Source of the DNA: Sandaracinobacteroides hominis
GTDB taxonomy: Bacteria; Pseudomonadota; Alphaproteobacteria; Sphingomonadales; Sphingomonadaceae
Assembly (NCBI RefSeq): GCF_016464365.1
Contig: NZ_JADCUC010000001.1
Location: 372,001 to 436,000, forward strand
Length of the DNA: 64,000 bases
Reading direction: 5' to 3'
Shown here: in pieces, positions 1 to 64,000 of the stretch
Layout: each line of letters starts with the position of its first letter
Numbering within the stretch: position 1 is the stretch's first letter
Notes under the pieces: generated by a model
What the model saw: the letters and a program-made list of their open reading frames with translations, nothing else
What the model was told of the DNA's origin: nothing
Database searches by the model: none
Position numbers and translations under genes: made by a program

Positions 1-551
1 GCATACATGGCGGCGACAGTGGCCGGATCGCGGGAGAAATCATCGAACTTGAGCTTCAGCACATGGGCGTGCGGGGTTACCCGGCTGAGGCCCTTCAGCA
101 GGGTGAGGGCGAAATCCGGGGCATAGACCCGGAAGGCGAAGCTTTCGCAGATCAGGCCGGCGAGCTCTGCCTGATGATCGAGGGTGTAGGTGCAGGAGAC
201 GACGCCGCCTGCGCTGTGGCCGAGGAGATAAAGCGGCAACCCCGGATGCTGCGCCTTGGCGTGGCGGATGAGGGTGTCGAGATCGGCGACATAGTCTTCG
301 ATCGATTCCACATAGAAGCGTTCGCCGTCTGACTTGCCGCGGCCGCGCAGATCTAGGGCGTGGACCGCGAAGCCGGCCTTTGCAAGTTCGCTGCCGGCCC
401 AGAGATACTGGCCGCTGTGGGAATTGACGCCGTGGCAGATGGCGACGACAGCGCGCAGAGCGCCGGGGGGCTGCCAGCGGCGGGTGAAGAGCTTGCCGGC
501 AGGGCCTTCGAGCCAGGCTTCCTGCGCTGGGATCGGTTGCTCGTCTGCCAT
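1..551 (-). CDS. alpha/beta hydrolase, S33/monoacylglycerol-lipase-like (partial)
   Basis: The 3' part of the gene lies beyond the left edge; the visible 183 residues are the N-terminal part. The protein starts MADEQPIPAQEAWLEGPAG and has an early oxyanion-type segment AICHGVNSHSGQY, the DLRGRGKSDGER turn typical of Hydrolase_4 (serine aminopeptidase S33) proteins, and the nucleophile elbow GHSAGG near residue 111. This family hydrolyses esters such as monoacylglycerols or lysophospholipids; the substrate cannot be read from sequence. No signal peptide is seen, so it is probably cytoplasmic. The start is the ATG whose complement lies at 549-551. The Asp and His of the triad would lie off the window. 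Confidence 0.8.
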   Translation of the reverse strand, partial: MADEQPIPAQEAWLEGPAGKLFTRRWQPPGALRAVVAICHGVNSHSGQYLWAGSELAKAGFAVHALDLRGRGKSDGERFYVESIEDYVADLDTLIRHAKAQHPGLPLYLLGHSAGGVVSCTYTLDHQAELAGLICESFAFRVYAPDFALTLLKGLSRVTPHAHVLKLKFDDFSRDPATVAAMY

Positions 552-637
552 GGACCTGCCCCTCCTTGCCTGCGGTCGCGGAAGATGCCGTGAAGATGCC
601 GGCCGGGCAAGCGACGGCTCGTCGCGGCGGCGGGCGG

Positions 638-1897
638 CTATTCGTGGTATTCGGCGGCCGAGGGGATGCGGCCGAAAGCGATGCGGGTGCCGATGCGGCC
701 GGCGCGGCCAGCGGGTACGGGGCCCAGGGATACGGCGTTGCGGCCGTACTTCGCGTTGATAGAGTCCATGGCGCGGGCGATCTGCAGGGTGGGGCGGGTG
801 GAACGCTCGAACAGGCTGAGCTGGGTGCCGGCTGCGGGGCGGATGTCGTCGAGGCTTACGCCGATGAGGCGCAGGCGTTCGGGGTAGGGTTTGGCGGCGC
901 CGATTTCGCGCGTGAGGCGGGGCCAGAGCTGGTTCAGCGCCTCGAGCAGGGGGAAGCTGTCGTCGGTGGGGGCGATCTTGAGGGTGCTGTGCCAGCCGCG
1001 TTTCGATTCGAAGCGGGCGTGCAGCGTAAGGTGGGTGGTGACGCATTCGGCGCGGCGCAGGCGGCTCGCGGCCTTCATCAGCAGGCGGCGGGCGGTGAGG
1101 CGGGCAGTTTCAATGTCGCGCAATTGCGGGGCGAGGACGTGGCTGTGGCCGATGGAGCGGCTTTGCTGGGGCCGTTCGGGCATGTCTTCGCCGTGGAGGG
1201 CGTGCCAGAGGCGGGAGCCGACGACGGAGCCCCAGGCGCTGCCGGCCTGGTTCGGATCCTGGGCGAGGAGCTGGGCCATGCTGTGGATGCCGCGGGCGTT
1301 GAGGCGGGCCTCCATCTTCGCGCCGATGCCTGGGATGTCGCGCAGGGGGAGGGGGATGAGGGCCTGCGGCAAGTCGTGCGACTGCAGCACGGTGAGGCCG
1401 TCGGGCTTTTGCATGTCGGCGGCCATCTTTGCCAGCAGGCGGGAGGGGGCGATGCCGACCGAGGAGGTGAGGCAATCGCCGACGTTGCGGCGGATGCCGG
1501 CCTTGATGCGGCGGGCGAGGGCGATGGCCCGTTCGGGGCTGTTTTCATTGTCCAGCAGGCGGCAGGCGACTTCGTCGATGGAGCAGACGTGGGTGACTGG
1601 GATGTGGCGCCAGACTTCGGCGATGATCTGATCGTGGAAGGTGCCGTAGCGGCTGTGGTCGCCGCCGGCGAAGATCAGCTGGGGGCAGCGTTTTTTCGCT
1701 TCGCCGACGCGCATGCCGGTGTGGATGCCGAAGGCCTTTGCCTCGTAGCTGGCGGCGATGATGGTGCCGCTGGCTATGCCGCCGGGGCCGACAGCGATGG
1801 GTTTTCCGCGCAGTTCCGGGTTCAGCTGCTGCTCGACGCTGGCGAAATAGCTGTTGAGATCGAGGTAGAGCCAGCGGAGGGGACGTTGCGGCGGCAT
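638..1897 (-). CDS. Y-family DNA polymerase (DinB/UmuC-like)
   Basis: A 419-residue translesion-type polymerase. The palm begins YLDLNSYFASVEQ with the first catalytic Asp at residue 13, followed by the fingers segment AASYEAKAFGIHTGMR that binds the incoming nucleotide, and the second catalytic pair in CSIDEVA (D108, E109). A helix-hairpin-helix thumb (DIPGIGAKMEARL, about residue 190) and a little-finger domain follow. LSLFE at about residue 370 resembles a beta-clamp-binding peptide. Family knowledge: these enzymes copy past damaged bases with low fidelity. It is divergent from the yhhQ-like gene. It could be labelled DinB, UmuC or ImuB-like; no imuA or dnaE2 lies beside it, so no symbol is given. 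Confidence 0.85.
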   Translation of the reverse strand: MPPQRPLRWLYLDLNSYFASVEQQLNPELRGKPIAVGPGGIASGTIIAASYEAKAFGIHTGMRVGEAKKRCPQLIFAGGDHSRYGTFHDQIIAEVWRHIPVTHVCSIDEVACRLLDNENSPERAIALARRIKAGIRRNVGDCLTSSVGIAPSRLLAKMAADMQKPDGLTVLQSHDLPQALIPLPLRDIPGIGAKMEARLNARGIHSMAQLLAQDPNQAGSAWGSVVGSRLWHALHGEDMPERPQQSRSIGHSHVLAPQLRDIETARLTARRLLMKAASRLRRAECVTTHLTLHARFESKRGWHSTLKIAPTDDSFPLLEALNQLWPRLTREIGAAKPYPERLRLIGVSLDDIRPAAGTQLSLFERSTRPTLQIARAMDSINAKYGRNAVSLGPVPAGRAGRIGTRIAFGRIPSAAEYHE

Positions 1898-1988
1898 GTG
1901 TGGAACATAGCAGGAACAGTTGCGCCGGGGAAGCTTGTCCTGCGGAAAGCGGGCTGCAATGGTGGGAGCGGCTAATTCGGGAGCGGCT

Positions 1989-2757
1989 ATGACGGTGCGG
2001 AAGCTGGACGGGCTGGATGTGGTGACGGACGAAGGCGTCCGCCCGGTGGAAGCCGGCGAGATTCTGGGCAGGCGGCTGAAATACTATGATTATTGCATGG
2101 CGGCGTTTGCCGTCATCCTGATCTGCTCGAACCTGATCGGTGCCGGGAAGGTGGCGACGGTTTCGCTGCCGCTGGTGGGGGCGGTGACGTTTGGCGCAGG
2201 CATCCTGTTCTTCCCGCTGGGCTATGTGCTGGGGGACGTGCTTACCGAGGTCTATGGCTATGCCCGTGCGCGGCGTGTGGTGTGGGTGGGCTTTGTCGCC
2301 AGCCTGTTTGCCGGCGGCATGGCGGCGGTGGTGGTGGCGATGCCGCCGGCCGCCGACTGGACCGGGCAGGAGGCGCTGGCGACGGTGATGGGGCAGGTAC
2401 CGCGTATCCTGGCGGCCTCTGTGCTGGCCTTTTGGGCGGGCGAGTTTGCCAATGCCTTTGTGCTGGCGCGGATGAAGCTGCTGACGGGCGGGCGCATGCT
2501 GTGGACGCGGACGATCGGCTCGACGGCGGTAGGGCAGGGGGTGGACAGCCTGATCTTCTATCCGCTGGCGTTCCTTGGGGGTGTGGGAAACCAAGCTGGT
2601 GCTGACGGTGATGGTGACCAACTATCTGCTGAAGGTGGGCTGGGAAGTGGTGCTGACGCCGGTGACCTACGCAGTGGTGGGGGCGATGAAGCGTGGCGAA
2701 GGTCTGGACGTGTTCGACGTGGAGACGGACTTTACGCCGTTCAAGACGAAAATCTGA
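1989..2757 (+). pseudogene. yhhQ: YhhQ-family queuosine-precursor transporter, frameshifted
   Basis: The first frame gives a multi-pass membrane protein of the VUT/YhhQ family (MTVRKLDGLDVV..., then AFAVILICSNLIGAGKVATV and FFPLGYVLGDVLTEVYGYAR) as far as FYPLAFLGG. At a run of five G at 2577-2581 the reading frame is lost. The +1-shifted frame resumes the family's C-terminus at once (VWETKLVLTVMVTNYLLKVG) and stops at 2757. Removing one G would restore an intact protein of about 255 residues. The family imports preQ0/preQ1 for queuosine synthesis. Either one base is wrong in the assembly, or the gene is broken, or the run is slippery. An ATG at 1959 is an alternative start. Confidence 0.85.
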
Positions 2758-2762
2758 CGCTC

Positions 2763-2784
2763 ATAGTTAAATCCTATTAACTAT
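2763..2784. repeat. perfect AT-rich inverted repeat after yhhQ
   Basis: ATAGTTAA (2763-2770) and TTAACTAT (2777-2784) are exact reverse complements around a six-base loop, starting six bases after the yhhQ stop. There is no following T run, so it is a poor intrinsic terminator; it could be an RNA 3' hairpin or a protein site in the promoter region of the exported protein at 2947. Confidence 0.5.
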
Positions 2785-2946
2785 AGCGTGGAGCTTATCG
2801 TAAATCTTTGTAGATTTCCGTTTTATTGTTGATTGATGTTTGGAAACCGCCCCCGGCTATGGCACTTGTTGCGCACGGGGGCGGGGTTATTTGCGTATCT
2901 TTGAACCCGACATGGTTGAACAGACACTGGACGGGAGATCGAGGAT

Positions 2947-3459
2947 ATGAAGGCGAAGTTTCTTTTGGCGGCTGCGGCCGTTCTGGCGGCGCATAGCGCG
3001 GATGCCGCCAGCTATGTGTATGTCGGCAGCTGGGCGGTGGACGACGGCCCGCACTGGGGTGTGGTGCCCGCCGCCTATACCGGGCAGGAAGCCGCGGCTC
3101 TGCTGTTCGGTGGCTCCGCATCGGACTATGCCATTTCGACGCTGGGCAGCGCCGTTGGCGACATCGACTTCCTTTCCTGGGTGAGCACCTGGGGGGGCGC
3201 TTGCGCGAACAATGTATTTCCCTGCGGCACCAAGGTTGCGCAGGGCAGCGTCATCAGCACGGGCGGGCTCTATGCATCGGTCGGCGACCAGTCGGCCTAT
3301 GTGAAGGACTGGGCCGTAGGGGCAGAATACGCCAATTATGCGTTCCGCGTGAGCGATATGGGCGGCGTACCGGAAGCTGCGACCTGGGCAATGATGATCG
3401 CCGGCTTCGGCATGGTCGGCTTTGCGATGCGTCGCCGGGCGACTGCTGCACTGGCCTGA
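2947..3459 (+). CDS. PEPxxWA-type exported protein
   Basis: A 170-residue protein with a cleavable signal peptide (MKAKFLLAAAAVLAAHSADA|ASYVYVG) and a C-terminal sorting tail: VPEAATWAMM, a hydrophobic stretch IAGFGMVGFAM, then RRRATAALA. This matches the sphingomonad PEPxxWA-CTERM pattern, in which an exosortase is expected to remove the tail at or beyond the outer face of the cell. The body (VDDGPHWGVVPAAYTGQEAA, two cysteines near residues 88 and 95) has no function I recognise. An SD-like GGGAG/GAGG lies just before the ATG. No exosortase is encoded in the window. Confidence 0.8.
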   Translation: MKAKFLLAAAAVLAAHSADAASYVYVGSWAVDDGPHWGVVPAAYTGQEAAALLFGGSASDYAISTLGSAVGDIDFLSWVSTWGGACANNVFPCGTKVAQGSVISTGGLYASVGDQSAYVKDWAVGAEYANYAFRVSDMGGVPEAATWAMMIAGFGMVGFAMRRRATAALA

Positions 3460-3478
3460 GCCACTGCCGGGCGAACTG

Positions 3479-3514
3479 GAAAGGGCGCCGTTCCGGAAGG
3501 AATGACGCCCTTTC
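3479..3514. terminator. bidirectional hairpin between convergent genes
   Basis: GAAAGGGCG (3479-3487) pairs perfectly with CGCCCTTTC (3506-3514); the 18-base interior can also fold through TTCC/GGAA. It lies between the convergent PEP-type gene (stop 3459) and rnk (stop 3530). The AAA/TTT ends make it usable in both directions. Confidence 0.6.
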
Positions 3515-3529
3515 TGCATCCGGAGAAGA

Positions 3530-3943
3530 TCAGGCCGCTGCCGGCGCTGCTGCTTCTGTCACGCTGACGATGCGCAGGCTGCGCTTGTTGTTTTCGCGAT
3601 CCGGCCAGAGGATCGACTGGCCGGCTGAAAGGCCGATGAGCCCGGCGCCGATCGGCGTCAGGATGGAGATGCGGCCTTCGTCGATGTTCGCCTCGGGCGG
3701 ATAGACGAGCTGGACCGTGCGGCTGGTGCCGCTGGCTTCGTCGACGAACTCGACCCTGGAATGCATGGCGACGGTCGCGGCCGGCAGCTTGCCGGCGCGA
3801 TGGACTTTGGCACGCTCGATTTCCGCCAGCAGCAGCTCGGCGACTTCGGGTTGCCGCGATTGCAGGCCCAGGGCGAGATTGTAGAGCTTGTCTGCTTCGT
3901 CTTCGAGCAAGTGGATGGGCGGGCGGGCCGCTTTGCGGGACAT
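3530..3943 (-). CDS. rnk: Rnk-type GreA/GreB-family regulator of nucleoside diphosphate kinase
   Basis: A 137-residue protein with an N-terminal helical region (PPIHLLEDEADKLYNLALGL, about 8-45) and a C-terminal GreA/GreB FKBP-like domain (VEFVDEASGTSRTVQLVYPP, then ISILTPIGAGLIGLSAGQSI). Both halves fit Rnk, which binds RNA polymerase near the secondary channel but lacks the long Gre coiled coil. In gamma-proteobacteria Rnk influences nucleoside diphosphate kinase and alginate levels; its role here is inferred only. It stands alone on the minus strand, with a shared terminator downstream. Confidence 0.85.
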   Translation of the reverse strand: MSRKAARPPIHLLEDEADKLYNLALGLQSRQPEVAELLLAEIERAKVHRAGKLPAATVAMHSRVEFVDEASGTSRTVQLVYPPEANIDEGRISILTPIGAGLIGLSAGQSILWPDRENNKRSLRIVSVTEAAAPAAA

Positions 3944-4235
3944 GTGGATTGCTTTCGTGTGACGGGTGCGCGGCAGGCGCTTTGCCCGGATTCAGTTTTT
4001 GGATGGAGCGCCCCCGGACTCGGGCGGCGGGCGCGATGAAGTCCGGGGCTAGTTGCCCGTGAGCAGTTGGCCCGCGTGATGGCGAGCCTGGCGCAGGAGG
4101 ATCATCGACTTCATGGGTGATATGTGGAGTTGGGGCGTGCGGTTGTCAAATCCCGGGGGGATCTGACTCGATCGTTCGACGTTGATGCGAGCTCAGGCGG
4201 GGCAAGTCCGGGGCGACGGGGCCTGAGGTGTGAAA

Positions 4236-4901
4236 TCAGGCGAGGACGGTGAGCAGGCCTTCGAACAGGCGGCGGCCGTCGGTGCAGCCGTGCGCTGGTT
4301 CGACCACGCGCTCCGGGTGGGGCATCATGCCCAGCACATTGCCCTTTTCATTGAGGATGCCGGCTATGTCGCGGGCGGAGCCGTTCACCTGCTCGCCGTA
4401 GCGGAAGGCGACCTGGCCCTGTTGTTCGAGGCGGTCGAGCGTATCCGCATCGGCCTGGAAGTTGCCGTCGTGGTGGGCGACCGGGACGGTGATGCTCTCG
4501 CCGGGCTGATAGCCGCGGGTAAAGGCAGTGTTGGTGGTGACGACCTCCAGCTTGACGTCGCGGCAGACGAAATCGAGGCCGGCGTTGCGCATCAGCGCGC
4601 CGGGCAGCAGGCCTGCCTCTGTCAGAACCTGAAAGCCGTTGCAGATGCCGAGCACGTTGGTGCCACGGGAAGCTGCAGCGATGACTTCACGCATGACGGG
4701 GGCGCGGGCGGCGATGGCGCCGGAACGGAGATAGTCGCCGTGGCTGAAGCCACCGGGGATGGCGATGAGATCGAGGCCGGTGGGGATTTCCGGATCATCG
4801 TGCCAGAGCGCGTGCGGCTTCTGCCCGGTGACGAGTTCGAGCGCCACCATCAGGTCGCGATCGCAGTTGGAGCCGGGGAAGACGACGACGGCGGTTTTCA
4901 T
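4236..4901 (-). CDS. purQ: phosphoribosylformylglycinamidine synthase subunit PurQ
   Basis: The glutaminase subunit of the three-part FGAM synthase (PurL-PurQ-PurS); it releases ammonia from glutamine for the fourth step of purine synthesis. At 221 residues it has the usual length. The class I amidotransferase triad is visible: C87 in [10 protein letters not shown], then H195 and E197 in [10 protein letters not shown]. The N-terminus is the family's [16 protein letters not shown]. It lies 10 bases downstream of purS on the same strand and is surely cotranscribed with it. purL does not follow in this window, so the synthase subunit must be encoded elsewhere. Confidence 0.97.
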
Positions 4902-4911
4902 GGGGCTATCC

Positions 4912-5142
4912 TCAGGCCAGCTCGACCTTGAAATTCTCGATCACGGTGTTGGCGAGCAGCTTGCGCGCCATTTCGGCCACCTGTTCCTCGCTGGTGCCGG
5001 GGGCGACATCGAGCTCGATAACCTTGCCGACGCGGACTTCCTCTACTCCGGAAAAGCCGAGGCCTTCGAGGGCGTGGTGGATGGCACGGCCCTGCGGATC
5101 GAGGACGCCGGGCTTGAGCGAAACGGTGACTCTGGCTTTCAT
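4912..5142 (-). CDS. purS: phosphoribosylformylglycinamidine synthase subunit PurS
   Basis: A 76-residue protein with the PurS ferredoxin-like fold signature: [20 protein letters not shown], then [17 protein letters not shown] and a C-terminal [18 protein letters not shown]. PurS bridges PurL and PurQ in the multi-subunit FGAM synthase. The ATG at 5142 is chosen because longer upstream reading has no family similarity and would run into the remnant region. purQ follows after 10 bases. In related bacteria purC usually sits directly upstream of purS; here about 1.3 kb of other DNA separates them. Confidence 0.95.
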
Positions 5143-5186
5143 GTGCGGGCCTATGCGCTGCAGGGCAAAAAAAGGGAAGAGGCAGG

Positions 5187-5303
5187 GTGTATCGACAGCG
5201 ACGGCGCGCGATCGAGCTGCTTGGTGTCCGTCCCTATCGGGCGGACGATCTTTGGGCGGATCAACTGGCCGGCTTTGCCCGCCATGTGGAGGCGCGACGA
5301 TGA
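5187..5303 (+). pseudogene. remnant of an ArsR-type regulator C-terminus
   Basis: An open stretch of 38 codons ends VRPYRADDLWADQLAGFARHVEARR and stops in a TGA that overlaps the ATG of the next remnant (ATGA). This tail resembles the C-terminal helix of ArsR-family repressors, which are very often paired with SRPBCC/AHSA1 genes by exactly this overlap. No DNA-binding domain is present; upstream sequence is the start of purS on the other strand. The call rests on the tail and on the partner gene. Confidence 0.4.
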
Positions 5304-5522
5304 CGGGGTCTGCCGTGATCGTCGCCATTCGGGTGAAGGCGTCTCCGCTGGACGCCTTCGCGGCCTTTACCGACGGCATTGGCCGCTGGTGGCGGTCGCA
5401 TCCGCTGTTTCCGATGCAGGCCGAGCGGATCTGGTTCGAGGGTGGCCGGCTGCGGGCCCTGCTGGAGGGCGGCGGAGCATTGGCGCGCGCTGTTGCGCGG
5501 GATGGCCGCCGGTGTTGGCTAG
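5300..5522 (+). pseudogene. internally deleted SRPBCC/AHSA1-domain gene
   Basis: The first 55-60 codons read MTGSAVIVAIRVKASPLDAF, AAFTDGIGRWWRSHPLFP and WFEGGRLRALLEGGG, a typical start of an AHSA1 (START-like) domain. The family then needs another 80 or so residues, but within about 10 codons another frame gives EHWRALLRGMAAGVG and a TAG at 5520-5522, which looks like the family's C-terminal helix. The simplest reading is an internal deletion that also shifted the frame. The hydrolase gene of the opposite strand ends 9 bases further on. Not expected to make a working protein. Confidence 0.55.
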
Positions 5523-5531
5523 CCCCTGCCG

Positions 5532-6455
5532 CTATTGTCCGGCGTAGCGCTGGACTGCGGCGAGCGCCTGCGCGAAGGCGGACGTGCCCGGTGCGATCAC
5601 TTCGAAATGGCCGGATACCGGAGCGATCTGGATATCGCCGCGGTCGCCTGCCTTTCGGACGGCCTGGATGTAATCGAAGCCGATGGCCGGATAGGTGACG
5701 GGATCGAAGACGCCGTGCAGCATCACCACGGGGATGCCCGTGGGGAGCAGCAGCTCGGGCGAGGTGTCGGCGAAGCGCGCGTCCCCTTCGCCGGGCGCGA
5801 GCTTTGCAACGGTGTCGGCGCCGCAGATGAGGCCGATTTCCTGTTCCCAGTTCTTCAGCGAGCCGATGCCGCCGACGCCGACGACGGCGCGGGGCCTGAG
5901 CGGCTTTTCGCTGGCGAGCGGGCTGGCAGCGGGCAGCTTGGAGCGGCCGGCGGCCCAGAGTGCGAGATGGGCGCCTGCGGAGTGGCCGAAGACGACGACG
6001 CGGTTGAGGTCGAGCTTGTTGGCCTCTGCATGGTCGCGGAGCAGGTCGATCGCCTTGCCGACATCCTGGTAGGTGCCGGGGTAGCCGCCGCCCTCTTCGT
6101 CGATACCGCGATAGCCGATGGACCAGACGGCATAGCCCTTCTCGACGAAGGCGCCGGCGGCCGGGCGCATGATTTCCGGGCCGGCGATGGCCTTTTGCCA
6201 GCAGCCGCCGTGGATGAGGACGACGACCGGGCGCAGCGCATCGGGATGTTCGGCGTCCGGACGGGGGAGGAACAGCTCCACCTTCTGGCTCGGCGCTTCG
6301 CCGTAGGGGAGGGTTTCCGATGGCGCGGCTGCCGGCAGCGATGTCACGGCGCGGGCCGACATCAGGCGCGGGAGCTCGATCGACTGGGCGGCCAGCGGGG
6401 CCGTGCAGAAGGGGGCCGCGACCAGCGCGGCTGCGGCCATCGGAAGCAACCTCAT
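5532..6455 (-). CDS. secreted alpha/beta hydrolase (esterase, BD-FAE-like)
   Basis: A 307-residue esterase-type hydrolase with a signal peptide ([24 protein letters not shown]). The oxyanion motif HGGCW is at 82-86, the nucleophile elbow GHSAGA has Ser159, and Asp251 (HGVFDP) and His283 (SGHFEV) complete a plausible triad. The layout matches periplasmic carboxylesterases that remove acyl or feruloyl groups; the substrate is unknown. Its ATG overlaps the purC stop as ATGA, so it is translationally coupled to purC, an odd partner for a purine gene. The start was chosen for this overlap and for the signal peptide. Confidence 0.85.
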
Positions 6456-7234
6456 TGGGTAGTGCGCGCCTTGCGGGCTTCGTCGAGATCGAGGATGGGG
6501 GTGTCCGAGCCTTCGGGGATGAGGCCGAGGCGGCGCGCGACTTCCTGATAGGCCTCTACCTCGCCGCCGAGGTCGCGGCGGAAGCGGTCCTTGTCGAGCT
6601 TTTCGTTGCTCTTCATGTCCCACAGGCGGCAGCCGTCGGGGCTGATTTCGTCGGCCAGGATGACGCGGCTGAAATCATCTTCCCACAGGCGGCCGAATTC
6701 GAGCTTGAAGTCGACGAGGCGGATGCCGATTCCGGCGAACAGGCCGGTGAGGAAATCATTGGTGCGGATCGCCATGTCGACGATGTCGGCGAGCTCGTCC
6801 TGGCCGGCCCAGCCGAAGCAGGCGACATGTTCCTCGGTGATCATCGGATCGCCGAGTGCGTCGTCCTTGTAGTAATATTCGAGGATGGTGCGCGGCAGCG
6901 GAGTGCCTTCCTCGATTCCGAGGCGCTTGGACAGGGAGCCTGCGGCGACATTGCGCACGACCACCTCGATCGGAATAATCTCTACCTGACGAACGAGTTG
7001 CTCGCGCATGTTGAGGCGACGAATGAAGTGCGTGGGGATGCCGATATTGCCGAGCAGCGTAAACAGATGCTCGGAAATGCGGTTGTTGAGGACGCCCTTG
7101 CCCGAGATGGTGCCCTTTTTCTGGGCATTGAAGGCGGTGGCATCGTCCTTGAAATACTGGATCAGCGTGCCGGGTTCGGGGCCCTCGTAGAGGATCTTGG
7201 CCTTGCCCTCGTAGATCTGGCGGCGGCGGGACAT
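6452..7234 (-). CDS. purC: SAICAR synthase PurC
   Basis: Phosphoribosylaminoimidazole-succinocarboxamide synthase, joining aspartate to CAIR with ATP in purine synthesis. At 260 residues it has the normal bacterial length. Family motifs are plain: [15 protein letters not shown] at the N-terminus (ATP-site lysines), [37 protein letters not shown], and the C-terminal [10 protein letters not shown] with [12 protein letters not shown]. The chosen ATG gives the family start [10 protein letters not shown]. The next gene, a hydrolase, overlaps its stop by 4 bases. purS and purQ lie further along the same strand, after an interruption. Confidence 0.97.
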
Positions 7235-7340
7235 GCGTTTCGTTCCTTGGCGTAAGTGAAGTTGGGGCATAGCCGGTTCCGCCATGGACGGCAACGCGAC
7301 TGCACTTTGCCTGAACGCCGTTTGCGCGGTAGGCTGGAAA

Positions 7341-7925
7341 ATGGCTTTTCGACACCTGCTGATGGCGGTTGCCGCCCTGGTTTCCGCCCCTGCGCTGGCG
7401 GCGGATGTGGTGGGAGCATCCTTTGCGCCGATCTGCGGCAAGGCCTTTGCCGGACGAGTGGTGATCAGCGACGCGCTGGACCGCGACATGGCCGGCGAGA
7501 GGTTGGTGATGCAGGTACGCATGTGCGGCGACGGGGACGTGCGGATTCCCTTTCATGTGGGGGCAAATGCGAGCCGGACCTGGATGCTGTCGCGGACCGC
7601 GGCGGGATGGCGGCTGAAGCATCGGCATATGCATGCGGACGGGACGGCGGATGCGCTGACGAATTATGGCGGGGAGGGGATGCCGGTTTCCCTGGCTGAA
7701 GGTGGCTGGCGGATCGAGTTTCCGGCGGATGCGGAATCGAAGGCGATGTTTCTGGCGCAGGATCGGGCGGCCTCGGTGGCGAATGTCTGGGCGATGGAGC
7801 ATCTGCCGGGGAAGCTGTTTGCCTATGAGCTGAAGCGGCCGGGGCGGTTTTTGCGGGTGGAGTTCGATTTGTCGAAGGAGGTGGCGGCTCCGGCGGCGCC
7901 GTGGGGGGTGCCTGTGGAGCCCTGA
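7341..7925 (+). CDS. hypothetical exported protein
   Basis: A 194-residue protein with a good signal peptide ([25 protein letters not shown]) and no family that I recognise. The mature part has two cysteines (PICGKAF and VRMCGDG) that could form a disulfide, and alternating short segments typical of a beta-rich periplasmic protein: [51 protein letters not shown]. The ATG at 7341 was preferred to the one at 7284 because it places the signal peptide at the N-terminus. The gene is divergent from purC and is followed after 13 bases by another unknown gene, probably cotranscribed. Confidence 0.65.
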
Positions 7926-7938
7926 GGGGAGACGGGTG

Positions 7939-8466
7939 ATGCTGAAGACCAAGCTGGTGAAGCAGACGGACGATGCCAAGGCGAAGGCGGCCTGGACTGC
8001 GGTTCGGCGGGCGGAGGCGGAATTCGGCGCCGTTCTGGAGACGGCGCGGCCGGGCGGCAGTTGGGCGGTCCTGGGGAGCATGCCCGATGGCGACATCGAG
8101 GCGTTGGCGTTCCTTGTGCTGATGCAGGCATCGAAATCGGCGCAGGAGGATCTGAAGGCGATCATGGCCGGGGTGAAGGCCATCAACGCCAGGAAGGCGA
8201 AGCTCAGGGAACTGCTGGGGGAGAAGCAGCAGGAGGGGGCGCGGCTGGATCCGGATGCCTATGCGCGGGCGGTGCTGACGATGCAGGTGGACCTGATGGT
8301 CGACGAGATCCGGCGCGACCTCGATTCGATGTCGGAGATGGGGGAGATGGAGAGTTTGCGGCTGCAGATGGCGATGGACCGGATGTCGAAGATGATGAGC
8401 ACCTTGTCCAACCTGCTGAAGAAGCTGGCGGATACGCAGCAATCGATCGTGCAGAACCTGAAATAG
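7939..8466 (+). CDS. hypothetical helical protein
   Basis: A 175-residue, lysine- and methionine-rich protein without signal peptide or membrane segment. Most of it looks helical, with a heptad-like C-terminus (MESLRLQMAMDRMSKMMS, then LSNLLKKLADTQQSIVQNLK) that may form a coiled coil. I do not recognise the family; filament-forming and secretion-accessory proteins can look similar, but nothing here proves that. GGGGA at 7926-7930 is a good ribosome site for the ATG at 7939; a GTG three bases earlier is possible. It follows the exported unknown by 13 bases, so the two are probably one operon. Confidence 0.6.
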   Translation: MLKTKLVKQTDDAKAKAAWTAVRRAEAEFGAVLETARPGGSWAVLGSMPDGDIEALAFLVLMQASKSAQEDLKAIMAGVKAINARKAKLRELLGEKQQEGARLDPDAYARAVLTMQVDLMVDEIRRDLDSMSEMGEMESLRLQMAMDRMSKMMSTLSNLLKKLADTQQSIVQNLK

Positions 8467-8546
8467 TCAGCCGCAGTAGCCAAGGAAGAGCCAACCAGCT
8501 GAGCAGCCGGCGCAGCTTTGCCATCATCGTGGATTCGCCCGGTTTT

Positions 8547-9545
8547 CTATAGTTTCACCAGCATCTTGCCGGTGTTCTGGCCGGAGAAGAGGCCGATGAA
8601 GGCGTTGGGGGCGTTTTCGAGGCCTTCGTGGATGGTTTCTTCCCACTTGATGCGGCCTTCGGCGATCCATTTGCCCATGTCCTGCAGGAATTGCAGCTGC
8701 AGGTGGGCATAGTTGGTGACGATGAAGCCCTGCATCTTGAGCGACTTGCCCACCACCAGGATGATGTTTTTCGGGCCGGGCGCGGGTTCGGTGGCGTTGT
8801 AGTCAGCGATCATGCCGCATTCGACGAAGCGGCCGAAGGGGCGGGCGAGTTCGATGGCGACTTCGAGATGTTCGCCGCCGACATTGTCGAAATAGATGTC
8901 GATGCCCTTGGGGGCGGCTTCGCGGACTGCAGCCAGCAGGTTGCCGCAGGTCCGGTAGTTGATGGCGTGATCGACGCCGGCTGCGCGCAGCCAGTCGCAT
9001 TTCTCGTCCGTGCCGGCGGTGGCGACTACGGTGCAGCCGAGGATCTTGGCGACCTGGGCGACGACCGAGCCTACGGCGCCGGCCCCGCCCGAGACGAACA
9101 CGGTTTCGCCGGGCCTCGGTTCGCCGATCTGCGTGAGGCCCGCATAGCCGGTGAGGCCCGGCATCCCGAGGACGCCGAGGAAGGCCTGGGTCGGGACGCC
9201 GGGGATCGAGGGCAGTTTCTGCAGGGCGGTGCCGGCGGCGACGAAGGCGGTGCGCCAGCCGAGCATCGAAAGGACGAGGTCGCCGGGCTTGAACGCCGGA
9301 TCGCCGGAGGCCACGACTTCGCCGATGGCGCCGCCCTGCAACGGTTCGCCGATCTGGAAGGGGGGTACGTAGCTGGGGCGATCGTACATGCGGCCGCGCA
9401 TGTAGGGATCCACCGACATGTAGATATTCCGGACGAGGACATCGCCCGCGCCAGGATCCGGAAGGGTGACGGTGCCTGTCTCGAAATGCTGGGCGGCGGG
9501 CGTGCCTTCGGGGCGGCTCTTCAGAAGGATCTCGCGCGCTTGCAT
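8547..9545 (-). CDS. NADP-dependent MDR-type oxidoreductase (CurA/leukotriene B4 dehydrogenase-like)
   Basis: A 332-residue zinc-free medium-chain reductase. The N-terminal GroES-like domain carries the family mark RNIYMSVDPYMRGRM; the Rossmann domain has SGGAGAVGSVVAQVAKILGC at about residue 150, and YFDNVGGEHLEVAIELA follows. This subfamily reduces C=C bonds of alpha,beta-unsaturated ketones or aldehydes with NADPH; the natural substrate is often unknown. A strong AGGGGAGA site precedes the ATG. The DUF808 gene ends 13 bases upstream on the same strand and could share its transcript. Confidence 0.9.
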   Translation of the reverse strand: MQAREILLKSRPEGTPAAQHFETGTVTLPDPGAGDVLVRNIYMSVDPYMRGRMYDRPSYVPPFQIGEPLQGGAIGEVVASGDPAFKPGDLVLSMLGWRTAFVAAGTALQKLPSIPGVPTQAFLGVLGMPGLTGYAGLTQIGEPRPGETVFVSGGAGAVGSVVAQVAKILGCTVVATAGTDEKCDWLRAAGVDHAINYRTCGNLLAAVREAAPKGIDIYFDNVGGEHLEVAIELARPFGRFVECGMIADYNATEPAPGPKNIILVVGKSLKMQGFIVTNYAHLQLQFLQDMGKWIAEGRIKWEETIHEGLENAPNAFIGLFSGQNTGKMLVKL

Positions 9546-9558
9546 CGATTCTCTCCCC

Positions 9559-10515
9559 TTAGTGCGCTGTTTTGGCAGGCCTGAAGCGATTCCATAGCCC
9601 GACGAGCTGGGCAATCAGCAAGCCCAGCAAGACGCCGAAGATGCCGGCAAAAGTGGCGTTTACGATCCATTCGACGACGGCTTCGCCAACGGGGAAGGCT
9701 GAGGCGATCGCATGCGCCCAGTTGTGCAGCGTGTGCGGGATCGCTGCTGCAAAGCCGATGACGTCGAGGCCGTGGAGGACGATGCCGCCGCCGACCCAGG
9801 CCATCGCCGCCGTACCGATGACGGAAAGCGCAGCCAGCAGTTTTGGCATGCCGGTGACGAGGCCGCGGCCGACGGCTTGCGAGAAGCCACTCTCGTAGCG
9901 GGCGAGGCGGACGCCGATGTCGTCCATCTTTACGATCAGGGCGACCGCGCCATAGACGGCGGCGGTGACGATCAAGGAGACGCCGGCGAGCGCGGCCGCC
10001 TTGGTGGCGATAGACATGTTGCCGAGCGCGCCGAGCGCGATGGCGAGGATTTCGGCCGAGAGGATGAGATCGGTGCGGATGGCGCCGTTCACCATGGTCT
10101 TTTCATGCTCGCCGGTTTCGAGGGCGACGGGCGTGTCAGGATCGTGGGCGCCGTGGTGGAGGCCGAGCTTTTCCATCACCTTTTCCGCAGCTTCGAAGCA
10201 GAGGAAGGCGCCGCCGATCATCAGGAGCGGCGTAAGGGCCTGTGGCAGGAAGGCAGCAAGCGCGATGAAGGCCGGGAGCAGGATCAGCAGCTTGTTGCGC
10301 AGACTGCCCTTGGCGATCTTCCAGATGATGGGAAGCTCGCGGTCTGGCGTGAAGCCGACCACATATTTCGGGGTGACGGCCGCGTCGTCGATGACGACTC
10401 CAGCTGCCTTGGAGCCGGCCTTTGCGGAGGCGGCTGCTACGTCGTCGAGAGAGGAGGCGGCGACTTTCGCGATTGCCGCGATGTCGTCGAGAAGGGCGAT
10501 GAGACCGGAAGCCAT
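9559..10515 (-). CDS. DUF808 family inner-membrane protein
   Basis: A 318-residue protein starting MASGLIALLDDIAAIAKVAA and DDVAAASAKAGSKAAGVVID, the hallmark of DUF808 (E. coli YedI). It then shows several hydrophobic helices: LLILLPAFIALAAFLPQ, LILSAEILAIALGALGN, GVSLIVTAAVYGAVALIV, and a C-terminal FAGIFGVLLGLLIAQLVGLW. The molecular role of the family is not established. The length is usual. It lies upstream of the oxidoreductase on the same strand. Confidence 0.9.
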   Translation of the reverse strand: MASGLIALLDDIAAIAKVAASSLDDVAAASAKAGSKAAGVVIDDAAVTPKYVVGFTPDRELPIIWKIAKGSLRNKLLILLPAFIALAAFLPQALTPLLMIGGAFLCFEAAEKVMEKLGLHHGAHDPDTPVALETGEHEKTMVNGAIRTDLILSAEILAIALGALGNMSIATKAAALAGVSLIVTAAVYGAVALIVKMDDIGVRLARYESGFSQAVGRGLVTGMPKLLAALSVIGTAAMAWVGGGIVLHGLDVIGFAAAIPHTLHNWAHAIASAFPVGEAVVEWIVNATFAGIFGVLLGLLIAQLVGLWNRFRPAKTAH

Positions 10516-10579
10516 GGTGCGGGCTTAGCGAGGCTTTGACGGGAAGGCGAGATGGGAATGGGCATCCTGACCGTCGCGG

Positions 10580-11035
10580 TCAGGATTGCGCCGCGCGGAG
10601 AGAGTCGATCGCTTCGTTGGCGAGCGCGTCGGCGCGTTCGTTCATGGGGTGGCCGCTGTGGCCCTTTACCCACTGCCATTCGATGGCATGTGGCTTTGCG
10701 GCGCGATCGAGGGCCATCCAGAGGTCGGCGTTCTTCACCGGCTCTTTCGAGGCGTTGCGCCAGCCATTCTTCTTCCAGCCGTTGAGCCACTTCATCATGC
10801 CGTCCATCAGGTAGCGGCTGTCGGTGACGAGCGTGACGTGCGAGGGCTTTTTCAGCGCTTCGAGGGCCTTGAGCGCCGCGGTCATTTCCATGCGGTTGTT
10901 GGTGGTGAGGGCTTCGGCGCCCGTCAGTTCCTTTTCGTGGGAGCCGGATTGCAGGATCGCGGCCCAGCCGCCGGGGCCGGGATTGCCCTTGCAGGCGCCA
11001 TCGGTGGTGATCCGGACTTCAGGAAGCGCGGGCAT
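10580..11035 (-). CDS. rnhA: ribonuclease HI
   Basis: Degrades RNA in RNA-DNA hybrids during replication. The 151-residue protein has all four metal-binding acids: D12 ([11 protein letters not shown]), E50 (NNRMEM), D72 (VTDSRYL) and D136 ([13 protein letters not shown]), plus H126 in VKGHSGH. The spacing equals that of the E. coli enzyme shifted by two. The handle region [19 protein letters not shown] is present. Its start overlaps the end of thrB by 17 bases; the ispH-thrB-rnhA order suggests one operon. Confidence 0.97.
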
Positions 11036-11960
11036 AATGTTCGAGCCGGCGGGCGAAGGGGAGGGGGTCCTTGCGCTGGACGAGCGCGTCTGACTGAGGG
11101 GCGAGCCAGTCCTGCGCGCGGGAGAGGAGGAAGCGCAGCGAGGCGCCCTGCGCCAGCAGCGGGAAGCTGGTGCGCTCGGCGGGGGTTAGCGGGCGGATGC
11201 TCTCATAGCCGTCGAATAGCGCCCGTTCGTGGGCGGGCAGGGGGGCGCTGCCATCCCTGGGGAAGGCCCAGGCGGCGTGCAGGACGGCGAGATCGTAGGC
11301 ATAGAGGCCGGTGCAGGCGAAATAGAAATCGATGAGGCCGGTGACGCGGTTGCCGAGCATCAGCACATTGTCCGGGAAGAGATCGGCGTGGATGGTGCCG
11401 CCGGGGAGGTCTGCCGGCCAGTTGGCGGTGACGTCTGCGAGGCGCGATTTGACGAGGGCCGCGAGGCCCGGTTCGATACTGTCGAGGCCGGAGGCGATTT
11501 CGCGCGCGGTTGCATTCCACCAGTCGGGGCCAAGGCCGTTTTGGCGCTGGGCGGTGAAGCCGGCGCCGGCGAGGTGGAGGCGGGCGAGGGCTTCGCCGGC
11601 GCTGCGGGCCTGTTCGGCGGTGGGTTGCGAGACGGAGACGCCGGGGAGGAACTGGATGAGGCAGGCGGCCTTTCCGGCGACCTCTTGCAACGCTTCGCCG
11701 GAGCGGTCGCGGATGGGACGGGGGACGGGGAGGCCGGCCCTTGCCAGATGCTCCATCAGTTCGATGAACCAGGGCAGCTCGGCGATGTCGATCCGGCGTT
11801 CGTAGAGGGTGAGGATGAAGCGGTCTGTCGTCGTTTCGACGAGGAAGTTGCTGTTGGAGACGCCTTCGGCGATGCCCTTGGCGCTGACGAGGGCGCCGGT
11901 TTCATAGCGGGCGAGAAATGCCTCCAGCGCTTCGGCCGGGACATCGGTGTAGACGGCCAT
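11019..11960 (-). CDS. thrB: homoserine kinase, aminoglycoside-phosphotransferase fold
   Basis: Phosphorylates homoserine for threonine synthesis. This is the APH-fold ThrB found in alpha- and some gammaproteobacteria, not the GHMP kinase. In 313 residues it shows the start [19 protein letters not shown], the nucleotide-loop segment [33 protein letters not shown], the catalytic loop [14 protein letters not shown] and the metal segment [11 protein letters not shown]. The ATG is 7 bases from the ispH stop; rnhA overlaps its end. The arrangement points to an ispH-thrB-rnhA operon. Confidence 0.95.
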
Positions 11961-11967
11961 GGCGTTG

Positions 11968-12927
11968 TCAGGCGTCGATGAGGGCGCGGGGCAGCTTGAA
12001 GACCACTTCCTCGGTGGCGGTGGTGACTTCCTGGACTGACACCTCGAAGCGGGTGCGCACGGCGTCGATCACTTCCTGAACGAGCACTTCGGGGGCGGAG
12101 GCGCCGGCGGTGATGCCGAGCATCCTGACGCCCTCGAACCAGCTCCAGTCGATGAATTCGGCGCGCTGGATAAGATGCGCCTGGGCGCCTTCGCGGGCGG
12201 CGACTTCGCGCAGCCGCTGGGAGTTGCTGCTGTTTTCGGCGCCGATGACGAGGACGAGTTCGCAGCTGCGGGCGATTGCCTTTACCGCGGTCTGGCGGTT
12301 GGAGGTGGCGTAGCAGATGTCCTCGCCCTTGGGGCCGTTGATGCTGGGAAAGCGGCGCTGGAGCGTGGCGACGATGTCGGCGGTGTCGTCGACCGAGAGT
12401 GTCGTCTGGGTGAGGAAGCCGAGATCGGCGGTTGGCGGGCTGACGCTTTCGGCGTCTTCCACCGTCTCTATCAGCGTCATTGCGCCTTCCGGCACCTGGC
12501 CGAAGGTGCCGATCACCTCCGGGTGGCCGGCGTGGCCGACGAAGAGGATATGCTTGCCCTGCTGCACCAGGCGTTCCGCCTGGCGGTGCACCTTGGAGAC
12601 GAGCGGGCAGGTAGCATCGAGCCAATCGAGGCCGCGCGACTGGGCAGTGGCCGGAATCGCCTTGGGGACGCCGTGGGCGGAGAAGATGACCTGGGCGCCA
12701 TCGGGCACTTCGTCCAGTTCCTTCACGAAGACGGCGCCCTTGGCCTTCAGGCTGTCTACCACGAAGCGGTTGTGGACGATTTCATGGCGCACATAGACCG
12801 GGGCGCCATGTTTCTGCAGCGCCAGCTCCACGATCTGGATTGCGCGCTCTACGCCGGCGCAGAAGCCGCGCGGGGCCGCGACGAGAATGGAGAGCTGGGG
12901 GCGATCGGCTGTGGGGCTTGCGTTCAT
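11968..12927 (-). CDS. ispH: 4-hydroxy-3-methylbut-2-enyl diphosphate reductase IspH
   Basis: The last enzyme of the non-mevalonate isoprenoid pathway, making IPP and DMAPP with a [4Fe-4S] cluster. The three cluster ligands are C23 (APRGFCAGV), C107 (DATCPLV) and C205 (ICYATSN); the substrate-site histidines lie in VRHEIVHN and HAGHPEV, and [10 protein letters not shown] is conserved. The 319-residue form begins [19 protein letters not shown]; a longer upstream extension is rejected because it lacks family similarity. First gene of a probable ispH-thrB-rnhA operon, divergent from the lipoprotein at 13038. Confidence 0.97.
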
Positions 12928-13037
12928 GTTGGCCCTCTTAGGGGAACATGCGGCCGCCATGAAGCCCCTTCCCAACTTGGGTGCGGCGCGCCTAAGGGAC
13001 GCAGGATATGGGGCGTGGGAACCAGGAGACACCGAGT

Positions 13038-13661
13038 TTGTCGAAGGCTTATCTGTTTGTCGGGCTTGCCGCGGCTGCGATCGCGCTGACGGGCTGTAAC
13101 CAGAACCCGCTGAAGGTGAAGCGTTCGGCGTGCCCGGCGGTTGCGATCCCGACCTATACCGGTTCGGTCACCCGCTTTGATCCGCCGCAGAGCCGCAACG
13201 CCGATGCCATCGAGCTGACGGCGCAGATTACGGACGTGCAGGGCAATTGCATCGAGGGGCCGGAATTCCTGACCACCGACGTGACCTATACGGTTACCGC
13301 GCAGCGCCGGAAGGCGGGCGGGGCAAAGCAGGTGTATCTGCCGATCTTCATCGCCATGGCGCAGGGCGGAAACGTGCTGGTTTCCAAGCAGGTTACCGGG
13401 GTGATGCTGGAGTTCCAGGACGGACAGCTGCGTACGCAGACGAGCGGTGGGGCGCGGGCCGATGTGCACCGTTCAGCCGTAACGCTGCCGCCGGAGGTGC
13501 AGGCGCGCATTACCCGCGAGCGCAAGCCCGACGAGCCGGATGCGCTGGTGGACCCGCTTTCCGATCCGCAGGTGCGGGCGGCCGTGCGCGCCTCCAGCTT
13601 TGAAGTGCTGGTCGGTTTCCAGCTGGATGATGCCAGCCTTGCCTATAATGTCGGGAAGTAA
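13038..13661 (+). CDS. hypothetical outer-membrane-type lipoprotein
   Basis: About 207 residues. A short signal sequence ([19 protein letters not shown]) ends in a lipobox with Cys at about residue 20, so the mature protein should be lipid-anchored; residue +2 is Asn, not Asp, which favours outer-membrane sorting. The TTG at 13038 is chosen because an AGGAGA site lies 9 bases upstream and it places the signal at the start; the ATG at 13008 would add ten polar residues. The body ([39 protein letters not shown]) is conserved-looking but has no function I can name. Two cysteines outside the lipobox could pair. Confidence 0.75.
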
Positions 13662-13734
13662 CCGGCTATCTTGACGAAGGGGCTGCCCTCTCTCTATGGG
13701 CGCCCTCCCGAGCGGAATGCCGCCCGGAGCGCGT

Positions 13735-13812
13735 GGCGACCGTAGCTCAATTGGTTAGAGCGCCGGTTTGTGGTACCGGAGGTTGCGGGTTCGAGACCCG
13801 TCGGTCGCCCCA
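13735..13812 (+). tRNA. tRNA-His (GTG)
   Basis: A complete cloverleaf: acceptor GCGACCG/CGGTCGC, D arm from GCTC, anticodon stem CCGGT/ACCGG with loop TTGTGGT (anticodon GTG), T arm GCGGG-TTCGAGA-CCCGT. The extra G at -1 (13735) faces C73, the identity mark of tRNA-His, and CCA is encoded at 13810-13812. Confidence 0.97.
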
Positions 13813-13866
13813 GCGTTATCCGCAAGTGACTGCACGCGCAGTCAAATCCAGCCGTCAGGTGGCAAG

Positions 13867-14025
13867 TTGAAAAGCGAACAGGGCTATGGAGTGCTGCTGC
13901 TGCCGGGCCTTTTGGGCGGGCTGGCGGTCGGCATTGCCGTGGGGCAGCCTTCGGCGGGCACGGTGATCGGGCTGGGGCTGGGGGCGCTGGCGGCCCTGTT
14001 GTTGCGCCTGCGCGGGAAGCGCTGA
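13867..14025 (+). CDS. small two-helix membrane protein
   Basis: A 52-residue hydrophobic protein, LKSEQGYGVLLLPGLLGGLA followed by VGIAVGQPSAGTVIGLGLG and ALAALLLRLRGKR. Two glycine-rich membrane helices are separated by a polar turn, with a basic C-terminus. The start is a TTG with AGGTGG seven bases upstream; no ATG or GTG is available in frame after the tRNA-His gene. I do not recognise a family. Its last codons and stop are duplicated immediately downstream. Confidence 0.55.
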   Translation: MKSEQGYGVLLLPGLLGGLAVGIAVGQPSAGTVIGLGLGALAALLLRLRGKR

Positions 14026-14051
14026 GCTGGGACTGCGCGGGAAGCGCTGAG
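14008..14051. repeat. 19-base direct repeat, 25-base period
   Basis: CTGCGCGGGAAGCGCTGAG occurs at 14008-14026 and again at 14033-14051, separated by CTGGGA. The first copy is the last codons and stop of the small membrane protein gene; the second is non-coding. It looks like a recent local duplication. Confidence 0.85.
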
Positions 14052-14057
14052 GCAGGT

Positions 14058-14771
14058 TCAGGGTAGAGCCCGCGAGATCCAGACGACGCGGCCGATTATT
14101 TTCACGCCGGCGGGATCGCAATCCGGAAAGGATGGCCAGGCAGCATTGTCTGCAAGGATGGCGATGCGCCGGGTCACCGGATGCACCGACAGGCGGCGGA
14201 TGTTGAGGCTGGGGCCGGATTCTATCGCGTAGATGCCGTCGCGGGCCGAGACGCAATCGTGGGTGTCGACCAGGATCAGGTCTCCGGCGAAGAGCGTGGG
14301 CGACATCGAATCGCCCTCTACCTGCAGCGCGGAGAGGCCGGGGATTACCGATAGTTCGAGCTGGCGGACGAACCGCGCATCGAGATCGAGTGGACGGACC
14401 GCCGGATCGCGGGAATCGACAAAGCCGACCCGGAGCAGCGGCTGGCGCGCTGAATCGGGCGATACGCTGACGCTGGCGTGCGGAGGGCCGCCGAGCCTTG
14501 CTTCGCTGACGCCGAAATGCGCGGAGAGAATGCGCCGGTCGGTTTCCGACAGGCGGCGGGGGATGCCGCGCTTGATGAACTGCTGGATGTAGGCCGGGTT
14601 GCGGCCGAGCAGGCGCGATACCTCTGCATAGCCGGTGCCGGAGCGCTGGATCAGCAGATCGAGAAGCTGCTGGACCGATTCCCCGGAGCTTTCGCGCTGG
14701 GGTTCCTGCCCGTGTTCCATTTGGGGTTCCACGGTGGCGGCGCCGACGCTGTGGAGGGTTGGTTCAGACAT
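14058..14771 (-). CDS. S24/LexA-fold repressor-like protein, catalytic Lys replaced
   Basis: A 237-residue protein with an N-terminal lambda-repressor-like HTH region (YAEVSRLLGRNPAYIQQFIK, about 48-67) and a C-terminal S24 peptidase fold. The nucleophile Ser is present (S155 in VEGDSMSPTL), followed by AGDLILVDT. In LexA the general base is the Lys of V-K-R-L; the matching place here reads I-R-R-L, so it is Arg192. No Ala-Gly cleavage site is obvious in the linker. It may therefore be a stable repressor rather than one that cleaves itself after DNA damage. It faces a small HTH gene across a phased operator. Confidence 0.8.
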   Translation of the reverse strand: MSEPTLHSVGAATVEPQMEHGQEPQRESSGESVQQLLDLLIQRSGTGYAEVSRLLGRNPAYIQQFIKRGIPRRLSETDRRILSAHFGVSEARLGGPPHASVSVSPDSARQPLLRVGFVDSRDPAVRPLDLDARFVRQLELSVIPGLSALQVEGDSMSPTLFAGDLILVDTHDCVSARDGIYAIESGPSLNIRRLSVHPVTRRIAILADNAAWPSFPDCDPAGVKIIGRVVWISRALP

Positions 14772-14810
14772 TATGAGAGGAGCCCCTGCTTCCGTTTACC
14801 TTCTTTATCA

Positions 14811-14836
14811 TAGGAATTAGCCTAGACTAGTAGGAA
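14811..14836. promoter_or_regulatory. phased half-site array between two regulator genes
   Basis: TAGG at 14811, CCTA at 14821 and TAGG at 14831 are alternating inverted half-sites exactly 10 bases apart; the outer two extend to TAGGAA (14811-14816 and 14831-14836). It lies 40 bases upstream of the S24-type repressor start and overlaps its likely promoter (TATGAT on the minus strand at 14806-14811). The geometry fits cooperative binding of dimers on one face of the helix. Confidence 0.5.
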
Positions 14837-14940
14837 ACCAACCATCAGGTTCAATTTGGTCGATTCGGAAGGCGCGGAGTGGGCGCCGCCGGTTTTTCCG
14901 GACGGATCGACCATGGGTCGACATGTGGAGTGTTGCGATC

Positions 14941-15165
14941 ATGTCCCTATTGTATGCCATTGAGACCTGCCTGAGACTGACAAATATCCCGCCGTCGCGC
15001 TTTGGCCGGGAAAGTGTGCGCGACCCGCGGCTGGTTCACGACATGCGTCGGGGCCGCGAGCCGGGGCGCAAGGTGGAACAGCGCGTGCGGCTTCATATCG
15101 ATACGGTGATGAGCCAGTTGCCGGAACGTGGCGGCCAGCGCGCTTCCCGACGGAATTCATTCTGA
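14941..15165 (+). CDS. small HTH DNA-binding protein
   Basis: A 74-residue protein. MSLLYAIETCLRLTNIPPS, RFGRESVRDPRLVHDMRRGR and EPGRKVEQRVRLHI make a compact helix-turn-helix of the kind often seen in sphingomonads as a short stand-alone protein (pattern: P-S/T-R-F-G-R ... D-P-R-L-V ... G-R-E-P). The C-terminal 15 residues are basic and probably disordered. It is divergent from the S24-type repressor and shares its control region, and its stop overlaps the start of the next gene (TGATG). A Cro-like or antagonist role is inference. An upstream ATG at 14923 would add six residues. Confidence 0.6.
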   Translation: MSLLYAIETCLRLTNIPPSRFGRESVRDPRLVHDMRRGREPGRKVEQRVRLHIDTVMSQLPERGGQRASRRNSF

Positions 15166-15542
15166 TGCGGGCGGGGCTTACGGATCCGCACATCCGGCTG
15201 CTGCGGAGGATGCGCGAATGGATCTCGACCGACCCGTGGTTTGTCGACTGGCGGGATCGCGGCGGCAAGCCTTCGCTGGCGATCGAGAGCTTTGACAGTG
15301 CGCCCTGGGCCAGCCTGACCTTCAGTGGCATGCGGCATGTGCTGGATGTGCGGCTGGACGGCGCCGGGACGGACGTGGAGCAGGCGCTGGCGCAGCTACG
15401 CGAACAGCTGCCGGAAACCGATCTGGGGATCGCTGGCCATTTTCTGGCAGAGATACAGGTTGTCGAAACTGCACTGGAAATTGGCGAGGATGGGCGCACG
15501 TCGCTGTGCCTCCGTGTGGAGGCACTGACCATAGAGGAATAG
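15165..15542 (+). CDS. hypothetical protein coupled to small HTH gene
   Basis: A 125-residue soluble protein, MRAGLTDPHIRLLRRMREWI, STDPWFVDWRDRGGKPSLAI, then short beta-like segments (WASLTFSGMRHVLDVRLDGA, HFLAEIQVVETALEI, TSLCLRVEALTIEE). No signal peptide or membrane helix. I do not recognise the family. The start overlaps the previous stop by one base (TGATG), so it is translated together with the small HTH protein and is likely to work with it. The alternating strands could form a small beta sheet; no catalytic motif is visible. Confidence 0.6.
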   Translation: MRAGLTDPHIRLLRRMREWISTDPWFVDWRDRGGKPSLAIESFDSAPWASLTFSGMRHVLDVRLDGAGTDVEQALAQLREQLPETDLGIAGHFLAEIQVVETALEIGEDGRTSLCLRVEALTIEE

Positions 15543-15704
15543 GAATTTAACGCAAGTGCTGCCGATAGGCGTAGGAATAATCATTTGATGCGTTCCTGCA
15601 AATCGAGTGGTGCTCAAATTATGTTGTGCGAGCGTTCCGAACTGGGCTAGCAATTGAGTCGCGCGCAAATTGGGCGTGAACGAGATTCTGGTCAGGGCAA
15701 GGGA

Positions 15705-16850
15705 ATGGCCGTGGGGACGAACTTGGCGAACGCGGCCGGTGTGGGTGCCGCTGGCGGGGACCGGATCGGAAAGGGCCGTATCGGAACTGCCTGGGGGCTG
15801 GCGGCGCTGTTGGCCGCCGGCCTCGCCCTATCCGCTTGTGCAAGCGGCGAGCCTGCCAAGGTCGCAGACGAAACGGTGCCGGTGGTGCTGCACCGGGTTG
15901 GCGATTCGGTTGGGGTTCGCACAGGCACGGCGGCCGGCACGGTGCGACTGCGGCGGGAAACACCGCTGGCCTTTGTGAGCGACGGGCGGGTGCTTTCGGT
16001 TTCGGTGCGTGAGGGCGACGTGGTGCGCGCCGGTCAGCAGCTGGCGCAGCTGGACCGCACGGCGATCGATGCCGCGGTGCAGTCGGCGGATTCGCGGGCA
16101 CGGCAATCGGAGGCGGAGGCCCGCCGCCAGCGCGACCTCTACACCAAGGGATGGGTGACGAAGGCACGGGTTGAGGCTGCTGATGCGGCGGCCGAGGCGG
16201 CGCGGGCCGAGAAAAGTTCGGCACAGTTCACCCAGCGTTTCGCGACGATCGCGGCGCCTGCCGGCGGGGTGGTCTTGCAGCGGCTGGCGGAGCCGGGGCA
16301 GACACTGGCGGCAGGCACGCCGGTGATCCTGCTGGGAGAATTTTCCAGCGGTTTCGTGTTGCGGGTGCGGATGCCAGCCGGGCAGGCGGCCGGCTTGCGG
16401 CGCGGAGAGGGTGCGACGGTAACGTTCCGGGACGGCGCCGCGCCCCCGATGGCGGCGCGGATCATCGAGATTGCCGGTCGGGCCGATCCGCGCACCGGAA
16501 CCTTCCAGGTGGAGTTTGCGCTGCCGGCCAATCCGGCGCTGCGGTCCGGGCTGATCGCCGATGTGGCACTGCCGGCTGGAGGTGCAGAGGGTGCGCCGGT
16601 GCTGATCCCCTCGACGGCGCTGTTTTCGGCGCGGGCGGACGAGGGTTTCGTCTGGCGCTATGCGGACGGCGGTGTTGCCAGGGCGCAGATGGTGAAGCTG
16701 GGCGCGGTTTCGGGCGAGGGTGTCGAAGTGGTTTCCGGGCTGGCGCGCGGTGACCGGATTGTCGCCGCCGGGGTGAACCGGCTGGTGGAAGGGCAGAAGC
16801 TGCAGGTGGTGGCCGATCCGGCGCAGACGCGCCTGGCCGCTGCGCGATGA
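15705..16850 (+). CDS. RND efflux periplasmic adaptor (membrane-fusion lipoprotein)
   Basis: A membrane-fusion protein of about 381 residues that links an RND pump to an outer-membrane channel. It has a lipobox (AAGLALSAC), a biotinyl-lipoyl-like half (FVSDGRVLSVSVREGDVVRA, GQQLAQLDRT), a helical hairpin rich in Ala/Arg/Glu (about 140-200), the second lipoyl half (FATIAAPAGGVVLQRLAEPG), and a beta-barrel/membrane-proximal end (ALRSGLIADVALPAGG). The ATG at 15705 has AGGGCAAGGGA upstream. Its stop overlaps the start of the pump gene by 4 bases. No outer-membrane channel is encoded with it; the TolC at 24055 could serve. Confidence 0.9.
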   Translation: MAVGTNLANAAGVGAAGGDRIGKGRIGTAWGLAALLAAGLALSACASGEPAKVADETVPVVLHRVGDSVGVRTGTAAGTVRLRRETPLAFVSDGRVLSVSVREGDVVRAGQQLAQLDRTAIDAAVQSADSRARQSEAEARRQRDLYTKGWVTKARVEAADAAAEAARAEKSSAQFTQRFATIAAPAGGVVLQRLAEPGQTLAAGTPVILLGEFSSGFVLRVRMPAGQAAGLRRGEGATVTFRDGAAPPMAARIIEIAGRADPRTGTFQVEFALPANPALRSGLIADVALPAGGAEGAPVLIPSTALFSARADEGFVWRYADGGVARAQMVKLGAVSGEGVEVVSGLARGDRIVAAGVNRLVEGQKLQVVADPAQTRLAAAR

Positions 16851-19800
16851 AGGGTCTGGTCTCTTTCGCCGTCCACCGCTGGCAGGCGACGCTGGTGGTG
16901 TTTGCGCTGGTGGCGGCGTTGGGGGCGCAGGCGTTTTTCAGCATTCCGCGCTCTGTCGATCCGCAGTTCATTGCCCCCATCGTGCAGGTGATTGCCGTGC
17001 TGCCCGGCGCCGATCCGGCGGACATCGAGCAGACAGTCGTGAAGCCGGTGGAGGAGGCTTTGGCCGGCCTCGACAATATCACCAAGCTGAGATCCACCTC
17101 TACCGACGGGCAGGCCGTGGTGGTGGCCGAGTTCAGCTGGGAGAGCGACCCGAACGGCAATTATGACGAAGCCGTGCGGGAGGTGAACGCCATCCGCAAT
17201 ACCCTGCCGGCGGGCATCCAGCGGATGGAATATCGGCGTTTTCGCACCTCTGACAGCAGCGTTGTGCAATATGCCATCGTTTCGGAAACCGCCTCGTGGC
17301 GGCGGATGGAGAAGGTGGGCAAGGACCTGAAGGAGTTGTTCCAGCGCCAGAAGGGCGTGCGGAACGCCGTGGTATGGGGTGTGCCGAAGCCGGAAATCCG
17401 CGTTTCGGCCGATCTGGGGCGGATGGCGGAGCTGGGCATTCCGGTGACGCAGCTGACCGACGCGCTGCGGCTGGGCGGGACCGATCTGCCGCCGGGGCCG
17501 ATGCGCTCGGGCGAGCAGCGCTTTAACTTGCGGGCCGGCGGTGCGTTTCGCGATCTGGCGGAAGTGCGGGCAGTGCCGCTGCGTGCCGAGGGCGAGCGCG
17601 TGGTGCGGGTGGGCGATGTGGCGACCGTGAGCTGGCAGACGGTGGAGCAGAGCCATGCGGCACGCTTCAACGGCAAGCGCGCGATCTGGGTGACTGCGAC
17701 CCAGAAGGACGGCGTGAACGTGCTGGATGTGCAGAGGCGGCTGACGGAGGCCGCCGACGGCTATGCGAAGGTGCTGCCGCCGGACATGAAGATGAAGCTG
17801 GCGTTCGACCAGTCCGACGATGTGCGGCGCAAGCTGTCTCTGCTGGCGCGCGACTTTGCGATTGCGCTGGGGCTGGTGCTGATCACGCTGTTGCCGCTGG
17901 GGCCCCGGGCCTCGGCGGTGGTGATGGTTTCGGTGCCGCTGAGCCTGGCCATCGGGGTGATGGTGATGTGGTGGCTGGGCTATAGCCTGAACCAGCTGGT
18001 GATTACCGGCTTCATCCTGTCGCTGGGGATATTGGTGGATGATTCCATCGTGGTGGTGGAGAATATCAGCCGGCATCTGCGAATGGGGTACAGCCGGACG
18101 GCGGCGGCGCTGGCGGGTACGCAGCAGATAGCGATTGCGGTGCTGGGCTGCACGGCGGTGCTGATCTTTGCCTTCCTGCCGTTGACGGCGCTGCCCGAGG
18201 GCGGGGGGAAGTTTACGCGCGGGTTGCCGATTGCGGTCATCGCGACGGTGACGGCTTCGCTGCTTGTTTCGTTGACGATCATTCCCTTCCTGTCGTCGCG
18301 GTTGCTGTCTCGCGAAGTGAAGCCCGAGGGGAACAAGGTGCTGCAGGCGGTGGAAGCCGGCATCCATCGGTTCTACGCGCCGGTCTTGCACTGGGCGCTG
18401 GAACGGCCGCGACTGGCCTTCTGGGGAGCGATGGCGCTGTGCGTGGCGGCGCTGGGGCTGGTGCCGGTGCTGGGGACCAGCCTGTTTCCGCCCGCCGACA
18501 CGCCCTATCTGGTGGTGGAAGTGGAAGGTTCGGAGGGCGCCGACCTTTCCGCGACCGACCGGGCGGTGCGGTTTGTGGCCGAGACCTTGAAGGCGGAGCC
18601 CGAGGTGCGCGACACCATGGAGAATGTCGGGCGGGGCAACCCGCAGATTTTCTATAACGTGCGGGAAACGGCGCAGAAATCCAACTATGGCACGGTGGCG
18701 GCGACGCTGACGGGCTGGGATCAAAAGGATACGCCGGCGCTGATCGAGCGCTTGCGGGCGCGGTTTGCGACCTATCCCGAGGCGCGGATTACGCTGGAGC
18801 CGTTCAAGAACGGGGCGCCGATCGACGCGCCGGTGCAATGGTTCATTTCCGGGCCTGATCTGCGCGTGCTGAAGACCTTGAGCGAGGAGGGCGAGGCGCG
18901 GATGCGGGCGACCCCGGGCACGCGCGACGTGCGCAACCCGATGAGCTTTGACCGGATCGACCTGGACCTGGGGCTGGATTCCGACAAGGCTGCGCTGTTG
19001 GGGGTGAGCCCGGCGGCCGCGCGGCGGGTGACCAGGCTGGCGCTGGGCGGCGAGGCGGCCGGGCGGTTCCGCGATGACGAGGGCGATAGCTATGATGTGA
19101 TGGTGCGGCTGGACAGCGGCGACAGCCGGCCAGGCGTTGGCCCTTCGAAGGACCGTCCGCTGGGGGCGCTGCAATCCGTCGATGCGCTGGGGCAGATCTA
19201 TGTGCCGAGCGCTTCCGGGGCGGCGGTTCCGCTGGAGGCGATTTCCGAGCCGAGGCTTTCGAGCGGGCCGGCCTCCATCTATCGGTATGGGCAGCAGCGG
19301 TCGGTTTCGCTGACGTCGAACGTGGCCGAGGGATTCCTGACCTCCAAGGTGAACGAGGCGGTTGGGGCGCGGCTGAAGGCGATGGAGCTGCCGCGCGGCT
19401 ACTCGCTGACGCAGGGCGGCGAGGCGCAGGCGCAGACCGAGAGCTTTGGCGGCATGGGCGGCGTGGCGCTGCTGGCGATGTTCGGGATCTTCTGCATATT
19501 GGTGCTGGAATTCGGGCGCTTCCGCGAGACGATCGTGGTGGCTGGCGTCATCCCGCTGGGGATGTTCGGCGGGCTTATCACGCTGTTCCTGACAGGGAAT
19601 TCGATCAGCTACACCGCCGTTATCGGCTTTGTTGCGCTGATCGGGATCGAGATCAAGAACTCGATCCTGCTGGTGGATTTCACGACGCAACTGCGGCAGC
19701 GGGGGATGGAATTGCGGCCGGCCATCGAGCGGGCGGGCGAAGTGCGCTTTCTGCCGGTGCTGCTGACGAGCGTGACGGCGGTGCTGGCGTTGTTGCCACT

Positions 19801-19975
19801 GGCGCTGTCTGGGTCAGGACTTTACTCGCCGCTGGCCTGGGTGATTATCGGCGGGCTGATTTCCTCGACAATCCTGAGCCGGGTGGTGACACCGGTGATG
19901 TATCTGCTGCTGGTGCGGCATGCGCCGCCGCTGGAGCGGGTCAGTGAAGCGCCGCCGCCGCTTCCGGAGAATTGA
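16847..19975 (+). CDS. RND efflux permease (AcrB/MdtC-like, HAE1 type)
   Basis: A 1042-residue inner-membrane pump driven by protons. The N-terminus MKGLVSFAVHRWQATLVVFA starts TM1. The TM4 proton-relay pair is D398-D399 in GILVDDSIVVVEN and the TM10 Lys is K937 in GIEIKNSILL, so the relay is intact. Two large periplasmic loops are present, including SFGGMGGVALLAMFG before TM8. The length is usual. It is coupled to the adaptor by an ATGA overlap. Its last 35 bases overlap the 3' end of a convergent PEP-type gene. The substrate cannot be inferred; no regulator is adjacent. Confidence 0.93.
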   Translation: MKGLVSFAVHRWQATLVVFALVAALGAQAFFSIPRSVDPQFIAPIVQVIAVLPGADPADIEQTVVKPVEEALAGLDNITKLRSTSTDGQAVVVAEFSWESDPNGNYDEAVREVNAIRNTLPAGIQRMEYRRFRTSDSSVVQYAIVSETASWRRMEKVGKDLKELFQRQKGVRNAVVWGVPKPEIRVSADLGRMAELGIPVTQLTDALRLGGTDLPPGPMRSGEQRFNLRAGGAFRDLAEVRAVPLRAEGERVVRVGDVATVSWQTVEQSHAARFNGKRAIWVTATQKDGVNVLDVQRRLTEAADGYAKVLPPDMKMKLAFDQSDDVRRKLSLLARDFAIALGLVLITLLPLGPRASAVVMVSVPLSLAIGVMVMWWLGYSLNQLVITGFILSLGILVDDSIVVVENISRHLRMGYSRTAAALAGTQQIAIAVLGCTAVLIFAFLPLTALPEGGGKFTRGLPIAVIATVTASLLVSLTIIPFLSSRLLSREVKPEGNKVLQAVEAGIHRFYAPVLHWALERPRLAFWGAMALCVAALGLVPVLGTSLFPPADTPYLVVEVEGSEGADLSATDRAVRFVAETLKAEPEVRDTMENVGRGNPQIFYNVRETAQKSNYGTVAATLTGWDQKDTPALIERLRARFATYPEARITLEPFKNGAPIDAPVQWFISGPDLRVLKTLSEEGEARMRATPGTRDVRNPMSFDRIDLDLGLDSDKAALLGVSPAAARRVTRLALGGEAAGRFRDDEGDSYDVMVRLDSGDSRPGVGPSKDRPLGALQSVDALGQIYVPSASGAAVPLEAISEPRLSSGPASIYRYGQQRSVSLTSNVAEGFLTSKVNEAVGARLKAMELPRGYSLTQGGEAQAQTESFGGMGGVALLAMFGIFCILVLEFGRFRETIVVAGVIPLGMFGGLITLFLTGNSISYTAVIGFVALIGIEIKNSILLVDFTTQLRQRGMELRPAIERAGEVRFLPVLLTSVTAVLALLPLALSGSGLYSPLAWVIIGGLISSTILSRVVTPVMYLLLVRHAPPLERVSEAPPPLPEN

Positions 19976-20564
19976 GTCTCCGGCGGAGGGTGGCGCCCAC
20001 CAGGCCAAAGCCGGTGATCAGCAGTGCCCAGCTGGCGGGTTCGGGGACGTTGAGTTCGCCGCGGACCACCCAGGTATCCAGACCCCAATATTCGAGCGAT
20101 TCCTTATCGACCTGCGAATAGTCCGCGCCCGGATCCCAGATGTGGCCGGTGGTTCCGTCATACCAGTTGCATTCGCGGAAGGCGTTGTCGCCGCTGAAAT
20201 AGGTAGCGGCGCAGGCGCCGTCTCCGCCGACGTCCACGGGTATGCCGTCGCCTTCACCGAAAAGGGACCAGCTGGCGAAATCCACCCCGCCCTGATCGAC
20301 GTTGGCGCCGGGAAAGACGAAATCCTGCGCGGTTGGGCGCCAGGCGAATTCGCGAGCAGTGGGCAGGCGCCAGCCGAACGCCGACTGGAAGCCGAGATCG
20401 ATATCGTTGCAGCCTTCAGTCGGTGGGCAGGCGCTGGCCCAGGCCCAATCCAGCCCATGGCGGGTGATATAGGCGTTGGAGGCGAGCGGCCGTTCATAGA
20501 GGGCGGCCTGTGCGGCGGCGGGAAAGGCGAGGGCCATGACGGCGGCGAGCAGCAGGCGGAGCAT
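19941..20564 (-). CDS. PEP-CTERM exported protein
   Basis: A 207-residue protein with signal peptide MLRLLLAAVMALAFPAAAQA and a C-terminal sorting tail VPEPASWALL, ITGFGLVGATL, RRRLNSPEA, the classical PEP-CTERM plan (Pro-Glu-Pro, hydrophobic helix, basic end). The body is rich in Trp, Asp and Gly with five cysteines (ACPPTEGCNDID, GDGACAATYF, FRECNWYDG) and the segment GFGWRLPTAREFAWRP-like, reminiscent of extracellular Lcl-type domains; the function is unknown. It overlaps the RND pump gene end-to-end by 35 bases. Confidence 0.8.
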   Translation of the reverse strand: MLRLLLAAVMALAFPAAAQAALYERPLASNAYITRHGLDWAWASACPPTEGCNDIDLGFQSAFGWRLPTAREFAWRPTAQDFVFPGANVDQGGVDFASWSLFGEGDGIPVDVGGDGACAATYFSGDNAFRECNWYDGTTGHIWDPGADYSQVDKESLEYWGLDTWVVRGELNVPEPASWALLITGFGLVGATLRRRLNSPEAAAALH

Positions 20565-20668
20565 GTGGCATTTCCCCAGAACTTAACCTCGGGAGGTAGC
20601 GTGCAAGGCGGATGCCAATTGCCAAGCGGCTGAGACTGGCTGCTTTCGGGTTTCGCAGTTGCAACAAA

Positions 20669-20701
20669 GTGTCAGGCAGGCCTTACAGACTTGCCTGACA
20701 C
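20669..20701 (-). terminator. intrinsic terminator of valS
   Basis: On the minus strand, ten bases after the valS stop, GTGTCAGGCA pairs perfectly with TGCCTGACAC around a 13-base loop, followed by CTTTGTT. The ten-base stem and T-rich tail support termination, although the tail is short. Confidence 0.65.
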
Positions 20702-20710
20702 GGTTGCGGG

Positions 20711-23329
20711 TCAGCCGAGGCGTGCGAGCGCGGCGCGGAGGCGTGTAGCCTCTGCCGTGCGGGCTTCATGGTCTTCGCGGGCCTTTTCGACGGCTTCGGG
20801 CTTGGCGCGTTCGGTGAAGCCGGGGTTGTTGAGGCGGCCGGCGAGGGCTGCGGCTTCCTTTTCGGCTTGCTCGGCGGTTTTGGTGAGGCGGGCGCGCTCG
20901 GCTGCGAGGTCGATGACACCTTCGAGGGGGATCGCATAGCCGAGGCCTTCGACGACGAGTTGCGCCGTGCCGCCGGGGGGCGGCGGGGTGAAGGAGATGC
21001 CGTCGACGCGGGCCAGACGTTCGAGCGCCGGGCGCTGGCGTTCGAGGCGGGCTTGCAGGTCAGTGTCTGCTTCGGGCGCGTGCAGCGGCAGCTTGGAGCC
21101 GGGCGGGACGTTGAGTTCGGTGCGGGCCGAACGGATGGCGGAGACGAGATCGATGAGCCAGGCGATTTCGGCTGTGGCCTCGTTGGTTTCGGGCGTGAGC
21201 TTCGGCCATTCGGCGAGGATGAGGTCTTGTGCGCGGTCGCCTTGCGCATGCCAGAGTTCTTCCGTGAGGAAGGGCATGACTGGGTGGAGGAGGATCAGGA
21301 TCTGGTCGATGACCCAGCCTGCGACTTGTTTGGTTTCCTCGGCTGCTTCGCCGCCTCCGGCGAGCAGCGGCTTGATGAGTTCGAGATACCAGTCGCAGAA
21401 TCGGCTCCAGGCGAACTGGTAGAGGGTGGCGGCATATTGGTCGAAGCGGTAGCCGGTGAGGGCGGCTTCGGCGTCTGCTGCGGCCTGCGCGGTTTCGGCG
21501 AGGATCCAGCGGTTTACGGGCAAGGTGGCGCGGGGCGTTTCGGTCGGCCCGGCTGCGATGCCCTGGGATTGGGCGAAGCGCACGGCGTTCCAGAGCTTGG
21601 TGGCGAAGTTGCGGTAGCCTTCGACTCGCTTTTCGTCGAACTTCACGTCGCGGCCCTGCGCTTCGCTGGCGGCCATGGTGAAGCGCAGCGCGTCGGCGCC
21701 GAAGCGGTCGATCAGCTCGAGCGGATCGACGGTGTTGCCCTTGGACTTGGACATCTTCTGGCCTTTGGAATCGCGGACGAGACCGTGGCAGTAGACGGTG
21801 TGGAAGGGGGCCTGCTGTGTGAGTTCCAGCCCCTGCATCATCATGCGGGCGACCCAGAAGAAGATGATGTCGAAGGCGGTGACGAGGACGTCGCCGGGGT
21901 AATAGCGGGCGAGCTCGTCGGTCTGCTTGGGCCAGCCGAGCGTGGCGAAGGGCCAGAGGCCGGAGGAGAACCAGGTGTCGAGAACGTCGTCGTCGCGGCG
22001 CAGGCTGACGCCGGCTCCCGCCTTGGCCTGTGCTTCCGCCTCGCTGTGGGCGACGATGATCTCGCCCTCGGGCGTGAACCACGCCGGGATGCGGTGACCC
22101 CACCAGAGTTGGCGGGAGACGCACCAGGGTTGGATGTTATCCATCCAGTTGAAATAGGTTTTTTCCCAGGTTTTCGGCACGAACTGGGTGCGGCCGTCGG
22201 CGACGGCGGCGCGGGCTTCGACGGCCATTTTCGGGGCGTCGGCATACCATTGGTCGGTTAGCCACGGCTCGATGACGACGCCGGAGCGGTCGCCATAGGG
22301 GAGCTGAATGGTCTTGTCTTCGACGCGTTCGAGCAGGCCCAGCGCGTCAAGATCGGCGACGATGGCCTTGCGGGCTTCGAAGCGGTCGAGGCCGCGATAG
22401 GCTTGCGGGATGCTGTCGTCTGCGAGGATGTTGGCGGTGGCGTCTAGGACGTTGATCCAGCCGATTTCCTTGTGCCGTTCATAGACGGCCCAGTCGTTGA
22501 AATCATGCGCCGGAGTGATCTTCACGCAGCCTGAGCCCAGTTCCGGGTCGGCCCATTCGTCGCCGATGATGGGGATCTGCCGGCCCGTCAGCGGGTGGGC
22601 GATGAGCTTGCCGATAAGCGCCTGGTAGCGCTCGTCCTCGGGGTTCACGGCGACTGCGGTGTCGCCCAGCATGGTTTCCGGCCGGGTAGTGGCGACGATC
22701 AACGCGCCTGAGCCGTCGGCGAGCGGGTAGCGGAGGTGCCAGAAATGGCCCTGCACTTCGCGGGTTTCGACTTCGAGGTCGGAGATGGCGGTCTGGAACT
22801 TCGGGTCCCAGTTCACGAGGCGTTTGTCGCGGTAGATCAGGCCGCGCCTGTGCAGCTCGACGAAGACGTGGGTGACGGCCTTCGAGAAATCCTCGTCCAT
22901 GGTGAAGCGTTCGTGCGCCCAGTCGCAGCTGGCGCCCAGCCGGCGCATCTGCCGGGTGATGGCGCCGCCGGACTGGCGCTTCCAGTCCCACACGGTTTCG
23001 AGGAAGGCCTCTCGTCCGAGGCTGGCGCGGGTGAGGCCCTGGCCGGCGATGGTGCGCTCCACCACCATTTGCGTGGCGATGCCGGCGTGATCGGTGCCGA
23101 CGATCCAGCGCGCGTCGCGGCCCTTCAGCCGGTTCCAGCGGATGAGGATGTCCTGCAGCGTCTGGTTCAGCGCGTGGCCGATGTGCAGCGTGCCGGTGAC
23201 GTTCGGCGGCGGCAGGACGATGGTGAAGGGCTGCGCATCCGGGCGGGCGGGGCGGAAGGCGCCCGTCTCTTCCCAGTGCGCATACCAGCGGGCTTCGATT
23301 TCGGCGGGGGTGAAGGTCTTTTCGAGCAT
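20711..23329 (-). CDS. valS: valyl-tRNA synthetase
   Basis: Class I synthetase charging tRNA-Val, with an editing domain that clears mischarged threonine. The 872-residue protein carries the HIGH motif ([14 protein letters not shown], about residue 45) and the KMSKS loop ([15 protein letters not shown], about 525). The CP1 editing domain shows [20 protein letters not shown]. The C-terminal region is the valine-type coiled coil ([20 protein letters not shown], then [19 protein letters not shown]). Length and order of domains are normal. It is followed by a terminator; upstream on the same strand are a DUF486 gene and the popZ-like gene. Confidence 0.98.
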
Positions 23330-23368
23330 TGCCGGGGCCGCTTAGCTGGCCGTGGCTTCAATGGAAAG

Positions 23369-23707
23369 TCAGTCGCTGACGATGAGTACAGCGGCGACGA
23401 TCATCAGGCCGAAGCCGAACAGCTGTTTCATGCTGACCCCGTCGCCGAAGAGCAGCACGCTGACGATGAAGAAGGTGAGGATCGAAAGGCTTTCCTGAAT
23501 GCCCTTCAGCTGCGGCAGGCTGAAGACCTGGCTGCCGATGCGGTTGGCCGGCACCATCAGCATATATTCGAAGAAGGCTATGCCCCAGGCGACGAAGATG
23601 ACCAGCAGGAGAGGTGCGGCCTTGTACTTCAGGTGGCCGTACCAGGCGAGGTTCATCAGCAGGTTGGAGGCCGACAGCAGCAGGATGGTGGTGAGCTGCG
23701 GGCTCAA
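23369..23707 (-). CDS. DUF486 (DMT-superfamily-like) membrane protein
   Basis: A 112-residue protein with four hydrophobic helices: LTTILLLSASNLLMNLAWYG, PLLLVIFVAWGIAFFEYMLM, LSILTFFIVSVLLFG, and FGFGLMIVAAVLIVSD. The segment EYMLMVPANRIGSQVFSLPQ followed by LKGIQE is characteristic of DUF486. Its size suggests half of a drug/metabolite-type transporter that would pair as a dimer; substrate unknown. It lies 39 bases upstream of valS and 10 downstream of the popZ-like gene, all on one strand. Confidence 0.88.
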   Translation of the reverse strand: MSPQLTTILLLSASNLLMNLAWYGHLKYKAAPLLLVIFVAWGIAFFEYMLMVPANRIGSQVFSLPQLKGIQESLSILTFFIVSVLLFGDGVSMKQLFGFGLMIVAAVLIVSD

Positions 23708-23717
23708 TGGGGGTTGA

Positions 23718-24047
23718 TTACCTGCCGGTGAGGCGGGCGATTTCGTCTGCCGCCATTTTCTGGATGATTTCCGGCAGATGGGCGTTGAGCCATGCTTTCA
23801 CCTGGGGGCGGATCAGCTCGGCCAGGAACTCCTCCACCGTATGCTGGGCGGGCGGGACGGGAGCGGCGGCAACCGGCGCTGCCGCTGCCGCCTTCTTGCT
23901 GCCCTTGGCCGTCGCGCGGGGGGCGGGGGTTTCCGCCGGCTCTGCTTCGGCCGCCTCGATCGCCTGGGGCGCAGTTTCCCCGCCCACCGTCGCGCGGATG
24001 GAATCGAGAATGGACGCCAGGTTCGGATCGAGGGTCTTGCGGGTCAT
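23718..24047 (-). CDS. PopZ-like polar organizing protein (DUF2497)
   Basis: A 109-residue protein with three parts. An N-terminal helix (DPNLASILDSIRATVGG) comes first, then an Ala/Pro/Glu-rich linker of about 45 residues, then the C-terminal PopZ/DUF2497 helices (TVEEFLAELIRPQVKAWLNA, HLPEIIQKMAADEIARL). In Caulobacter PopZ forms a polymeric hub at the cell pole that tethers the chromosome centromere; the C-terminal helices drive assembly and the N-terminal helix recruits partners. This version is much shorter than the Caulobacter protein (about 177 residues), mostly in the linker. It sits between tolC and valS. Confidence 0.75.
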   Translation of the reverse strand: MTRKTLDPNLASILDSIRATVGGETAPQAIEAAEAEPAETPAPRATAKGSKKAAAAAPVAAAPVPPAQHTVEEFLAELIRPQVKAWLNAHLPEIIQKMAADEIARLTGR

Positions 24048-24054
24048 GGCCTGC

Positions 24055-25467
24055 CTACTGCTGTGGCCCCATCAGATTGGGGTTGGTGATGGGGGCGGTG
24101 TCGCGCGCGGTGTCCTTGCGCGGATCTGGATTGTAGCCGAACTCGGCAAAGCCCTTCCCTGCGACGCGCCTGGCGTTGACGGTCGGGTCATAGCGCTGGA
24201 CGCCGGGACCTTCGAGCGCGATGTCAGCGGCGCCGACGGCCTCAAGCAGCTGGAAGGCGGCGACATAGCGGTCACGTTCGGCCTGCACGAGCTGGACGCG
24301 GCTGTTCAGCAGTTCCTGCTCGGCGTTCAGCACATCGAGGATGTCGCGGCTGCCGACCTGATTTTCCTGCCGAACCCCTTCAGAGGCGAGCGTGTTGGCG
24401 CGGACCGAAGAGTTGGCGGCGGTGATGGTCGCCTCTGACGTCTTCAGCAGGGCCCAGCTGTTGTTGACGTTTTCGGTGACCTGCCGCTCGGTAAGGCTGA
24501 TGGTTTCCAGTGCTTCGCTCTGCCGGGCCTGCGCCTGACGAACCTGCGCCGCGATAAGGCCGCCGGAGAAGAGCGGCATCCCGGCGGTGACGCCGATACG
24601 CGGATCGAAGCCGGAAGCGCCGAGGCGGTTGTTGGAATAGTCGTTGTAGTTGGCCGACGCCTGCACGCCGATGGAGGGCATGCGGCCGGCCTTGGCCGCG
24701 CGCACATCCTCTGCAGCTGCGCGTTCGTTGGCGCGGGCGGCCGCCAGGACGGGGTTGAGCTCGGCGGAGCGGGAAAGCGCCTGCGCGTCGTCGGCCGGCA
24801 GCGGCGGCAGCGGCGGCAACGGATCGAGCTGGCCGGGCGGACGGCCGACGAGGCGCTGATAGGCCTGCCGGGCGAAGACGGCGTTGCCGCGCGCGGCGAT
24901 CAGGTTTGCCTGCGAGACGGACAGGCGCGCCTCGGACTGGGCAACGTCGGTGCGGGTGACGTCGCCGACTTCGAAGCGATCCCTGGAGGCGCGCAGTTCC
25001 TGCTCCAGCACGCGGACCTGATTCTCGTTCAGCTTGACGATTTCCTGCGTGCGCAGGACATCGGCATAGGCGGCCACGGTATCGACGATGAGGCGCTGTT
25101 CGGCGGCCGACAGATTGAGGCGGCTGGCCTCTATCCGGGCCTCGGCGCCGGATACGCCGGCGCGGATGCGGCCGCCTTCCCAGATCGACTGGCGCAGGGT
25201 GAGGCCGCCGATCCAGACCTGGCCGAGATCGGCGAAGCTGTCGCTGAGGCTCTGGTTGAAGCTGCCCTTCAGGTCGAGGTGGGGGAGGGCGCCGGACGAG
25301 GCGATGGGAACGCCTTCATCGGCCTGGCGCACGCGGGCGCGGGCGGCGGCGACGGAGGGGTTGTTGGAATAGGCGAGCGCGATGGCATCCTGCAGCGATT
25401 CCGCGGAAACGGGTGCTGCAAGGACGGTGGAGGCCAAGAATATGGAGGCCAGCAAATGGGTTCGCAT
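24055..25467 (-). CDS. tolC: TolC-family outer-membrane channel
   Basis: A 470-residue outer-membrane factor. Signal peptide MRTHLLASIFLASTVLAAPVSA is followed by two homologous OEP halves: SLQDAIALAYSNNPSVAAAR with RDRFEVGDVTRTDVAQSEAR, then RSAELNPVLAAARANERAAA with NQVGSRDILDVLNAEQELLN. Trimers form the exit duct for type I secretion and RND pumps. It could serve the RND pair at 15.7-20 kb, which lacks its own channel; this is inference. It lies 11 bases downstream of the pcm-like gene and 7 upstream of the popZ-like gene on the same strand, probably one operon. Confidence 0.93.
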   Translation of the reverse strand: MRTHLLASIFLASTVLAAPVSAESLQDAIALAYSNNPSVAAARARVRQADEGVPIASSGALPHLDLKGSFNQSLSDSFADLGQVWIGGLTLRQSIWEGGRIRAGVSGAEARIEASRLNLSAAEQRLIVDTVAAYADVLRTQEIVKLNENQVRVLEQELRASRDRFEVGDVTRTDVAQSEARLSVSQANLIAARGNAVFARQAYQRLVGRPPGQLDPLPPLPPLPADDAQALSRSAELNPVLAAARANERAAAEDVRAAKAGRMPSIGVQASANYNDYSNNRLGASGFDPRIGVTAGMPLFSGGLIAAQVRQAQARQSEALETISLTERQVTENVNNSWALLKTSEATITAANSSVRANTLASEGVRQENQVGSRDILDVLNAEQELLNSRVQLVQAERDRYVAAFQLLEAVGAADIALEGPGVQRYDPTVNARRVAGKGFAEFGYNPDPRKDTARDTAPITNPNLMGPQQ

Positions 25468-25478
25468 GAGGGGGGCTT

Positions 25479-26144
25479 TCAGAACTGGAAGGCCGGGGCC
25501 TTGCCGAAGGACGGCAGAAGAGAGCCGGCCGCCTCCGCAAAGGGCTCCAGGCGGAGTATCCCGGCCTGCCTGATGCCTTTTGCGGCGCGCGATACTCCAT
25601 CGCTGCCTGTGAGGATCGCAAGCAACCGGCCCCCCTCGGCCAGTTGTGCGACCAGATCGGAGGGCAGTGTTTCCACCGCCCCGTCGATTAGGATGAGCGT
25701 GAACGGGCCGAAATCCTCGGCACCGGCCTCCAGCGGGCCTTCGATCACGCGGACGTTTGGATAGGAAGCGAGGTTGGCGCGCGCCGCGGCGGCGAGGCCG
25801 GCATCGCTTTCGAGCGCCACGACATGATCGGCAAGCGTCGCGAGGATCGCTGCGGAATAGCCGGTGGTGGCGCCGACGACCAGCACCCGGTCTTCAGGGC
25901 GGGCGTCTGCTTGTTCTATCAGGTGGCCTAGGCTGAGCGGCGCGAGCAGTTCGCGGCCGTTTCCAAGCGCCTGCGGGGCATCGACATAGGCGAGGCCGCG
26001 ACGCGAGGGAGCGACATAATTTTCGCGCGGGACGGCGAAGAAGGCGCCGACGACGCGCGGACTGACGATGCCGCAGGGCTTCAGCTGGCTGTCGATCATC
26101 GCTTCACGGGCGGCGAGAGTGGAAGCGGAAACGGCGGAAGCCAC
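25479..26144 (-). CDS. protein-L-isoaspartate O-methyltransferase family protein
   Basis: A 221-residue SAM-dependent methyltransferase of the PCMT family. It shows the N-terminal AREAMIDSQLKPCGIVSPRV, the helix LGHLIEQADARPEDRVLVVG, the SAM-binding ATTGYSAAILATLADHVVAL and ILIDGAVETLP. True Pcm enzymes carry a GSGSGY-type SAM loop and repair isoaspartate; here the loop reads VGATTGYSA, typical of the alphaproteobacterial sequences found next to tolC, whose substrate is unproven. The start is a GTG with AAGGGA upstream. First gene of a probable pcm-like/tolC/popZ-like unit. Confidence 0.85.
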   Translation of the reverse strand: MASAVSASTLAAREAMIDSQLKPCGIVSPRVVGAFFAVPRENYVAPSRRGLAYVDAPQALGNGRELLAPLSLGHLIEQADARPEDRVLVVGATTGYSAAILATLADHVVALESDAGLAAAARANLASYPNVRVIEGPLEAGAEDFGPFTLILIDGAVETLPSDLVAQLAEGGRLLAILTGSDGVSRAAKGIRQAGILRLEPFAEAAGSLLPSFGKAPAFQF

Positions 26145-26225
26145 GCGGATAGTCCCTTTGCGTTCAATCGAAAATGCACCTGTGCGGGGGCACTGATACC
26201 CATGGGGGGCGTTCGCCGCAATTGC

Positions 26226-27764
26226 TTATGAATGGCCGGGGTTGCCGGGGTGATGTTCCGTGCCTGCGAGCCTGCGCATGAAGAGGCCTGCGCCGATCAG
26301 CATGGCGGCAGCGATTGCCATCAGCCAGATTGGATGGCCGGGGAAGGCGAGCTTCATCACATTGCCCATCACGCTGGAGACGAGAAGCTGGGGCAGGACG
26401 ATGAAGATATTGAAAAGCCCCATGAAAACTCCAAGCTTTGCCTGCGGAAGGGCAGAGGAAAGGATGGCGTAGGGGAGGGTGAGGATGGAGGCCCAGGCGA
26501 TGCCGATGAAGAGCATCGGCAGGATCAGCCAGGCGGGATCGCGGATGACGAGGAACAGCGCGAAGCCGAGCGCCCCGGCGAAGAGGCCGTACATGTGGGC
26601 GCGGGCGCGGCCTATGCGGGCGGCGATGGACGGGATTGCGAAGGCATAGGCAGCGGCAACGCCATTGTAGACGGCAAACAGCACGCCGACCCAGTCGGCG
26701 CCGTCGTTGTAGGCGCGCGAGGCGGTGTCGGTGGTGCCGTACATATATTGGGTGACGATCGGGGTGGTGTAGATCCACAGGATGAACAGCGCGATCCAGG
26801 TGAAGAACTGGACGACGGCGAGGCGCTTCATCGTGGGCGGCATCTGCACCAGATCGGAGACGATGCGGGTGACCGGCCCTGGCTTGTGGCCGGCAAGCGA
26901 ATGGCGGCGGGTGAATTCCTGCAGCGCTCCATAGCCGATGAGCGCGCCGCCGAGGATGTAGACCGGGTTATCGAGACGGAACTGGGCGACGAGCAGGATG
27001 GCGATGGCGCCGAAGGTGATCCACCAAAAGCCGTTCATTGGCGTGGCGAGTGGCTCGTCGTGGGCGAGTTCGGCGCCGGTTCCCTCGAAGGCGCGCATTT
27101 CATCCGGTGAATATTCGCGGGTTGTGAAGACGGTCCACAGCACGGCGACGAGCAGGGCGGCGGCGCCGATATAGAAGGCGAGGCGCACCGAGGGCGGGAT
27201 TTCCCCGGCATGGGCAACGTTGGAGATGCCGAAATAGCGGGTGAGGACGATGGGGGCGAGGCTGGCGGCGACGGCCCCGGCGCCGATGAAGACCGTTTGA
27301 AAGGCGTAGCCGGCGGTTCGCTGCTTTTCGCTAACCATGTCGCCGACGAAGGCTCGGAACGGTTCCATCGAGATGTTTAGCGAGGCATCGAGAATCCAGA
27401 GCATGGAGGCGGCGAACCACAGCGCCGAGGAATTGGGCATGCCGACGAGGGCGAGGCTGGCAAGGATGGCGCCGGCGAGGAAATAGGGTCGGCGCCGGCC
27501 GAAAGGGCCCCAGGTGCGGTCGGAGAAATAGCCGATGATCGGCTGGACGAGGAGGCCGGTGATCGGGCCGGCAATCCAGAGGAAGGCGAGATCGTCTATC
27601 GAGGTGCCGAGCGACTGGAAGATGCGGCTGACGTTGGCGTTCTGCAGGGCGAAGCCGACCTGGATGCCGAAGAAGCCGAAGGACAGGTTCCACAGGCCCC
27701 AGAAGCTGCGGTTCGGGCGGCTGAGCTTTGCTGTCGCTGTGTTGGTATCAGCCCTGCTGTCCAT
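26226..27764 (-). CDS. MFS sugar:H+ symporter (SLC45-like, maltose/maltodextrin)
   Basis: A 512-residue, 12-helix transporter of the glycoside-pentoside-hexuronide/SLC45-like group: NRSFWGLWNLSFGFFGIQVG, ALQNANVSRIFQSLGTSIDD, PIIGYFSDRTWGPFGRRRPY, and SLNISMEPFRAFVGDMVSEK. This group takes up maltose, sucrose or longer glucosides with protons. Context (LacI regulator upstream on the same strand, TonB receptor and two GH13 enzymes divergent) supports a malto-oligosaccharide substrate. The ATG has GGAAGGGGG upstream. It is 95 bases downstream of the lacI-type gene. Confidence 0.88.
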   Translation of the reverse strand: MDSRADTNTATAKLSRPNRSFWGLWNLSFGFFGIQVGFALQNANVSRIFQSLGTSIDDLAFLWIAGPITGLLVQPIIGYFSDRTWGPFGRRRPYFLAGAILASLALVGMPNSSALWFAASMLWILDASLNISMEPFRAFVGDMVSEKQRTAGYAFQTVFIGAGAVAASLAPIVLTRYFGISNVAHAGEIPPSVRLAFYIGAAALLVAVLWTVFTTREYSPDEMRAFEGTGAELAHDEPLATPMNGFWWITFGAIAILLVAQFRLDNPVYILGGALIGYGALQEFTRRHSLAGHKPGPVTRIVSDLVQMPPTMKRLAVVQFFTWIALFILWIYTTPIVTQYMYGTTDTASRAYNDGADWVGVLFAVYNGVAAAYAFAIPSIAARIGRARAHMYGLFAGALGFALFLVIRDPAWLILPMLFIGIAWASILTLPYAILSSALPQAKLGVFMGLFNIFIVLPQLLVSSVMGNVMKLAFPGHPIWLMAIAAAMLIGAGLFMRRLAGTEHHPGNPGHS

Positions 27765-27859
27765 TCGCCCCCTTCCCCGGGAATATACTTAACGCGTAAT
27801 GCGTGCCCGCGCGAGGTTGTTTGGATATTTCGGGTTTTGCAACAGGTTGGAGGCGGATT

Positions 27860-28942
27860 CTAGCTGGAAGCGCCCGAGCTCTGGCGGACGACGAGGCGGG
27901 TGGGGAGCATGGAGCCGGGGGCGGGCAGGCCTTCCAGTTGGGCGCGGACGGCATCGACGAGGAGCTGGCCGGCGCGCTGGGTGTCTTGCACGACGGTGGT
28001 GAGCGGGGGGCGGGTGCTGGCGGCGGCGGGGATGTCGTCGAAGCCGGTTACCGCCACATCCGCAGGGATGGAAAGGTTGCGATCCGCAAGCGCGCGCATG
28101 GCGCCGATGGCGATGAGGTCGGAGGCGGCGACGATGGCATCGAAGCGATGGCCGGCGTCGAGCAGGGCGTGGGTAGCAAGCGCGCCTGCTTCCTCGGTGG
28201 TGATGGCGTCGGCCTGCAGGGGCGGCGGGAGGTTTGCGGCGGCCAGTGCTTCGGCGACGCCGCGGTGGCGCGCCTCGAACTCCGGGTAGTGGCTGCTGGC
28301 ATGGCCGAGGAAGGCGATGCGCTGGCGGCCAAGACCGATCAGGTGCTCGGCTGCCATGCGTCCGCCGGCGACATTGTCGGAGCCGATGGTGCTGCCGGGG
28401 ACGTCGGCGCCGTCGACGCTGCCCCAGCGGGCGAAATGCGTGCCCTGCGCGGCGAGCTGGACGATGCGCTCGCGGTAGAGTTCCCAGTCGCCATAGCCGA
28501 GCAGGATGATGCCGTCGGCCTTGTGGCTGTCCTCGTAATCGGTGTGCCAGTTGTCGGAGAGTTGCTGGAAGCTGACGAGGAGGTCGTAGCCGGAGCGCTT
28601 GGCGGCGCGGGTGATGGAGCCGAGCATGGCGACGAAGAAGGGGTTTATCAGCGATTCGTCGGTGGTCGGATCCTCGAAGAAGAGCAGGGCGAGCGTATCG
28701 GAGCGGCGTTTCCGCAGGGAGGAAGCGGCCTTGTCCACCTTGTAGTTGAGCTGGCGGGCGATGGCCTCGATACGCAGACGGGTCGCCTCTGACACCATCG
28801 GGCTGCCGCTGAGCGCGCGGCTGACCGTGGGTTGGGAGACGCCGGCAATATGGGCGATATCGAAGGATGTGGGGGCGCGATCCCCCCGCTGGCCGGCTTC
28901 GGGGGCGGCGGCTGTTCCGTCTGTTTGTGGCCGAACGGTCAC
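27860..28942 (-). CDS. LacI-family regulator of the maltodextrin locus
   Basis: About 360 residues. The HTH and hinge read SFDIAHIAGVSQPTVSRALS, GSPMVSEATRLRIEAIARQL and NYKVDKAASSLRKRRSDTLA; a periplasmic-binding-protein-like sensor domain follows (FARWGSVDGADVPGSTIGSD, IVAASDLIAIGAMRALADRN, PADVAVTGFDDIPAA). The GTG at 28942 is preferred because GGGAGG lies just upstream; the longer reading from ATG 28978 or 29023 gains nothing recognisable. It sits between the MFS gene it precedes and the divergent TonB receptor, so it probably represses both arms until a maltodextrin-derived sugar is bound. Confidence 0.9.
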   Translation of the reverse strand: MTVRPQTDGTAAAPEAGQRGDRAPTSFDIAHIAGVSQPTVSRALSGSPMVSEATRLRIEAIARQLNYKVDKAASSLRKRRSDTLALLFFEDPTTDESLINPFFVAMLGSITRAAKRSGYDLLVSFQQLSDNWHTDYEDSHKADGIILLGYGDWELYRERIVQLAAQGTHFARWGSVDGADVPGSTIGSDNVAGGRMAAEHLIGLGRQRIAFLGHASSHYPEFEARHRGVAEALAAANLPPPLQADAITTEEAGALATHALLDAGHRFDAIVAASDLIAIGAMRALADRNLSIPADVAVTGFDDIPAAASTRPPLTTVVQDTQRAGQLLVDAVRAQLEGLPAPGSMLPTRLVVRQSSGASS

Positions 28943-28962
28943 ATGTCCTCCCGATGCGTTCG

Positions 28963-28972
28963 CATACGTATG
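28963..28972. promoter_or_regulatory. candidate LacI-type operator
   Basis: CATACGTATG is a perfect ten-base palindrome with the central CG typical of LacI-family operators. It lies in the 132-base divergent region between the regulator and the TonB receptor, about 20 bases upstream of the regulator's GTG. One copy only was found; an imperfect counterpart near the MFS start was not convincing. Confidence 0.4.
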
Positions 28973-29074
28973 TGGCATTCTTGAACGATATCGACGCCCG
29001 GCGGAAGATGCGGGCGCAATCACAAATCAACGCGGTTGGGACATACCAGCTGCCCAAGGGACTGGGGAGATATC

Positions 29075-31834
29075 ATGGATTATTCCATTTGCGGCCGTGC
29101 GGCCGCGACAGATGGCGCGCGGCTGCTGCTGAAACTGTCGTCGAGCGTTGTCGCCCTGCTGGTGGCGGGAGGTGCGCTGGCGCAGGACGCGCCGGCGGCC
29201 GGGACGCCCGACGAGGACATCGTCGTGACCGGCTTCCGTGCGAGCATCGCCAATGCGATCGCTGCCAAGAAGAACAGCGACATGATCGTGGAGAGCATTT
29301 CGGCCGAGGATATCGGCAAGCTGCCCGATACCTCGATCGCGGAATCCATCGCGCGGCTGCCGGGCCTGGCAGCGCAGCGCGAGGGTGGGCGGGCGCAGAG
29401 CCTGGCCATTCGCGGGCTGGCGCCGGATTTCTCGACGACGTTGCTGAACGGCCGCGAGCAGGTGACGACGAACGACAACCGCGGCGTCGACTATGACCAG
29501 TTTCCGTCGGAAATGATGGAGCGGGTGGACGTGTACAAGACGCCTTCCGCCGGGCTGATCGGCGCCGGGCTTTCAGGCACGGTGGACCTGCGGACGGTGA
29601 AGCCATTGGGGCATGGGAAGCGCACCATCGCGTTGAATGCGCGGGCGGAAGTGCTGGATGCGGGCAAGCTGAACCCGGATTCGGACAGCTGGGGCTATCG
29701 CTTTGCCGGCACCTATATCGACCAGTTCGCAGATGACACCATCGGCATCGCCCTTTCCGGGAGCGTGCTGAAATCGCCTTCGCAGACGCAGCGGTTCGAG
29801 GCGTGGGGCTATCCGACGGATGCCAGCGGGACTGCCACCATCGGCGGCGCCAAGCCCTATGCGATTTCGGGCGACCTGGAGCGGAAATCGATTTCGGGCA
29901 CGCTGGAGTGGCGGCCCAACGAGAACATCCAGACGTCGGTCGACCTCTTCTATTCGAACTTCAAGGATCATCAGACCCGGCGCGGGGTGGAGTTGCCGCT
30001 GGCCTGGGGCAACGGCGTGCCGCTGACCAACGTGGTCGTCGAAGACAAGCTGGTGGTGGCGGGCACCTATTCCAACGTGAAGGGGGTGGTCCGCAACGAT
30101 TTGAAGAACCGCGATGCCGACCTGTTTTCCGCCGGCTGGAACCTGAAGGCAGGGAACGACCTGATGCGGGCGACCCTCGACTTCAGCTACTCGAAGGTGG
30201 ACCGCAAGGATCTGGATGTGGAGACCTATTCCGGAACCGGGCGCAGCTATGTGGAGGGGAGCGTTTCGCGCGGGGCAACCGATGTGATGCCGTTCGAGAT
30301 GACGGACCGGGGGCCGATCTTCTCGCACCAGCTGGACTATTCCGATCCGTCTCTGATCCTGCTGACAAGCCCGCAAGGCTGGGGCGGCGACATCGTGCCG
30401 GGCGGGCAGGATGGATATTACAACAATCGCAAGATTACCGACGAGCTGGCGGCGTTCCGCTTTGGGGCGGAGCGTGACCTGGGCGGCTGGTTCCGGTCTG
30501 CCGAGATCGGCTTCAACTATACCGGCCGGGTGAAGCGGCTGACGCCGGATGAATATTTCCTGGGACTGAAGGCGAATACCGATGGCCAGACGTCGGTGCC
30601 GGTGCCCTCTGACCTGCTGTATGACGGCGGGGCGGACATGAGCTTCCTGGGGCTGGGCGATACCATTGCCTATGATGTGAAGGGGCTGCTGGATTCGGGC
30701 ATCTATAATTTCCTTCGCAACCCGAATGCCGATGTTTCCACCAAGGGCTGGCGCGTTCGCGAGGATGTGATGACCGGTTATCTGCAGCTGAACCTGGATG
30801 CGGCTTTGGGCACCAGCCGGCTGACCGGGAATGTGGGCGTCCAGCTGGTGAACACCGACCAACGGTCGGACGGGCTTGCTTCGTCCGGCACGGGAGCCGG
30901 CGTGCAGAACATGCCGATCCGCGATGGCGCCAGCTATTTCTATGCGCTGCCGACGCTGAACCTGGTGCTGCGGGGCGAGAACGACCTTGTCGCGCGGTTT
31001 TCCGCCGGGCGGCAGATGGCGCGGGCGCGGATGAACGAGATGCGCGCCTCGATCAATTACAACTTCGCGCAGGAAAAGGCGCTGTGCCCGGTGCTGACCT
31101 GTTCGCCGTGGAGCGGCGACGGCGGCAATGCGCGGCTGCGGCCATGGATCGCCGACGCGCTCGACCTGAGCGTGGAGAAGTATTTCGGGCCGGAGGCCTA
31201 TGTCTCGGCAGCGGGCTTCTACAAGAAGCTGAAGACCTATATCTATGAGCAGAATGTGCTGATGGATTTCACCGGCTTCCCGATCCGGGGCAATGTGGAG
31301 CCGGTGCTGCGTGAAGGCTTTGTCAAGATCTGGTCGAACGGCGAAGGCGGCAATCTCTATGGCTTCGAACTGACCGGATCGCTGCCGTTCAGCGCCTTCA
31401 CGCCGGCGCTGGAAGGCTTCGGGGTGCAGGGCAGCTATAGCTATACCGAGAGCGAGATCACCCCGAACCCGGGCGATCCGGCGCAGCCGCTGCCGGGGCT
31501 GTCGAAGCATGTGTGGAATGTGACGGCCTATTTCGAGCGCTCGGGATTCTCGGTGCGGGGGTCGGCGCGGCATCGTTCCAGCTTCCTGGCCGAAACCAAG
31601 GGCTTTGGCGGCAGCCTGGAGCGGCGCTATGCGAATGGCGAGACGATCGTCGATGCGCAGATCGGCTATGAGTTCCAGGAAGGATCGGCGCTGGAAGGGC
31701 TTTCGTTGCTGGCGCAGGTGTATAACCTGACCAACGAACCTTTCAGCACCTATTTCATTCCGGATCAGCGGCTGGTGCGCGACCATGAGGAATATGGCCG
31801 GCGCTTCCTGTTTGGCGTGAATTATCGGTTCTGA
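29075..31834 (+). CDS. TonB-dependent receptor (maltodextrin-type, TonB-Xanth-Caul)
   Basis: A 919-residue outer-membrane active transporter. The signal region ends at VVALLVAGGALAQ. The plug follows: EDIVVTGFRASIANAIAAKK, VESISAEDIGKLPDTSIAES, IARLPGLAAQREGGRAQSLA, IRGLAPDFSTTLLNGREQ, the TIGR01782-type pattern common in Caulobacter and sphingomonads. The C-terminus EYGRRFLFGVNYRF ends in Phe as expected for a barrel. GGGGAGA precedes the ATG at 29075. It is the first gene of an operon with two GH13 enzymes, so the ligand is most likely malto-oligosaccharide; energy would come from TonB-ExbBD encoded elsewhere. Confidence 0.93.
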   Translation: MDYSICGRAAATDGARLLLKLSSSVVALLVAGGALAQDAPAAGTPDEDIVVTGFRASIANAIAAKKNSDMIVESISAEDIGKLPDTSIAESIARLPGLAAQREGGRAQSLAIRGLAPDFSTTLLNGREQVTTNDNRGVDYDQFPSEMMERVDVYKTPSAGLIGAGLSGTVDLRTVKPLGHGKRTIALNARAEVLDAGKLNPDSDSWGYRFAGTYIDQFADDTIGIALSGSVLKSPSQTQRFEAWGYPTDASGTATIGGAKPYAISGDLERKSISGTLEWRPNENIQTSVDLFYSNFKDHQTRRGVELPLAWGNGVPLTNVVVEDKLVVAGTYSNVKGVVRNDLKNRDADLFSAGWNLKAGNDLMRATLDFSYSKVDRKDLDVETYSGTGRSYVEGSVSRGATDVMPFEMTDRGPIFSHQLDYSDPSLILLTSPQGWGGDIVPGGQDGYYNNRKITDELAAFRFGAERDLGGWFRSAEIGFNYTGRVKRLTPDEYFLGLKANTDGQTSVPVPSDLLYDGGADMSFLGLGDTIAYDVKGLLDSGIYNFLRNPNADVSTKGWRVREDVMTGYLQLNLDAALGTSRLTGNVGVQLVNTDQRSDGLASSGTGAGVQNMPIRDGASYFYALPTLNLVLRGENDLVARFSAGRQMARARMNEMRASINYNFAQEKALCPVLTCSPWSGDGGNARLRPWIADALDLSVEKYFGPEAYVSAAGFYKKLKTYIYEQNVLMDFTGFPIRGNVEPVLREGFVKIWSNGEGGNLYGFELTGSLPFSAFTPALEGFGVQGSYSYTESEITPNPGDPAQPLPGLSKHVWNVTAYFERSGFSVRGSARHRSSFLAETKGFGGSLERRYANGETIVDAQIGYEFQEGSALEGLSLLAQVYNLTNEPFSTYFIPDQRLVRDHEEYGRRFLFGVNYRF

Positions 31835-31855
31835 GCCGGGCAGGGGGTTGTTGAC

Positions 31856-33661
31856 GTGCGGACGTGGGTTGCAGCGGCAGCGCTGATGGTGGCCGGGTCG
31901 GCGGCGGGTGCGCAGGAGTTTCGCGCCCGCCCCGCGACGGACGAGACGATCTATTTCCTGCTGCCGGATCGGTTCGAGAATGGCGATGCCGGAAATGACC
32001 GGGGCGGCATGAAGGGCAGCCGGCTGCAGCATGGCTTCGATCCGGCCTCCAAGGGCTTTTATCTGGGTGGCGATCTGAAAGGGCTGGTGCAGCGGCTGGA
32101 CTATATCCAGGGGCTGGGGGCGACGGCGATCTGGCTGGGGCCGATTTACAAGAACAAGCCGGTGCAGGGGGCAAAGGGGCAGGAGAGCGCCGGCTATCAC
32201 GGCTATTGGATCACCGACTTTACCTCGGTGGATCCGCATTTCGGGACCGAGGCGGATATGCGGGCCTTTGTGGAGGCGGCGCATGCGCGGGGGATGAAAG
32301 TCTATCTGGATATCATCACCAACCATACGGCCGACGTGATTGCCTATCGTGAGTGCCCGGACACGAGCTGCGCCTATCGGAGCCGGGCGGATTATCCGTG
32401 GAAGCGCAAGGGCGGGCCGCAGGGCGAGCCGATCAACGAGCTGTTCCGCGGCGATGCGCCCGAGCAGCTGACGCCGGAGAATTTCGCCGGGCTGACCGAT
32501 CCGCGCTGGGCCTATTCGCCGTTTGTGCCCAGGGGCGAGGAGAAGGCGAAGACTCCGGCCTGGCTGAACGAGCCGATCTTCTACAACAATCGCGGGGATT
32601 CGACCTTCACCGGCGAAAGCAAGATTTACGGCGATTTCGTGGGGCTGGACGATCTGATGACGACGCATCCGCGCGTGGTGGCGGGGATGATCGAGATCTA
32701 TGGCGGCTGGATCGACCGGTTCGGGATCGACGGTTTCCGGGTGGATACGGCGCGGCATGTGAACCCGGAATTCTGGCAGGCGTTCGTGCCGGCGATGCTG
32801 GAGCGGGCGAAGGCGCGGGGGATTCCGAACTTTCATATCTTTGGCGAAGTGGCGGACCCGAATGTGGCGACGCTGGCGCGCTTTACCCGGGTGGATGATT
32901 TCCCCGCAGTGCTGGATTTCGGCTTCCAGCAGGCGGTGATGGACGTGGTGGCCGGGAACAAGGCGCCGGATGTGCTGGCGACACTGTTTTCCAACGACGC
33001 GCTCTATGCCGGCGGGGCGGAGCAGCTGCCGACCTTTCTGGGCAACCACGACATGGGGCGGTTCTCGACCTTTGTGCGCAAGGCGAATCCGGAAGCTGGC
33101 GATGCCGAGCAGCTGGCGCGGGTGAAGCTGGCGCATGCCATGTTGATGCTGCTGCGCGGGGTCCCGACGATTTATTCCGGCGATGAGCAGGGCTTTGTGG
33201 GCGACGGCATCGATCAGGATTCGCGCGAGCCGCTGTTTCCGAGCAAGGTGGCCGTCTATAACGACAATCGGCTGCTGGGGACGTCGGCGACGACCGCGCA
33301 GGCCAATTTCGACGTGACGCATCCGCTGTATCTGCACATCGCGGCGCTGGCGAAGCTGCGGGCGGCGGAGCCTTCGCTGCGGCGGGGAGGGCAGCGGTTG
33401 CTGCAGGCGGATGAGGCGCCGGGGTTATTCGCGGTGGCGCGCAGGCTGCCGGAGGGGAACCGGGCGCCGTTCATCGAGACGATCGTGGCGTTCAACACCT
33501 CGGCGAAGCCGTTGAAGGCCAATCTGATGATCGATGCGCGCATCGATGTGACCAAATCGCTGTGGGGCAGATGTGCGATGCCGTCGGCACCGGGTACGAT
33601 GCCTGTCGAGATCGAGCCGTTTGGCGTGCTGGTCTGTGCGGGTGCGGTGGCGGTGCAATGA
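31856..33661 (+). CDS. exported GH13 alpha-amylase/cyclomaltodextrinase-type enzyme
   Basis: A 601-residue glycoside hydrolase with a signal peptide (RTWVAAAALMVAGSAAGAQ), so it should act in the periplasm. GH13 regions are visible: YLDIITNHTADV, nucleophile Asp in DGFRVDTARH, acid/base Glu in FHIFGEVADP, and the third acid in FLGNHDMGR; LLPDRFENGDAGNDRGG marks the start of the barrel. The start is a GTG with CAGGGGG upstream. It lies 21 bases after the TonB receptor and overlaps the next GH13 gene by 4 bases. It probably cuts imported malto-oligosaccharides to shorter ones. Confidence 0.9.
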   Translation: MRTWVAAAALMVAGSAAGAQEFRARPATDETIYFLLPDRFENGDAGNDRGGMKGSRLQHGFDPASKGFYLGGDLKGLVQRLDYIQGLGATAIWLGPIYKNKPVQGAKGQESAGYHGYWITDFTSVDPHFGTEADMRAFVEAAHARGMKVYLDIITNHTADVIAYRECPDTSCAYRSRADYPWKRKGGPQGEPINELFRGDAPEQLTPENFAGLTDPRWAYSPFVPRGEEKAKTPAWLNEPIFYNNRGDSTFTGESKIYGDFVGLDDLMTTHPRVVAGMIEIYGGWIDRFGIDGFRVDTARHVNPEFWQAFVPAMLERAKARGIPNFHIFGEVADPNVATLARFTRVDDFPAVLDFGFQQAVMDVVAGNKAPDVLATLFSNDALYAGGAEQLPTFLGNHDMGRFSTFVRKANPEAGDAEQLARVKLAHAMLMLLRGVPTIYSGDEQGFVGDGIDQDSREPLFPSKVAVYNDNRLLGTSATTAQANFDVTHPLYLHIAALAKLRAAEPSLRRGGQRLLQADEAPGLFAVARRLPEGNRAPFIETIVAFNTSAKPLKANLMIDARIDVTKSLWGRCAMPSAPGTMPVEIEPFGVLVCAGAVAVQ

Positions 33662-35232
33662 GCGGTGAAACGCCCTGGTGGAAGGGCGCGGTGGTCTATC
33701 AGATCTATCCCCGCAGCTTTCAGGATTCGAACGGCGACGGGGTGGGAGACCTGCCGGGGATCACCCGGCGGCTGGACCATGTGGCAAGCCTGGGGGTGGA
33801 TGCCGTGTGGCTGTCGCCCTTCTTCACCTCGCCGATGAAGGATTTTGGCTATGACATCGCGGATTACTGCGATGTCGATCCGATATTCGGGACACTGGCG
33901 GATTTCGATGCGCTGGTGGCGCGGGCGCATGCGCTGGGGCTGAAGCTGATCATCGATCAGGTCTATGCGCATACCTCTGACGCGCACGCATGGTTTCGCG
34001 AGAGCCGGGCAGGGCGCGATGGTGACAAGGCGGACTGGTATGTGTGGGCCGATGCAAAGGCCGACGGGACTCCGCCCAACAACTGGCAGTCGGTGTTTGG
34101 CGGGCCGGGCTGGACCTGGGATGCGCGGCGCGGGCAATATTATATGCACAATTTCCTCGCCTCGCAGCCGCAGCTGAACTTGCACAACCCGGCCGTGCAG
34201 GACGCCATACTGGCGAGCGCGCGCTTCTGGCTGGAGCGGGGGGTGGACGGCTTTCGGGTGGATGCAATCAACTTTGCGATGCACGATCCGCAGCTGCGCG
34301 ATAATCCGCCGGCGCCACCGGGGCCAAGGACGCGGCCGTTCGATTTCCAGCTGAGGGTGCATAACCAGTCGCACCCGGACATTCCGCTGTTCCTGCAGCG
34401 GCTGCGCGGGTTGCTGGACGAATTCGGCGCGACCTTCTCTGTCGCGGAGGTGGGTGGTGGCGACCCGATTGCCGAGATGCGGGCCTTTACCCAAGACGAG
34501 GCGCATCTGAACAGCGCCTACAGCTTTGCCTTTCTCTATGCGCCGAAGCTGACGGCGAAGATCGTGGCCGACGCGCTGGCGGAATGGCCGGGTGCGGCGG
34601 GGGAGGGCTGGCCGAGCTGGGCGCTGACCAACCATGATTCGCCGCGGGCGCTTTCGCGCTGGGCGGAGCCGGCGACGCGCGATGCCTTTGCACGGATGGC
34701 GATGCTGCTGTTGATGAGCCTGCGGGGGAATGCCTTCCTATATTATGGGGAGGAGCTGGGGCTGACGCAGGCGGAAATCCCGTTCGAGGACTTGCAGGAC
34801 CCGGAGGCGATTGCGAACTGGCCGCTCACCTTGTCGCGGGATGGGGCACGGACGCCGATGCCATGGGACGACGAGGCGGCGAATTGCGGCTTTTCCGACG
34901 CGCGGCCCTGGTTGCGGCTGGGTGAGGATCATGCCGGGCTGGCGGTGAACCGGCAGGAGGCGGACCCGCATTCGCTGTTGCACCTGACGCGCCGGCTGAT
35001 CGCCCTGCGCAAGGCGGAGCCGGCGCTGCGGCTGGGGACTATGGAGGGGCTGGTGGCGGAAGGCGATCTGCTGCGGTTCGAGCGGCGCTATGGGAACAGG
35101 GCGATCCGGCTGGCGTTCAACTTCGGGGAGGGGCCGCTGGAGCTGGATATGGAGGGCGAGGTGCTGGCGGAAGTGAACGGGTCGGCCGGGCATCTGCTGC
35201 CACCGTTCGGGGGCGTCGCCCTATTGGTCTGA
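33658..35232 (+). CDS. GH13 alpha-glucosidase (cytoplasmic)
   Basis: A 524-residue GH13 enzyme without signal peptide. It starts MSGETPWWKGAVVYQIYPRS and FQDSNGDGVGDLPGI, the hallmark of oligo-1,6-/alpha-1,4-glucosidases. Catalytic residues are the Asp of GFRVDAINFA, the Glu of FSVAEVGGG and the Asp of LTNHDSPRA. Its ATG overlaps the previous stop (ATGA). After MFS uptake it would release glucose from maltose or maltotriose; glucose then enters through glk and the Entner-Doudoroff genes just downstream. The exact linkage preference cannot be read here. Confidence 0.92.
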   Translation: MSGETPWWKGAVVYQIYPRSFQDSNGDGVGDLPGITRRLDHVASLGVDAVWLSPFFTSPMKDFGYDIADYCDVDPIFGTLADFDALVARAHALGLKLIIDQVYAHTSDAHAWFRESRAGRDGDKADWYVWADAKADGTPPNNWQSVFGGPGWTWDARRGQYYMHNFLASQPQLNLHNPAVQDAILASARFWLERGVDGFRVDAINFAMHDPQLRDNPPAPPGPRTRPFDFQLRVHNQSHPDIPLFLQRLRGLLDEFGATFSVAEVGGGDPIAEMRAFTQDEAHLNSAYSFAFLYAPKLTAKIVADALAEWPGAAGEGWPSWALTNHDSPRALSRWAEPATRDAFARMAMLLLMSLRGNAFLYYGEELGLTQAEIPFEDLQDPEAIANWPLTLSRDGARTPMPWDDEAANCGFSDARPWLRLGEDHAGLAVNRQEADPHSLLHLTRRLIALRKAEPALRLGTMEGLVAEGDLLRFERRYGNRAIRLAFNFGEGPLELDMEGEVLAEVNGSAGHLLPPFGGVALLV

Positions 35233-35254
35233 CGCGCGGAAGCAACGCTTTCCC

Positions 35255-35267
35255 ATTATCTGATAAT
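35255..35267 (+). promoter_or_regulatory. palindromic promoter element upstream of zwf
   Basis: ATTATCTGATAAT is a perfect 13-base palindrome in the 76-base gap between the glucosidase and zwf, and contains GATAAT as a plausible -10 box 41 bases before the zwf ATG. No good -35 is seen, so it may be a regulator site overlapping a weak promoter. HexR-type or GntR-type control is possible but the site does not match a consensus I can name. Confidence 0.35.
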
Positions 35268-35308
35268 TGCCCCTGTTCGCTTGCGCAGCAACGGCTTAGG
35301 AATGGCGC

Positions 35309-36769
35309 ATGACTGCTGTTATCCTGTTTGGCGCCACTGGCGACCTTTCCCGGCGGATGCTCTTGCCGTCGCTGTATGGGCTTTCCGTGGACGGCCTGCT
35401 GGCTGGTGACGTGCGGATCGTGGGGACGGCGCGTTCGCAGCTGGACGATGCCGGATTTCGGCAGATGGCGGCCGACGCGATCGCGCCGCATATCGCCAAC
35501 GGACTGGGCGACCAGGCACATGCCGACAAATTCCTGCAGCAGCTGGCCTATGTGCCTTTGGATGCCACCGACAAGTCGAGCTATAGTCGGCTGACAGAGG
35601 CGGCCTGTGGCAGTACGGTTTGCGATACGGCGCAGTCGATCTCGATCTTTCTGTCGACCGCGCCTTCGCTGTTCAAGCCGACGATCGAGGGGCTGGCTGC
35701 TGCCGGATTGAGCGGGCCGAATGTGCGGATCGGGTTGGAAAAGCCGCTGGGCACCGATCTGGCGAGCTCGGCGGAGATCAACGACGCGGTGGCGGCTGCC
35801 TTCAGCGAGAAGCAGATTTTCCGCATCGACCATTATCTGGGCAAGGAGACGGTCCAGAACCTGCTGGCGATGCGCTTTGCCAATGTGCTGTTCGAGCCGC
35901 TGTGGCGATCGGATGCGATTGCCAATGTCCAGATCACCGTGGCGGAGACAGTGGGGCTGGAGGGGCGCGTCGATTTCTATGACGGCGCCGGCGCGCTGCG
36001 CGACATGGTGCAGAACCATATGCTGCAGCTGCTGGCACTGGTGGCGATGGAGCCGCCGAGCCATTTCACCGCGACTGCAGTGCGCGACGAGAAGGTGAAG
36101 GTGCTGAACGCGCTGCGGCCGATCGACAGCAGCACGGCGGTGACGCACAGCGTGACCGGGCAATATGCGGCGGGTGCCGTGAACGGGCAGCCGGTGAAGG
36201 GATATCTGGAGGAGCTGGGCCGGCCCAGCAACACCGAGACCTTCGTGGCGCTGAAGGCGCATGTCGACAACTGGCGCTGGAAGGGGGTGCCCTTCTATCT
36301 GCGGACCGGCAAGCGGCTGGGTGCGCGGAAATCGGAAATCCTGATCAATTTCAAATCGGTGCCGCATTCGATCTTCGGTGAGGACGTGCGCGGCATGCAT
36401 CCCAACAGCATGCTGATCGGCCTGCAGCCGGAGGAGAATATCCGGTTGTCGCTGATGGCGAAGGTGCCGGGGCTGAACCGCGGCGGCATTCGGCTTCGCG
36501 AAGTGGAGCTGGATATCGACCAGGCCGATGCCTTTGCCGACAAGCGGCGGCGCATTGCCTATGAACAGCTGCTGCTGGACCTGATCGAGGGGCGGCAGAC
36601 GCTGTTCGTGCGGCGGGACGAGGTGGAGGCGCAGTGGGCCTTCATCGACGGCATTCGCAAGGGCTGGGCCGACAACAATATGCAGCCAAAGCCTTATACG
36701 GCGGGCGGCTGGGGGCCATCTGCGGCGATTGCCCTGATCGAGCGCGACAATGCGAGCTGGAACGATTAA
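35309..36769 (+). CDS. zwf: glucose-6-phosphate dehydrogenase
   Basis: Oxidises glucose-6-phosphate to 6-phosphogluconolactone with NADP+ (or NAD+), the entry to the Entner-Doudoroff pathway. The 486-residue protein has the N-terminal dinucleotide site TAVILFGATGDLSRRMLLPS, the catalytic RIDHYLGKETVQNL and the segment VPFYLRTGKRL. The C-terminus KPYTAGGWGPSAA is family-typical. First gene of zwf-pgl-edd-glk-eda, all on one strand with short gaps or overlaps; a promoter-like element lies upstream. Confidence 0.97.
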   Translation: MTAVILFGATGDLSRRMLLPSLYGLSVDGLLAGDVRIVGTARSQLDDAGFRQMAADAIAPHIANGLGDQAHADKFLQQLAYVPLDATDKSSYSRLTEAACGSTVCDTAQSISIFLSTAPSLFKPTIEGLAAAGLSGPNVRIGLEKPLGTDLASSAEINDAVAAAFSEKQIFRIDHYLGKETVQNLLAMRFANVLFEPLWRSDAIANVQITVAETVGLEGRVDFYDGAGALRDMVQNHMLQLLALVAMEPPSHFTATAVRDEKVKVLNALRPIDSSTAVTHSVTGQYAAGAVNGQPVKGYLEELGRPSNTETFVALKAHVDNWRWKGVPFYLRTGKRLGARKSEILINFKSVPHSIFGEDVRGMHPNSMLIGLQPEENIRLSLMAKVPGLNRGGIRLREVELDIDQADAFADKRRRIAYEQLLLDLIEGRQTLFVRRDEVEAQWAFIDGIRKGWADNNMQPKPYTAGGWGPSAAIALIERDNASWND

Positions 36770-36793
36770 TCCGGCGCGCGAAAGGAATCTGAC

Positions 36794-37489
36794 GTGATCG
36801 AAGTTGAATGGTGGGAATATGACGCGGCCGACGAGCTGGCCGAGGCCGTGGCCGGCGACGTCCAGTTTGTGATCGAATCGGCGCTGGATGCGCGGGGCGA
36901 TGCGATTGCGGCCTTTCCGGGCGGTTCAACGCCGCTGGCGGCGCTGGAGCTGCTGAAGAAGGCGAAGCTGAAGTGGAAGGACGTGACCATCGTCCCGACC
37001 GACGACCGGCTGGTGCCGGTGCAGGACAAGGCCTCCAACGTGCGGATGCTGGCCGAGCGGTTCCTGCCGCTGGGCGCGCGCGTGTTGCCGTTGACGGGCG
37101 GCGATCTGCCGCCGGTGGAAGCCGGCAAGGCCGCCGATGCGCGCTTGCAGGCAGTGCACTGGCCGCTGGATCTGGTGTGGCTGGGCGTGGGTGCCGATGG
37201 GCATACCGCCTCGATCTTTCCCGGGCCTGACCTGGAGCTCGCGCTGACGGCGCCGCACCGGGCGGTGGGCGTGACGCCGGAACCGCTGCCGAAGGAAGCG
37301 CCCTTTGGGCGGGTGACGCTGACGAAATCGGCGATCCTGTCGGCCCGGGCGATCCTGATTTCGGTGCGCGGCGAGGACAAGCGCGAAGTGCTGGAAAAGG
37401 CGCTGAAGGAAGGCGCCGGGTCGAAATATCCCGTCGGGCGACTGCTGGCGGATGCCACGCAGGCGATCGATATCCATTGGTGTCCGTGA
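36794..37489 (+). CDS. pgl: 6-phosphogluconolactonase
   Basis: Hydrolyses 6-phosphogluconolactone to 6-phosphogluconate. The 231-residue protein has the SIS-like start [36 protein letters not shown], and the DevB/Pgl signature [20 protein letters not shown] with the catalytic His. It lies 24 bases after zwf and 13 before edd. Confidence 0.95.
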
Positions 37490-37502
37490 CGGAGTTTTAG
37501 AC

Positions 37503-39323
37503 ATGCGGCTGCACCCTGATGTTGAGGCGGTTACCGCGCGTGTCGTTGCGCGTTCGGCGGCGGGGCGGCAGCGTTATCTGGATCTGATCGCGCGTGAGCA
37601 GGACAGGGGGCTGAACCGCTCTGCCTTGTCGTGCTCCAACCTGGCGCATGGATTTGCAGCGGCCGAGGGCGACAAGCCGGTGATCCGCAGCGGCAAGGCC
37701 TTCAACATCGGCATCGTCACCGCCTATAACGACATGCTGTCGGCGCATCAGCCCTATGGCCGCTATCCGGAACAGATGAAGCTGTTCGCGCGCGAGGCCG
37801 GGGCAACGGCGCAGGTGGCGGGTGGCGTGCCGGCAATGTGCGATGGGGTGACGCAGGGGCAGAGCAGCATGGAGCTGTCCCTGTTCAGCCGGGATACGAT
37901 TGCGCTGTCGGCGGCTGTCGCGCTTTCCCACGCGATGTTCGAGGGCGTGGCGATGCTGGGCATCTGCGACAAGATCGTGCCCGGACTGCTGATCGGCGGG
38001 CTGCGGTTCGGGCATTTGCCGACGATCTTCGTGCCGGCGGGGCCGATGCCTTCCGGGCTGCCGAACAAGGAAAAGCAGCGCATCCGGCAGCTGTATGCGG
38101 AAGGGAAAGTCGGCGAGGAGGAACTGCTGGATGCCGAAGCCGCCAGCTATCACAGCCCCGGCACCTGCACCTTTTACGGGACGGCCAACTCCAACCAGAT
38201 GATGATGGAGCTGATGGGGCTGCACATGCCGGGCGCGGCGTTTGTGAACCCCGGCACGAAGCTCAGGCAGGAGCTGACCCGGGCTGCCGTGCATCGGCTG
38301 CCGCAGATTGGCTGGAACGGCAACGACTATCGGCCGCTGGGGCGCTGCATAGACGAGAAGGCGATCGTGAACGCCGCCGTGGGGCTGCTGGCGACCGGCG
38401 GATCGACCAACCATGCGCTGCATATCCCGGCGATCGCGCGGGCGGCGGGCATCGATTTCGATTGGGAGGATCTGGACCAGCTGTCGGCGGCGGTGCCGCT
38501 GATCGCCAACGTCTATCCTTCGGGGCAGGGCGATGTGAACCATTTCCATGCGGCTGGCGGCATGGCCTATGTGATCGGCGAGCTGCTGCAGGCGGGGCTG
38601 GCGCATGCCGATATCCTGACGGTCGCCGGGCATGGGCTGGGCGACTATGCGAAGGTGCCGACGCTGGAGGATGAGGCGCTGGCGTGGCGCGACGGGCCGG
38701 CGCAAAGCGGTGACAGCAGCATGTTGCGCCCCGTCAGCGCGCCGTTCCGGCCGGATGGCGGGATGCGGTTGGTGCAGGGCAATCTGGGGCGGGGGACGTT
38801 CAAGACGAGCGCCGTCGATCCGTCGCGCTGGACCATCGAGGCGCCGGCGCGGGTGTTTCACGACCAGCATGAGGTGAATGCAGCCTTCAAGGCCGGAGAG
38901 CTGGACTGCGACGTGGTGGTGGTGGTGCGCTTTCAGGGGGCGAAGGCGAACGGCATGCCCGAGCTGCACAAGCTGACGCCGCCGCTGGGGGTGTTGCAGG
39001 ACAAGGGATTCAAGGTGGCGCTGGTGACGGACGGGCGGATGTCTGGCGCCTCGGGCAAGGTGCCGGCCGCGATCCACATCAGCCCGGAAGCGCTGGGTGG
39101 CGGGCCGCTGGCGCGGGTGCGCGACGGTGACATGATCCGGCTGTGCGCCAACCGCGGCACCATCGATGTGCTGATGGACGAGGCGGAGTTTCGGGCGCGG
39201 GAGCCTGTAGCGGCGCCTGTGGAGGAGGATGGGACCGGACGCGAGCTGTTTGCGATGTTCCGTCAGAATGCGGATGCGGCCGAGAAGGGCGCTTCGCCGG
39301 TATTGGCTGCAGCGGGGCTGTGA
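37503..39323 (+). CDS. edd: phosphogluconate dehydratase
   Basis: Dehydrates 6-phosphogluconate to KDPG, using an Fe-S cluster (IlvD/Edd family). The 606-residue protein shows [69 protein letters not shown] and [17 protein letters not shown]; the Cys residues in MCDG, ICDK and GTCTF fit the cluster. The ATG at 37503 follows GGAG. The stop overlaps the glk start by one base (TGATG). Normal length. Confidence 0.97.
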
Positions 39324-40288
39324 TGGAACTGGTAACGGCCGATATTGGCGGCACCCATGCGCGTTTTGCCATCGCGACACGAGGCGCGGACGGGGCGATT
39401 GCGCTGTCGGACATCGTGAAGCTGAAGGTGGCCGATCATGCCAGCCTGCAGAGTGCTTTTGAGGCTTATCGCGGCGGGTTGACGAGGGCGGTGCCGGCAC
39501 ATGCGGCGATTGCGCTGGCGGCGCCGACCGATGTCGAGCTGATCACCTTGGCGAATAATCCGTGGGTTATCCGCCCGGCCCTGGCGGCGGAACGGCTGGG
39601 CTTGGAATCGGTGATGTTCATCAATGATTTCGCCGCCGTCGCCCACGCCGTTTCCAAATGCGGGCCGAACGATCTGGAGTGGCTGGCGGGGCCGAAGGAA
39701 GGCTTGCCCGAGACTGGTGTGGTCAGCGTGATCGGGCCGGGAACCGGGCTGGGCGTAGCCGTGTTGCTGACCGGTGCGGATGCGCGGGTGGTGGCGACCG
39801 AGGGCGGGCATATGGATTATGCGCCGCTGGACAGCGTGGAGGACCAGATCCTGCAGCAGCTGCGCACGCGGTTCCGGCGGGTTTCCGTGGAGCGGATCGT
39901 CTCCGGCTCCGGCTTTGCCAATGTCTATGCGGCGCTGGCAGCCATCGAGGGCCGCGCGGTGCCGGCGCGCGACGACAAGGCGCTGTGGGCGGCGGCGTTG
40001 GAAGAGGGCGAGGCGCTGGCGCAATCGGCGTTCGATCGCTGGTGCCTGGCGCTGGGGAGCGTGGTGGGCGACCTGGCGTTGGCGCAGGGGGCTGAGGCTG
40101 TGGTCCTCGCTGGCGGCATGTTGCCGCGCGTGCAGCATCTGCTGGGCGGATCGGGCTTTCATCCGCGTTTCATGGCCAAGGGCAGGTTCGAGGCGCGCAT
40201 GGCGGCGATCCCGATCCTGCATATCACCCATCCGGAGCCGGGCCTGCTGGGGGCGGCGGCGGCAGCATTTGCGAAGGGAGTATCGTGA
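39323..40288 (+). CDS. glk: glucokinase
   Basis: Phosphorylates glucose with ATP, feeding zwf. The 321-residue protein has the phosphate-1 motif TADIGGTHARFAIA, the FINDFAAVAHAV segment with the catalytic Asp, VIGPGTGLGVAVL and TEGGHMDYAP, all typical of the bacterial Glk family (group with Zymomonas and E. coli Glk). It overlaps edd by one base and eda by four, so it is translationally coupled to both. Placed next to maltodextrin hydrolysis, it handles the glucose released there. Confidence 0.96.
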   Translation: MELVTADIGGTHARFAIATRGADGAIALSDIVKLKVADHASLQSAFEAYRGGLTRAVPAHAAIALAAPTDVELITLANNPWVIRPALAAERLGLESVMFINDFAAVAHAVSKCGPNDLEWLAGPKEGLPETGVVSVIGPGTGLGVAVLLTGADARVVATEGGHMDYAPLDSVEDQILQQLRTRFRRVSVERIVSGSGFANVYAALAAIEGRAVPARDDKALWAAALEEGEALAQSAFDRWCLALGSVVGDLALAQGAEAVVLAGGMLPRVQHLLGGSGFHPRFMAKGRFEARMAAIPILHITHPEPGLLGAAAAAFAKGVS

Positions 40289-40896
40289 GCAATATCGAAG
40301 CCATCATGCGGACGAGCCCGGTGATCCCGGTGCTGGTGGTGGAGGATGTGGCGCATGCGCTGCCCATCGCCGAGGCTCTTGTAGCCGGCGGCTTGCGGGT
40401 GCTGGAGGTGACGCTGCGCACCGCTTCGGCGCTGGAGGTGATCCGCGAGATGAAGCAGGTGCCGGGCGCGATCGTGGGCGCCGGGACGGTGCTGAATGCG
40501 CGCGATCTGGATGCAGCGCTGCAGGCGGGTTCGGAATTCATCGTTTCGCCGGGCTTGACCGAGCATCTGGCGAAGACGGCGCATGACCGGGAAGTGCCGC
40601 TGCTGCCGGGGATTGCGAACGCCGGCGACATCATGCGCGGGCTGGACCTGGGGTTGGATCGGTTCAAATTCTTCCCGGCCGAGGCCGCCGGTGGATTGAA
40701 GGCGCTGAAGGCCTTGGCGGCGCCGTTCCGCAGCGTGCGCTTCTGCCCGACGGGTGGGATCACGCAGGCCAGCGCACCGGAATGGCTGGCAGAGGAGGCC
40801 GTCCTGTGCGTTGGCGGAAGCTGGCTGGTGGGGAAGGGGGCGCCGGATGTGGCCGCCATTCGCGCGGCCGCTGAAGCAGCGTCGAAGCTGGGGTGA
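40285..40896 (+). CDS. eda: KDPG aldolase
   Basis: Cleaves 2-keto-3-deoxy-6-phosphogluconate to pyruvate and glyceraldehyde-3-phosphate, ending the Entner-Doudoroff pathway. The 203-residue TIM barrel has [47 protein letters not shown] and the Schiff-base Lys in [28 protein letters not shown] follows. The start is a GTG inside the glk stop (GTGA). ung overlaps its end in the same way. Confidence 0.96.
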
Positions 40897-41606
40897 CCGG
40901 CGGGATCAAGCTGGAGGAGAGCTGGCGCGCGGCGCTGGCCGATGAATTTGCCCAGCCCTACATGGCGGATCTGCGGGCGTTTCTGGTGGCCGAGCGCGCG
41001 GCGGGGAAGCGGATTTACCCGCGGGCTTCGAACTGGTTTCGCGCGCTGGATCTGACCCCGCTGGAACAGGTGCGTGTGGTGGTGCTGGGGCAGGACCCCT
41101 ATCACGGGCCGGGGCAGGCGCATGGGCTCTGCTTTTCGGTACAGCCTGGGGTGAAAGTTCCGCCATCGTTGGTTAATATTTACAAGGAATTGCAGTCTGA
41201 TCTTCAGATCGAACCTGCGCACCATGGGTTTCTGGAAAGTTGGGCGAAGCAGGGCGTGTTGCTGCTGAATTCTGTGCTGACGGTGGAGGAAGCGCGGGCA
41301 GCCTCGCACGCCGGGCGGGGGTGGGAGCGGTTTACCGATGCGGTGATTCGGCGGGTTGCCGAGCGGGATTTACCTACCGTCTTTATGCTCTGGGGGAGCT
41401 ACGCGCAGAAGAAGGCGGCATTTGTCGATGGGTCGCGGCATCTGGTCCTGAAGTCGGTGCATCCTTCGCCGCTGTCGGCCTATGGCGGATTTTTCGGGAG
41501 CAAGCCGTTTTCCCAGGCGAATACGTTTCTGGAAGCGCGGGGGCGTGGGGTGGTGGATTGGCGGTTGCCGGGAGCGGATCGGGCGGAGGGGCCGGCCGTC
41601 GGCTGA
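40893..41606 (+). CDS. ung: uracil-DNA glycosylase (family 1)
   Basis: Removes uracil from DNA. The 237-residue enzyme has the water-activating loop [20 protein letters not shown], the uracil-binding [10 protein letters not shown], and the C-terminal [13 protein letters not shown] with the catalytic His. The start is taken as the GTG overlapping the eda stop (GTGA); no nearer ATG occurs until the 23rd codon. A repair gene at the end of a sugar operon is an odd partner, but the overlap suggests real coupling. It is the last gene before the accessory block. Confidence 0.95.
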
Positions 41607-41911
41607 GCCGCCGAGTCCGGCTGGGCTTTGGAAGAGAAGAAAGAAGGGCCGCGGCAAAACCGCGTCGTCGGACCTGTCGATTTCGGGGTTCCCTAAATCG
41701 CAGGCCGGCCGCGCCTTAGGCGAGTCGAGAGTTTGGGCTTTGCCCAAATCCTCGCCGCCTTCGGCTGGACCCCAAGCGGGATCGCCGGCGAGTGCATGCG
41801 CAAGGCGTGCTGTCACCCGCACAGTTTGGCCGGCAGCTGATTTCGGAAGCGGGAGGCCTCTCAAAAATCAGGAGCCATCCGACCCGACGGTCAGGCGGTT
41901 GGTAGCGTCAC
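41607..41911. repeat. gene-free boundary region with three hairpins
   Basis: No convincing gene in 305 bases. Three hairpins lie within 100 bases. CGCGG (41650-41654) pairs with CCGCG (41660-41664). CGATTT-c-GGG (41678-41687) pairs with CCC-t-AAATCG (41691-41700), with one mismatch. TTTGGGC (41732-41738) pairs with GCCCAAA (41742-41748) around TTT. They lie between ung and the convergent end of the phospholipase gene, so terminators are expected, but none has a T run; a dispersed intergenic repeat is also possible. This marks the left edge of the compositionally different block. Confidence 0.55.
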
Positions 41912-43147
41912 TTATCGCACCAACGCCAGACCGACCCTGAAGCGCGTGGTGCGTCGGTTATAGTCGAACAAGTTTTCGCCATAACCGGCGAAAGTCTGGC
42001 CGAAAAGATAGAAGTCCGGTCCCGCACCGAGCAAGCGCTTCAGTGGATAGGACAGTTCTGCTGAAACAGCCCCTTTCCCCGAGGAGAAGTTGAGGCGGCT
42101 TGATGTGGACAGGCGCAGGCCCTGATCCTGGCCCAGCTCCATGAACAGCGAAAAGTTACCACGATAGCGCTGAATATCGGGATTGTCGGAGGTGTCCCCC
42201 ACCAGGAAGGCAAGGCTGGGAGCGAGTGAAAACCGATATCCCCCGCCCAGCGGCATCGCCGCCATCGGCGCGACATAGACGGTGTTTACGCTCCGCGACG
42301 CGTCTCCGTCGCGACCGTTCGATTCATGGCGAATGCCCACCTGCGCGCTCAACGTGATCTTGTCGGCAAGCACGGTTGCAGGGCTCAGGTAGAAAAGCTC
42401 CGGCTGAAAGTCGACATTCCGGAATGGCGAGGAACTCGATTCGAGATCCCAGAACATCCGCTGCGTGTAGGCAAAGTGGAGTCCGTCGCGCCAGGACCGT
42501 GGCAGCCCTTCGGCCTGTCTCGTGCCAAACAACTGATATTTGAAACTGATCTGGATGCGTGCGGCGCTGTCAGTGCCGGGGCCATAGACCGCGTAAATGG
42601 GTTCATAAGGCGCCAGATTCGAGAGGAATGCATTGCCGGGCGTACGGTCCGACAGCGGCGGAGCGACGGCCTCCGATCCCGATGACGGAGGTTCGGAGGG
42701 ATGCGGCGGAGGAGGCGCTACCATGGCAAGTTGCGGGCCATGTTCCGGTGGACGCAAGGTAACAGTCGTGCCCGGCGTGCGCCACGCAGGAATGGAGATG
42801 GTCGCCCCCGGTCCGGGAAGGTTTGCCGGGTCGGACAGACGATATACGACGCGGACGAAGCCCCCCGCCGGAACCGATATATCCTGCGGCGAGGCGGTCG
42901 CCCGGTCCAGCCAGACAGACCGGGTCGAACCGTCCTGTTCGATGCGCGCTTCGATCCTGTCGGGCAGCGGCACCACTTGCGCTGCGGCGTCGGCGTTCAG
43001 CAGTCGGAGGTCGACCAGCATATTGCTATCCGCATCGCGCCGACCGGCATCGCCGATCAGCATCTCGACCGGAGAGCCGGCGTGGCCGGACGAAGAAACC
43101 AGTGTAGCCGCGCCAACGATGGTTGCCATGATGATCATGCGCATCAT
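41912..43147 (-). CDS. pldA: outer-membrane phospholipase A (OMPLA/PldA family) with N-terminal extension
   Basis: A 411-residue protein with signal peptide MMRMIIMATIVGAATLVSSS. The C-terminal half is OMPLA: H274 and S276 in IRHESNGRDG and N288 in SRSVNTVY. The H-S-N spacing (2 and 14) equals that of E. coli PldA (H142, S144, N156). OMPLA frees fatty acids from outer-membrane phospholipids and lysophospholipids. An extra domain of about 140 residues (25-165, ending in a Pro-rich linker AMVAPPPPHPSEPP) precedes the barrel, which the E. coli protein (289 residues) lacks. Its ATG overlaps the FabI-like stop (ATGA); last gene of the five-gene minus-strand operon. Confidence 0.85.
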   Translation of the reverse strand: MMRMIIMATIVGAATLVSSSGHAGSPVEMLIGDAGRRDADSNMLVDLRLLNADAAAQVVPLPDRIEARIEQDGSTRSVWLDRATASPQDISVPAGGFVRVVYRLSDPANLPGPGATISIPAWRTPGTTVTLRPPEHGPQLAMVAPPPPHPSEPPSSGSEAVAPPLSDRTPGNAFLSNLAPYEPIYAVYGPGTDSAARIQISFKYQLFGTRQAEGLPRSWRDGLHFAYTQRMFWDLESSSSPFRNVDFQPELFYLSPATVLADKITLSAQVGIRHESNGRDGDASRSVNTVYVAPMAAMPLGGGYRFSLAPSLAFLVGDTSDNPDIQRYRGNFSLFMELGQDQGLRLSTSSRLNFSSGKGAVSAELSYPLKRLLGAGPDFYLFGQTFAGYGENLFDYNRRTTRFRVGLALVR

Positions 43148-43917
43148 GCGAGGAGATGCTGACCGCTGTCGACCGGGATCACCGTGCCGGTGATGTGGCG
43201 CGCGGCATCGCTGGCAAGGAAGGCGGCGAGCGCGCCGACATCGTCTATGTCGACCAGTTGCCGCTCAGGCGCTGCGGCGGCGGCCCTTTCGAGAAGCTCG
43301 TCGAACCGCTGGATCCCGCTGGCCGCTCTTGTGGCGATAGGTCCTGGCGAGATGGCGTGGGCGCGGATACCTTTTGGGCCAAGCTCTGCGGCGATATAGC
43401 GCGTGGAGCTTTCGAGCGCAGCCTTGACGGGGCCCATCAGATTGTAATTCTCGACGACCCGTTCGGAACCATAGAAGGTCACGGACAGGAGGCATCCGCC
43501 CTGCGTCATCAGCGGTTCGGCCAGATGCGCCATGCGCAGGAAGCTATGGCAGGATACGTCCATGGCCAGGGCGAACCCCTCGGCGGAACAGTCGACCACC
43601 CGGCCGTGAAGATCCTCACGGGGCGCAAAGGCGATGGAATGCAACAGAAAGTCCAGTCCTCCCCATCGTTCATCCACCTCTTTGAACAAGGCTTCGAGTT
43701 GCCCGGGTTCCCGCACGTCGCAAGCTGCGGTCCATTCGATGCCCAGTTGCTCGGCAACCGGCTCGACCCAAGGCCGGGCCTTGTCGTTCAGATAGGTGGC
43801 GGCCAGCCGCGCCCCGCATTGCGCGAACCGTTTGGCGCAGCCGGCCGCAATGCTGTGTTCATTGGCGATACCGATCACCAGACCGCGCTTGCCGGTCAGG
43901 TCTACAAGAGGGGTCAT
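43144..43917 (-). CDS. FabI-like enoyl-thioester reductase (SDR)
   Basis: A 257-residue reductase of the FabI branch of short-chain dehydrogenases: GLVIGIANEHSIAAGCAKRF at the NADH site, LLHSIAFAPREDLHGRVVD, the catalytic Tyr158 and Lys165 in ENYNLMGPVKAALESS, and HAISPGPIATRAASGI. In canonical FabI another Tyr lies about ten residues before the catalytic one; the aligned residue here is Phe148, with Tyr149 next to it. The protein is thus close to, but not clearly, the housekeeping enoyl-ACP reductase; its operon suggests enoyl-CoA or enoyl-ACP chains made by the MaoC partner. Overlaps ackA and pldA by 4 bases each. Confidence 0.85.
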   Translation of the reverse strand: MTPLVDLTGKRGLVIGIANEHSIAAGCAKRFAQCGARLAATYLNDKARPWVEPVAEQLGIEWTAACDVREPGQLEALFKEVDERWGGLDFLLHSIAFAPREDLHGRVVDCSAEGFALAMDVSCHSFLRMAHLAEPLMTQGGCLLSVTFYGSERVVENYNLMGPVKAALESSTRYIAAELGPKGIRAHAISPGPIATRAASGIQRFDELLERAAAAAPERQLVDIDDVGALAAFLASDAARHITGTVIPVDSGQHLLA

Positions 43918-45107
43918 CGTTCGATTTTTCCCAGAATGGCGAGCGTATGGTGGGCGATCATGCGTTCCTCGTCGGTTGGTATGACGCGCACGGCGACAGG
44001 ACTGGCGCTGTGGCTGACAAGGCTCGCATTGCCTGCATTGGCGCGTTCATCGAGTTGAACGCCCAGCCATTCGAGCCGTCGGCAGATGCGGCTTCGTATA
44101 TCGGCGTTGTTTTCGCCGATGCCTGCGGTGAAGATGATGCCGTCGAGCCCGCCCAGCGATGCGGCCAGCGCGCCGACCTCACGCGCTATACGCCACACGA
44201 AAAGGTCTATCGCCTCTTCCGCTTCGACCGCGCCGCTCTGCGTCAGGTTACGCATGTCGCTGGAAATGCCGGACACGCCGAGCATACCCGATTGCCGGTA
44301 GAGCAGATCCTCGACTTCGGTAGCGCTCATGCCCATCCGGGTCTGGAGGTGCAGCACCACGCCGGGATCGAGGGCGCCGCAGCGCGTGCCCATCATCAGG
44401 CCATCCAGCGCGGTAAAGCCCATGGTCGTATCGACACTCCTGCACCCGTGCATCGCGCAGAGGCTGGCACCATTGCCAAGATGCGCCACGATCACCCGGC
44501 CAGCGGCAAGGGCCGGGTCCAGTTCGGCCAGCCGACGCGCGATATATTCATAGGACAGGCCATGGAATCCATAACGGCGAATGCCCTGATCGTGCAGCGC
44601 GCGCGGTATCGCAAAGCGGGACGCCACGGCAGGCTTGCTGGTGTGAAAGGCTGTGTCGAAGCAGGCAATTTGCGGCAGGCCGGGTTGAAGCCGGGCAATA
44701 GCGTGGATCGCGGCCAGATTGTGCGGCTGGTGCAGCGGCGCGAGCGGGCAGAGTGCGTCCAGCGCTGACAACAGCGCCGCATCGACCAGTCGGGGTTCGG
44801 CAAATTGCGTGCCGCCATGCACGACGCGGTGACCTACGGCGATGGTTTCGCGACCTTCCAGCGGATGTTCCGAGGCCCAGACGAACAGGTCTCCAAGCAG
44901 GTCGGCATGGCCAAGGGCCGCGCCATCGGGCCAGTCCCGCTCCACTATGGTGGCGCCGTCGCTCGATTTTGCCTTCAATGTCGGCGCGATGCCGATCTTC
45001 TCGATCTTTCCGCTTGCCGAAAGCGAGAGTTCACCATCCGCCTCCAGCGCGAACAGGGCGAACTTGATGCTCGACGACCCCGAATTGAGGCTGGCGACGG
45101 CCTTCAT
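43914..45107 (-). CDS. ackA: acetate kinase family enzyme
   Basis: Interconverts acyl-phosphate + ADP and carboxylate + ATP. The 397-residue protein has the ASKHA start VASLNSGSSSIKFALFALE, AVGHRVVHGGTQF, CFDTAFH, the catalytic GFHGLSYEYIARRL, VAHLGNGASLCAMHGCRSVD, TTMGFTALDGLMMGTRCGAL and the adenine loop IIFTAGIGENNADIR. It is complete. It overlaps the MaoC-Pta gene by 4 bases, so acyl-phosphate made by that fusion would pass to this kinase. Acetate, propionate or longer short-chain acids are possible substrates. Confidence 0.93.
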   Translation of the reverse strand: MKAVASLNSGSSSIKFALFALEADGELSLSASGKIEKIGIAPTLKAKSSDGATIVERDWPDGAALGHADLLGDLFVWASEHPLEGRETIAVGHRVVHGGTQFAEPRLVDAALLSALDALCPLAPLHQPHNLAAIHAIARLQPGLPQIACFDTAFHTSKPAVASRFAIPRALHDQGIRRYGFHGLSYEYIARRLAELDPALAAGRVIVAHLGNGASLCAMHGCRSVDTTMGFTALDGLMMGTRCGALDPGVVLHLQTRMGMSATEVEDLLYRQSGMLGVSGISSDMRNLTQSGAVEAEEAIDLFVWRIAREVGALAASLGGLDGIIFTAGIGENNADIRSRICRRLEWLGVQLDERANAGNASLVSHSASPVAVRVIPTDEERMIAHHTLAILGKIER

Positions 45108-46537
45108 GCCCCCGCAGCCTGCGCCAGACCGGGCGCCGCTTTGGTCGCTGCACGGCCCAGGAGCACGGCCACCGCGCAGGAGGCAAGTCGGGTACGAAGG
45201 CTGTCCGCCCGGCTGGTCAGGATGATCGGCACTCTGGCGCCCAGCACCACCCCGGCCGCGTCGGCGCCACCCAGGAAAGTGAGTTGCTTGGCCAGCATGT
45301 TTCCGGCCTCCAGGCTGGGGACGACCAGAATCTGGGCCTTGCCCGCAACGGGGGATCTAATGCCCTTTTCCTGCGCGGCGGCTTCGCTGATGGCGTTGTC
45401 GAAGGCAAGTGGGCCATCGAGCAGACCGCCGGTGATCTGCCCCCGGTCGGCCATCTTGCACAGCGCCGCAGCATCGAGCGTGGAGGCGATCGCGGGATTG
45501 ACCGTTTCGATAGCGGACAGGATCGCCACCTTGGGTTCGTCGATGCCGATCACATGGGCAAGGTCGATGGCATTGCGGATGATGTCCGCCTTTTCCTCCA
45601 GCGTCGGGGCGATGTTGATCGCAGCGTCGGTGATGATGATCGGCGTGGGGTGGCCGGGCACGTCCATGACATAGGCATGGCTGATGCGCCGTTCTGTCCT
45701 GAGACCGTTCGCCGAGGAAACGATCGCGCCCATCAACTCGTCGGTGTGCAGCGAGCCTTTCATCAGCAGCCTGGCCTCGCCCGACCTGATGAGGGCCACC
45801 GCCTTGGCTGCGGCGTCGTGACTATGGGCGGCGGGCACGATCCGGAAGGCGGATATGTCCTTGCCGGCTTCTTCGGCTGCCCTGCGGATCCTGGCTTCGG
45901 GGCCTACCAAAATCGGCGAGATCAGGTTGGCCTCGGCGGCCTCGATCGCGGCGGAGAGGGCGGCGGCGCTGCACGGATGGGCGACTGCGGTCGGCTCCGG
46001 CACGCCATGCGCTGTCATCCCGATAAGCCGCTGATAGGCATCATGTCCGCGCAACTGGACTTCCGGCAGGACAATGCGTGGGCGCCGGACCTTTTCGACC
46101 GGTGCCTTGACCATCGCTTCGCCCGCAATCACATCCTCACCCGCACCATTGGTGCAGCGGCAATCGAGCAGCACGACATGCCCGTGCGGGCGCTTTTCCC
46201 GCACCGTGACCGATGCGACAATCCGGTCGCCCAAAGAAACCGGACGCAGGAACTGGAGCGACTGACTGAGATAGATCGTACCCGGCCCCGGCAGTTCTGT
46301 GCCGAGGACGGAGGAAATAAGCCCGCCGCCCCACATGCCATGTGCGATCACCCGGCCAAACGGGTCGGTCGCGGCATAGGCGGGATCGAGATGGGCGGGG
46401 TTCACGTCGCCCGATACCAGCGCGAAAAGCTCGATGTCCTCTTCGCTCAGGGTGCGGGTCACACTGGCCGTATCACCGACCTGCAACTCATCGAAGGTCC
46501 TGTTTTCGATCATGTCTTCGGCGGTCATGGCGATCAA
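45104..46537 (-). CDS. bifunctional MaoC enoyl-CoA hydratase / phosphate acyltransferase
   Basis: A 477-residue fusion. Residues 1-150 are a MaoC hot-dog domain (FDELQVGDTASVTRTLSEED) with the R-hydratase dyad D44 and H49 in SGDVNPAHLD, and GRVIAHGMWGGGLISSVLG. Residues 160-477 are a PTA_PTB domain (HGVPEPTAVAHPCSAAALSA, HTDELMGAIVSSANGLRTER, RISHAYVMDVPGHPTPIIIT). The pairing would hydrate enoyl-CoA to (R)-3-hydroxyacyl-CoA, the monomer form used by PHA synthases, and exchange acyl-CoA with acyl-phosphate. Overlaps phaC and ackA by 4 bases each. Such fusions are known, but the acyl specificity is unproven. Confidence 0.92.
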   Translation of the reverse strand: MIAMTAEDMIENRTFDELQVGDTASVTRTLSEEDIELFALVSGDVNPAHLDPAYAATDPFGRVIAHGMWGGGLISSVLGTELPGPGTIYLSQSLQFLRPVSLGDRIVASVTVREKRPHGHVVLLDCRCTNGAGEDVIAGEAMVKAPVEKVRRPRIVLPEVQLRGHDAYQRLIGMTAHGVPEPTAVAHPCSAAALSAAIEAAEANLISPILVGPEARIRRAAEEAGKDISAFRIVPAAHSHDAAAKAVALIRSGEARLLMKGSLHTDELMGAIVSSANGLRTERRISHAYVMDVPGHPTPIIITDAAINIAPTLEEKADIIRNAIDLAHVIGIDEPKVAILSAIETVNPAIASTLDAAALCKMADRGQITGGLLDGPLAFDNAISEAAAQEKGIRSPVAGKAQILVVPSLEAGNMLAKQLTFLGGADAAGVVLGARVPIILTSRADSLRTRLASCAVAVLLGRAATKAAPGLAQAAGA

Positions 46538-48282
46538 TGCTCCAGCACATAGTGGCCGGGGGCATCCCCCAGCGGCGCATAGCCCTTTTCAGCCGAACCG
46601 AGCGGCAGCGGTGCGACGGGGTCGCCGGACCGCTGCCCCAGCCATTCCCCCCATTCGATCCACCAGGACCCCTGCTTGACCTCCGCGCCGTCCTCCCATT
46701 CCTCCGGCGTGCATGGAATGCCGTCGAGGGGGCGGGTCCGGACGCGAAAATATCTGCCCTTGTGCCCCGGTTCGGAAACGATGCCGGCATTGTGGCCGCC
46801 GCTGGTCAGAACGAAGGTGATCTCGGCGCCGGTCATCTGATGAATCTTGTGAACCGAATGCCATGGCGCGACATGGTCGCGCTCCGTGCCGACAACGAAC
46901 ATCGGCTTGCGAATGGCGCTCAGGGATATGGCCCTGCCGCCGACCTTGTACCTGCCTTCGGCCAGAGCATCGTCGAGGAACAACTCGCGAAGATACTGGC
47001 TATGCATTGCATAAGGCATGCGCGTGCCGTCCGCATTCCAGGCCATCAGGTCATTCATCGGCGGGCGCTCGCCCATCAGATATTCGGTCAGGATTCGAGA
47101 CCACACCAGATCGTTGGAGCGCAGGATCTGAAAGGCTCCCCCCATCTGGCTGCTATCCAGATAGCCGCGGCTCCACATCATGTTTTCCAGCATGTGGAGT
47201 TGCCCTTCGTCGATGAACAGGCCCAGCTCGCCGGGTTCGCTGAATTCGGTCTGGGCCGCGAACAGCGTGACAGAGGCCAGTCGATCATCGCCATCACGCG
47301 CCAGCGCCGCCGCCATGATCGAAAGCAGTGTGCCGCCAAGGCAGTAGCCAGCGGCATGGACCCCGGTTGCCCCGGTAATCGCGGTCACGGCATCGAGCGC
47401 GGCCATCGGCCCCATGCGCAGATAGGCCTCCATGTCGAGATCGCGATCCTTGGTTCCCGGATTGTGCCAGGAGATCATGAAGACCGTGAATCCCTGACTG
47501 GTCAGCCAGCGCACCATCGAATTGTCGGGCGACAGGTCCAGAATATAATATTTCATGATCCAGGCCGGAACGATCAGCACCGGCTCGGGCCGCACCGTTT
47601 CGGTCGTCGGAGCGTACTGGATAAGTTCCATCAGTTCGTTGCGATAGACCACCTTGCCCGGGGCCGTCGCGACATTGTCGCCGGGAATAAAGGCATCAGC
47701 GCCGACCGGGGGAAGCCCGCGGACCAGATGCTGCATGTCATCCATCAGATGCCGCATGCCATCGATCAGGCATTTGCCGCCCGTTTCGATGATCCGCTGT
47801 TGCAGGACAGGGTTGGTGGCGAGGAAGTTGGTGGGCGCAAAGACGTCCAGTATCTGCCGCGCGGCAAACTCGACCATCTGTTCGTGATGCCGGCTCACCC
47901 CGCCGATGCCGGTCGTCGCCGCATATAGCCATTGCTGGCTGAGCAGGAACGACTGGGCCAGGATGTTGAACGGCGGACGCGCCCAGGCGGGATCGGTGAA
48001 GCGATGGTCCTGCGGTAGCGGCTCGATGGCCGGCGCAGCAGCGGGATCGGTGGCGCTGCGTACGACATAATCCGTAAGGCGAGCATATTTGCGCCCCGCC
48101 TTGGCTGCGAGATGCAATTGCTTGCCCGGCGAGGTGGCCAGATGGCACCACCAGTCGCCGACCGCCTGCCACAGGGTGCCGGGGGAGAGGCCAAAGGTCG
48201 ACTGCGCGATCGCGGCGGACGCGAAACGATCCAGCGTGCCGGCAATGCCATCGAGTGGATCGGGTCCGGGAGATACAGCCAT
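46534..48282 (-). CDS. phaC: class I poly(3-hydroxyalkanoate) synthase-like protein
   Basis: A 582-residue PhaC-family protein, the length of class I enzymes. The N-terminal PhaC_N domain is present (TDPAWARPPFNILAQSFLLS). The lipase-like box holds Cys in place of Ser (C314 in AAGYCLGGTLL); D469 (GTERDHVAPW) and H497 (TSGGHNAGIV) complete the triad at nearly the spacing of the Cupriavidus enzyme. Class I synthases polymerise (R)-3-hydroxyacyl-CoA. No phaA, phaB, phasin, depolymerase or phaR lies nearby, so storage granules are not assured. First gene of the operon; GGAGCG upstream of ATG 48282. Confidence 0.88.
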   Translation of the reverse strand: MAVSPGPDPLDGIAGTLDRFASAAIAQSTFGLSPGTLWQAVGDWWCHLATSPGKQLHLAAKAGRKYARLTDYVVRSATDPAAAPAIEPLPQDHRFTDPAWARPPFNILAQSFLLSQQWLYAATTGIGGVSRHHEQMVEFAARQILDVFAPTNFLATNPVLQQRIIETGGKCLIDGMRHLMDDMQHLVRGLPPVGADAFIPGDNVATAPGKVVYRNELMELIQYAPTTETVRPEPVLIVPAWIMKYYILDLSPDNSMVRWLTSQGFTVFMISWHNPGTKDRDLDMEAYLRMGPMAALDAVTAITGATGVHAAGYCLGGTLLSIMAAALARDGDDRLASVTLFAAQTEFSEPGELGLFIDEGQLHMLENMMWSRGYLDSSQMGGAFQILRSNDLVWSRILTEYLMGERPPMNDLMAWNADGTRMPYAMHSQYLRELFLDDALAEGRYKVGGRAISLSAIRKPMFVVGTERDHVAPWHSVHKIHQMTGAEITFVLTSGGHNAGIVSEPGHKGRYFRVRTRPLDGIPCTPEEWEDGAEVKQGSWWIEWGEWLGQRSGDPVAPLPLGSAEKGYAPLGDAPGHYVLEH

Positions 48283-48607
48283 GAGATATTCGCTCCGTTG
48301 ATCAGCGCGTTTCCGGTCGCCAGCGGGCGGGATGCCCGAGGCGCTTTCGCTTTCAGACCAATCCTCCTGGCCGGCATGTGCCTGGCAGGCGCGCACCCCG
48401 GCGAGCCGGCTTCGGATTGGCACGATAGACCGGCATCGCGTCAGCTTCACTACCTTAACGGTACTGCATAGGGTAGATTCGGCGCAAGGCGCTTGTCAAA
48501 AAAGTCTCGTGATCTTCGGTGCGTTTCGCGGGCGAGGCACCGGCCCAGGCGGCAGGCGAGCGCAACGCGCCGTGGAGGATGAACCGCTATACTGATCGGC
48601 CCCGGGG
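48283..48607. promoter_or_regulatory. phaC upstream region with inverted repeat
   Basis: A 325-base gene-free region between tetR and phaC. The most striking element is CTACC (48450-48454) and GGTAG (48472-48476) as ends of a loosely symmetric 27-base stretch (CTACCTTAACGG, then GCATAGGGTAG). It lies about 170 bases upstream of phaC and would suit a regulator dimer; it differs from the palindrome on the exporter side. No clear -35/-10 pair was identified, and no FNR-type TTGAT-N4-ATCAA site was seen. Confidence 0.35.
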
Positions 48608-49282
48608 CTAGCGCAGGATCGGTAGCCCCGACGCCAGCACGTCCAGCGTCTTGTCGATATATTCCGACTTGGTCGCCTTTGTGTTTTTCATGTCATTGCG
48701 TCGCAGGATGCGATGGCGGGGAATGGTGATCAGCGCGTCAAACAGAAAGCGCGCCACTTCTGCGGTATCCCATTGCCCCGACATGCGCCATTCGGGCGCG
48801 TCTTGCAGAACCGACTGGATCAGTTCGATCACCGCTTTCGCCCCGATCGTCGGCTCGGCCTCGATAAGGCCGGGCTTGTGTTCGGTGAGCCAATAGATGA
48901 GCGTCTCAACCCCGACGACATCCTGCTGCAAGGAAATGTCGAGCATCGCGCGCGCAATATGACCAATCTTCCTGCGCAGAGATCCGTTCGGGATCGCGGC
49001 CTCGATCGAACCCAGCTCGCGGCTTGTATACTGCTCGATCGATGCGACCACGAGCGCCCGTTTCGATCCGAAGCGCGCATAAAGCGTGCGCTTGGAAACG
49101 TTGGCCGCCGCTGCGATCCTGTCCATGCTGGTGCCCTCGAACCCGTCTGCGACGAATCTTTCGAGCGCTATGTCGAGGATATGCGCACCCAGTTGCGCAG
49201 CCAGTTCCTGTTTCGGTCGCCCACCCTTCGGATCCCGAGGAGGAATGCGACGAGCCCCCGGTTCGTTGATCGTTCCTCGCAT
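48608..49282 (-). CDS. TetR-family regulator of the accessory block
   Basis: A 224-residue repressor. The N-terminal HTH reads LERFVADGFEGTSMDRIAAA, ANVSKRTLYARFGSKRALVV (about 42-82), the TetR plan; the C-terminal half is a helical ligand domain (SLQQDVVGVETLIYWLTEHK, AEVARFLFDALITIPRHRIL) resembling the AcrR-type C-terminus. The first 25 residues are basic and unstructured. It sits between the minus-strand phaC operon and the plus-strand exporter operon, so it can plausibly control either or both. A palindrome lies 80 bases upstream, close to the exporter start. Ligand unknown. Confidence 0.9.
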   Translation of the reverse strand: MRGTINEPGARRIPPRDPKGGRPKQELAAQLGAHILDIALERFVADGFEGTSMDRIAAAANVSKRTLYARFGSKRALVVASIEQYTSRELGSIEAAIPNGSLRRKIGHIARAMLDISLQQDVVGVETLIYWLTEHKPGLIEAEPTIGAKAVIELIQSVLQDAPEWRMSGQWDTAEVARFLFDALITIPRHRILRRNDMKNTKATKSEYIDKTLDVLASGLPILR

Positions 49283-49362
49283 TCGGTCGACTTACGATAT
49301 TTTCACGCAGCGCGCCCGACAAAAACGCGGGCGCGAGTATTGCGCGTTGCGATCGATCAAAA

Positions 49363-49378
49363 TACACTCATGAGTATA
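49363..49378. promoter_or_regulatory. candidate TetR operator
   Basis: TACACTCATGAGTATA has a perfect ten-base core ACTCATGAGT (49366-49375) and symmetric TA at both ends. It lies in the 165-base divergent region between tetR (start 49282) and the outer-membrane factor (start 49448), 70 bases before the latter, next to an AT-rich TATAGTTATAA stretch that could be a promoter. Confidence 0.5.
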
Positions 49379-49447
49379 GTTATAAGGCATCTGGAGAGGA
49401 AATAAGGTCGTGGCGATGCCACGGCTCTTCACCGAACGGGACTTTCA

Positions 49448-50950
49448 ATGACGGATGATAAAGCGGCTGGCTGCGATGGGCCCGGGTTGCCTGCCGGGCG
49501 GGTCATGGTGGCTCGCATGGCCTTGGTCGCAGGCTTGCTCGCGCCACTGCTGCTGACAGGGTGTTCGCTCGCGCCGACTTATGTGCGGCCCGCGCTACCG
49601 ACACCCGATGCCTATCCCGGTCCCGGCGTGCCAATCGTCGGCACCTCTGTGGCGCGGCTCGGATGGCATGACTTTTTTCAGGACGAGCAGCTTCGCGCTC
49701 TGATCGCGGATGCGCTTGCAAACAATCGCGACATCCAGATCGCCGCCGCCCGCGTCGCCCAGGCCCGTGCGGGGTGGCGGATCGAAGGCGCCGCCCTCTA
49801 CCCGGAGATAGACGCGGTGGGCACCGGGACGCGGGGACGGTCGTTCTTCAACCTGCCCGGCGCGGGGCCGCTTCGCCCCGAAATCAAGCAGGTAACGGCG
49901 CAGCTGAGCGCGGGATGGGAGATCGACCTCTGGGGACGCCTGCGTAATATGCGGGCGTCGGCGCGCGACCAGTATCTCGCAACCGAAGAGGCGCGGCGCG
50001 GCATCGCAACCGATCTGGTAGCGCAAGTTGCCACCGGATATCTGCTGGAGCGCGAGTATGAGGAGCGGCTGGCGCTGGCGCAGCAGACAGTCTCTACCCG
50101 GCAGGAATCGCTTCGGATCATGCGCCGCCGCTATGAGGTCGGCTCCGGGTCGAAGCTGGAAATGACCCAGGCCCAGACACTGCTGGGGCAGGCCGAGAAC
50201 GTCGTTGAACAACTGGTGCAGGACCGTGATGTGAACCGCAATGCGCTGACCCTGCTGGTGGGGCGGCCGGTCGATATCGCGCCGGGGCCGCTTGGTGCGT
50301 CAGAACCTGGTCTCAACGTTGCCATTCCCGCCGGGATACCGTCCGAACTGCTGGTCTATCGGCCCGATGTCATGGCGGCCGAATATCAGCTGCGCGCAGT
50401 CCATGCCGACATAGGTGCGGCCCGTGCGGCATTTCTCCCCCGCATCCAGCTGACCGGCGCGTTTGGTTCGACCAGCGCCGATCTGGACAGCCTGTTCGGC
50501 GCGGATAGCCGGTCATGGAATTTCACTCCCACGATCGCGCTGCCGCTGTTCAACGCGGGACGGCTCGCCGCGAATCTCGATCTGGCCAAGGCACGGCGGG
50601 TAGAGGCTGTCGCGACGTATGAAAAGACGGTCCAGACCGCCTTTCGCGACGTGTCCGATGCACTGGTCCGGCGGCGCCAGCTGGTGCGACAGATCGAAAT
50701 CACGCGCACCGTATATGACGCCCTGCGCGAGCGGGCCCGTCTGGCCCAGTTGCGCTTCGACAATGGCCGCTCGGCTTATCTGGAAGTGCTCGACGCGCAG
50801 CGCGACCTGTTCGAAACCGAGCAGACGCTCGTGCGGCTGCGACGCGCTCACCTTGCCAGCGGCGTGGCGCTGTACGCGGCGCTTGGCGGCGGCTTTTTGC
50901 CCGACCTGCCGGGACCAAACTCCCCTCTGCAACCCGAAGGAAAGAAGTGA
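49448..50950 (+). CDS. outer-membrane efflux lipoprotein, NodT/OprM family
   Basis: A 500-residue outer-membrane factor. After an N-terminal signal the lipobox LLTGC (about residues 35-39) predicts lipid anchoring. The family start SLAPTYVRPALPTPDAYPG follows, then two OEP repeats (IADALANNRDIQIAAARVAQ, RRRYEVGSGSKLEMTQAQTL; YRPDVMAAEYQLRAVHADIG, LRFDNGRSAYLEVLDAQRDL). It forms the exit channel of the exporter whose adaptor and ABC genes follow without gap (TGATG). Trimeric assembly is family knowledge. Confidence 0.93.
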   Translation: MTDDKAAGCDGPGLPAGRVMVARMALVAGLLAPLLLTGCSLAPTYVRPALPTPDAYPGPGVPIVGTSVARLGWHDFFQDEQLRALIADALANNRDIQIAAARVAQARAGWRIEGAALYPEIDAVGTGTRGRSFFNLPGAGPLRPEIKQVTAQLSAGWEIDLWGRLRNMRASARDQYLATEEARRGIATDLVAQVATGYLLEREYEERLALAQQTVSTRQESLRIMRRRYEVGSGSKLEMTQAQTLLGQAENVVEQLVQDRDVNRNALTLLVGRPVDIAPGPLGASEPGLNVAIPAGIPSELLVYRPDVMAAEYQLRAVHADIGAARAAFLPRIQLTGAFGSTSADLDSLFGADSRSWNFTPTIALPLFNAGRLAANLDLAKARRVEAVATYEKTVQTAFRDVSDALVRRRQLVRQIEITRTVYDALRERARLAQLRFDNGRSAYLEVLDAQRDLFETEQTLVRLRRAHLASGVALYAALGGGFLPDLPGPNSPLQPEGKK

Positions 50951-52023
50951 TGCAGTCATCCCAGAAAACGTGGGCTATCCGGGGTGTGATTGCGGTCGCG
51001 GCCGTCGCGGGGGGGCTGTCCCTTTGGCACATGACCCGGTCCGATGATTTGCCCGATGGCATCGTTAGCGGCAATGGCCGGATCGAAGCGGTCGAGATCG
51101 ACGTGTCAGCAAAGGCGCCTGGGCGTATCCGTGACATTCTAGTGGACGAAGGTGCTTTCGTGAAAGCGGGGCAGGTCGTGGCCCACATGGATTCCGACGT
51201 ACTGAACGCGCAGAAAATGGAGGCGTTGGCGCAACTCGCCCAGGCGCAGAATGGCGTGCAGATCGCGGAAAGCCAGGTTGCGCAGCAGCAGAGCAATCGC
51301 GCGGCGGCCCTCGCCGGGGTTCGCCAGCGAGAGGCCGAACTGGGTGCGGCACGCAAGCGTCTGGCCCGCTCGACCACGCTTGCAAGAGAAGGCGCCACCG
51401 CCGTCCAGGAAAGGGACGACAACGAAGCCCAGGTCGACGGCGCTGCGGCGGCCGTGGAGGCGGCGCGCGCGCAACTGGCCGCGGTCGGTGCGGCGATCAC
51501 GACGGCGCGCAATCAGGTCATCGGCGCCCGTTCGCAGGTCGATGCCGCGCGGGCCACGATCGAGCGGATCGAGGCCGACATTCGCGACAGCGATCTCAAG
51601 GCGCCCACCGCCGGACGTGTCCAATATCGTGTCGCGCAGCCCGGCGAAGTGGTTGGCGGCGGTGGCCGTGTGTTGAACCTTGTCAATCTGGGCGACGTTT
51701 ACATGACGTTCTTCCTGCCCGAAACGGTCGCGGGGCGCGTTGCGCTTGGCAGCGACGTGCGCATCGTGCTGGATGCGGCGCCGGATCGCGTCATCCCGGC
51801 GAAGGTCAGCTTCGTGGCCGATGTGGCCCAGTTCACCCCCAAGACGGTGGAAACCGAGAGCGAACGGCAGAAGCTGATGTTCCGCGTCAAGGCGCAGATC
51901 GATCGCAAGCTGCTGGAACGCTACATCACCCAGGTCAAGACCGGCCTGCCCGGCGTGGCCTATGTGAAGGTCGCGCCAAGCGCTGAGTGGCCTGCCAATC
52001 TCGCCGTAAATCTGCCGCGTTGA
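50950..52023 (+). CDS. HlyD-family membrane-fusion protein (YhiI-like)
   Basis: A 357-residue adaptor. One N-terminal membrane anchor ([20 protein letters not shown]) is followed by a lipoyl half ([37 protein letters not shown]), a long helical hairpin (about 85-200), the second half ([20 protein letters not shown]) and a beta-barrel end. It should join the ABC inner-membrane part to the outer-membrane factor. Its ATG overlaps the previous stop by one base; the ABC gene follows 7 bases later. The set resembles the YhiI-RbbA-YhhJ group. Confidence 0.92.
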
Positions 52024-52030
52024 GCGGACG

Positions 52031-54784
52031 ATGAGCAAGGCCGATATGGCGCCCCTGGTGGCAAAGGTGTCGGGCGTCAGCCTGCGCCATGGCAAGGTGC
52101 AGGCGCTTGACGGTGTTCATCTCAGCATTCCGGCTGGACGGATGGTCGCGATGATCGGCCCGGACGGCGTAGGGAAATCGAGCCTCTTTTCGCTGCTGGC
52201 TGGCGCGCGGGCGATTCAGGAGGGCAGGGTGGAAGTGCTCGGCGGCGACATGGGCGACCGGACGCATCGCGAAGCCGTTTGCCCGCGCATCGCCTATATG
52301 CCCCAGGGTCTTGGCAGGAACCTCTATCCGACGCTGTCGGTCGATGAAAACCTGGAATTCTTCGCGCGGCTGTTCGGTCAGGACGCAGCCGAACGGGAAC
52401 GGCGCATCGCCGAATTGACGCAGAGCACAGGCCTTGCACCGTTTCGCAAGCGACCGGCGGGGAAGCTTTCGGGCGGGATGAAGCAGAAGCTGGGTCTGTG
52501 CTGCGCCTTGATCCACGATCCCGATTTGCTGCTGCTGGACGAACCGACCACCGGTGTCGATCCGCTTTCCCGCGCGCAGTTCTGGGATCTGATCGATCGC
52601 ATCCGTGTCAACCGTCCGCAGATGAGCGTATTGGTGGCCACCGCCTATATGGAGGAGGCTGAGCGCTTCGACTGGCTGATCGCCATGGATGCGGGCAAGG
52701 TGCTGGCGACCGGCACTCCGGCGGAAATCTATGAACAGAGCGGCAAGTCGACGCTGGAACAGGCCTTCATAGCCCTGCTGCCGGAAGAAAAACGGCGTGG
52801 CCACGCGCCGGTGACGATCCCGCCCCGCGTGCAGGGCGAGGCGGCGGTCGCCATAGAGGCCAAAGGCCTGACCATGCGCTTTGGCGACTTTACCGCCGTG
52901 GACCATGTCGACTTCCGTATCGAACAGGGCGAGATCTTCGGTTTTCTGGGATCGAACGGCTGCGGCAAGTCGACGACGATGAAGATGCTGACCGGCCTGC
53001 TGAAAGCCAGCGAAGGACAGGCATGGCTGTTTGGCCGCGAGGTTGAAAATGACGACATGGCGACCCGGCGACGCGTGGGCTACATGTCCCAGGCATTTTC
53101 GCTCTATTCCGAGCTGACCGTCCGCCAGAATCTCGAACTGCACGCGCAACTCTTTCATGTTCCGCAGGATCAGATCGCCGGTCGGGTCGAAGAGATCGCA
53201 ACGCGTTTCGGCCTTGGCGAGATCATGGCCGCGCTTCCCGAATCCCTGCCACTGGGACAGCGGCAGCGGCTGAGCCTGGCCGTGGCGATGATTCACAAGC
53301 CCGAGCTGCTCATCCTCGACGAGCCGACCTCCGGCGTCGATCCGATCGCGCGCGACCAGTTCTGGCAGATGATGATCGACCTGTCGCGAAACGACAAGGT
53401 CACCATCTTCATCTCCACGCACTTCATGAACGAGGCGGAACGGTGCGACCGCATCTCCCTGATGCACGCCGGCAAGGTTCTGGTGAGCGATACGCCGCAG
53501 GCCATTACCGAGCAGCGCGGCAGCGCCAGCCTTGAGCAGGCGTTCATCGCCTATCTGGAAGACGCCAGCCGCGGGCCGGAACATGCTGAAGACGTTCCGG
53601 CAGCCCCGTCGGTTGCGGCCGATCCCGCCGGGGCAGCGGTGGCGGACAATGGTCGCGGGTTCAGCCGCCGCCGGATGACAAGCTATGCCTTGCGCGAGAC
53701 GCTCGAACTGCGGCGTGACCCCATTCGCGCCACGCTCGCGCTGCTGGGCAGCGTGATCCTGATGCTGATCATGGGCTATGGCATCAGTATGGATGTCGAA
53801 AATCTGCCGTTCGCGGTGCTGGACCGGGACGGCACCATGACCAGCCAGAATTACGCCCTTAACCTCGCGGGATCGCGATATTTTACCGAGCGTCCGCCGA
53901 TCACCGACTATGGGCAGCTCGATCGGCGCATGCGGTCGGGAGAGCTGAGCGTCGCCATCGAGATACCGCCCAATTTCGCGCGCGACCTCAGGCGCGGCGT
54001 ACCCGTTGAGATCGGGGTCTGGATTGACGGCGCCATGCCCCAGCGCGCCGAGACTGTTCAGGGTTATGTGCAGGCCTTGCACGGGCAATGGCTGTCGGAC
54101 ATGGCGGCGCAGGAACTGGGAAGCCGGCCAGCGGCGGGGCTGGTCAAGATCGAGTTGCGCTATCGCTACAATCCCGACGTCAAGAGCCTGGTTGCGATCG
54201 CACCCGCGGTGATGCCGATCCTGCTGCTGCTGTTTCCGGCCATGCTGACCGCGCTCAGCGTCGTGCGGGAAAAGGAACTGGGATCGATCATCAATTTCTA
54301 CGTGACCCCGATCACGCGAGTGGAATTCCTGCTGGGCAAGCAGATCCCCTATGTGGTGCTGGCCATGTCGAATTATGTCCTGCTGGTGCTGGTGGCGCTC
54401 GTGATTTTTCAGGTGCCCATCACAGGCAATGTCCTGGCCATGACGCTGGGCGCGCTGCTCTATGCCTTGTCGGCCACAGCCATCGGGCTGTTGTTCTCGA
54501 TCTTCATGCGCAGCCAGATCGCGGCCCTGTTCGCCACAGCCATCGGCACCATCCTGCCGTCCGTTCAGTTTTCCGGCCTGATCAACCCGGTCTCTTCGCT
54601 GGAGGGAGCGGGGCAGATCATCGGGCCGATCTTTCCGGCAACGCCGTTCATCACGATCTGCCGGGGCGTCTTTTCCAAGGGCCTGGGCTTTGCCGAACTC
54701 AGCGGGGAACTGATGAATCTTGCGATCGCCTTCGTGGTGATCCTGGGCCTTTGCGCCTTGCTGCTCAAGAAGCAGGAGGGCTGA
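52031..54784 (+). CDS. RbbA-like ABC transporter: two ATPase domains fused to ABC2 permease
   Basis: A 917-residue protein. NBD1 has Walker [10 protein letters not shown] (43-51), signature [10 protein letters not shown] and Walker [17 protein letters not shown]2 has Walker [10 protein letters not shown] (307-315), Walker [14 protein letters not shown] and a degenerate signature [11 protein letters not shown] in place of LSGGQ. Residues from about 560 are an ABC2-type permease ([60 protein letters not shown]). E. coli RbbA has this plan and was linked to ribosomes, but in this operon with HlyD and an outer-membrane factor an exporter role is much more likely. Confidence 0.9.
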
Positions 54785-54787
54785 TCC

Positions 54788-55912
54788 GTGTCCCATCTTT
54801 CCAACATCTATCGGCTGGGGATCAAGGAACTGCGCAGCCTGTGGCGCGATCCGATGATGCTCGTCCTGATCCTCTATGCATTCACGCTGGGGATCTATGT
54901 CGCGGCCACGGCGATGCCCGACACGCTGCACCGCGCGCCCATCGCGATCGTCGACGAGGATCAGTCCCCGCTATCCGGCCGGATCGTCGGCGCTTTCTAT
55001 CCGCCCCACTTCGCCCAGCCTGATCTTGTCGACCTCAAGGATGCCGACAGGGGGATGGACGCTGGCCGCTATACCTTCACGCTCGATCTGCCGCCCGACT
55101 TTCAGCGGGATGTACTGGCAGGTCGCCAGCCATCGGTGCAACTCAATGTCGATGCGACCCGGATGAGCCAAGCCTTCGCCGGCGGCGGCTACATTCAGCA
55201 GATCGTCCAAGGCGAGGTTGCGGAGTTCATGAAGGGAACCCGGGCCAGCCAGACCCTTCCGGCCGATCTCGTGCTGCGCGCGCGCTTCAATCCATCCCTC
55301 ACGCAAAGCTGGTTTGGCGCGGTGATGGAAATCATCAATAACGTGACGATGCTGTCCATCGTATTGACCGGCGCCGCGCTTATTCGCGAACGCGAGCACG
55401 GCACAATCGAGCACTTGCTGGTAATGCCCGTAACCCCATTCGAGATAATGGCCAGCAAGATCTGGGCGATGGGTCTGGTCGTTCTCACGGCCTGTGCCTT
55501 CGCGCTCGTGGCGGTGGTCCGGGGCGCGCTCGGTGTGCCTATTGAAGGCTCGATTCCGCTGTTTCTTGCCGGCGCTGTCCTGCACCTTTTCGCCGCCACC
55601 TCAATGGGCATCTTCATGGGTACGATCGCCCGTTCCATGCCGCAGTTCGGCCTGCTCCTGATGCTGGTGTTGCTACCTCTGCAAATGCTGTCTGGTGGCA
55701 TGACCCCGCGCGAGAGCATGCCAGAGTTCGTTCAGATCGTCATGCTGGCGGCACCCACCACACATTTCGTGAAGATGGCGCAGGCCATCCTTTATCGCGG
55801 TGCGGGCTTCGAGGTTGTCTGGCCGCAGTTCCTCGCGATCAGTGGGATCGGCACCATCTTCTTCATTGTCGCACTAGGACGGTTTCGGCGCACGATAGCG
55901 ACCATGGCCTGA
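54788..55912 (+). CDS. ABC2-type permease, YhhJ-like
   Basis: A 374-residue permease. TM1 follows an N-terminal LGIKELRSLWRDPMMLVLIL, the family mark; a large periplasmic domain (about 45-170) comes next, then helices (AVMEIINNVTMLSIVLTGAA, MGIFMGTIARSMPQFGLLLM, LLPLQMLSGGMTPRESMPEF). It should pair with the permease part of the RbbA-like protein to form the pore. The start is a GTG with AGGAGGG eight bases upstream, three bases after the previous stop. Last gene of the exporter and of the accessory block. Confidence 0.9.
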   Translation: MSHLSNIYRLGIKELRSLWRDPMMLVLILYAFTLGIYVAATAMPDTLHRAPIAIVDEDQSPLSGRIVGAFYPPHFAQPDLVDLKDADRGMDAGRYTFTLDLPPDFQRDVLAGRQPSVQLNVDATRMSQAFAGGGYIQQIVQGEVAEFMKGTRASQTLPADLVLRARFNPSLTQSWFGAVMEIINNVTMLSIVLTGAALIREREHGTIEHLLVMPVTPFEIMASKIWAMGLVVLTACAFALVAVVRGALGVPIEGSIPLFLAGAVLHLFAATSMGIFMGTIARSMPQFGLLLMLVLLPLQMLSGGMTPRESMPEFVQIVMLAAPTTHFVKMAQAILYRGAGFEVVWPQFLAISGIGTIFFIVALGRFRRTIATMA

Positions 55913-56105
55913 GAAGGGGCTGTCGCTGGCGCGCGCCTTGCCAGCCGATCGGGTCTCTCGACTGGTATGCCGGTATTCAACCTCGCTATCCCAGCTGGAG
56001 TTTACAGATTCTGCCTTCTCCTACCGCCGCATTCTCTAGCGTAGGGTGCTTGCGGACGCTTCCGGACGGGGCTTGGCTGCGTTCCCTGGTAGCAGTAAAG
56101 CTGCG

Positions 56106-56131
56106 TAAAAACAGACGTTTAAGACACGTCT
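56106..56131 (-). terminator. intrinsic terminator of tRNA-Cys
   Basis: On the minus strand, about 25 bases past the tRNA 3' end, AGACG (56131-56127) pairs with CGTCT (56117-56113) around nine bases and is followed by GTTTTTAC. The stem is short but the T run is good. The remaining 190 bases back to the permease gene hold no gene I can see. Confidence 0.6.
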
Positions 56132-56154
56132 TGACACCCTCCTGGGAGAGGTTC

Positions 56155-56228
56155 TGGAGGCCCGAGCCGGAATCGAACCGGCGTGCACGGATTTGCAGTC
56201 CGCTACGTAACCACTCCGCCATCGGGCC
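56155..56228 (-). tRNA. tRNA-Cys (GCA)
   Basis: Acceptor GGCCCGA/TCGGGCC, anticodon stem GCGGA with loop CTGCAAA (anticodon GCA), T arm GCCGG-TTCGATT-CCGGC, discriminator U73 as expected for Cys, and encoded CCA at 56157-56155. The 3' end faces the accessory block, the usual side for element integration, but no duplicated 3' end was found. Confidence 0.97.
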
Positions 56229-56305
56229 TCGATACGCGGGCATCCCAACGCGGATGCGGACGCGGGCTGTAGCAGCGGTTTCCCCGGATATCTAGGGGCC
56301 AATCT

Positions 56306-56617
56306 TTAGGGATTGGCCTGCAGATGTGCGCCGATCTCGTCGAAGAAGCGCTCCAGCTGGTGCAGAACGTTCAGCTTGAACGCATAGTTCACGTCGGCGG
56401 AATTGCTCTCGATGATGGTCGATTCGTCGACTTTCTCTGCATAGGCGTCGGCCAGGCTCTGCACATAGCCGGGCGTCAGCTCGATATGGCCGCGTTCCGC
56501 CAGCAGCCTGAGCTGTACCACCATCATCTGCCGCACCAGCATCTCCAGCGTGGTGATGCGGGCGACCACGACTACCGGGTCCAGCTCGATCTGTTCCTCC
56601 GGGGCATCATCAGACAT
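56306..56617 (-). CDS. hypothetical small helical protein
   Basis: A 103-residue acidic, mostly helical protein: PVVVVARITTLEMLVRQMMV, VQLRLLAERGHIELTPGYVQ, SLADAYAEKVDESTIIES, NYAFKLNVLHQLERFFDEIG. No signal peptide, membrane segment or known motif. I do not recognise it. It follows the YkvA-like gene by 9 bases on the same strand and is probably cotranscribed with it. Confidence 0.65.
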   Translation of the reverse strand: MSDDAPEEQIELDPVVVVARITTLEMLVRQMMVVQLRLLAERGHIELTPGYVQSLADAYAEKVDESTIIESNSADVNYAFKLNVLHQLERFFDEIGAHLQANP

Positions 56618-56626
56618 CGGCTGCTC

Positions 56627-57013
56627 CTACCAGTATCTCAGCGCCCAAAGCTGCAGCGCGACGAAAACGGCGATCATCGTCCACAGCAGGATGATCATCG
56701 CGGCACCTGCGCGGCTGATCGGGCGTTCGACCGCATTGTCGGCCTTGGCGCGAAATTCGTCCAGCAGCGGATCGGGGATCAGCGCCACGGCCGCCAGCAG
56801 ACCGAGCGGCACGATGATCAGTTCGTCCAGCAAGCCGAGCAGCGGCACGAAATCGGGAATGAGGTCTATGGGCGAGAGCGCATAGGCGGCGACGAAGCCG
56901 CCGATCAGCTTTGCCAGCAGCGGCGTGCGCGGATCGCGGGCTGCGATCCAGAGCATGTGCGCGTCGCGGCGCAGGCGGTGAGAGGTGCGCTTGGCCCAGT
57001 CTGTAAGACCCAT
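56627..57013 (-). CDS. YkvA (DUF1232) family membrane protein
   Basis: A 128-residue protein with the DUF1232 core: WIAARDPRTPLLAKLIGGFV, AAYALSPIDLIPDFVPLLGL and LDELIIVPLGLLAAVALIPD. The family has two hydrophobic hairpin segments; here a third helix is added at the C-terminus (AAMIILLWTMIAVFVALQLW). Function of the family is unknown. It is divergent from the dipeptide epimerase gene, with 45 bases between starts. Confidence 0.88.
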   Translation of the reverse strand: MGLTDWAKRTSHRLRRDAHMLWIAARDPRTPLLAKLIGGFVAAYALSPIDLIPDFVPLLGLLDELIIVPLGLLAAVALIPDPLLDEFRAKADNAVERPISRAGAAMIILLWTMIAVFVALQLWALRYW

Positions 57014-57058
57014 TTCTATTCCCTAGCGGCGTGCGCGGCGGGGCGCTAGGCATCGCGG

Positions 57059-58039
57059 ATGCGGGAATTGAATGTGCGCGTGGAGCGCTGGGAAACGGCG
57101 AAGCCCTTCGTGATTGCGCGGGGGACGAAGCATCATGTGGACGTCGTTGTGGCTGAAGTGCGCGACGGGTCGCAGACGGGCAGGGGCGAAGGGACGCCCA
57201 TCTATTATCGCGCAGACGATACCGAAAAGGCGACTGCCGCGCTGCAGGCGGCGGCCGATGCCGTGGCAGGTGGGGTTGGCAGGGCGGAGCTGCTGGACCT
57301 GATGTCGCCGGGCGCGGCGCGCAACGCACTCGATTCGGCGCTGTGGGACCTGGAGGCAAAGCTGGCTGGCAGGCGGGTGTGGGAACTGGCCGGTCTGCCG
57401 GCGCCGAAATCGCTGCTGACGGCCTTTACCATCAGCCTGGGCGATCCGGCGAACATGGAGGCGCAGGCGCGGGCGGCATCCGGGCGGGAGCTGCTGAAGT
57501 TGAAGCTGGGCGGCGAGGGGGACATGGAGCGGGTGGCGGCTGTGCGCGCCGCTGCTCCGGACGCGCGGTTGATTGCCGATGCAAACGAAAGCTGGGCGGG
57601 GATGGACGTGGAGCGGATGTGCCATGCGCTTGCCGCCTTTCGCCTGGAGCTGATCGAGCAGCCCTTGCCGGCCGGGGCGGATTCGGAGCTGGTGCATGTG
57701 AAATCGCCGATCCCGCTGGCGGCGGACGAAAGCCTGCAGAGCCGGGCCGAGCTGGGCGATGTGGTGGGGCGATACCGGTTTGTGAATGTGAAGCTGGACA
57801 AGTGCGGCGGGCTGACGGAGGCGCTGGCGCTGGCGCATGCGGCGCAGATGCGCGGGCTGGGGCAGATGACGGGCTGCATGCTTTCCACCTCGCTGGGGGT
57901 GGCGCCGGCGTTTGTCGCCGCATCGCGCGGCGCGTTCACGGATCTGGACGGGCCGCTGCTGCTGGCGAAGGACCGGCCGGACGGAATGCGCTTTCATGGC
58001 AGCGATGTGGAGCCGCCCGAGGTTGCGCTCTGGGGATGA
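57059..58039 (+). CDS. L-Ala-D/L-Glu (dipeptide) epimerase
   Basis: An enolase-superfamily enzyme of the muconate-lactonizing/dipeptide-epimerase subgroup, used in murein peptide recycling. The 326-residue protein shows the acid/base Lys motif LLKLKLGG (K147, K149), metal ligands D174 (IADANESW), E200 (IEQPLP) and D223 (AADESL), and the second catalytic Lys in NVKLDKCGG near 245-248. The N-terminal capping domain starts VRVERWETAKPFVIARGT. D-Ala-D-Ala or other dipeptide specificity cannot be ruled out. eno, a distant relative, follows after 42 bases. Confidence 0.88.
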   Translation: MRELNVRVERWETAKPFVIARGTKHHVDVVVAEVRDGSQTGRGEGTPIYYRADDTEKATAALQAAADAVAGGVGRAELLDLMSPGAARNALDSALWDLEAKLAGRRVWELAGLPAPKSLLTAFTISLGDPANMEAQARAASGRELLKLKLGGEGDMERVAAVRAAAPDARLIADANESWAGMDVERMCHALAAFRLELIEQPLPAGADSELVHVKSPIPLAADESLQSRAELGDVVGRYRFVNVKLDKCGGLTEALALAHAAQMRGLGQMTGCMLSTSLGVAPAFVAASRGAFTDLDGPLLLAKDRPDGMRFHGSDVEPPEVALWG

Positions 58040-58060
58040 GGGATTAAAGCCCTGCGGTGA

Positions 58061-59359
<1,299 letters not shown>

Positions 59360-59383
59360 GGCGCCAATGGCCTGAAAAGAACG

Positions 59384-59411
59384 GGGGCCCGGTTTGAACG
59401 AACCGGGCCCC
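59384..59411. terminator. strong hairpin after eno
   Basis: GGGGCCCGGTT (59384-59394) pairs perfectly with AACCGGGCCCC (59401-59411) around TGAACG. It lies between the eno stop and the convergent end of the LPDSG-type gene; the plus-strand tail AGTGTCTTATT is T-rich, the minus-strand side less so. Confidence 0.8.
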
Positions 59412-59446
59412 AGTGTCTTATTCCAAGTCTCGGGTTGGAAGGTTGC

Positions 59447-59725
59447 TCAGGCGGGACGCCTGCGCGCGGCAAAGCCGATCATGCAGATACCTGCGACCAA
59501 CATTGCCAGATTGCCGGAGTCCGGCAGCGACGACATTTGGCTGTCGTTCATGGTTTCTTGTTTGCCTTCTGCGACCAGGAAGGATGCCGCCTTGACGGAA
59601 GCGGTCTGTGTTTGGGCCGTAGCGGTGCGCGCCAGATCTTGTGCCTGGACTTGTGCAGCCGCCATTTGAACATTGGCCAAGAGGAGAGCGAGTGCGGCGC
59701 CTGCCTTGAAACTCTGGCTGAACAT
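59447..59725 (-). CDS. small exported protein with LPDSG-type sorting tail
   Basis: A 92-residue protein with a signal peptide (MFSQSFKAGAALALLLANVQ, cleavage likely after MAAA or AQA) and a C-terminus SSLPDSGNLAMLVAGICMIG, FAARRRPA. The tail has the plan of exosortase substrates (short motif, hydrophobic helix, basic end), but the motif is PDSG rather than PEP, as in the VPDSG-CTERM variant. The middle (TATAQTQTASVKAASFLVAE) is Ala/Gln/Thr-rich and low in complexity. Function unknown. Confidence 0.65.
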   Translation of the reverse strand: MFSQSFKAGAALALLLANVQMAAAQVQAQDLARTATAQTQTASVKAASFLVAEGKQETMNDSQMSSLPDSGNLAMLVAGICMIGFAARRRPA

Positions 59726-60049
59726 GGCGGTTTTTCTCCGTTCTCATACGAGCGACCCATTATTTTTATCCGCTCGCAACGTTTGGTTAGCGCCTGATGA
59801 ACGGCCGTTAAAGATATGAAATAGCATGTTTACATTCATTGACGTTTGAATCGGCATGTGTTGCGACATTAATGCAACACTGGTGTTATCCCGTTTGCAA
59901 CGTTCAGACGTTGTGTGAACTTCGCCGCAAGGCGATATGCTGTGGTGCCTTGCCGGACTGATGCGGATTGGACACAATATTTGGTGAGGGGCGGCCGGAT
60001 AGGCCGCAACGGGCCTTGACGACGCCGGCGACGCGTGATTCTGTGGATT
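59726..60049. promoter_or_regulatory. divergent control region with inverted repeat
   Basis: No gene seen in this 324-base AT-richer stretch between the LPDSG-type gene and ftsB. GTGTTGC (59858-59864) and GCAACAC (59874-59880) form perfect seven-base arms with a nine-base spacer, at a spacing that suits a dimeric regulator better than a hairpin. TTGCAACGTTCAGACGTTG follows at about 59896 with further AACGTT-like symmetry. Confidence 0.4.
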
Positions 60050-60400
60050 ATGCAGTCTGCACCGATCCTTGACCTGATGAAGCGCGCCGCGCTTCCGGCG
60101 GCGTGCCTGCTGATCATTCTCTATTTCGGCATGCATGCGCTCTTTGGGCCGTCCGGATATCTGGCGCTGGATGATATCCGGCAGGAAAAGGCCGAACTGG
60201 CGCAGCGTCAGGCGATGCTCATGCAAAAGAAGGCGGCGCTGAGCCGGGATATCGCGCTGCTGGATCCACGGGGCGCCGATCCGGATTTCGCCGACGAGCT
60301 GGTGCGTCGGCACCTGGGCGTGATCCGGCCGGATGAAGTGATCGTGCCGTTTGAACGCGATGCTGTGCCGCCACGTCCGCAGGCTGCGCCGCGCGGATAA
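60050..60400 (+). CDS. ftsB: FtsB/DivIC-like septum formation protein
   Basis: A 116-residue single-pass protein: a short cytoplasmic start, one membrane helix (RAALPAACLLIILYFGMHAL), a periplasmic coiled coil (DIRQEKAELAQRQAMLMQKK, AALSRDIALLDP) and the conserved tail PDFADELVRRHLGVIRPDEV. This is the FtsB plan; the family links FtsL and FtsQ in the divisome. The same neighbourhood (eno, ftsB, pdhA) is common in alphaproteobacteria. ATG 60050 is chosen; a GTG at 60035 or ATG 60077 is possible because no clear ribosome site is seen. Confidence 0.88.
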   Translation: MQSAPILDLMKRAALPAACLLIILYFGMHALFGPSGYLALDDIRQEKAELAQRQAMLMQKKAALSRDIALLDPRGADPDFADELVRRHLGVIRPDEVIVPFERDAVPPRPQAAPRG

Positions 60401-60623
60401 TTCCGGGCTTCCAGGCGCTGATGTCAAAAGGAATCGGGCTGGGTGCGAACCGCCGATTTTCCGATTTGGTAGCATGAATTCGCGAAAAATATCCGATATT
60501 TGCTGAATTTTGCCGTTTCAGGCCAGATTTCGCGCCTGCCTGTTGAAAGTTGAAAGCTCGCGGCTAGAACAGGCTAAGGCGTCCGGAGGGCCAGGCGCGG
60601 AAGGAATCTCGAGGGGATTAGAG

Positions 60624-61720
60624 TTGGCAAAGGCGACGAAGGCGGCTGAAGCCCCGGCGACGAGGGCGGCGCGTGGCACCAGTGCCGAGCTTGCGCATAC
60701 GGCAGCTTCGAAAGGGAGGCTGGACAAGCTGCCTCTCGCGAAACGGCATGTGCCGACGCAGGATGAATATCGCGAGTTCTACCGGATGATGCTGCTGATT
60801 CGCCGCTTCGAGGAAAAGGCGGGGCAGCTGTACGGGATGGGGCTGATCGGTGGTTTCTGCCACCTGTATATCGGTCAGGAAGCGGTGGTGACGGGGCTGC
60901 AATCGGCGATCGTTCCCGGTCAAGACAGCGTGGTAACCGGTTACCGCGATCACGGCCATATGCTGGCGTGCCATATCGACCCCAAGGAAATCATGGCCGA
61001 ACTCACCGGCCGGGCCGCCGGCATCAGCCGTGGCAAGGGCGGTTCGATGCACATGTTCTCGGTCGAGCAGGGCTTTTTTGGCGGGCATGGCATCGTGGCT
61101 GCACAGGTGCCGATCGGCGCAGGGCTGGGCTTTGCGCACAAGTATAAGGGGGATGGCGGTGTCGCCATCGCCTATTTCGGCGACGGCGCGGCGAACCAGG
61201 GGCAGGTCTATGAAGCCTTCAACATGGCAGAGCTGTGGAAGCTGCCGGTGATCTTCGTGATCGAGAACAACCAGTATGCGATGGGGACGTCGGTGAACCG
61301 CGCCTCTGCCGAGGACCAGCTGTATCGCCGGGGCGAGAGCTTCCGCATTGAGGGGATGCAGGTGGACGGCATGGACGTATGTGCCGTGCGTGGCGCCGCC
61401 AATGTGGCGGTGGAATGGACGCGCGGCGGGCATGGGCCGATCCTGCTGGAGATGAAGACCTATCGCTATCGCGGCCATTCGATGAGCGATCCGGCGAAAT
61501 ATCGCACGCGTGACGAAGTGCAGGCGATGCGCGACAGCCGCGATCCGATCGACATGGCGAAACGGGAGATGCTGGAACTGGGCTTTGCCGACGAGGCCTG
61601 GTTCAAGACCATCGAACAGGATGTGAAGAAGCAGGTGGCCGAAGCGGCCGACTTTGCGGAGCAGGCGCCCGAGCCGGAAGTTTCCGAGCTTTATACGGAC
61701 GTTCTGGTGGGGAGCTACTG

Positions 61721-61721
<1 letters not shown>
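60624..61721 (+). CDS. pdhA: pyruvate dehydrogenase E1 component alpha subunit
   Basis: With PdhB forms the thiamine-diphosphate E1 of pyruvate dehydrogenase. The 365-residue protein has [52 protein letters not shown] and the ThDP motif [20 protein letters not shown] ending NNQYAMG; the phosphorylation-loop region [18 protein letters not shown] is present. The start is a TTG at 60624 with GAGGGG eight bases upstream, giving [11 protein letters not shown]; the longer reading from 60510 has no support. The stop overlaps pdhB by one base. Confidence 0.96.
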
Positions 61722-63079
<1,358 letters not shown>

Positions 63080-63090
63080 GGGGGCGTTTC

Positions 63091-64000
63091 ATGGCCATCA
63101 ATATCACCATGCCGGCGCTTTCCCCGACGATGGAAACGGGGACGCTGGCGAAGTGGCTCATCAAGGTGGGCGACAAGGTCAAGCCGGGCGACATCATTGC
63201 CGAGATCGAGACCGACAAGGCGACCATGGAAGTGGAAGCCGTGGACGAGGGCGTGGTGACGGCGCTGCTGGTGGCCGAGGGAAGCGAGGAAGTTAAGGTG
63301 AACGCGGTGATCGCGACCTTGGCGGCGGAGGGGGAGGATGCTTCTCCGGCACCGGCGTCCGAGCCTGCGTCTGCGCCTGCACCGGCGGTGAAGGCGGAAG
63401 CGCCTGCACAGGCGGCCAAGGCCGAACCCGCTCCTGCCGTTGCACCTGCTCCGGCCTCTGCGCCTGCTCCTGCGCCTGCGGCAACGCCGGCGCCCAAGGC
63501 GGAGGCGGCACCTGCCGCCGTGCCGGTGAAGGAGGGACGCATAGCCGCCTCCCCGCTGGCCAAGCGCATTGCCGAGCTGAGTGGTGTGGATCTGTCGGCG
63601 CTGAAGGGCAGCGGGCCCAATGGGCGGATCGTGAAGGCGGATGTGGAAGCGGCAGCGGGCAAGGCTCCGGTGGTTTCCGTGCTGCCTTCGGTGGCAGCGG
63701 CGCCTGCTGCTCCGGTGGCCGAAAAGGCTGCTGTTGCTGCGGCGCCCGTGGATGGCGGTGCACCGTTCGAAGCGGTGAAGCTGTCGCAGATGCGCAAGAC
63801 GATTGCGCGCAGGCTGACCGAATCGAAGCAGACGGTTCCGCATTTCTATCTGACCGTCGATGTGCGGCTGGATGCGCTGCTGAAGCTGCGCGGCGAGCTG
63901 AACAAGGCGCTGGAAGTGCAGGGCGTGAAGCTGTCGGTGAACGACCTGCTGGTGAAGGCATTGGGGCTGGCGCTGCATGCGATTCCGGACGCCAATGCGA
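63091..64000 (+). CDS. pdhC: pyruvate dehydrogenase E2 (dihydrolipoyl acetyltransferase), partial
   Basis: The gene runs past the right edge; 303 residues are visible. A lipoyl domain comes first ([20 protein letters not shown]) with K43 in [12 protein letters not shown], then a long Ala/Pro linker (about 88-145), the peripheral-subunit-binding domain ([34 protein letters not shown]), a second Ala/Pro linker, and the start of the acyltransferase core ([40 protein letters not shown]). The catalytic HxxxDG lies off the window. It is the core of the PDH complex, completing pdhA-pdhB-pdhC. Confidence 0.96.

Follow-up and report, generated by a model that had tools for sequence, protein, structure and literature searches.

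According to our analysis, the locus between a CI-like repressor gene and a small divergent gene of Sandaracinobacteroides hominis is on balance a domesticated phage-type CI/Cro switch with local repressor action over a tail-terminator-like gene, a reading that we hold with moderate confidence. The window, i.e., the whole stretch of DNA that was analysed, is 64,000 nucleotides long. In the mechanism that we propose, a phage-type CI/Cro switch would have been domesticated and become part of the sphingomonad chromosome. Dimers of the S24 (CI-like) protein most likely bind TAGG-N6-CCTA half-sites spaced one helical turn apart, and their site would overlie the -35 element of the promoter driving the small gene and ORF3, an operon that S24 would thus repress. 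The small Cro-like protein most likely binds to these half-sites too and acts against the repressor, and the output of the switch would be ORF3, a tail-terminator-like protein encoded away from any virion gene cluster. The features concerned are the following.

13736-13812: tRNA-His
14058-14771, minus strand: S24-type (CI-like) repressor, 237 aa, with Ser155 kept and Arg192 in place of Lys
14811-14834, no strand: half-site array, presumed operator, three half-sites in 10-bp steps
14821-14837, plus strand: conserved core CCTAGACTAGTAGGAAA, a 17-mer
14823-14851, plus strand: candidate promoter of the small gene and ORF3, with -35 TAGACT (14823-14828), a 17-bp spacer and -10 CAGGTT (14846-14851)
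14862-14866, no strand: GANTC site, a motif enriched in the relatives' regions
14941-15165, plus strand: small Cro-like protein, 74 aa, predicted four-helix HTH
15165-15542, plus strand: ORF3, 125 aa, tail-terminator-like predicted fold, its start overlapping the stop of the small gene

The preliminary description had recognized two divergent regulators, and both were borne out, the one on the minus strand as an S24 protein by its matches to PF00717 in Pfam (E 1.1e-10) and to the PHROG family "transcriptional repressor" (E 1.2e-20), the opposite one as an HTH protein by structure prediction. The S24 protein also matched the ECH_1013 regulator of NCBIfam (E 1.8e-15), far below the cut-off of that family, while a sequence search of the PDB returned no match at E up to 1. 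Among named phage records it had 87 matches, none of which covered 80% of the protein, and among plasmids 9 records were matched, 4 of them with 80% coverage. The catalytic Ser-Lys pair of self-cleaving S24 repressors (LexA/CI) is incomplete in the window, where S155 is accompanied by R192; in the alignment of homologues, which comprises 104 of 108 rows after 4 too-short rows were left out, Lys is kept in 97/104 and Ser in 101/104. Since Lys has been replaced by Arg in this lineage and no LexA-type box occurs in the intergenic region of the window, the switch probably stays off here or responds to something besides self-cleavage. As for the small gene, whose start is most likely the ATG at 14941 (the list of open reading frames begins it at 14923), the predicted structure of its product has four helices, and its resemblance to small HTH regulators is weak. 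In structure comparisons the best Foldseek E was 0.79 and VIA Z values reached 6.3 only, and no PHROG or Pfam family was matched at E up to 1.

Between the two genes, TAGG (14811-14814), CCTA (14821-14824) and TAGG (14831-14834) start 10 bp apart, as had been described. They are the only TAGG or CCTA words within 14772-14940, where 0.32 would be expected at the rate of the window. A 10-bp-phased triple in any orientation has this single instance in the 64-kb window, and TAGG-N6-CCTA-N6-TAGG has one copy in the 3.53-Mb genome (reversed-pattern control, 0). The core site, too, is a single copy in its own genome when up to 2 mismatches are allowed, so its action looks local. The search for a wider regulon led nowhere: allowing up to 3 mismatches, the core gave 2 matches in the own genome versus 7 for the reversed control, and TAGGAWWNNNCCTA with 1 mismatch gave 26 versus 78, which is uninformative. 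Of 59 relatives, 15 contain the 17-mer when up to 2 mismatches are allowed; G013 has two such sites, and G098 has one but no S24 match. 434 repressor and Cro bind operators with 4-bp half-sites and a 6-bp spacer. The array resembles these operators in half-site length and spacer and differs from them in its letters and in having three overlapping half-sites.

Whether the array is conserved where the gene pair is conserved was a check that had been proposed and that we carried out. We fetched 141 loci, found both genes in 135, in all of which the S24/small pair is divergent, and obtained 108 distinct intergenic regions after removal of 26 duplicates and L117. CCTAGACTAGTAGG was detected with up to 2 mismatches in 71 of the 108 regions versus 0 of 540 mononucleotide shuffles, the core being lost beyond this limit in the other 37. 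The phased triple in either orientation was found in 48 regions (shuffles, 0.000 per 108) and the phased pair in 88 (shuffles, 0.35 per 108), and of 297 spacings between neighbouring half-sites, 164 are exactly 10 bp and 22 are 20 bp. By these sequence comparisons, the phased array is a conserved footprint. In a profile of 101 regions (7 that had 6 or 7 mismatches were left out), TAGG stands at -10 and the core at 0, and an A at +26 is conserved in isolation (92/101). Because of this A, we placed the candidate promoter at 14823-14851: the A would be position 2 of the -10 element and TAGAC(A/T) the -35 element, while a scan of 14700-15000 found no consensus sigma-70 promoter. Two further motifs are enriched. 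GANTC, the CcrM site, occurs in 99 of 108 regions versus 39.7 in shuffles and is commonest 10-45 bp upstream of the small gene. LexA-type boxes, taken in the GAAC/GTTC-N7 form, occur as GAAC-N7-GAAC in 45 regions versus 0.1 in shuffles and as GTTC-N7-GTTC in 3 versus 0.06; PMC6473078 names GTTC and GAAC motifs.

Kinship with phages was assessed on eight virus contigs that carry S24 and small genes but no exact core. The pair is divergent in all eight, TAGG-N6-CCTA lies between the genes in six, and half-sites exceed shuffles in all eight (uncorrected P <0.0005 to 0.038); in L417, L421 and L431 the TAGG-N6-CCTA is flanked by a -35-like hexamer and a -10-like one. Ten proteins from the six contigs other than L395 and L407 matched primosomal, replication-initiation, primase, methyltransferase, integrase and tape-measure families, one having no match, and the two S24 proteins searched matched PHROG transcriptional and CI-like repressors. 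L412, situated at the end of its contig, is possibly a host locus that was inserted. An S24 tree including virus and other-family rows had unsettled bootstraps and long branches and did not indicate a direction. The CI/Cro-like layout that had been suggested is supported, and so are the conservation of the phased array and the use of one half-site code by homologous divergent pairs of virus contigs. The locus is like the CI/Cro immunity region of a temperate phage in its divergent S24 and small, predicted HTH genes with phased sites between them; unlike such a region, it is chromosomal across the family, its catalytic Lys is replaced in this lineage, and its next gene is tail-terminator-like rather than a replication gene.

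This next gene, ORF3, is predicted to carry a tail-terminator fold. Its model (pLDDT 90.3) has as its top structural match the RcGTA tail terminator 6tba (Z 12.7 over 120 residues), followed by the monocin cap (Z 11.8), the pyocin collar (10.5) and lambda gpU (9.5), and also PilO (Z 8.1) and a collagenase domain (Z 7.6). The ORF3 of the window scores 13.4 bits against PF11367 (tail completion; cut-off 24.5) and has no PHROG match. Homologues at the ORF3 position beside S24, which were paired with S24 by reading two search outputs together, exceed the Pfam cut-off for PF11367 in 13 genomes (best E 6e-26), and two of them also match the PHROG "tail terminator". Within a family of 38 ORF3 sequences, W48, S50 and G55 are kept and F53 and H58 nearly so. 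Searches of virus contigs with single ORF3 proteins yielded 1 locus in one search and none in the other. ORF3 is like the known tail terminators (PF11367, PHROG 176, RcGTA 6tba) in its predicted fold but unlike them in adjoining a repressor outside any tail cluster. TAGGAATTT and TAGGAATAA, which resemble single half-sites, recur directly 3' of ORF3, at 15541-15580 of the window.

The fold of ORF3 and the Pfam and PHROG matches of its homologues contradict the earlier statement that no phage structural gene is nearby; the accompanying statement on integration genes stood, since family searches of nine further neighbours (alcohol dehydrogenase, DUF808, RNase H, phosphotransferase, LytB, an HlyD/AcrB pair, a PEP-CTERM protein and valyl-tRNA synthetase) revealed neither an integrase nor any other phage gene. 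Phage lytic genes under the switch were not encountered either, the nine neighbours belonging to housekeeping and transport families and ORF3 alone being phage-like. A small hydrophobic ORF without a Pfam match (13867-14025) lies between tRNA-His and S24, and several relatives have weak homologues of it next to S24.

Wide occurrence of the pair in chromosomes of the family is also supported, with an S24 homologue in 117 and a small-protein homologue in 83 of 148 genomes; ORF3 was found in 69 by single-sequence search. An S24 tree of 104 rows, rooted at its midpoint, follows the taxa by eye. Of 20 loci taken from the order's other families, 8 have ORF3 divergent to S24, with no small gene detected in these; the small gene was found in 1 of the 20, and TAGG-N6-CCTA was seen by eye in 5. 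This S24-ORF3 divergence, together with the TAGG-N6-CCTA site, ties repressor, site and ORF3 to one another. Judging from these sequences, it looks as if S24 was first paired with ORF3 and the small gene joined them later.

Alternative readings of the locus were weighed against this background. The half-sites might serve another regulator or be mainly promoter sequence, the small protein being no repressor; this would fit with the -35-like TAGAC(A/T) held by the core, with the enrichment of LexA-type boxes and GANTC in the same regions and with the lack of a family match for the small protein, but it leaves unexplained the 10-bp phasing of inverted half-sites (164/297 spacings) and the occurrence of the same code in virus-contig pairs, and we deem it very unlikely. 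That the locus is left over from a prophage recently present at tRNA-His is more improbable still. tRNA genes are common attachment sites and one lies at 13736-13812, but tRNA-His was found in 9 of 35 loci scanned, all in the close clade, and the spread of S24, the small gene and ORF3 over 117, 83 and 69 of 148 genomes speaks against a recent prophage remnant. A regulator from a conjugative element that settled in the chromosome deserves mention because 25 S24 rows form a clade (support 100/97) that is labelled as lacking ORF3 and has a LexA-type box in 24/25; the three of its loci that were searched (L075, L103 and L098) lie beside genes for TrwC relaxase and/or TrwB coupling protein. SetR-type regulators act in conjugative elements, and this clade, with its relaxase genes and LexA-type boxes, resembles that type. 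The window, instead, has no LexA-type box and no conjugation family among the nine neighbours of its pair, and the 25-row clade is nested among ORF3-bearing rows, if only under a midpoint root. We therefore regard a conjugative origin as a slim prospect.

A RogA-like chromosomal regulator is a different proposal, according to which S24 would mainly repress a gene transfer agent (GTA) or its activators elsewhere, the divergent pair serving autoregulation only. RogA of Caulobacter crescentus, as described in PMC9632790, combines an HTH with an S24 domain in which key catalytic residues are missing, and it represses the GTA activators (gafYZ). The S24 protein of the window is like RogA in this domain composition and in its presumed link to a domesticated phage, and differs from it in that RogA is a repressor of gafYZ and that a divergent Cro-like partner goes unmentioned in the passages of PMC9632790 that deal with RogA, the comparison being one of descriptions rather than of sequences. 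GTA_TIM (PF13547) had to be abandoned as a GTA marker in this order, as 0 of 148 genomes exceeded the cut-off, and an 804-aa GTA tail protein was used instead, its full form being counted as absent when the best E was above 1e-80. The genus mates harbor a GTA-like cluster that includes a tail-completion gene of its own, and they have the 804-aa protein whole, and the small gene is somewhat commoner where this protein is present (56/58 family genomes versus 26/31 without it; Fisher P 0.047). The own genome, instead, holds only a 109-aa match (G000 contig C16, 59573-59899), and PF11367 was found there at ORF3 alone, the GTA having been sought through the 804-aa protein, PF11367 and GTA_TIM. Without the full protein, S24 is kept in 27/31 genomes, the small gene in the 26/31 given above, and ORF3 single-sequence matches show no association (39/58 with versus 22/31 without). 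The locus does not depend on the presence of a GTA, and a role as a GTA accessory alone is an incomplete account, since most family genomes without the full protein keep the locus. As the core site is, moreover, unique in the own genome at up to 2 mismatches, we consider the RogA-like proposal unlikely.

The preferred reading remains that of a domesticated CI/Cro switch acting locally on ORF3. If it is right, a lysogeny-type switch has been retained by the host for its own use, with a site conserved enough to be tested in many species, and it becomes directly testable what such a CI/Cro circuit does after phage loss and why a lone tail-terminator gene is kept under it; a clade of transposable phages would also have a preferred target that needs explanation. 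More speculatively, and as a rather doubtful extension, the host may hold one structural phage protein in reserve under this switch, ORF3 could mis-time the tail capping of incoming phages or GTAs, and Mu-like phages would seem to answer by inserting into the operon. Literature searches found no paper on this locus, most subscription journals lying outside their reach.

Mu-like prophages (Portal_Mu with Acb1, gp27 and F) were observed in relatives at L375, L376, L377, L378, L387, L389, L416, L489 and L493. The insertions lie at several positions from the 3' end of the small gene to the first ~50 bp of ORF3, and their junctions look like TGT..GCGSGCCA; a pattern search found no element ends in L490-L495. 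The idea that virus contigs with an exact core bear phage-borne switches was rejected, since L375 equals L135 and L411 is 99.4% L127, which makes them host loci with an inserted prophage, and the remaining exact-core virus contigs resemble L375 and L411 at their junctions. S24 with the small gene, on the one hand, and ORF3, on the other, lie at opposite ends of one contig (L416 and L493). Locus genes are present on 6/6 contigs whose portal shares 73% identity or more with the query, among them the query's own contig and a pair that look like one and the same insertion, versus 0/4 of the more distant contigs.
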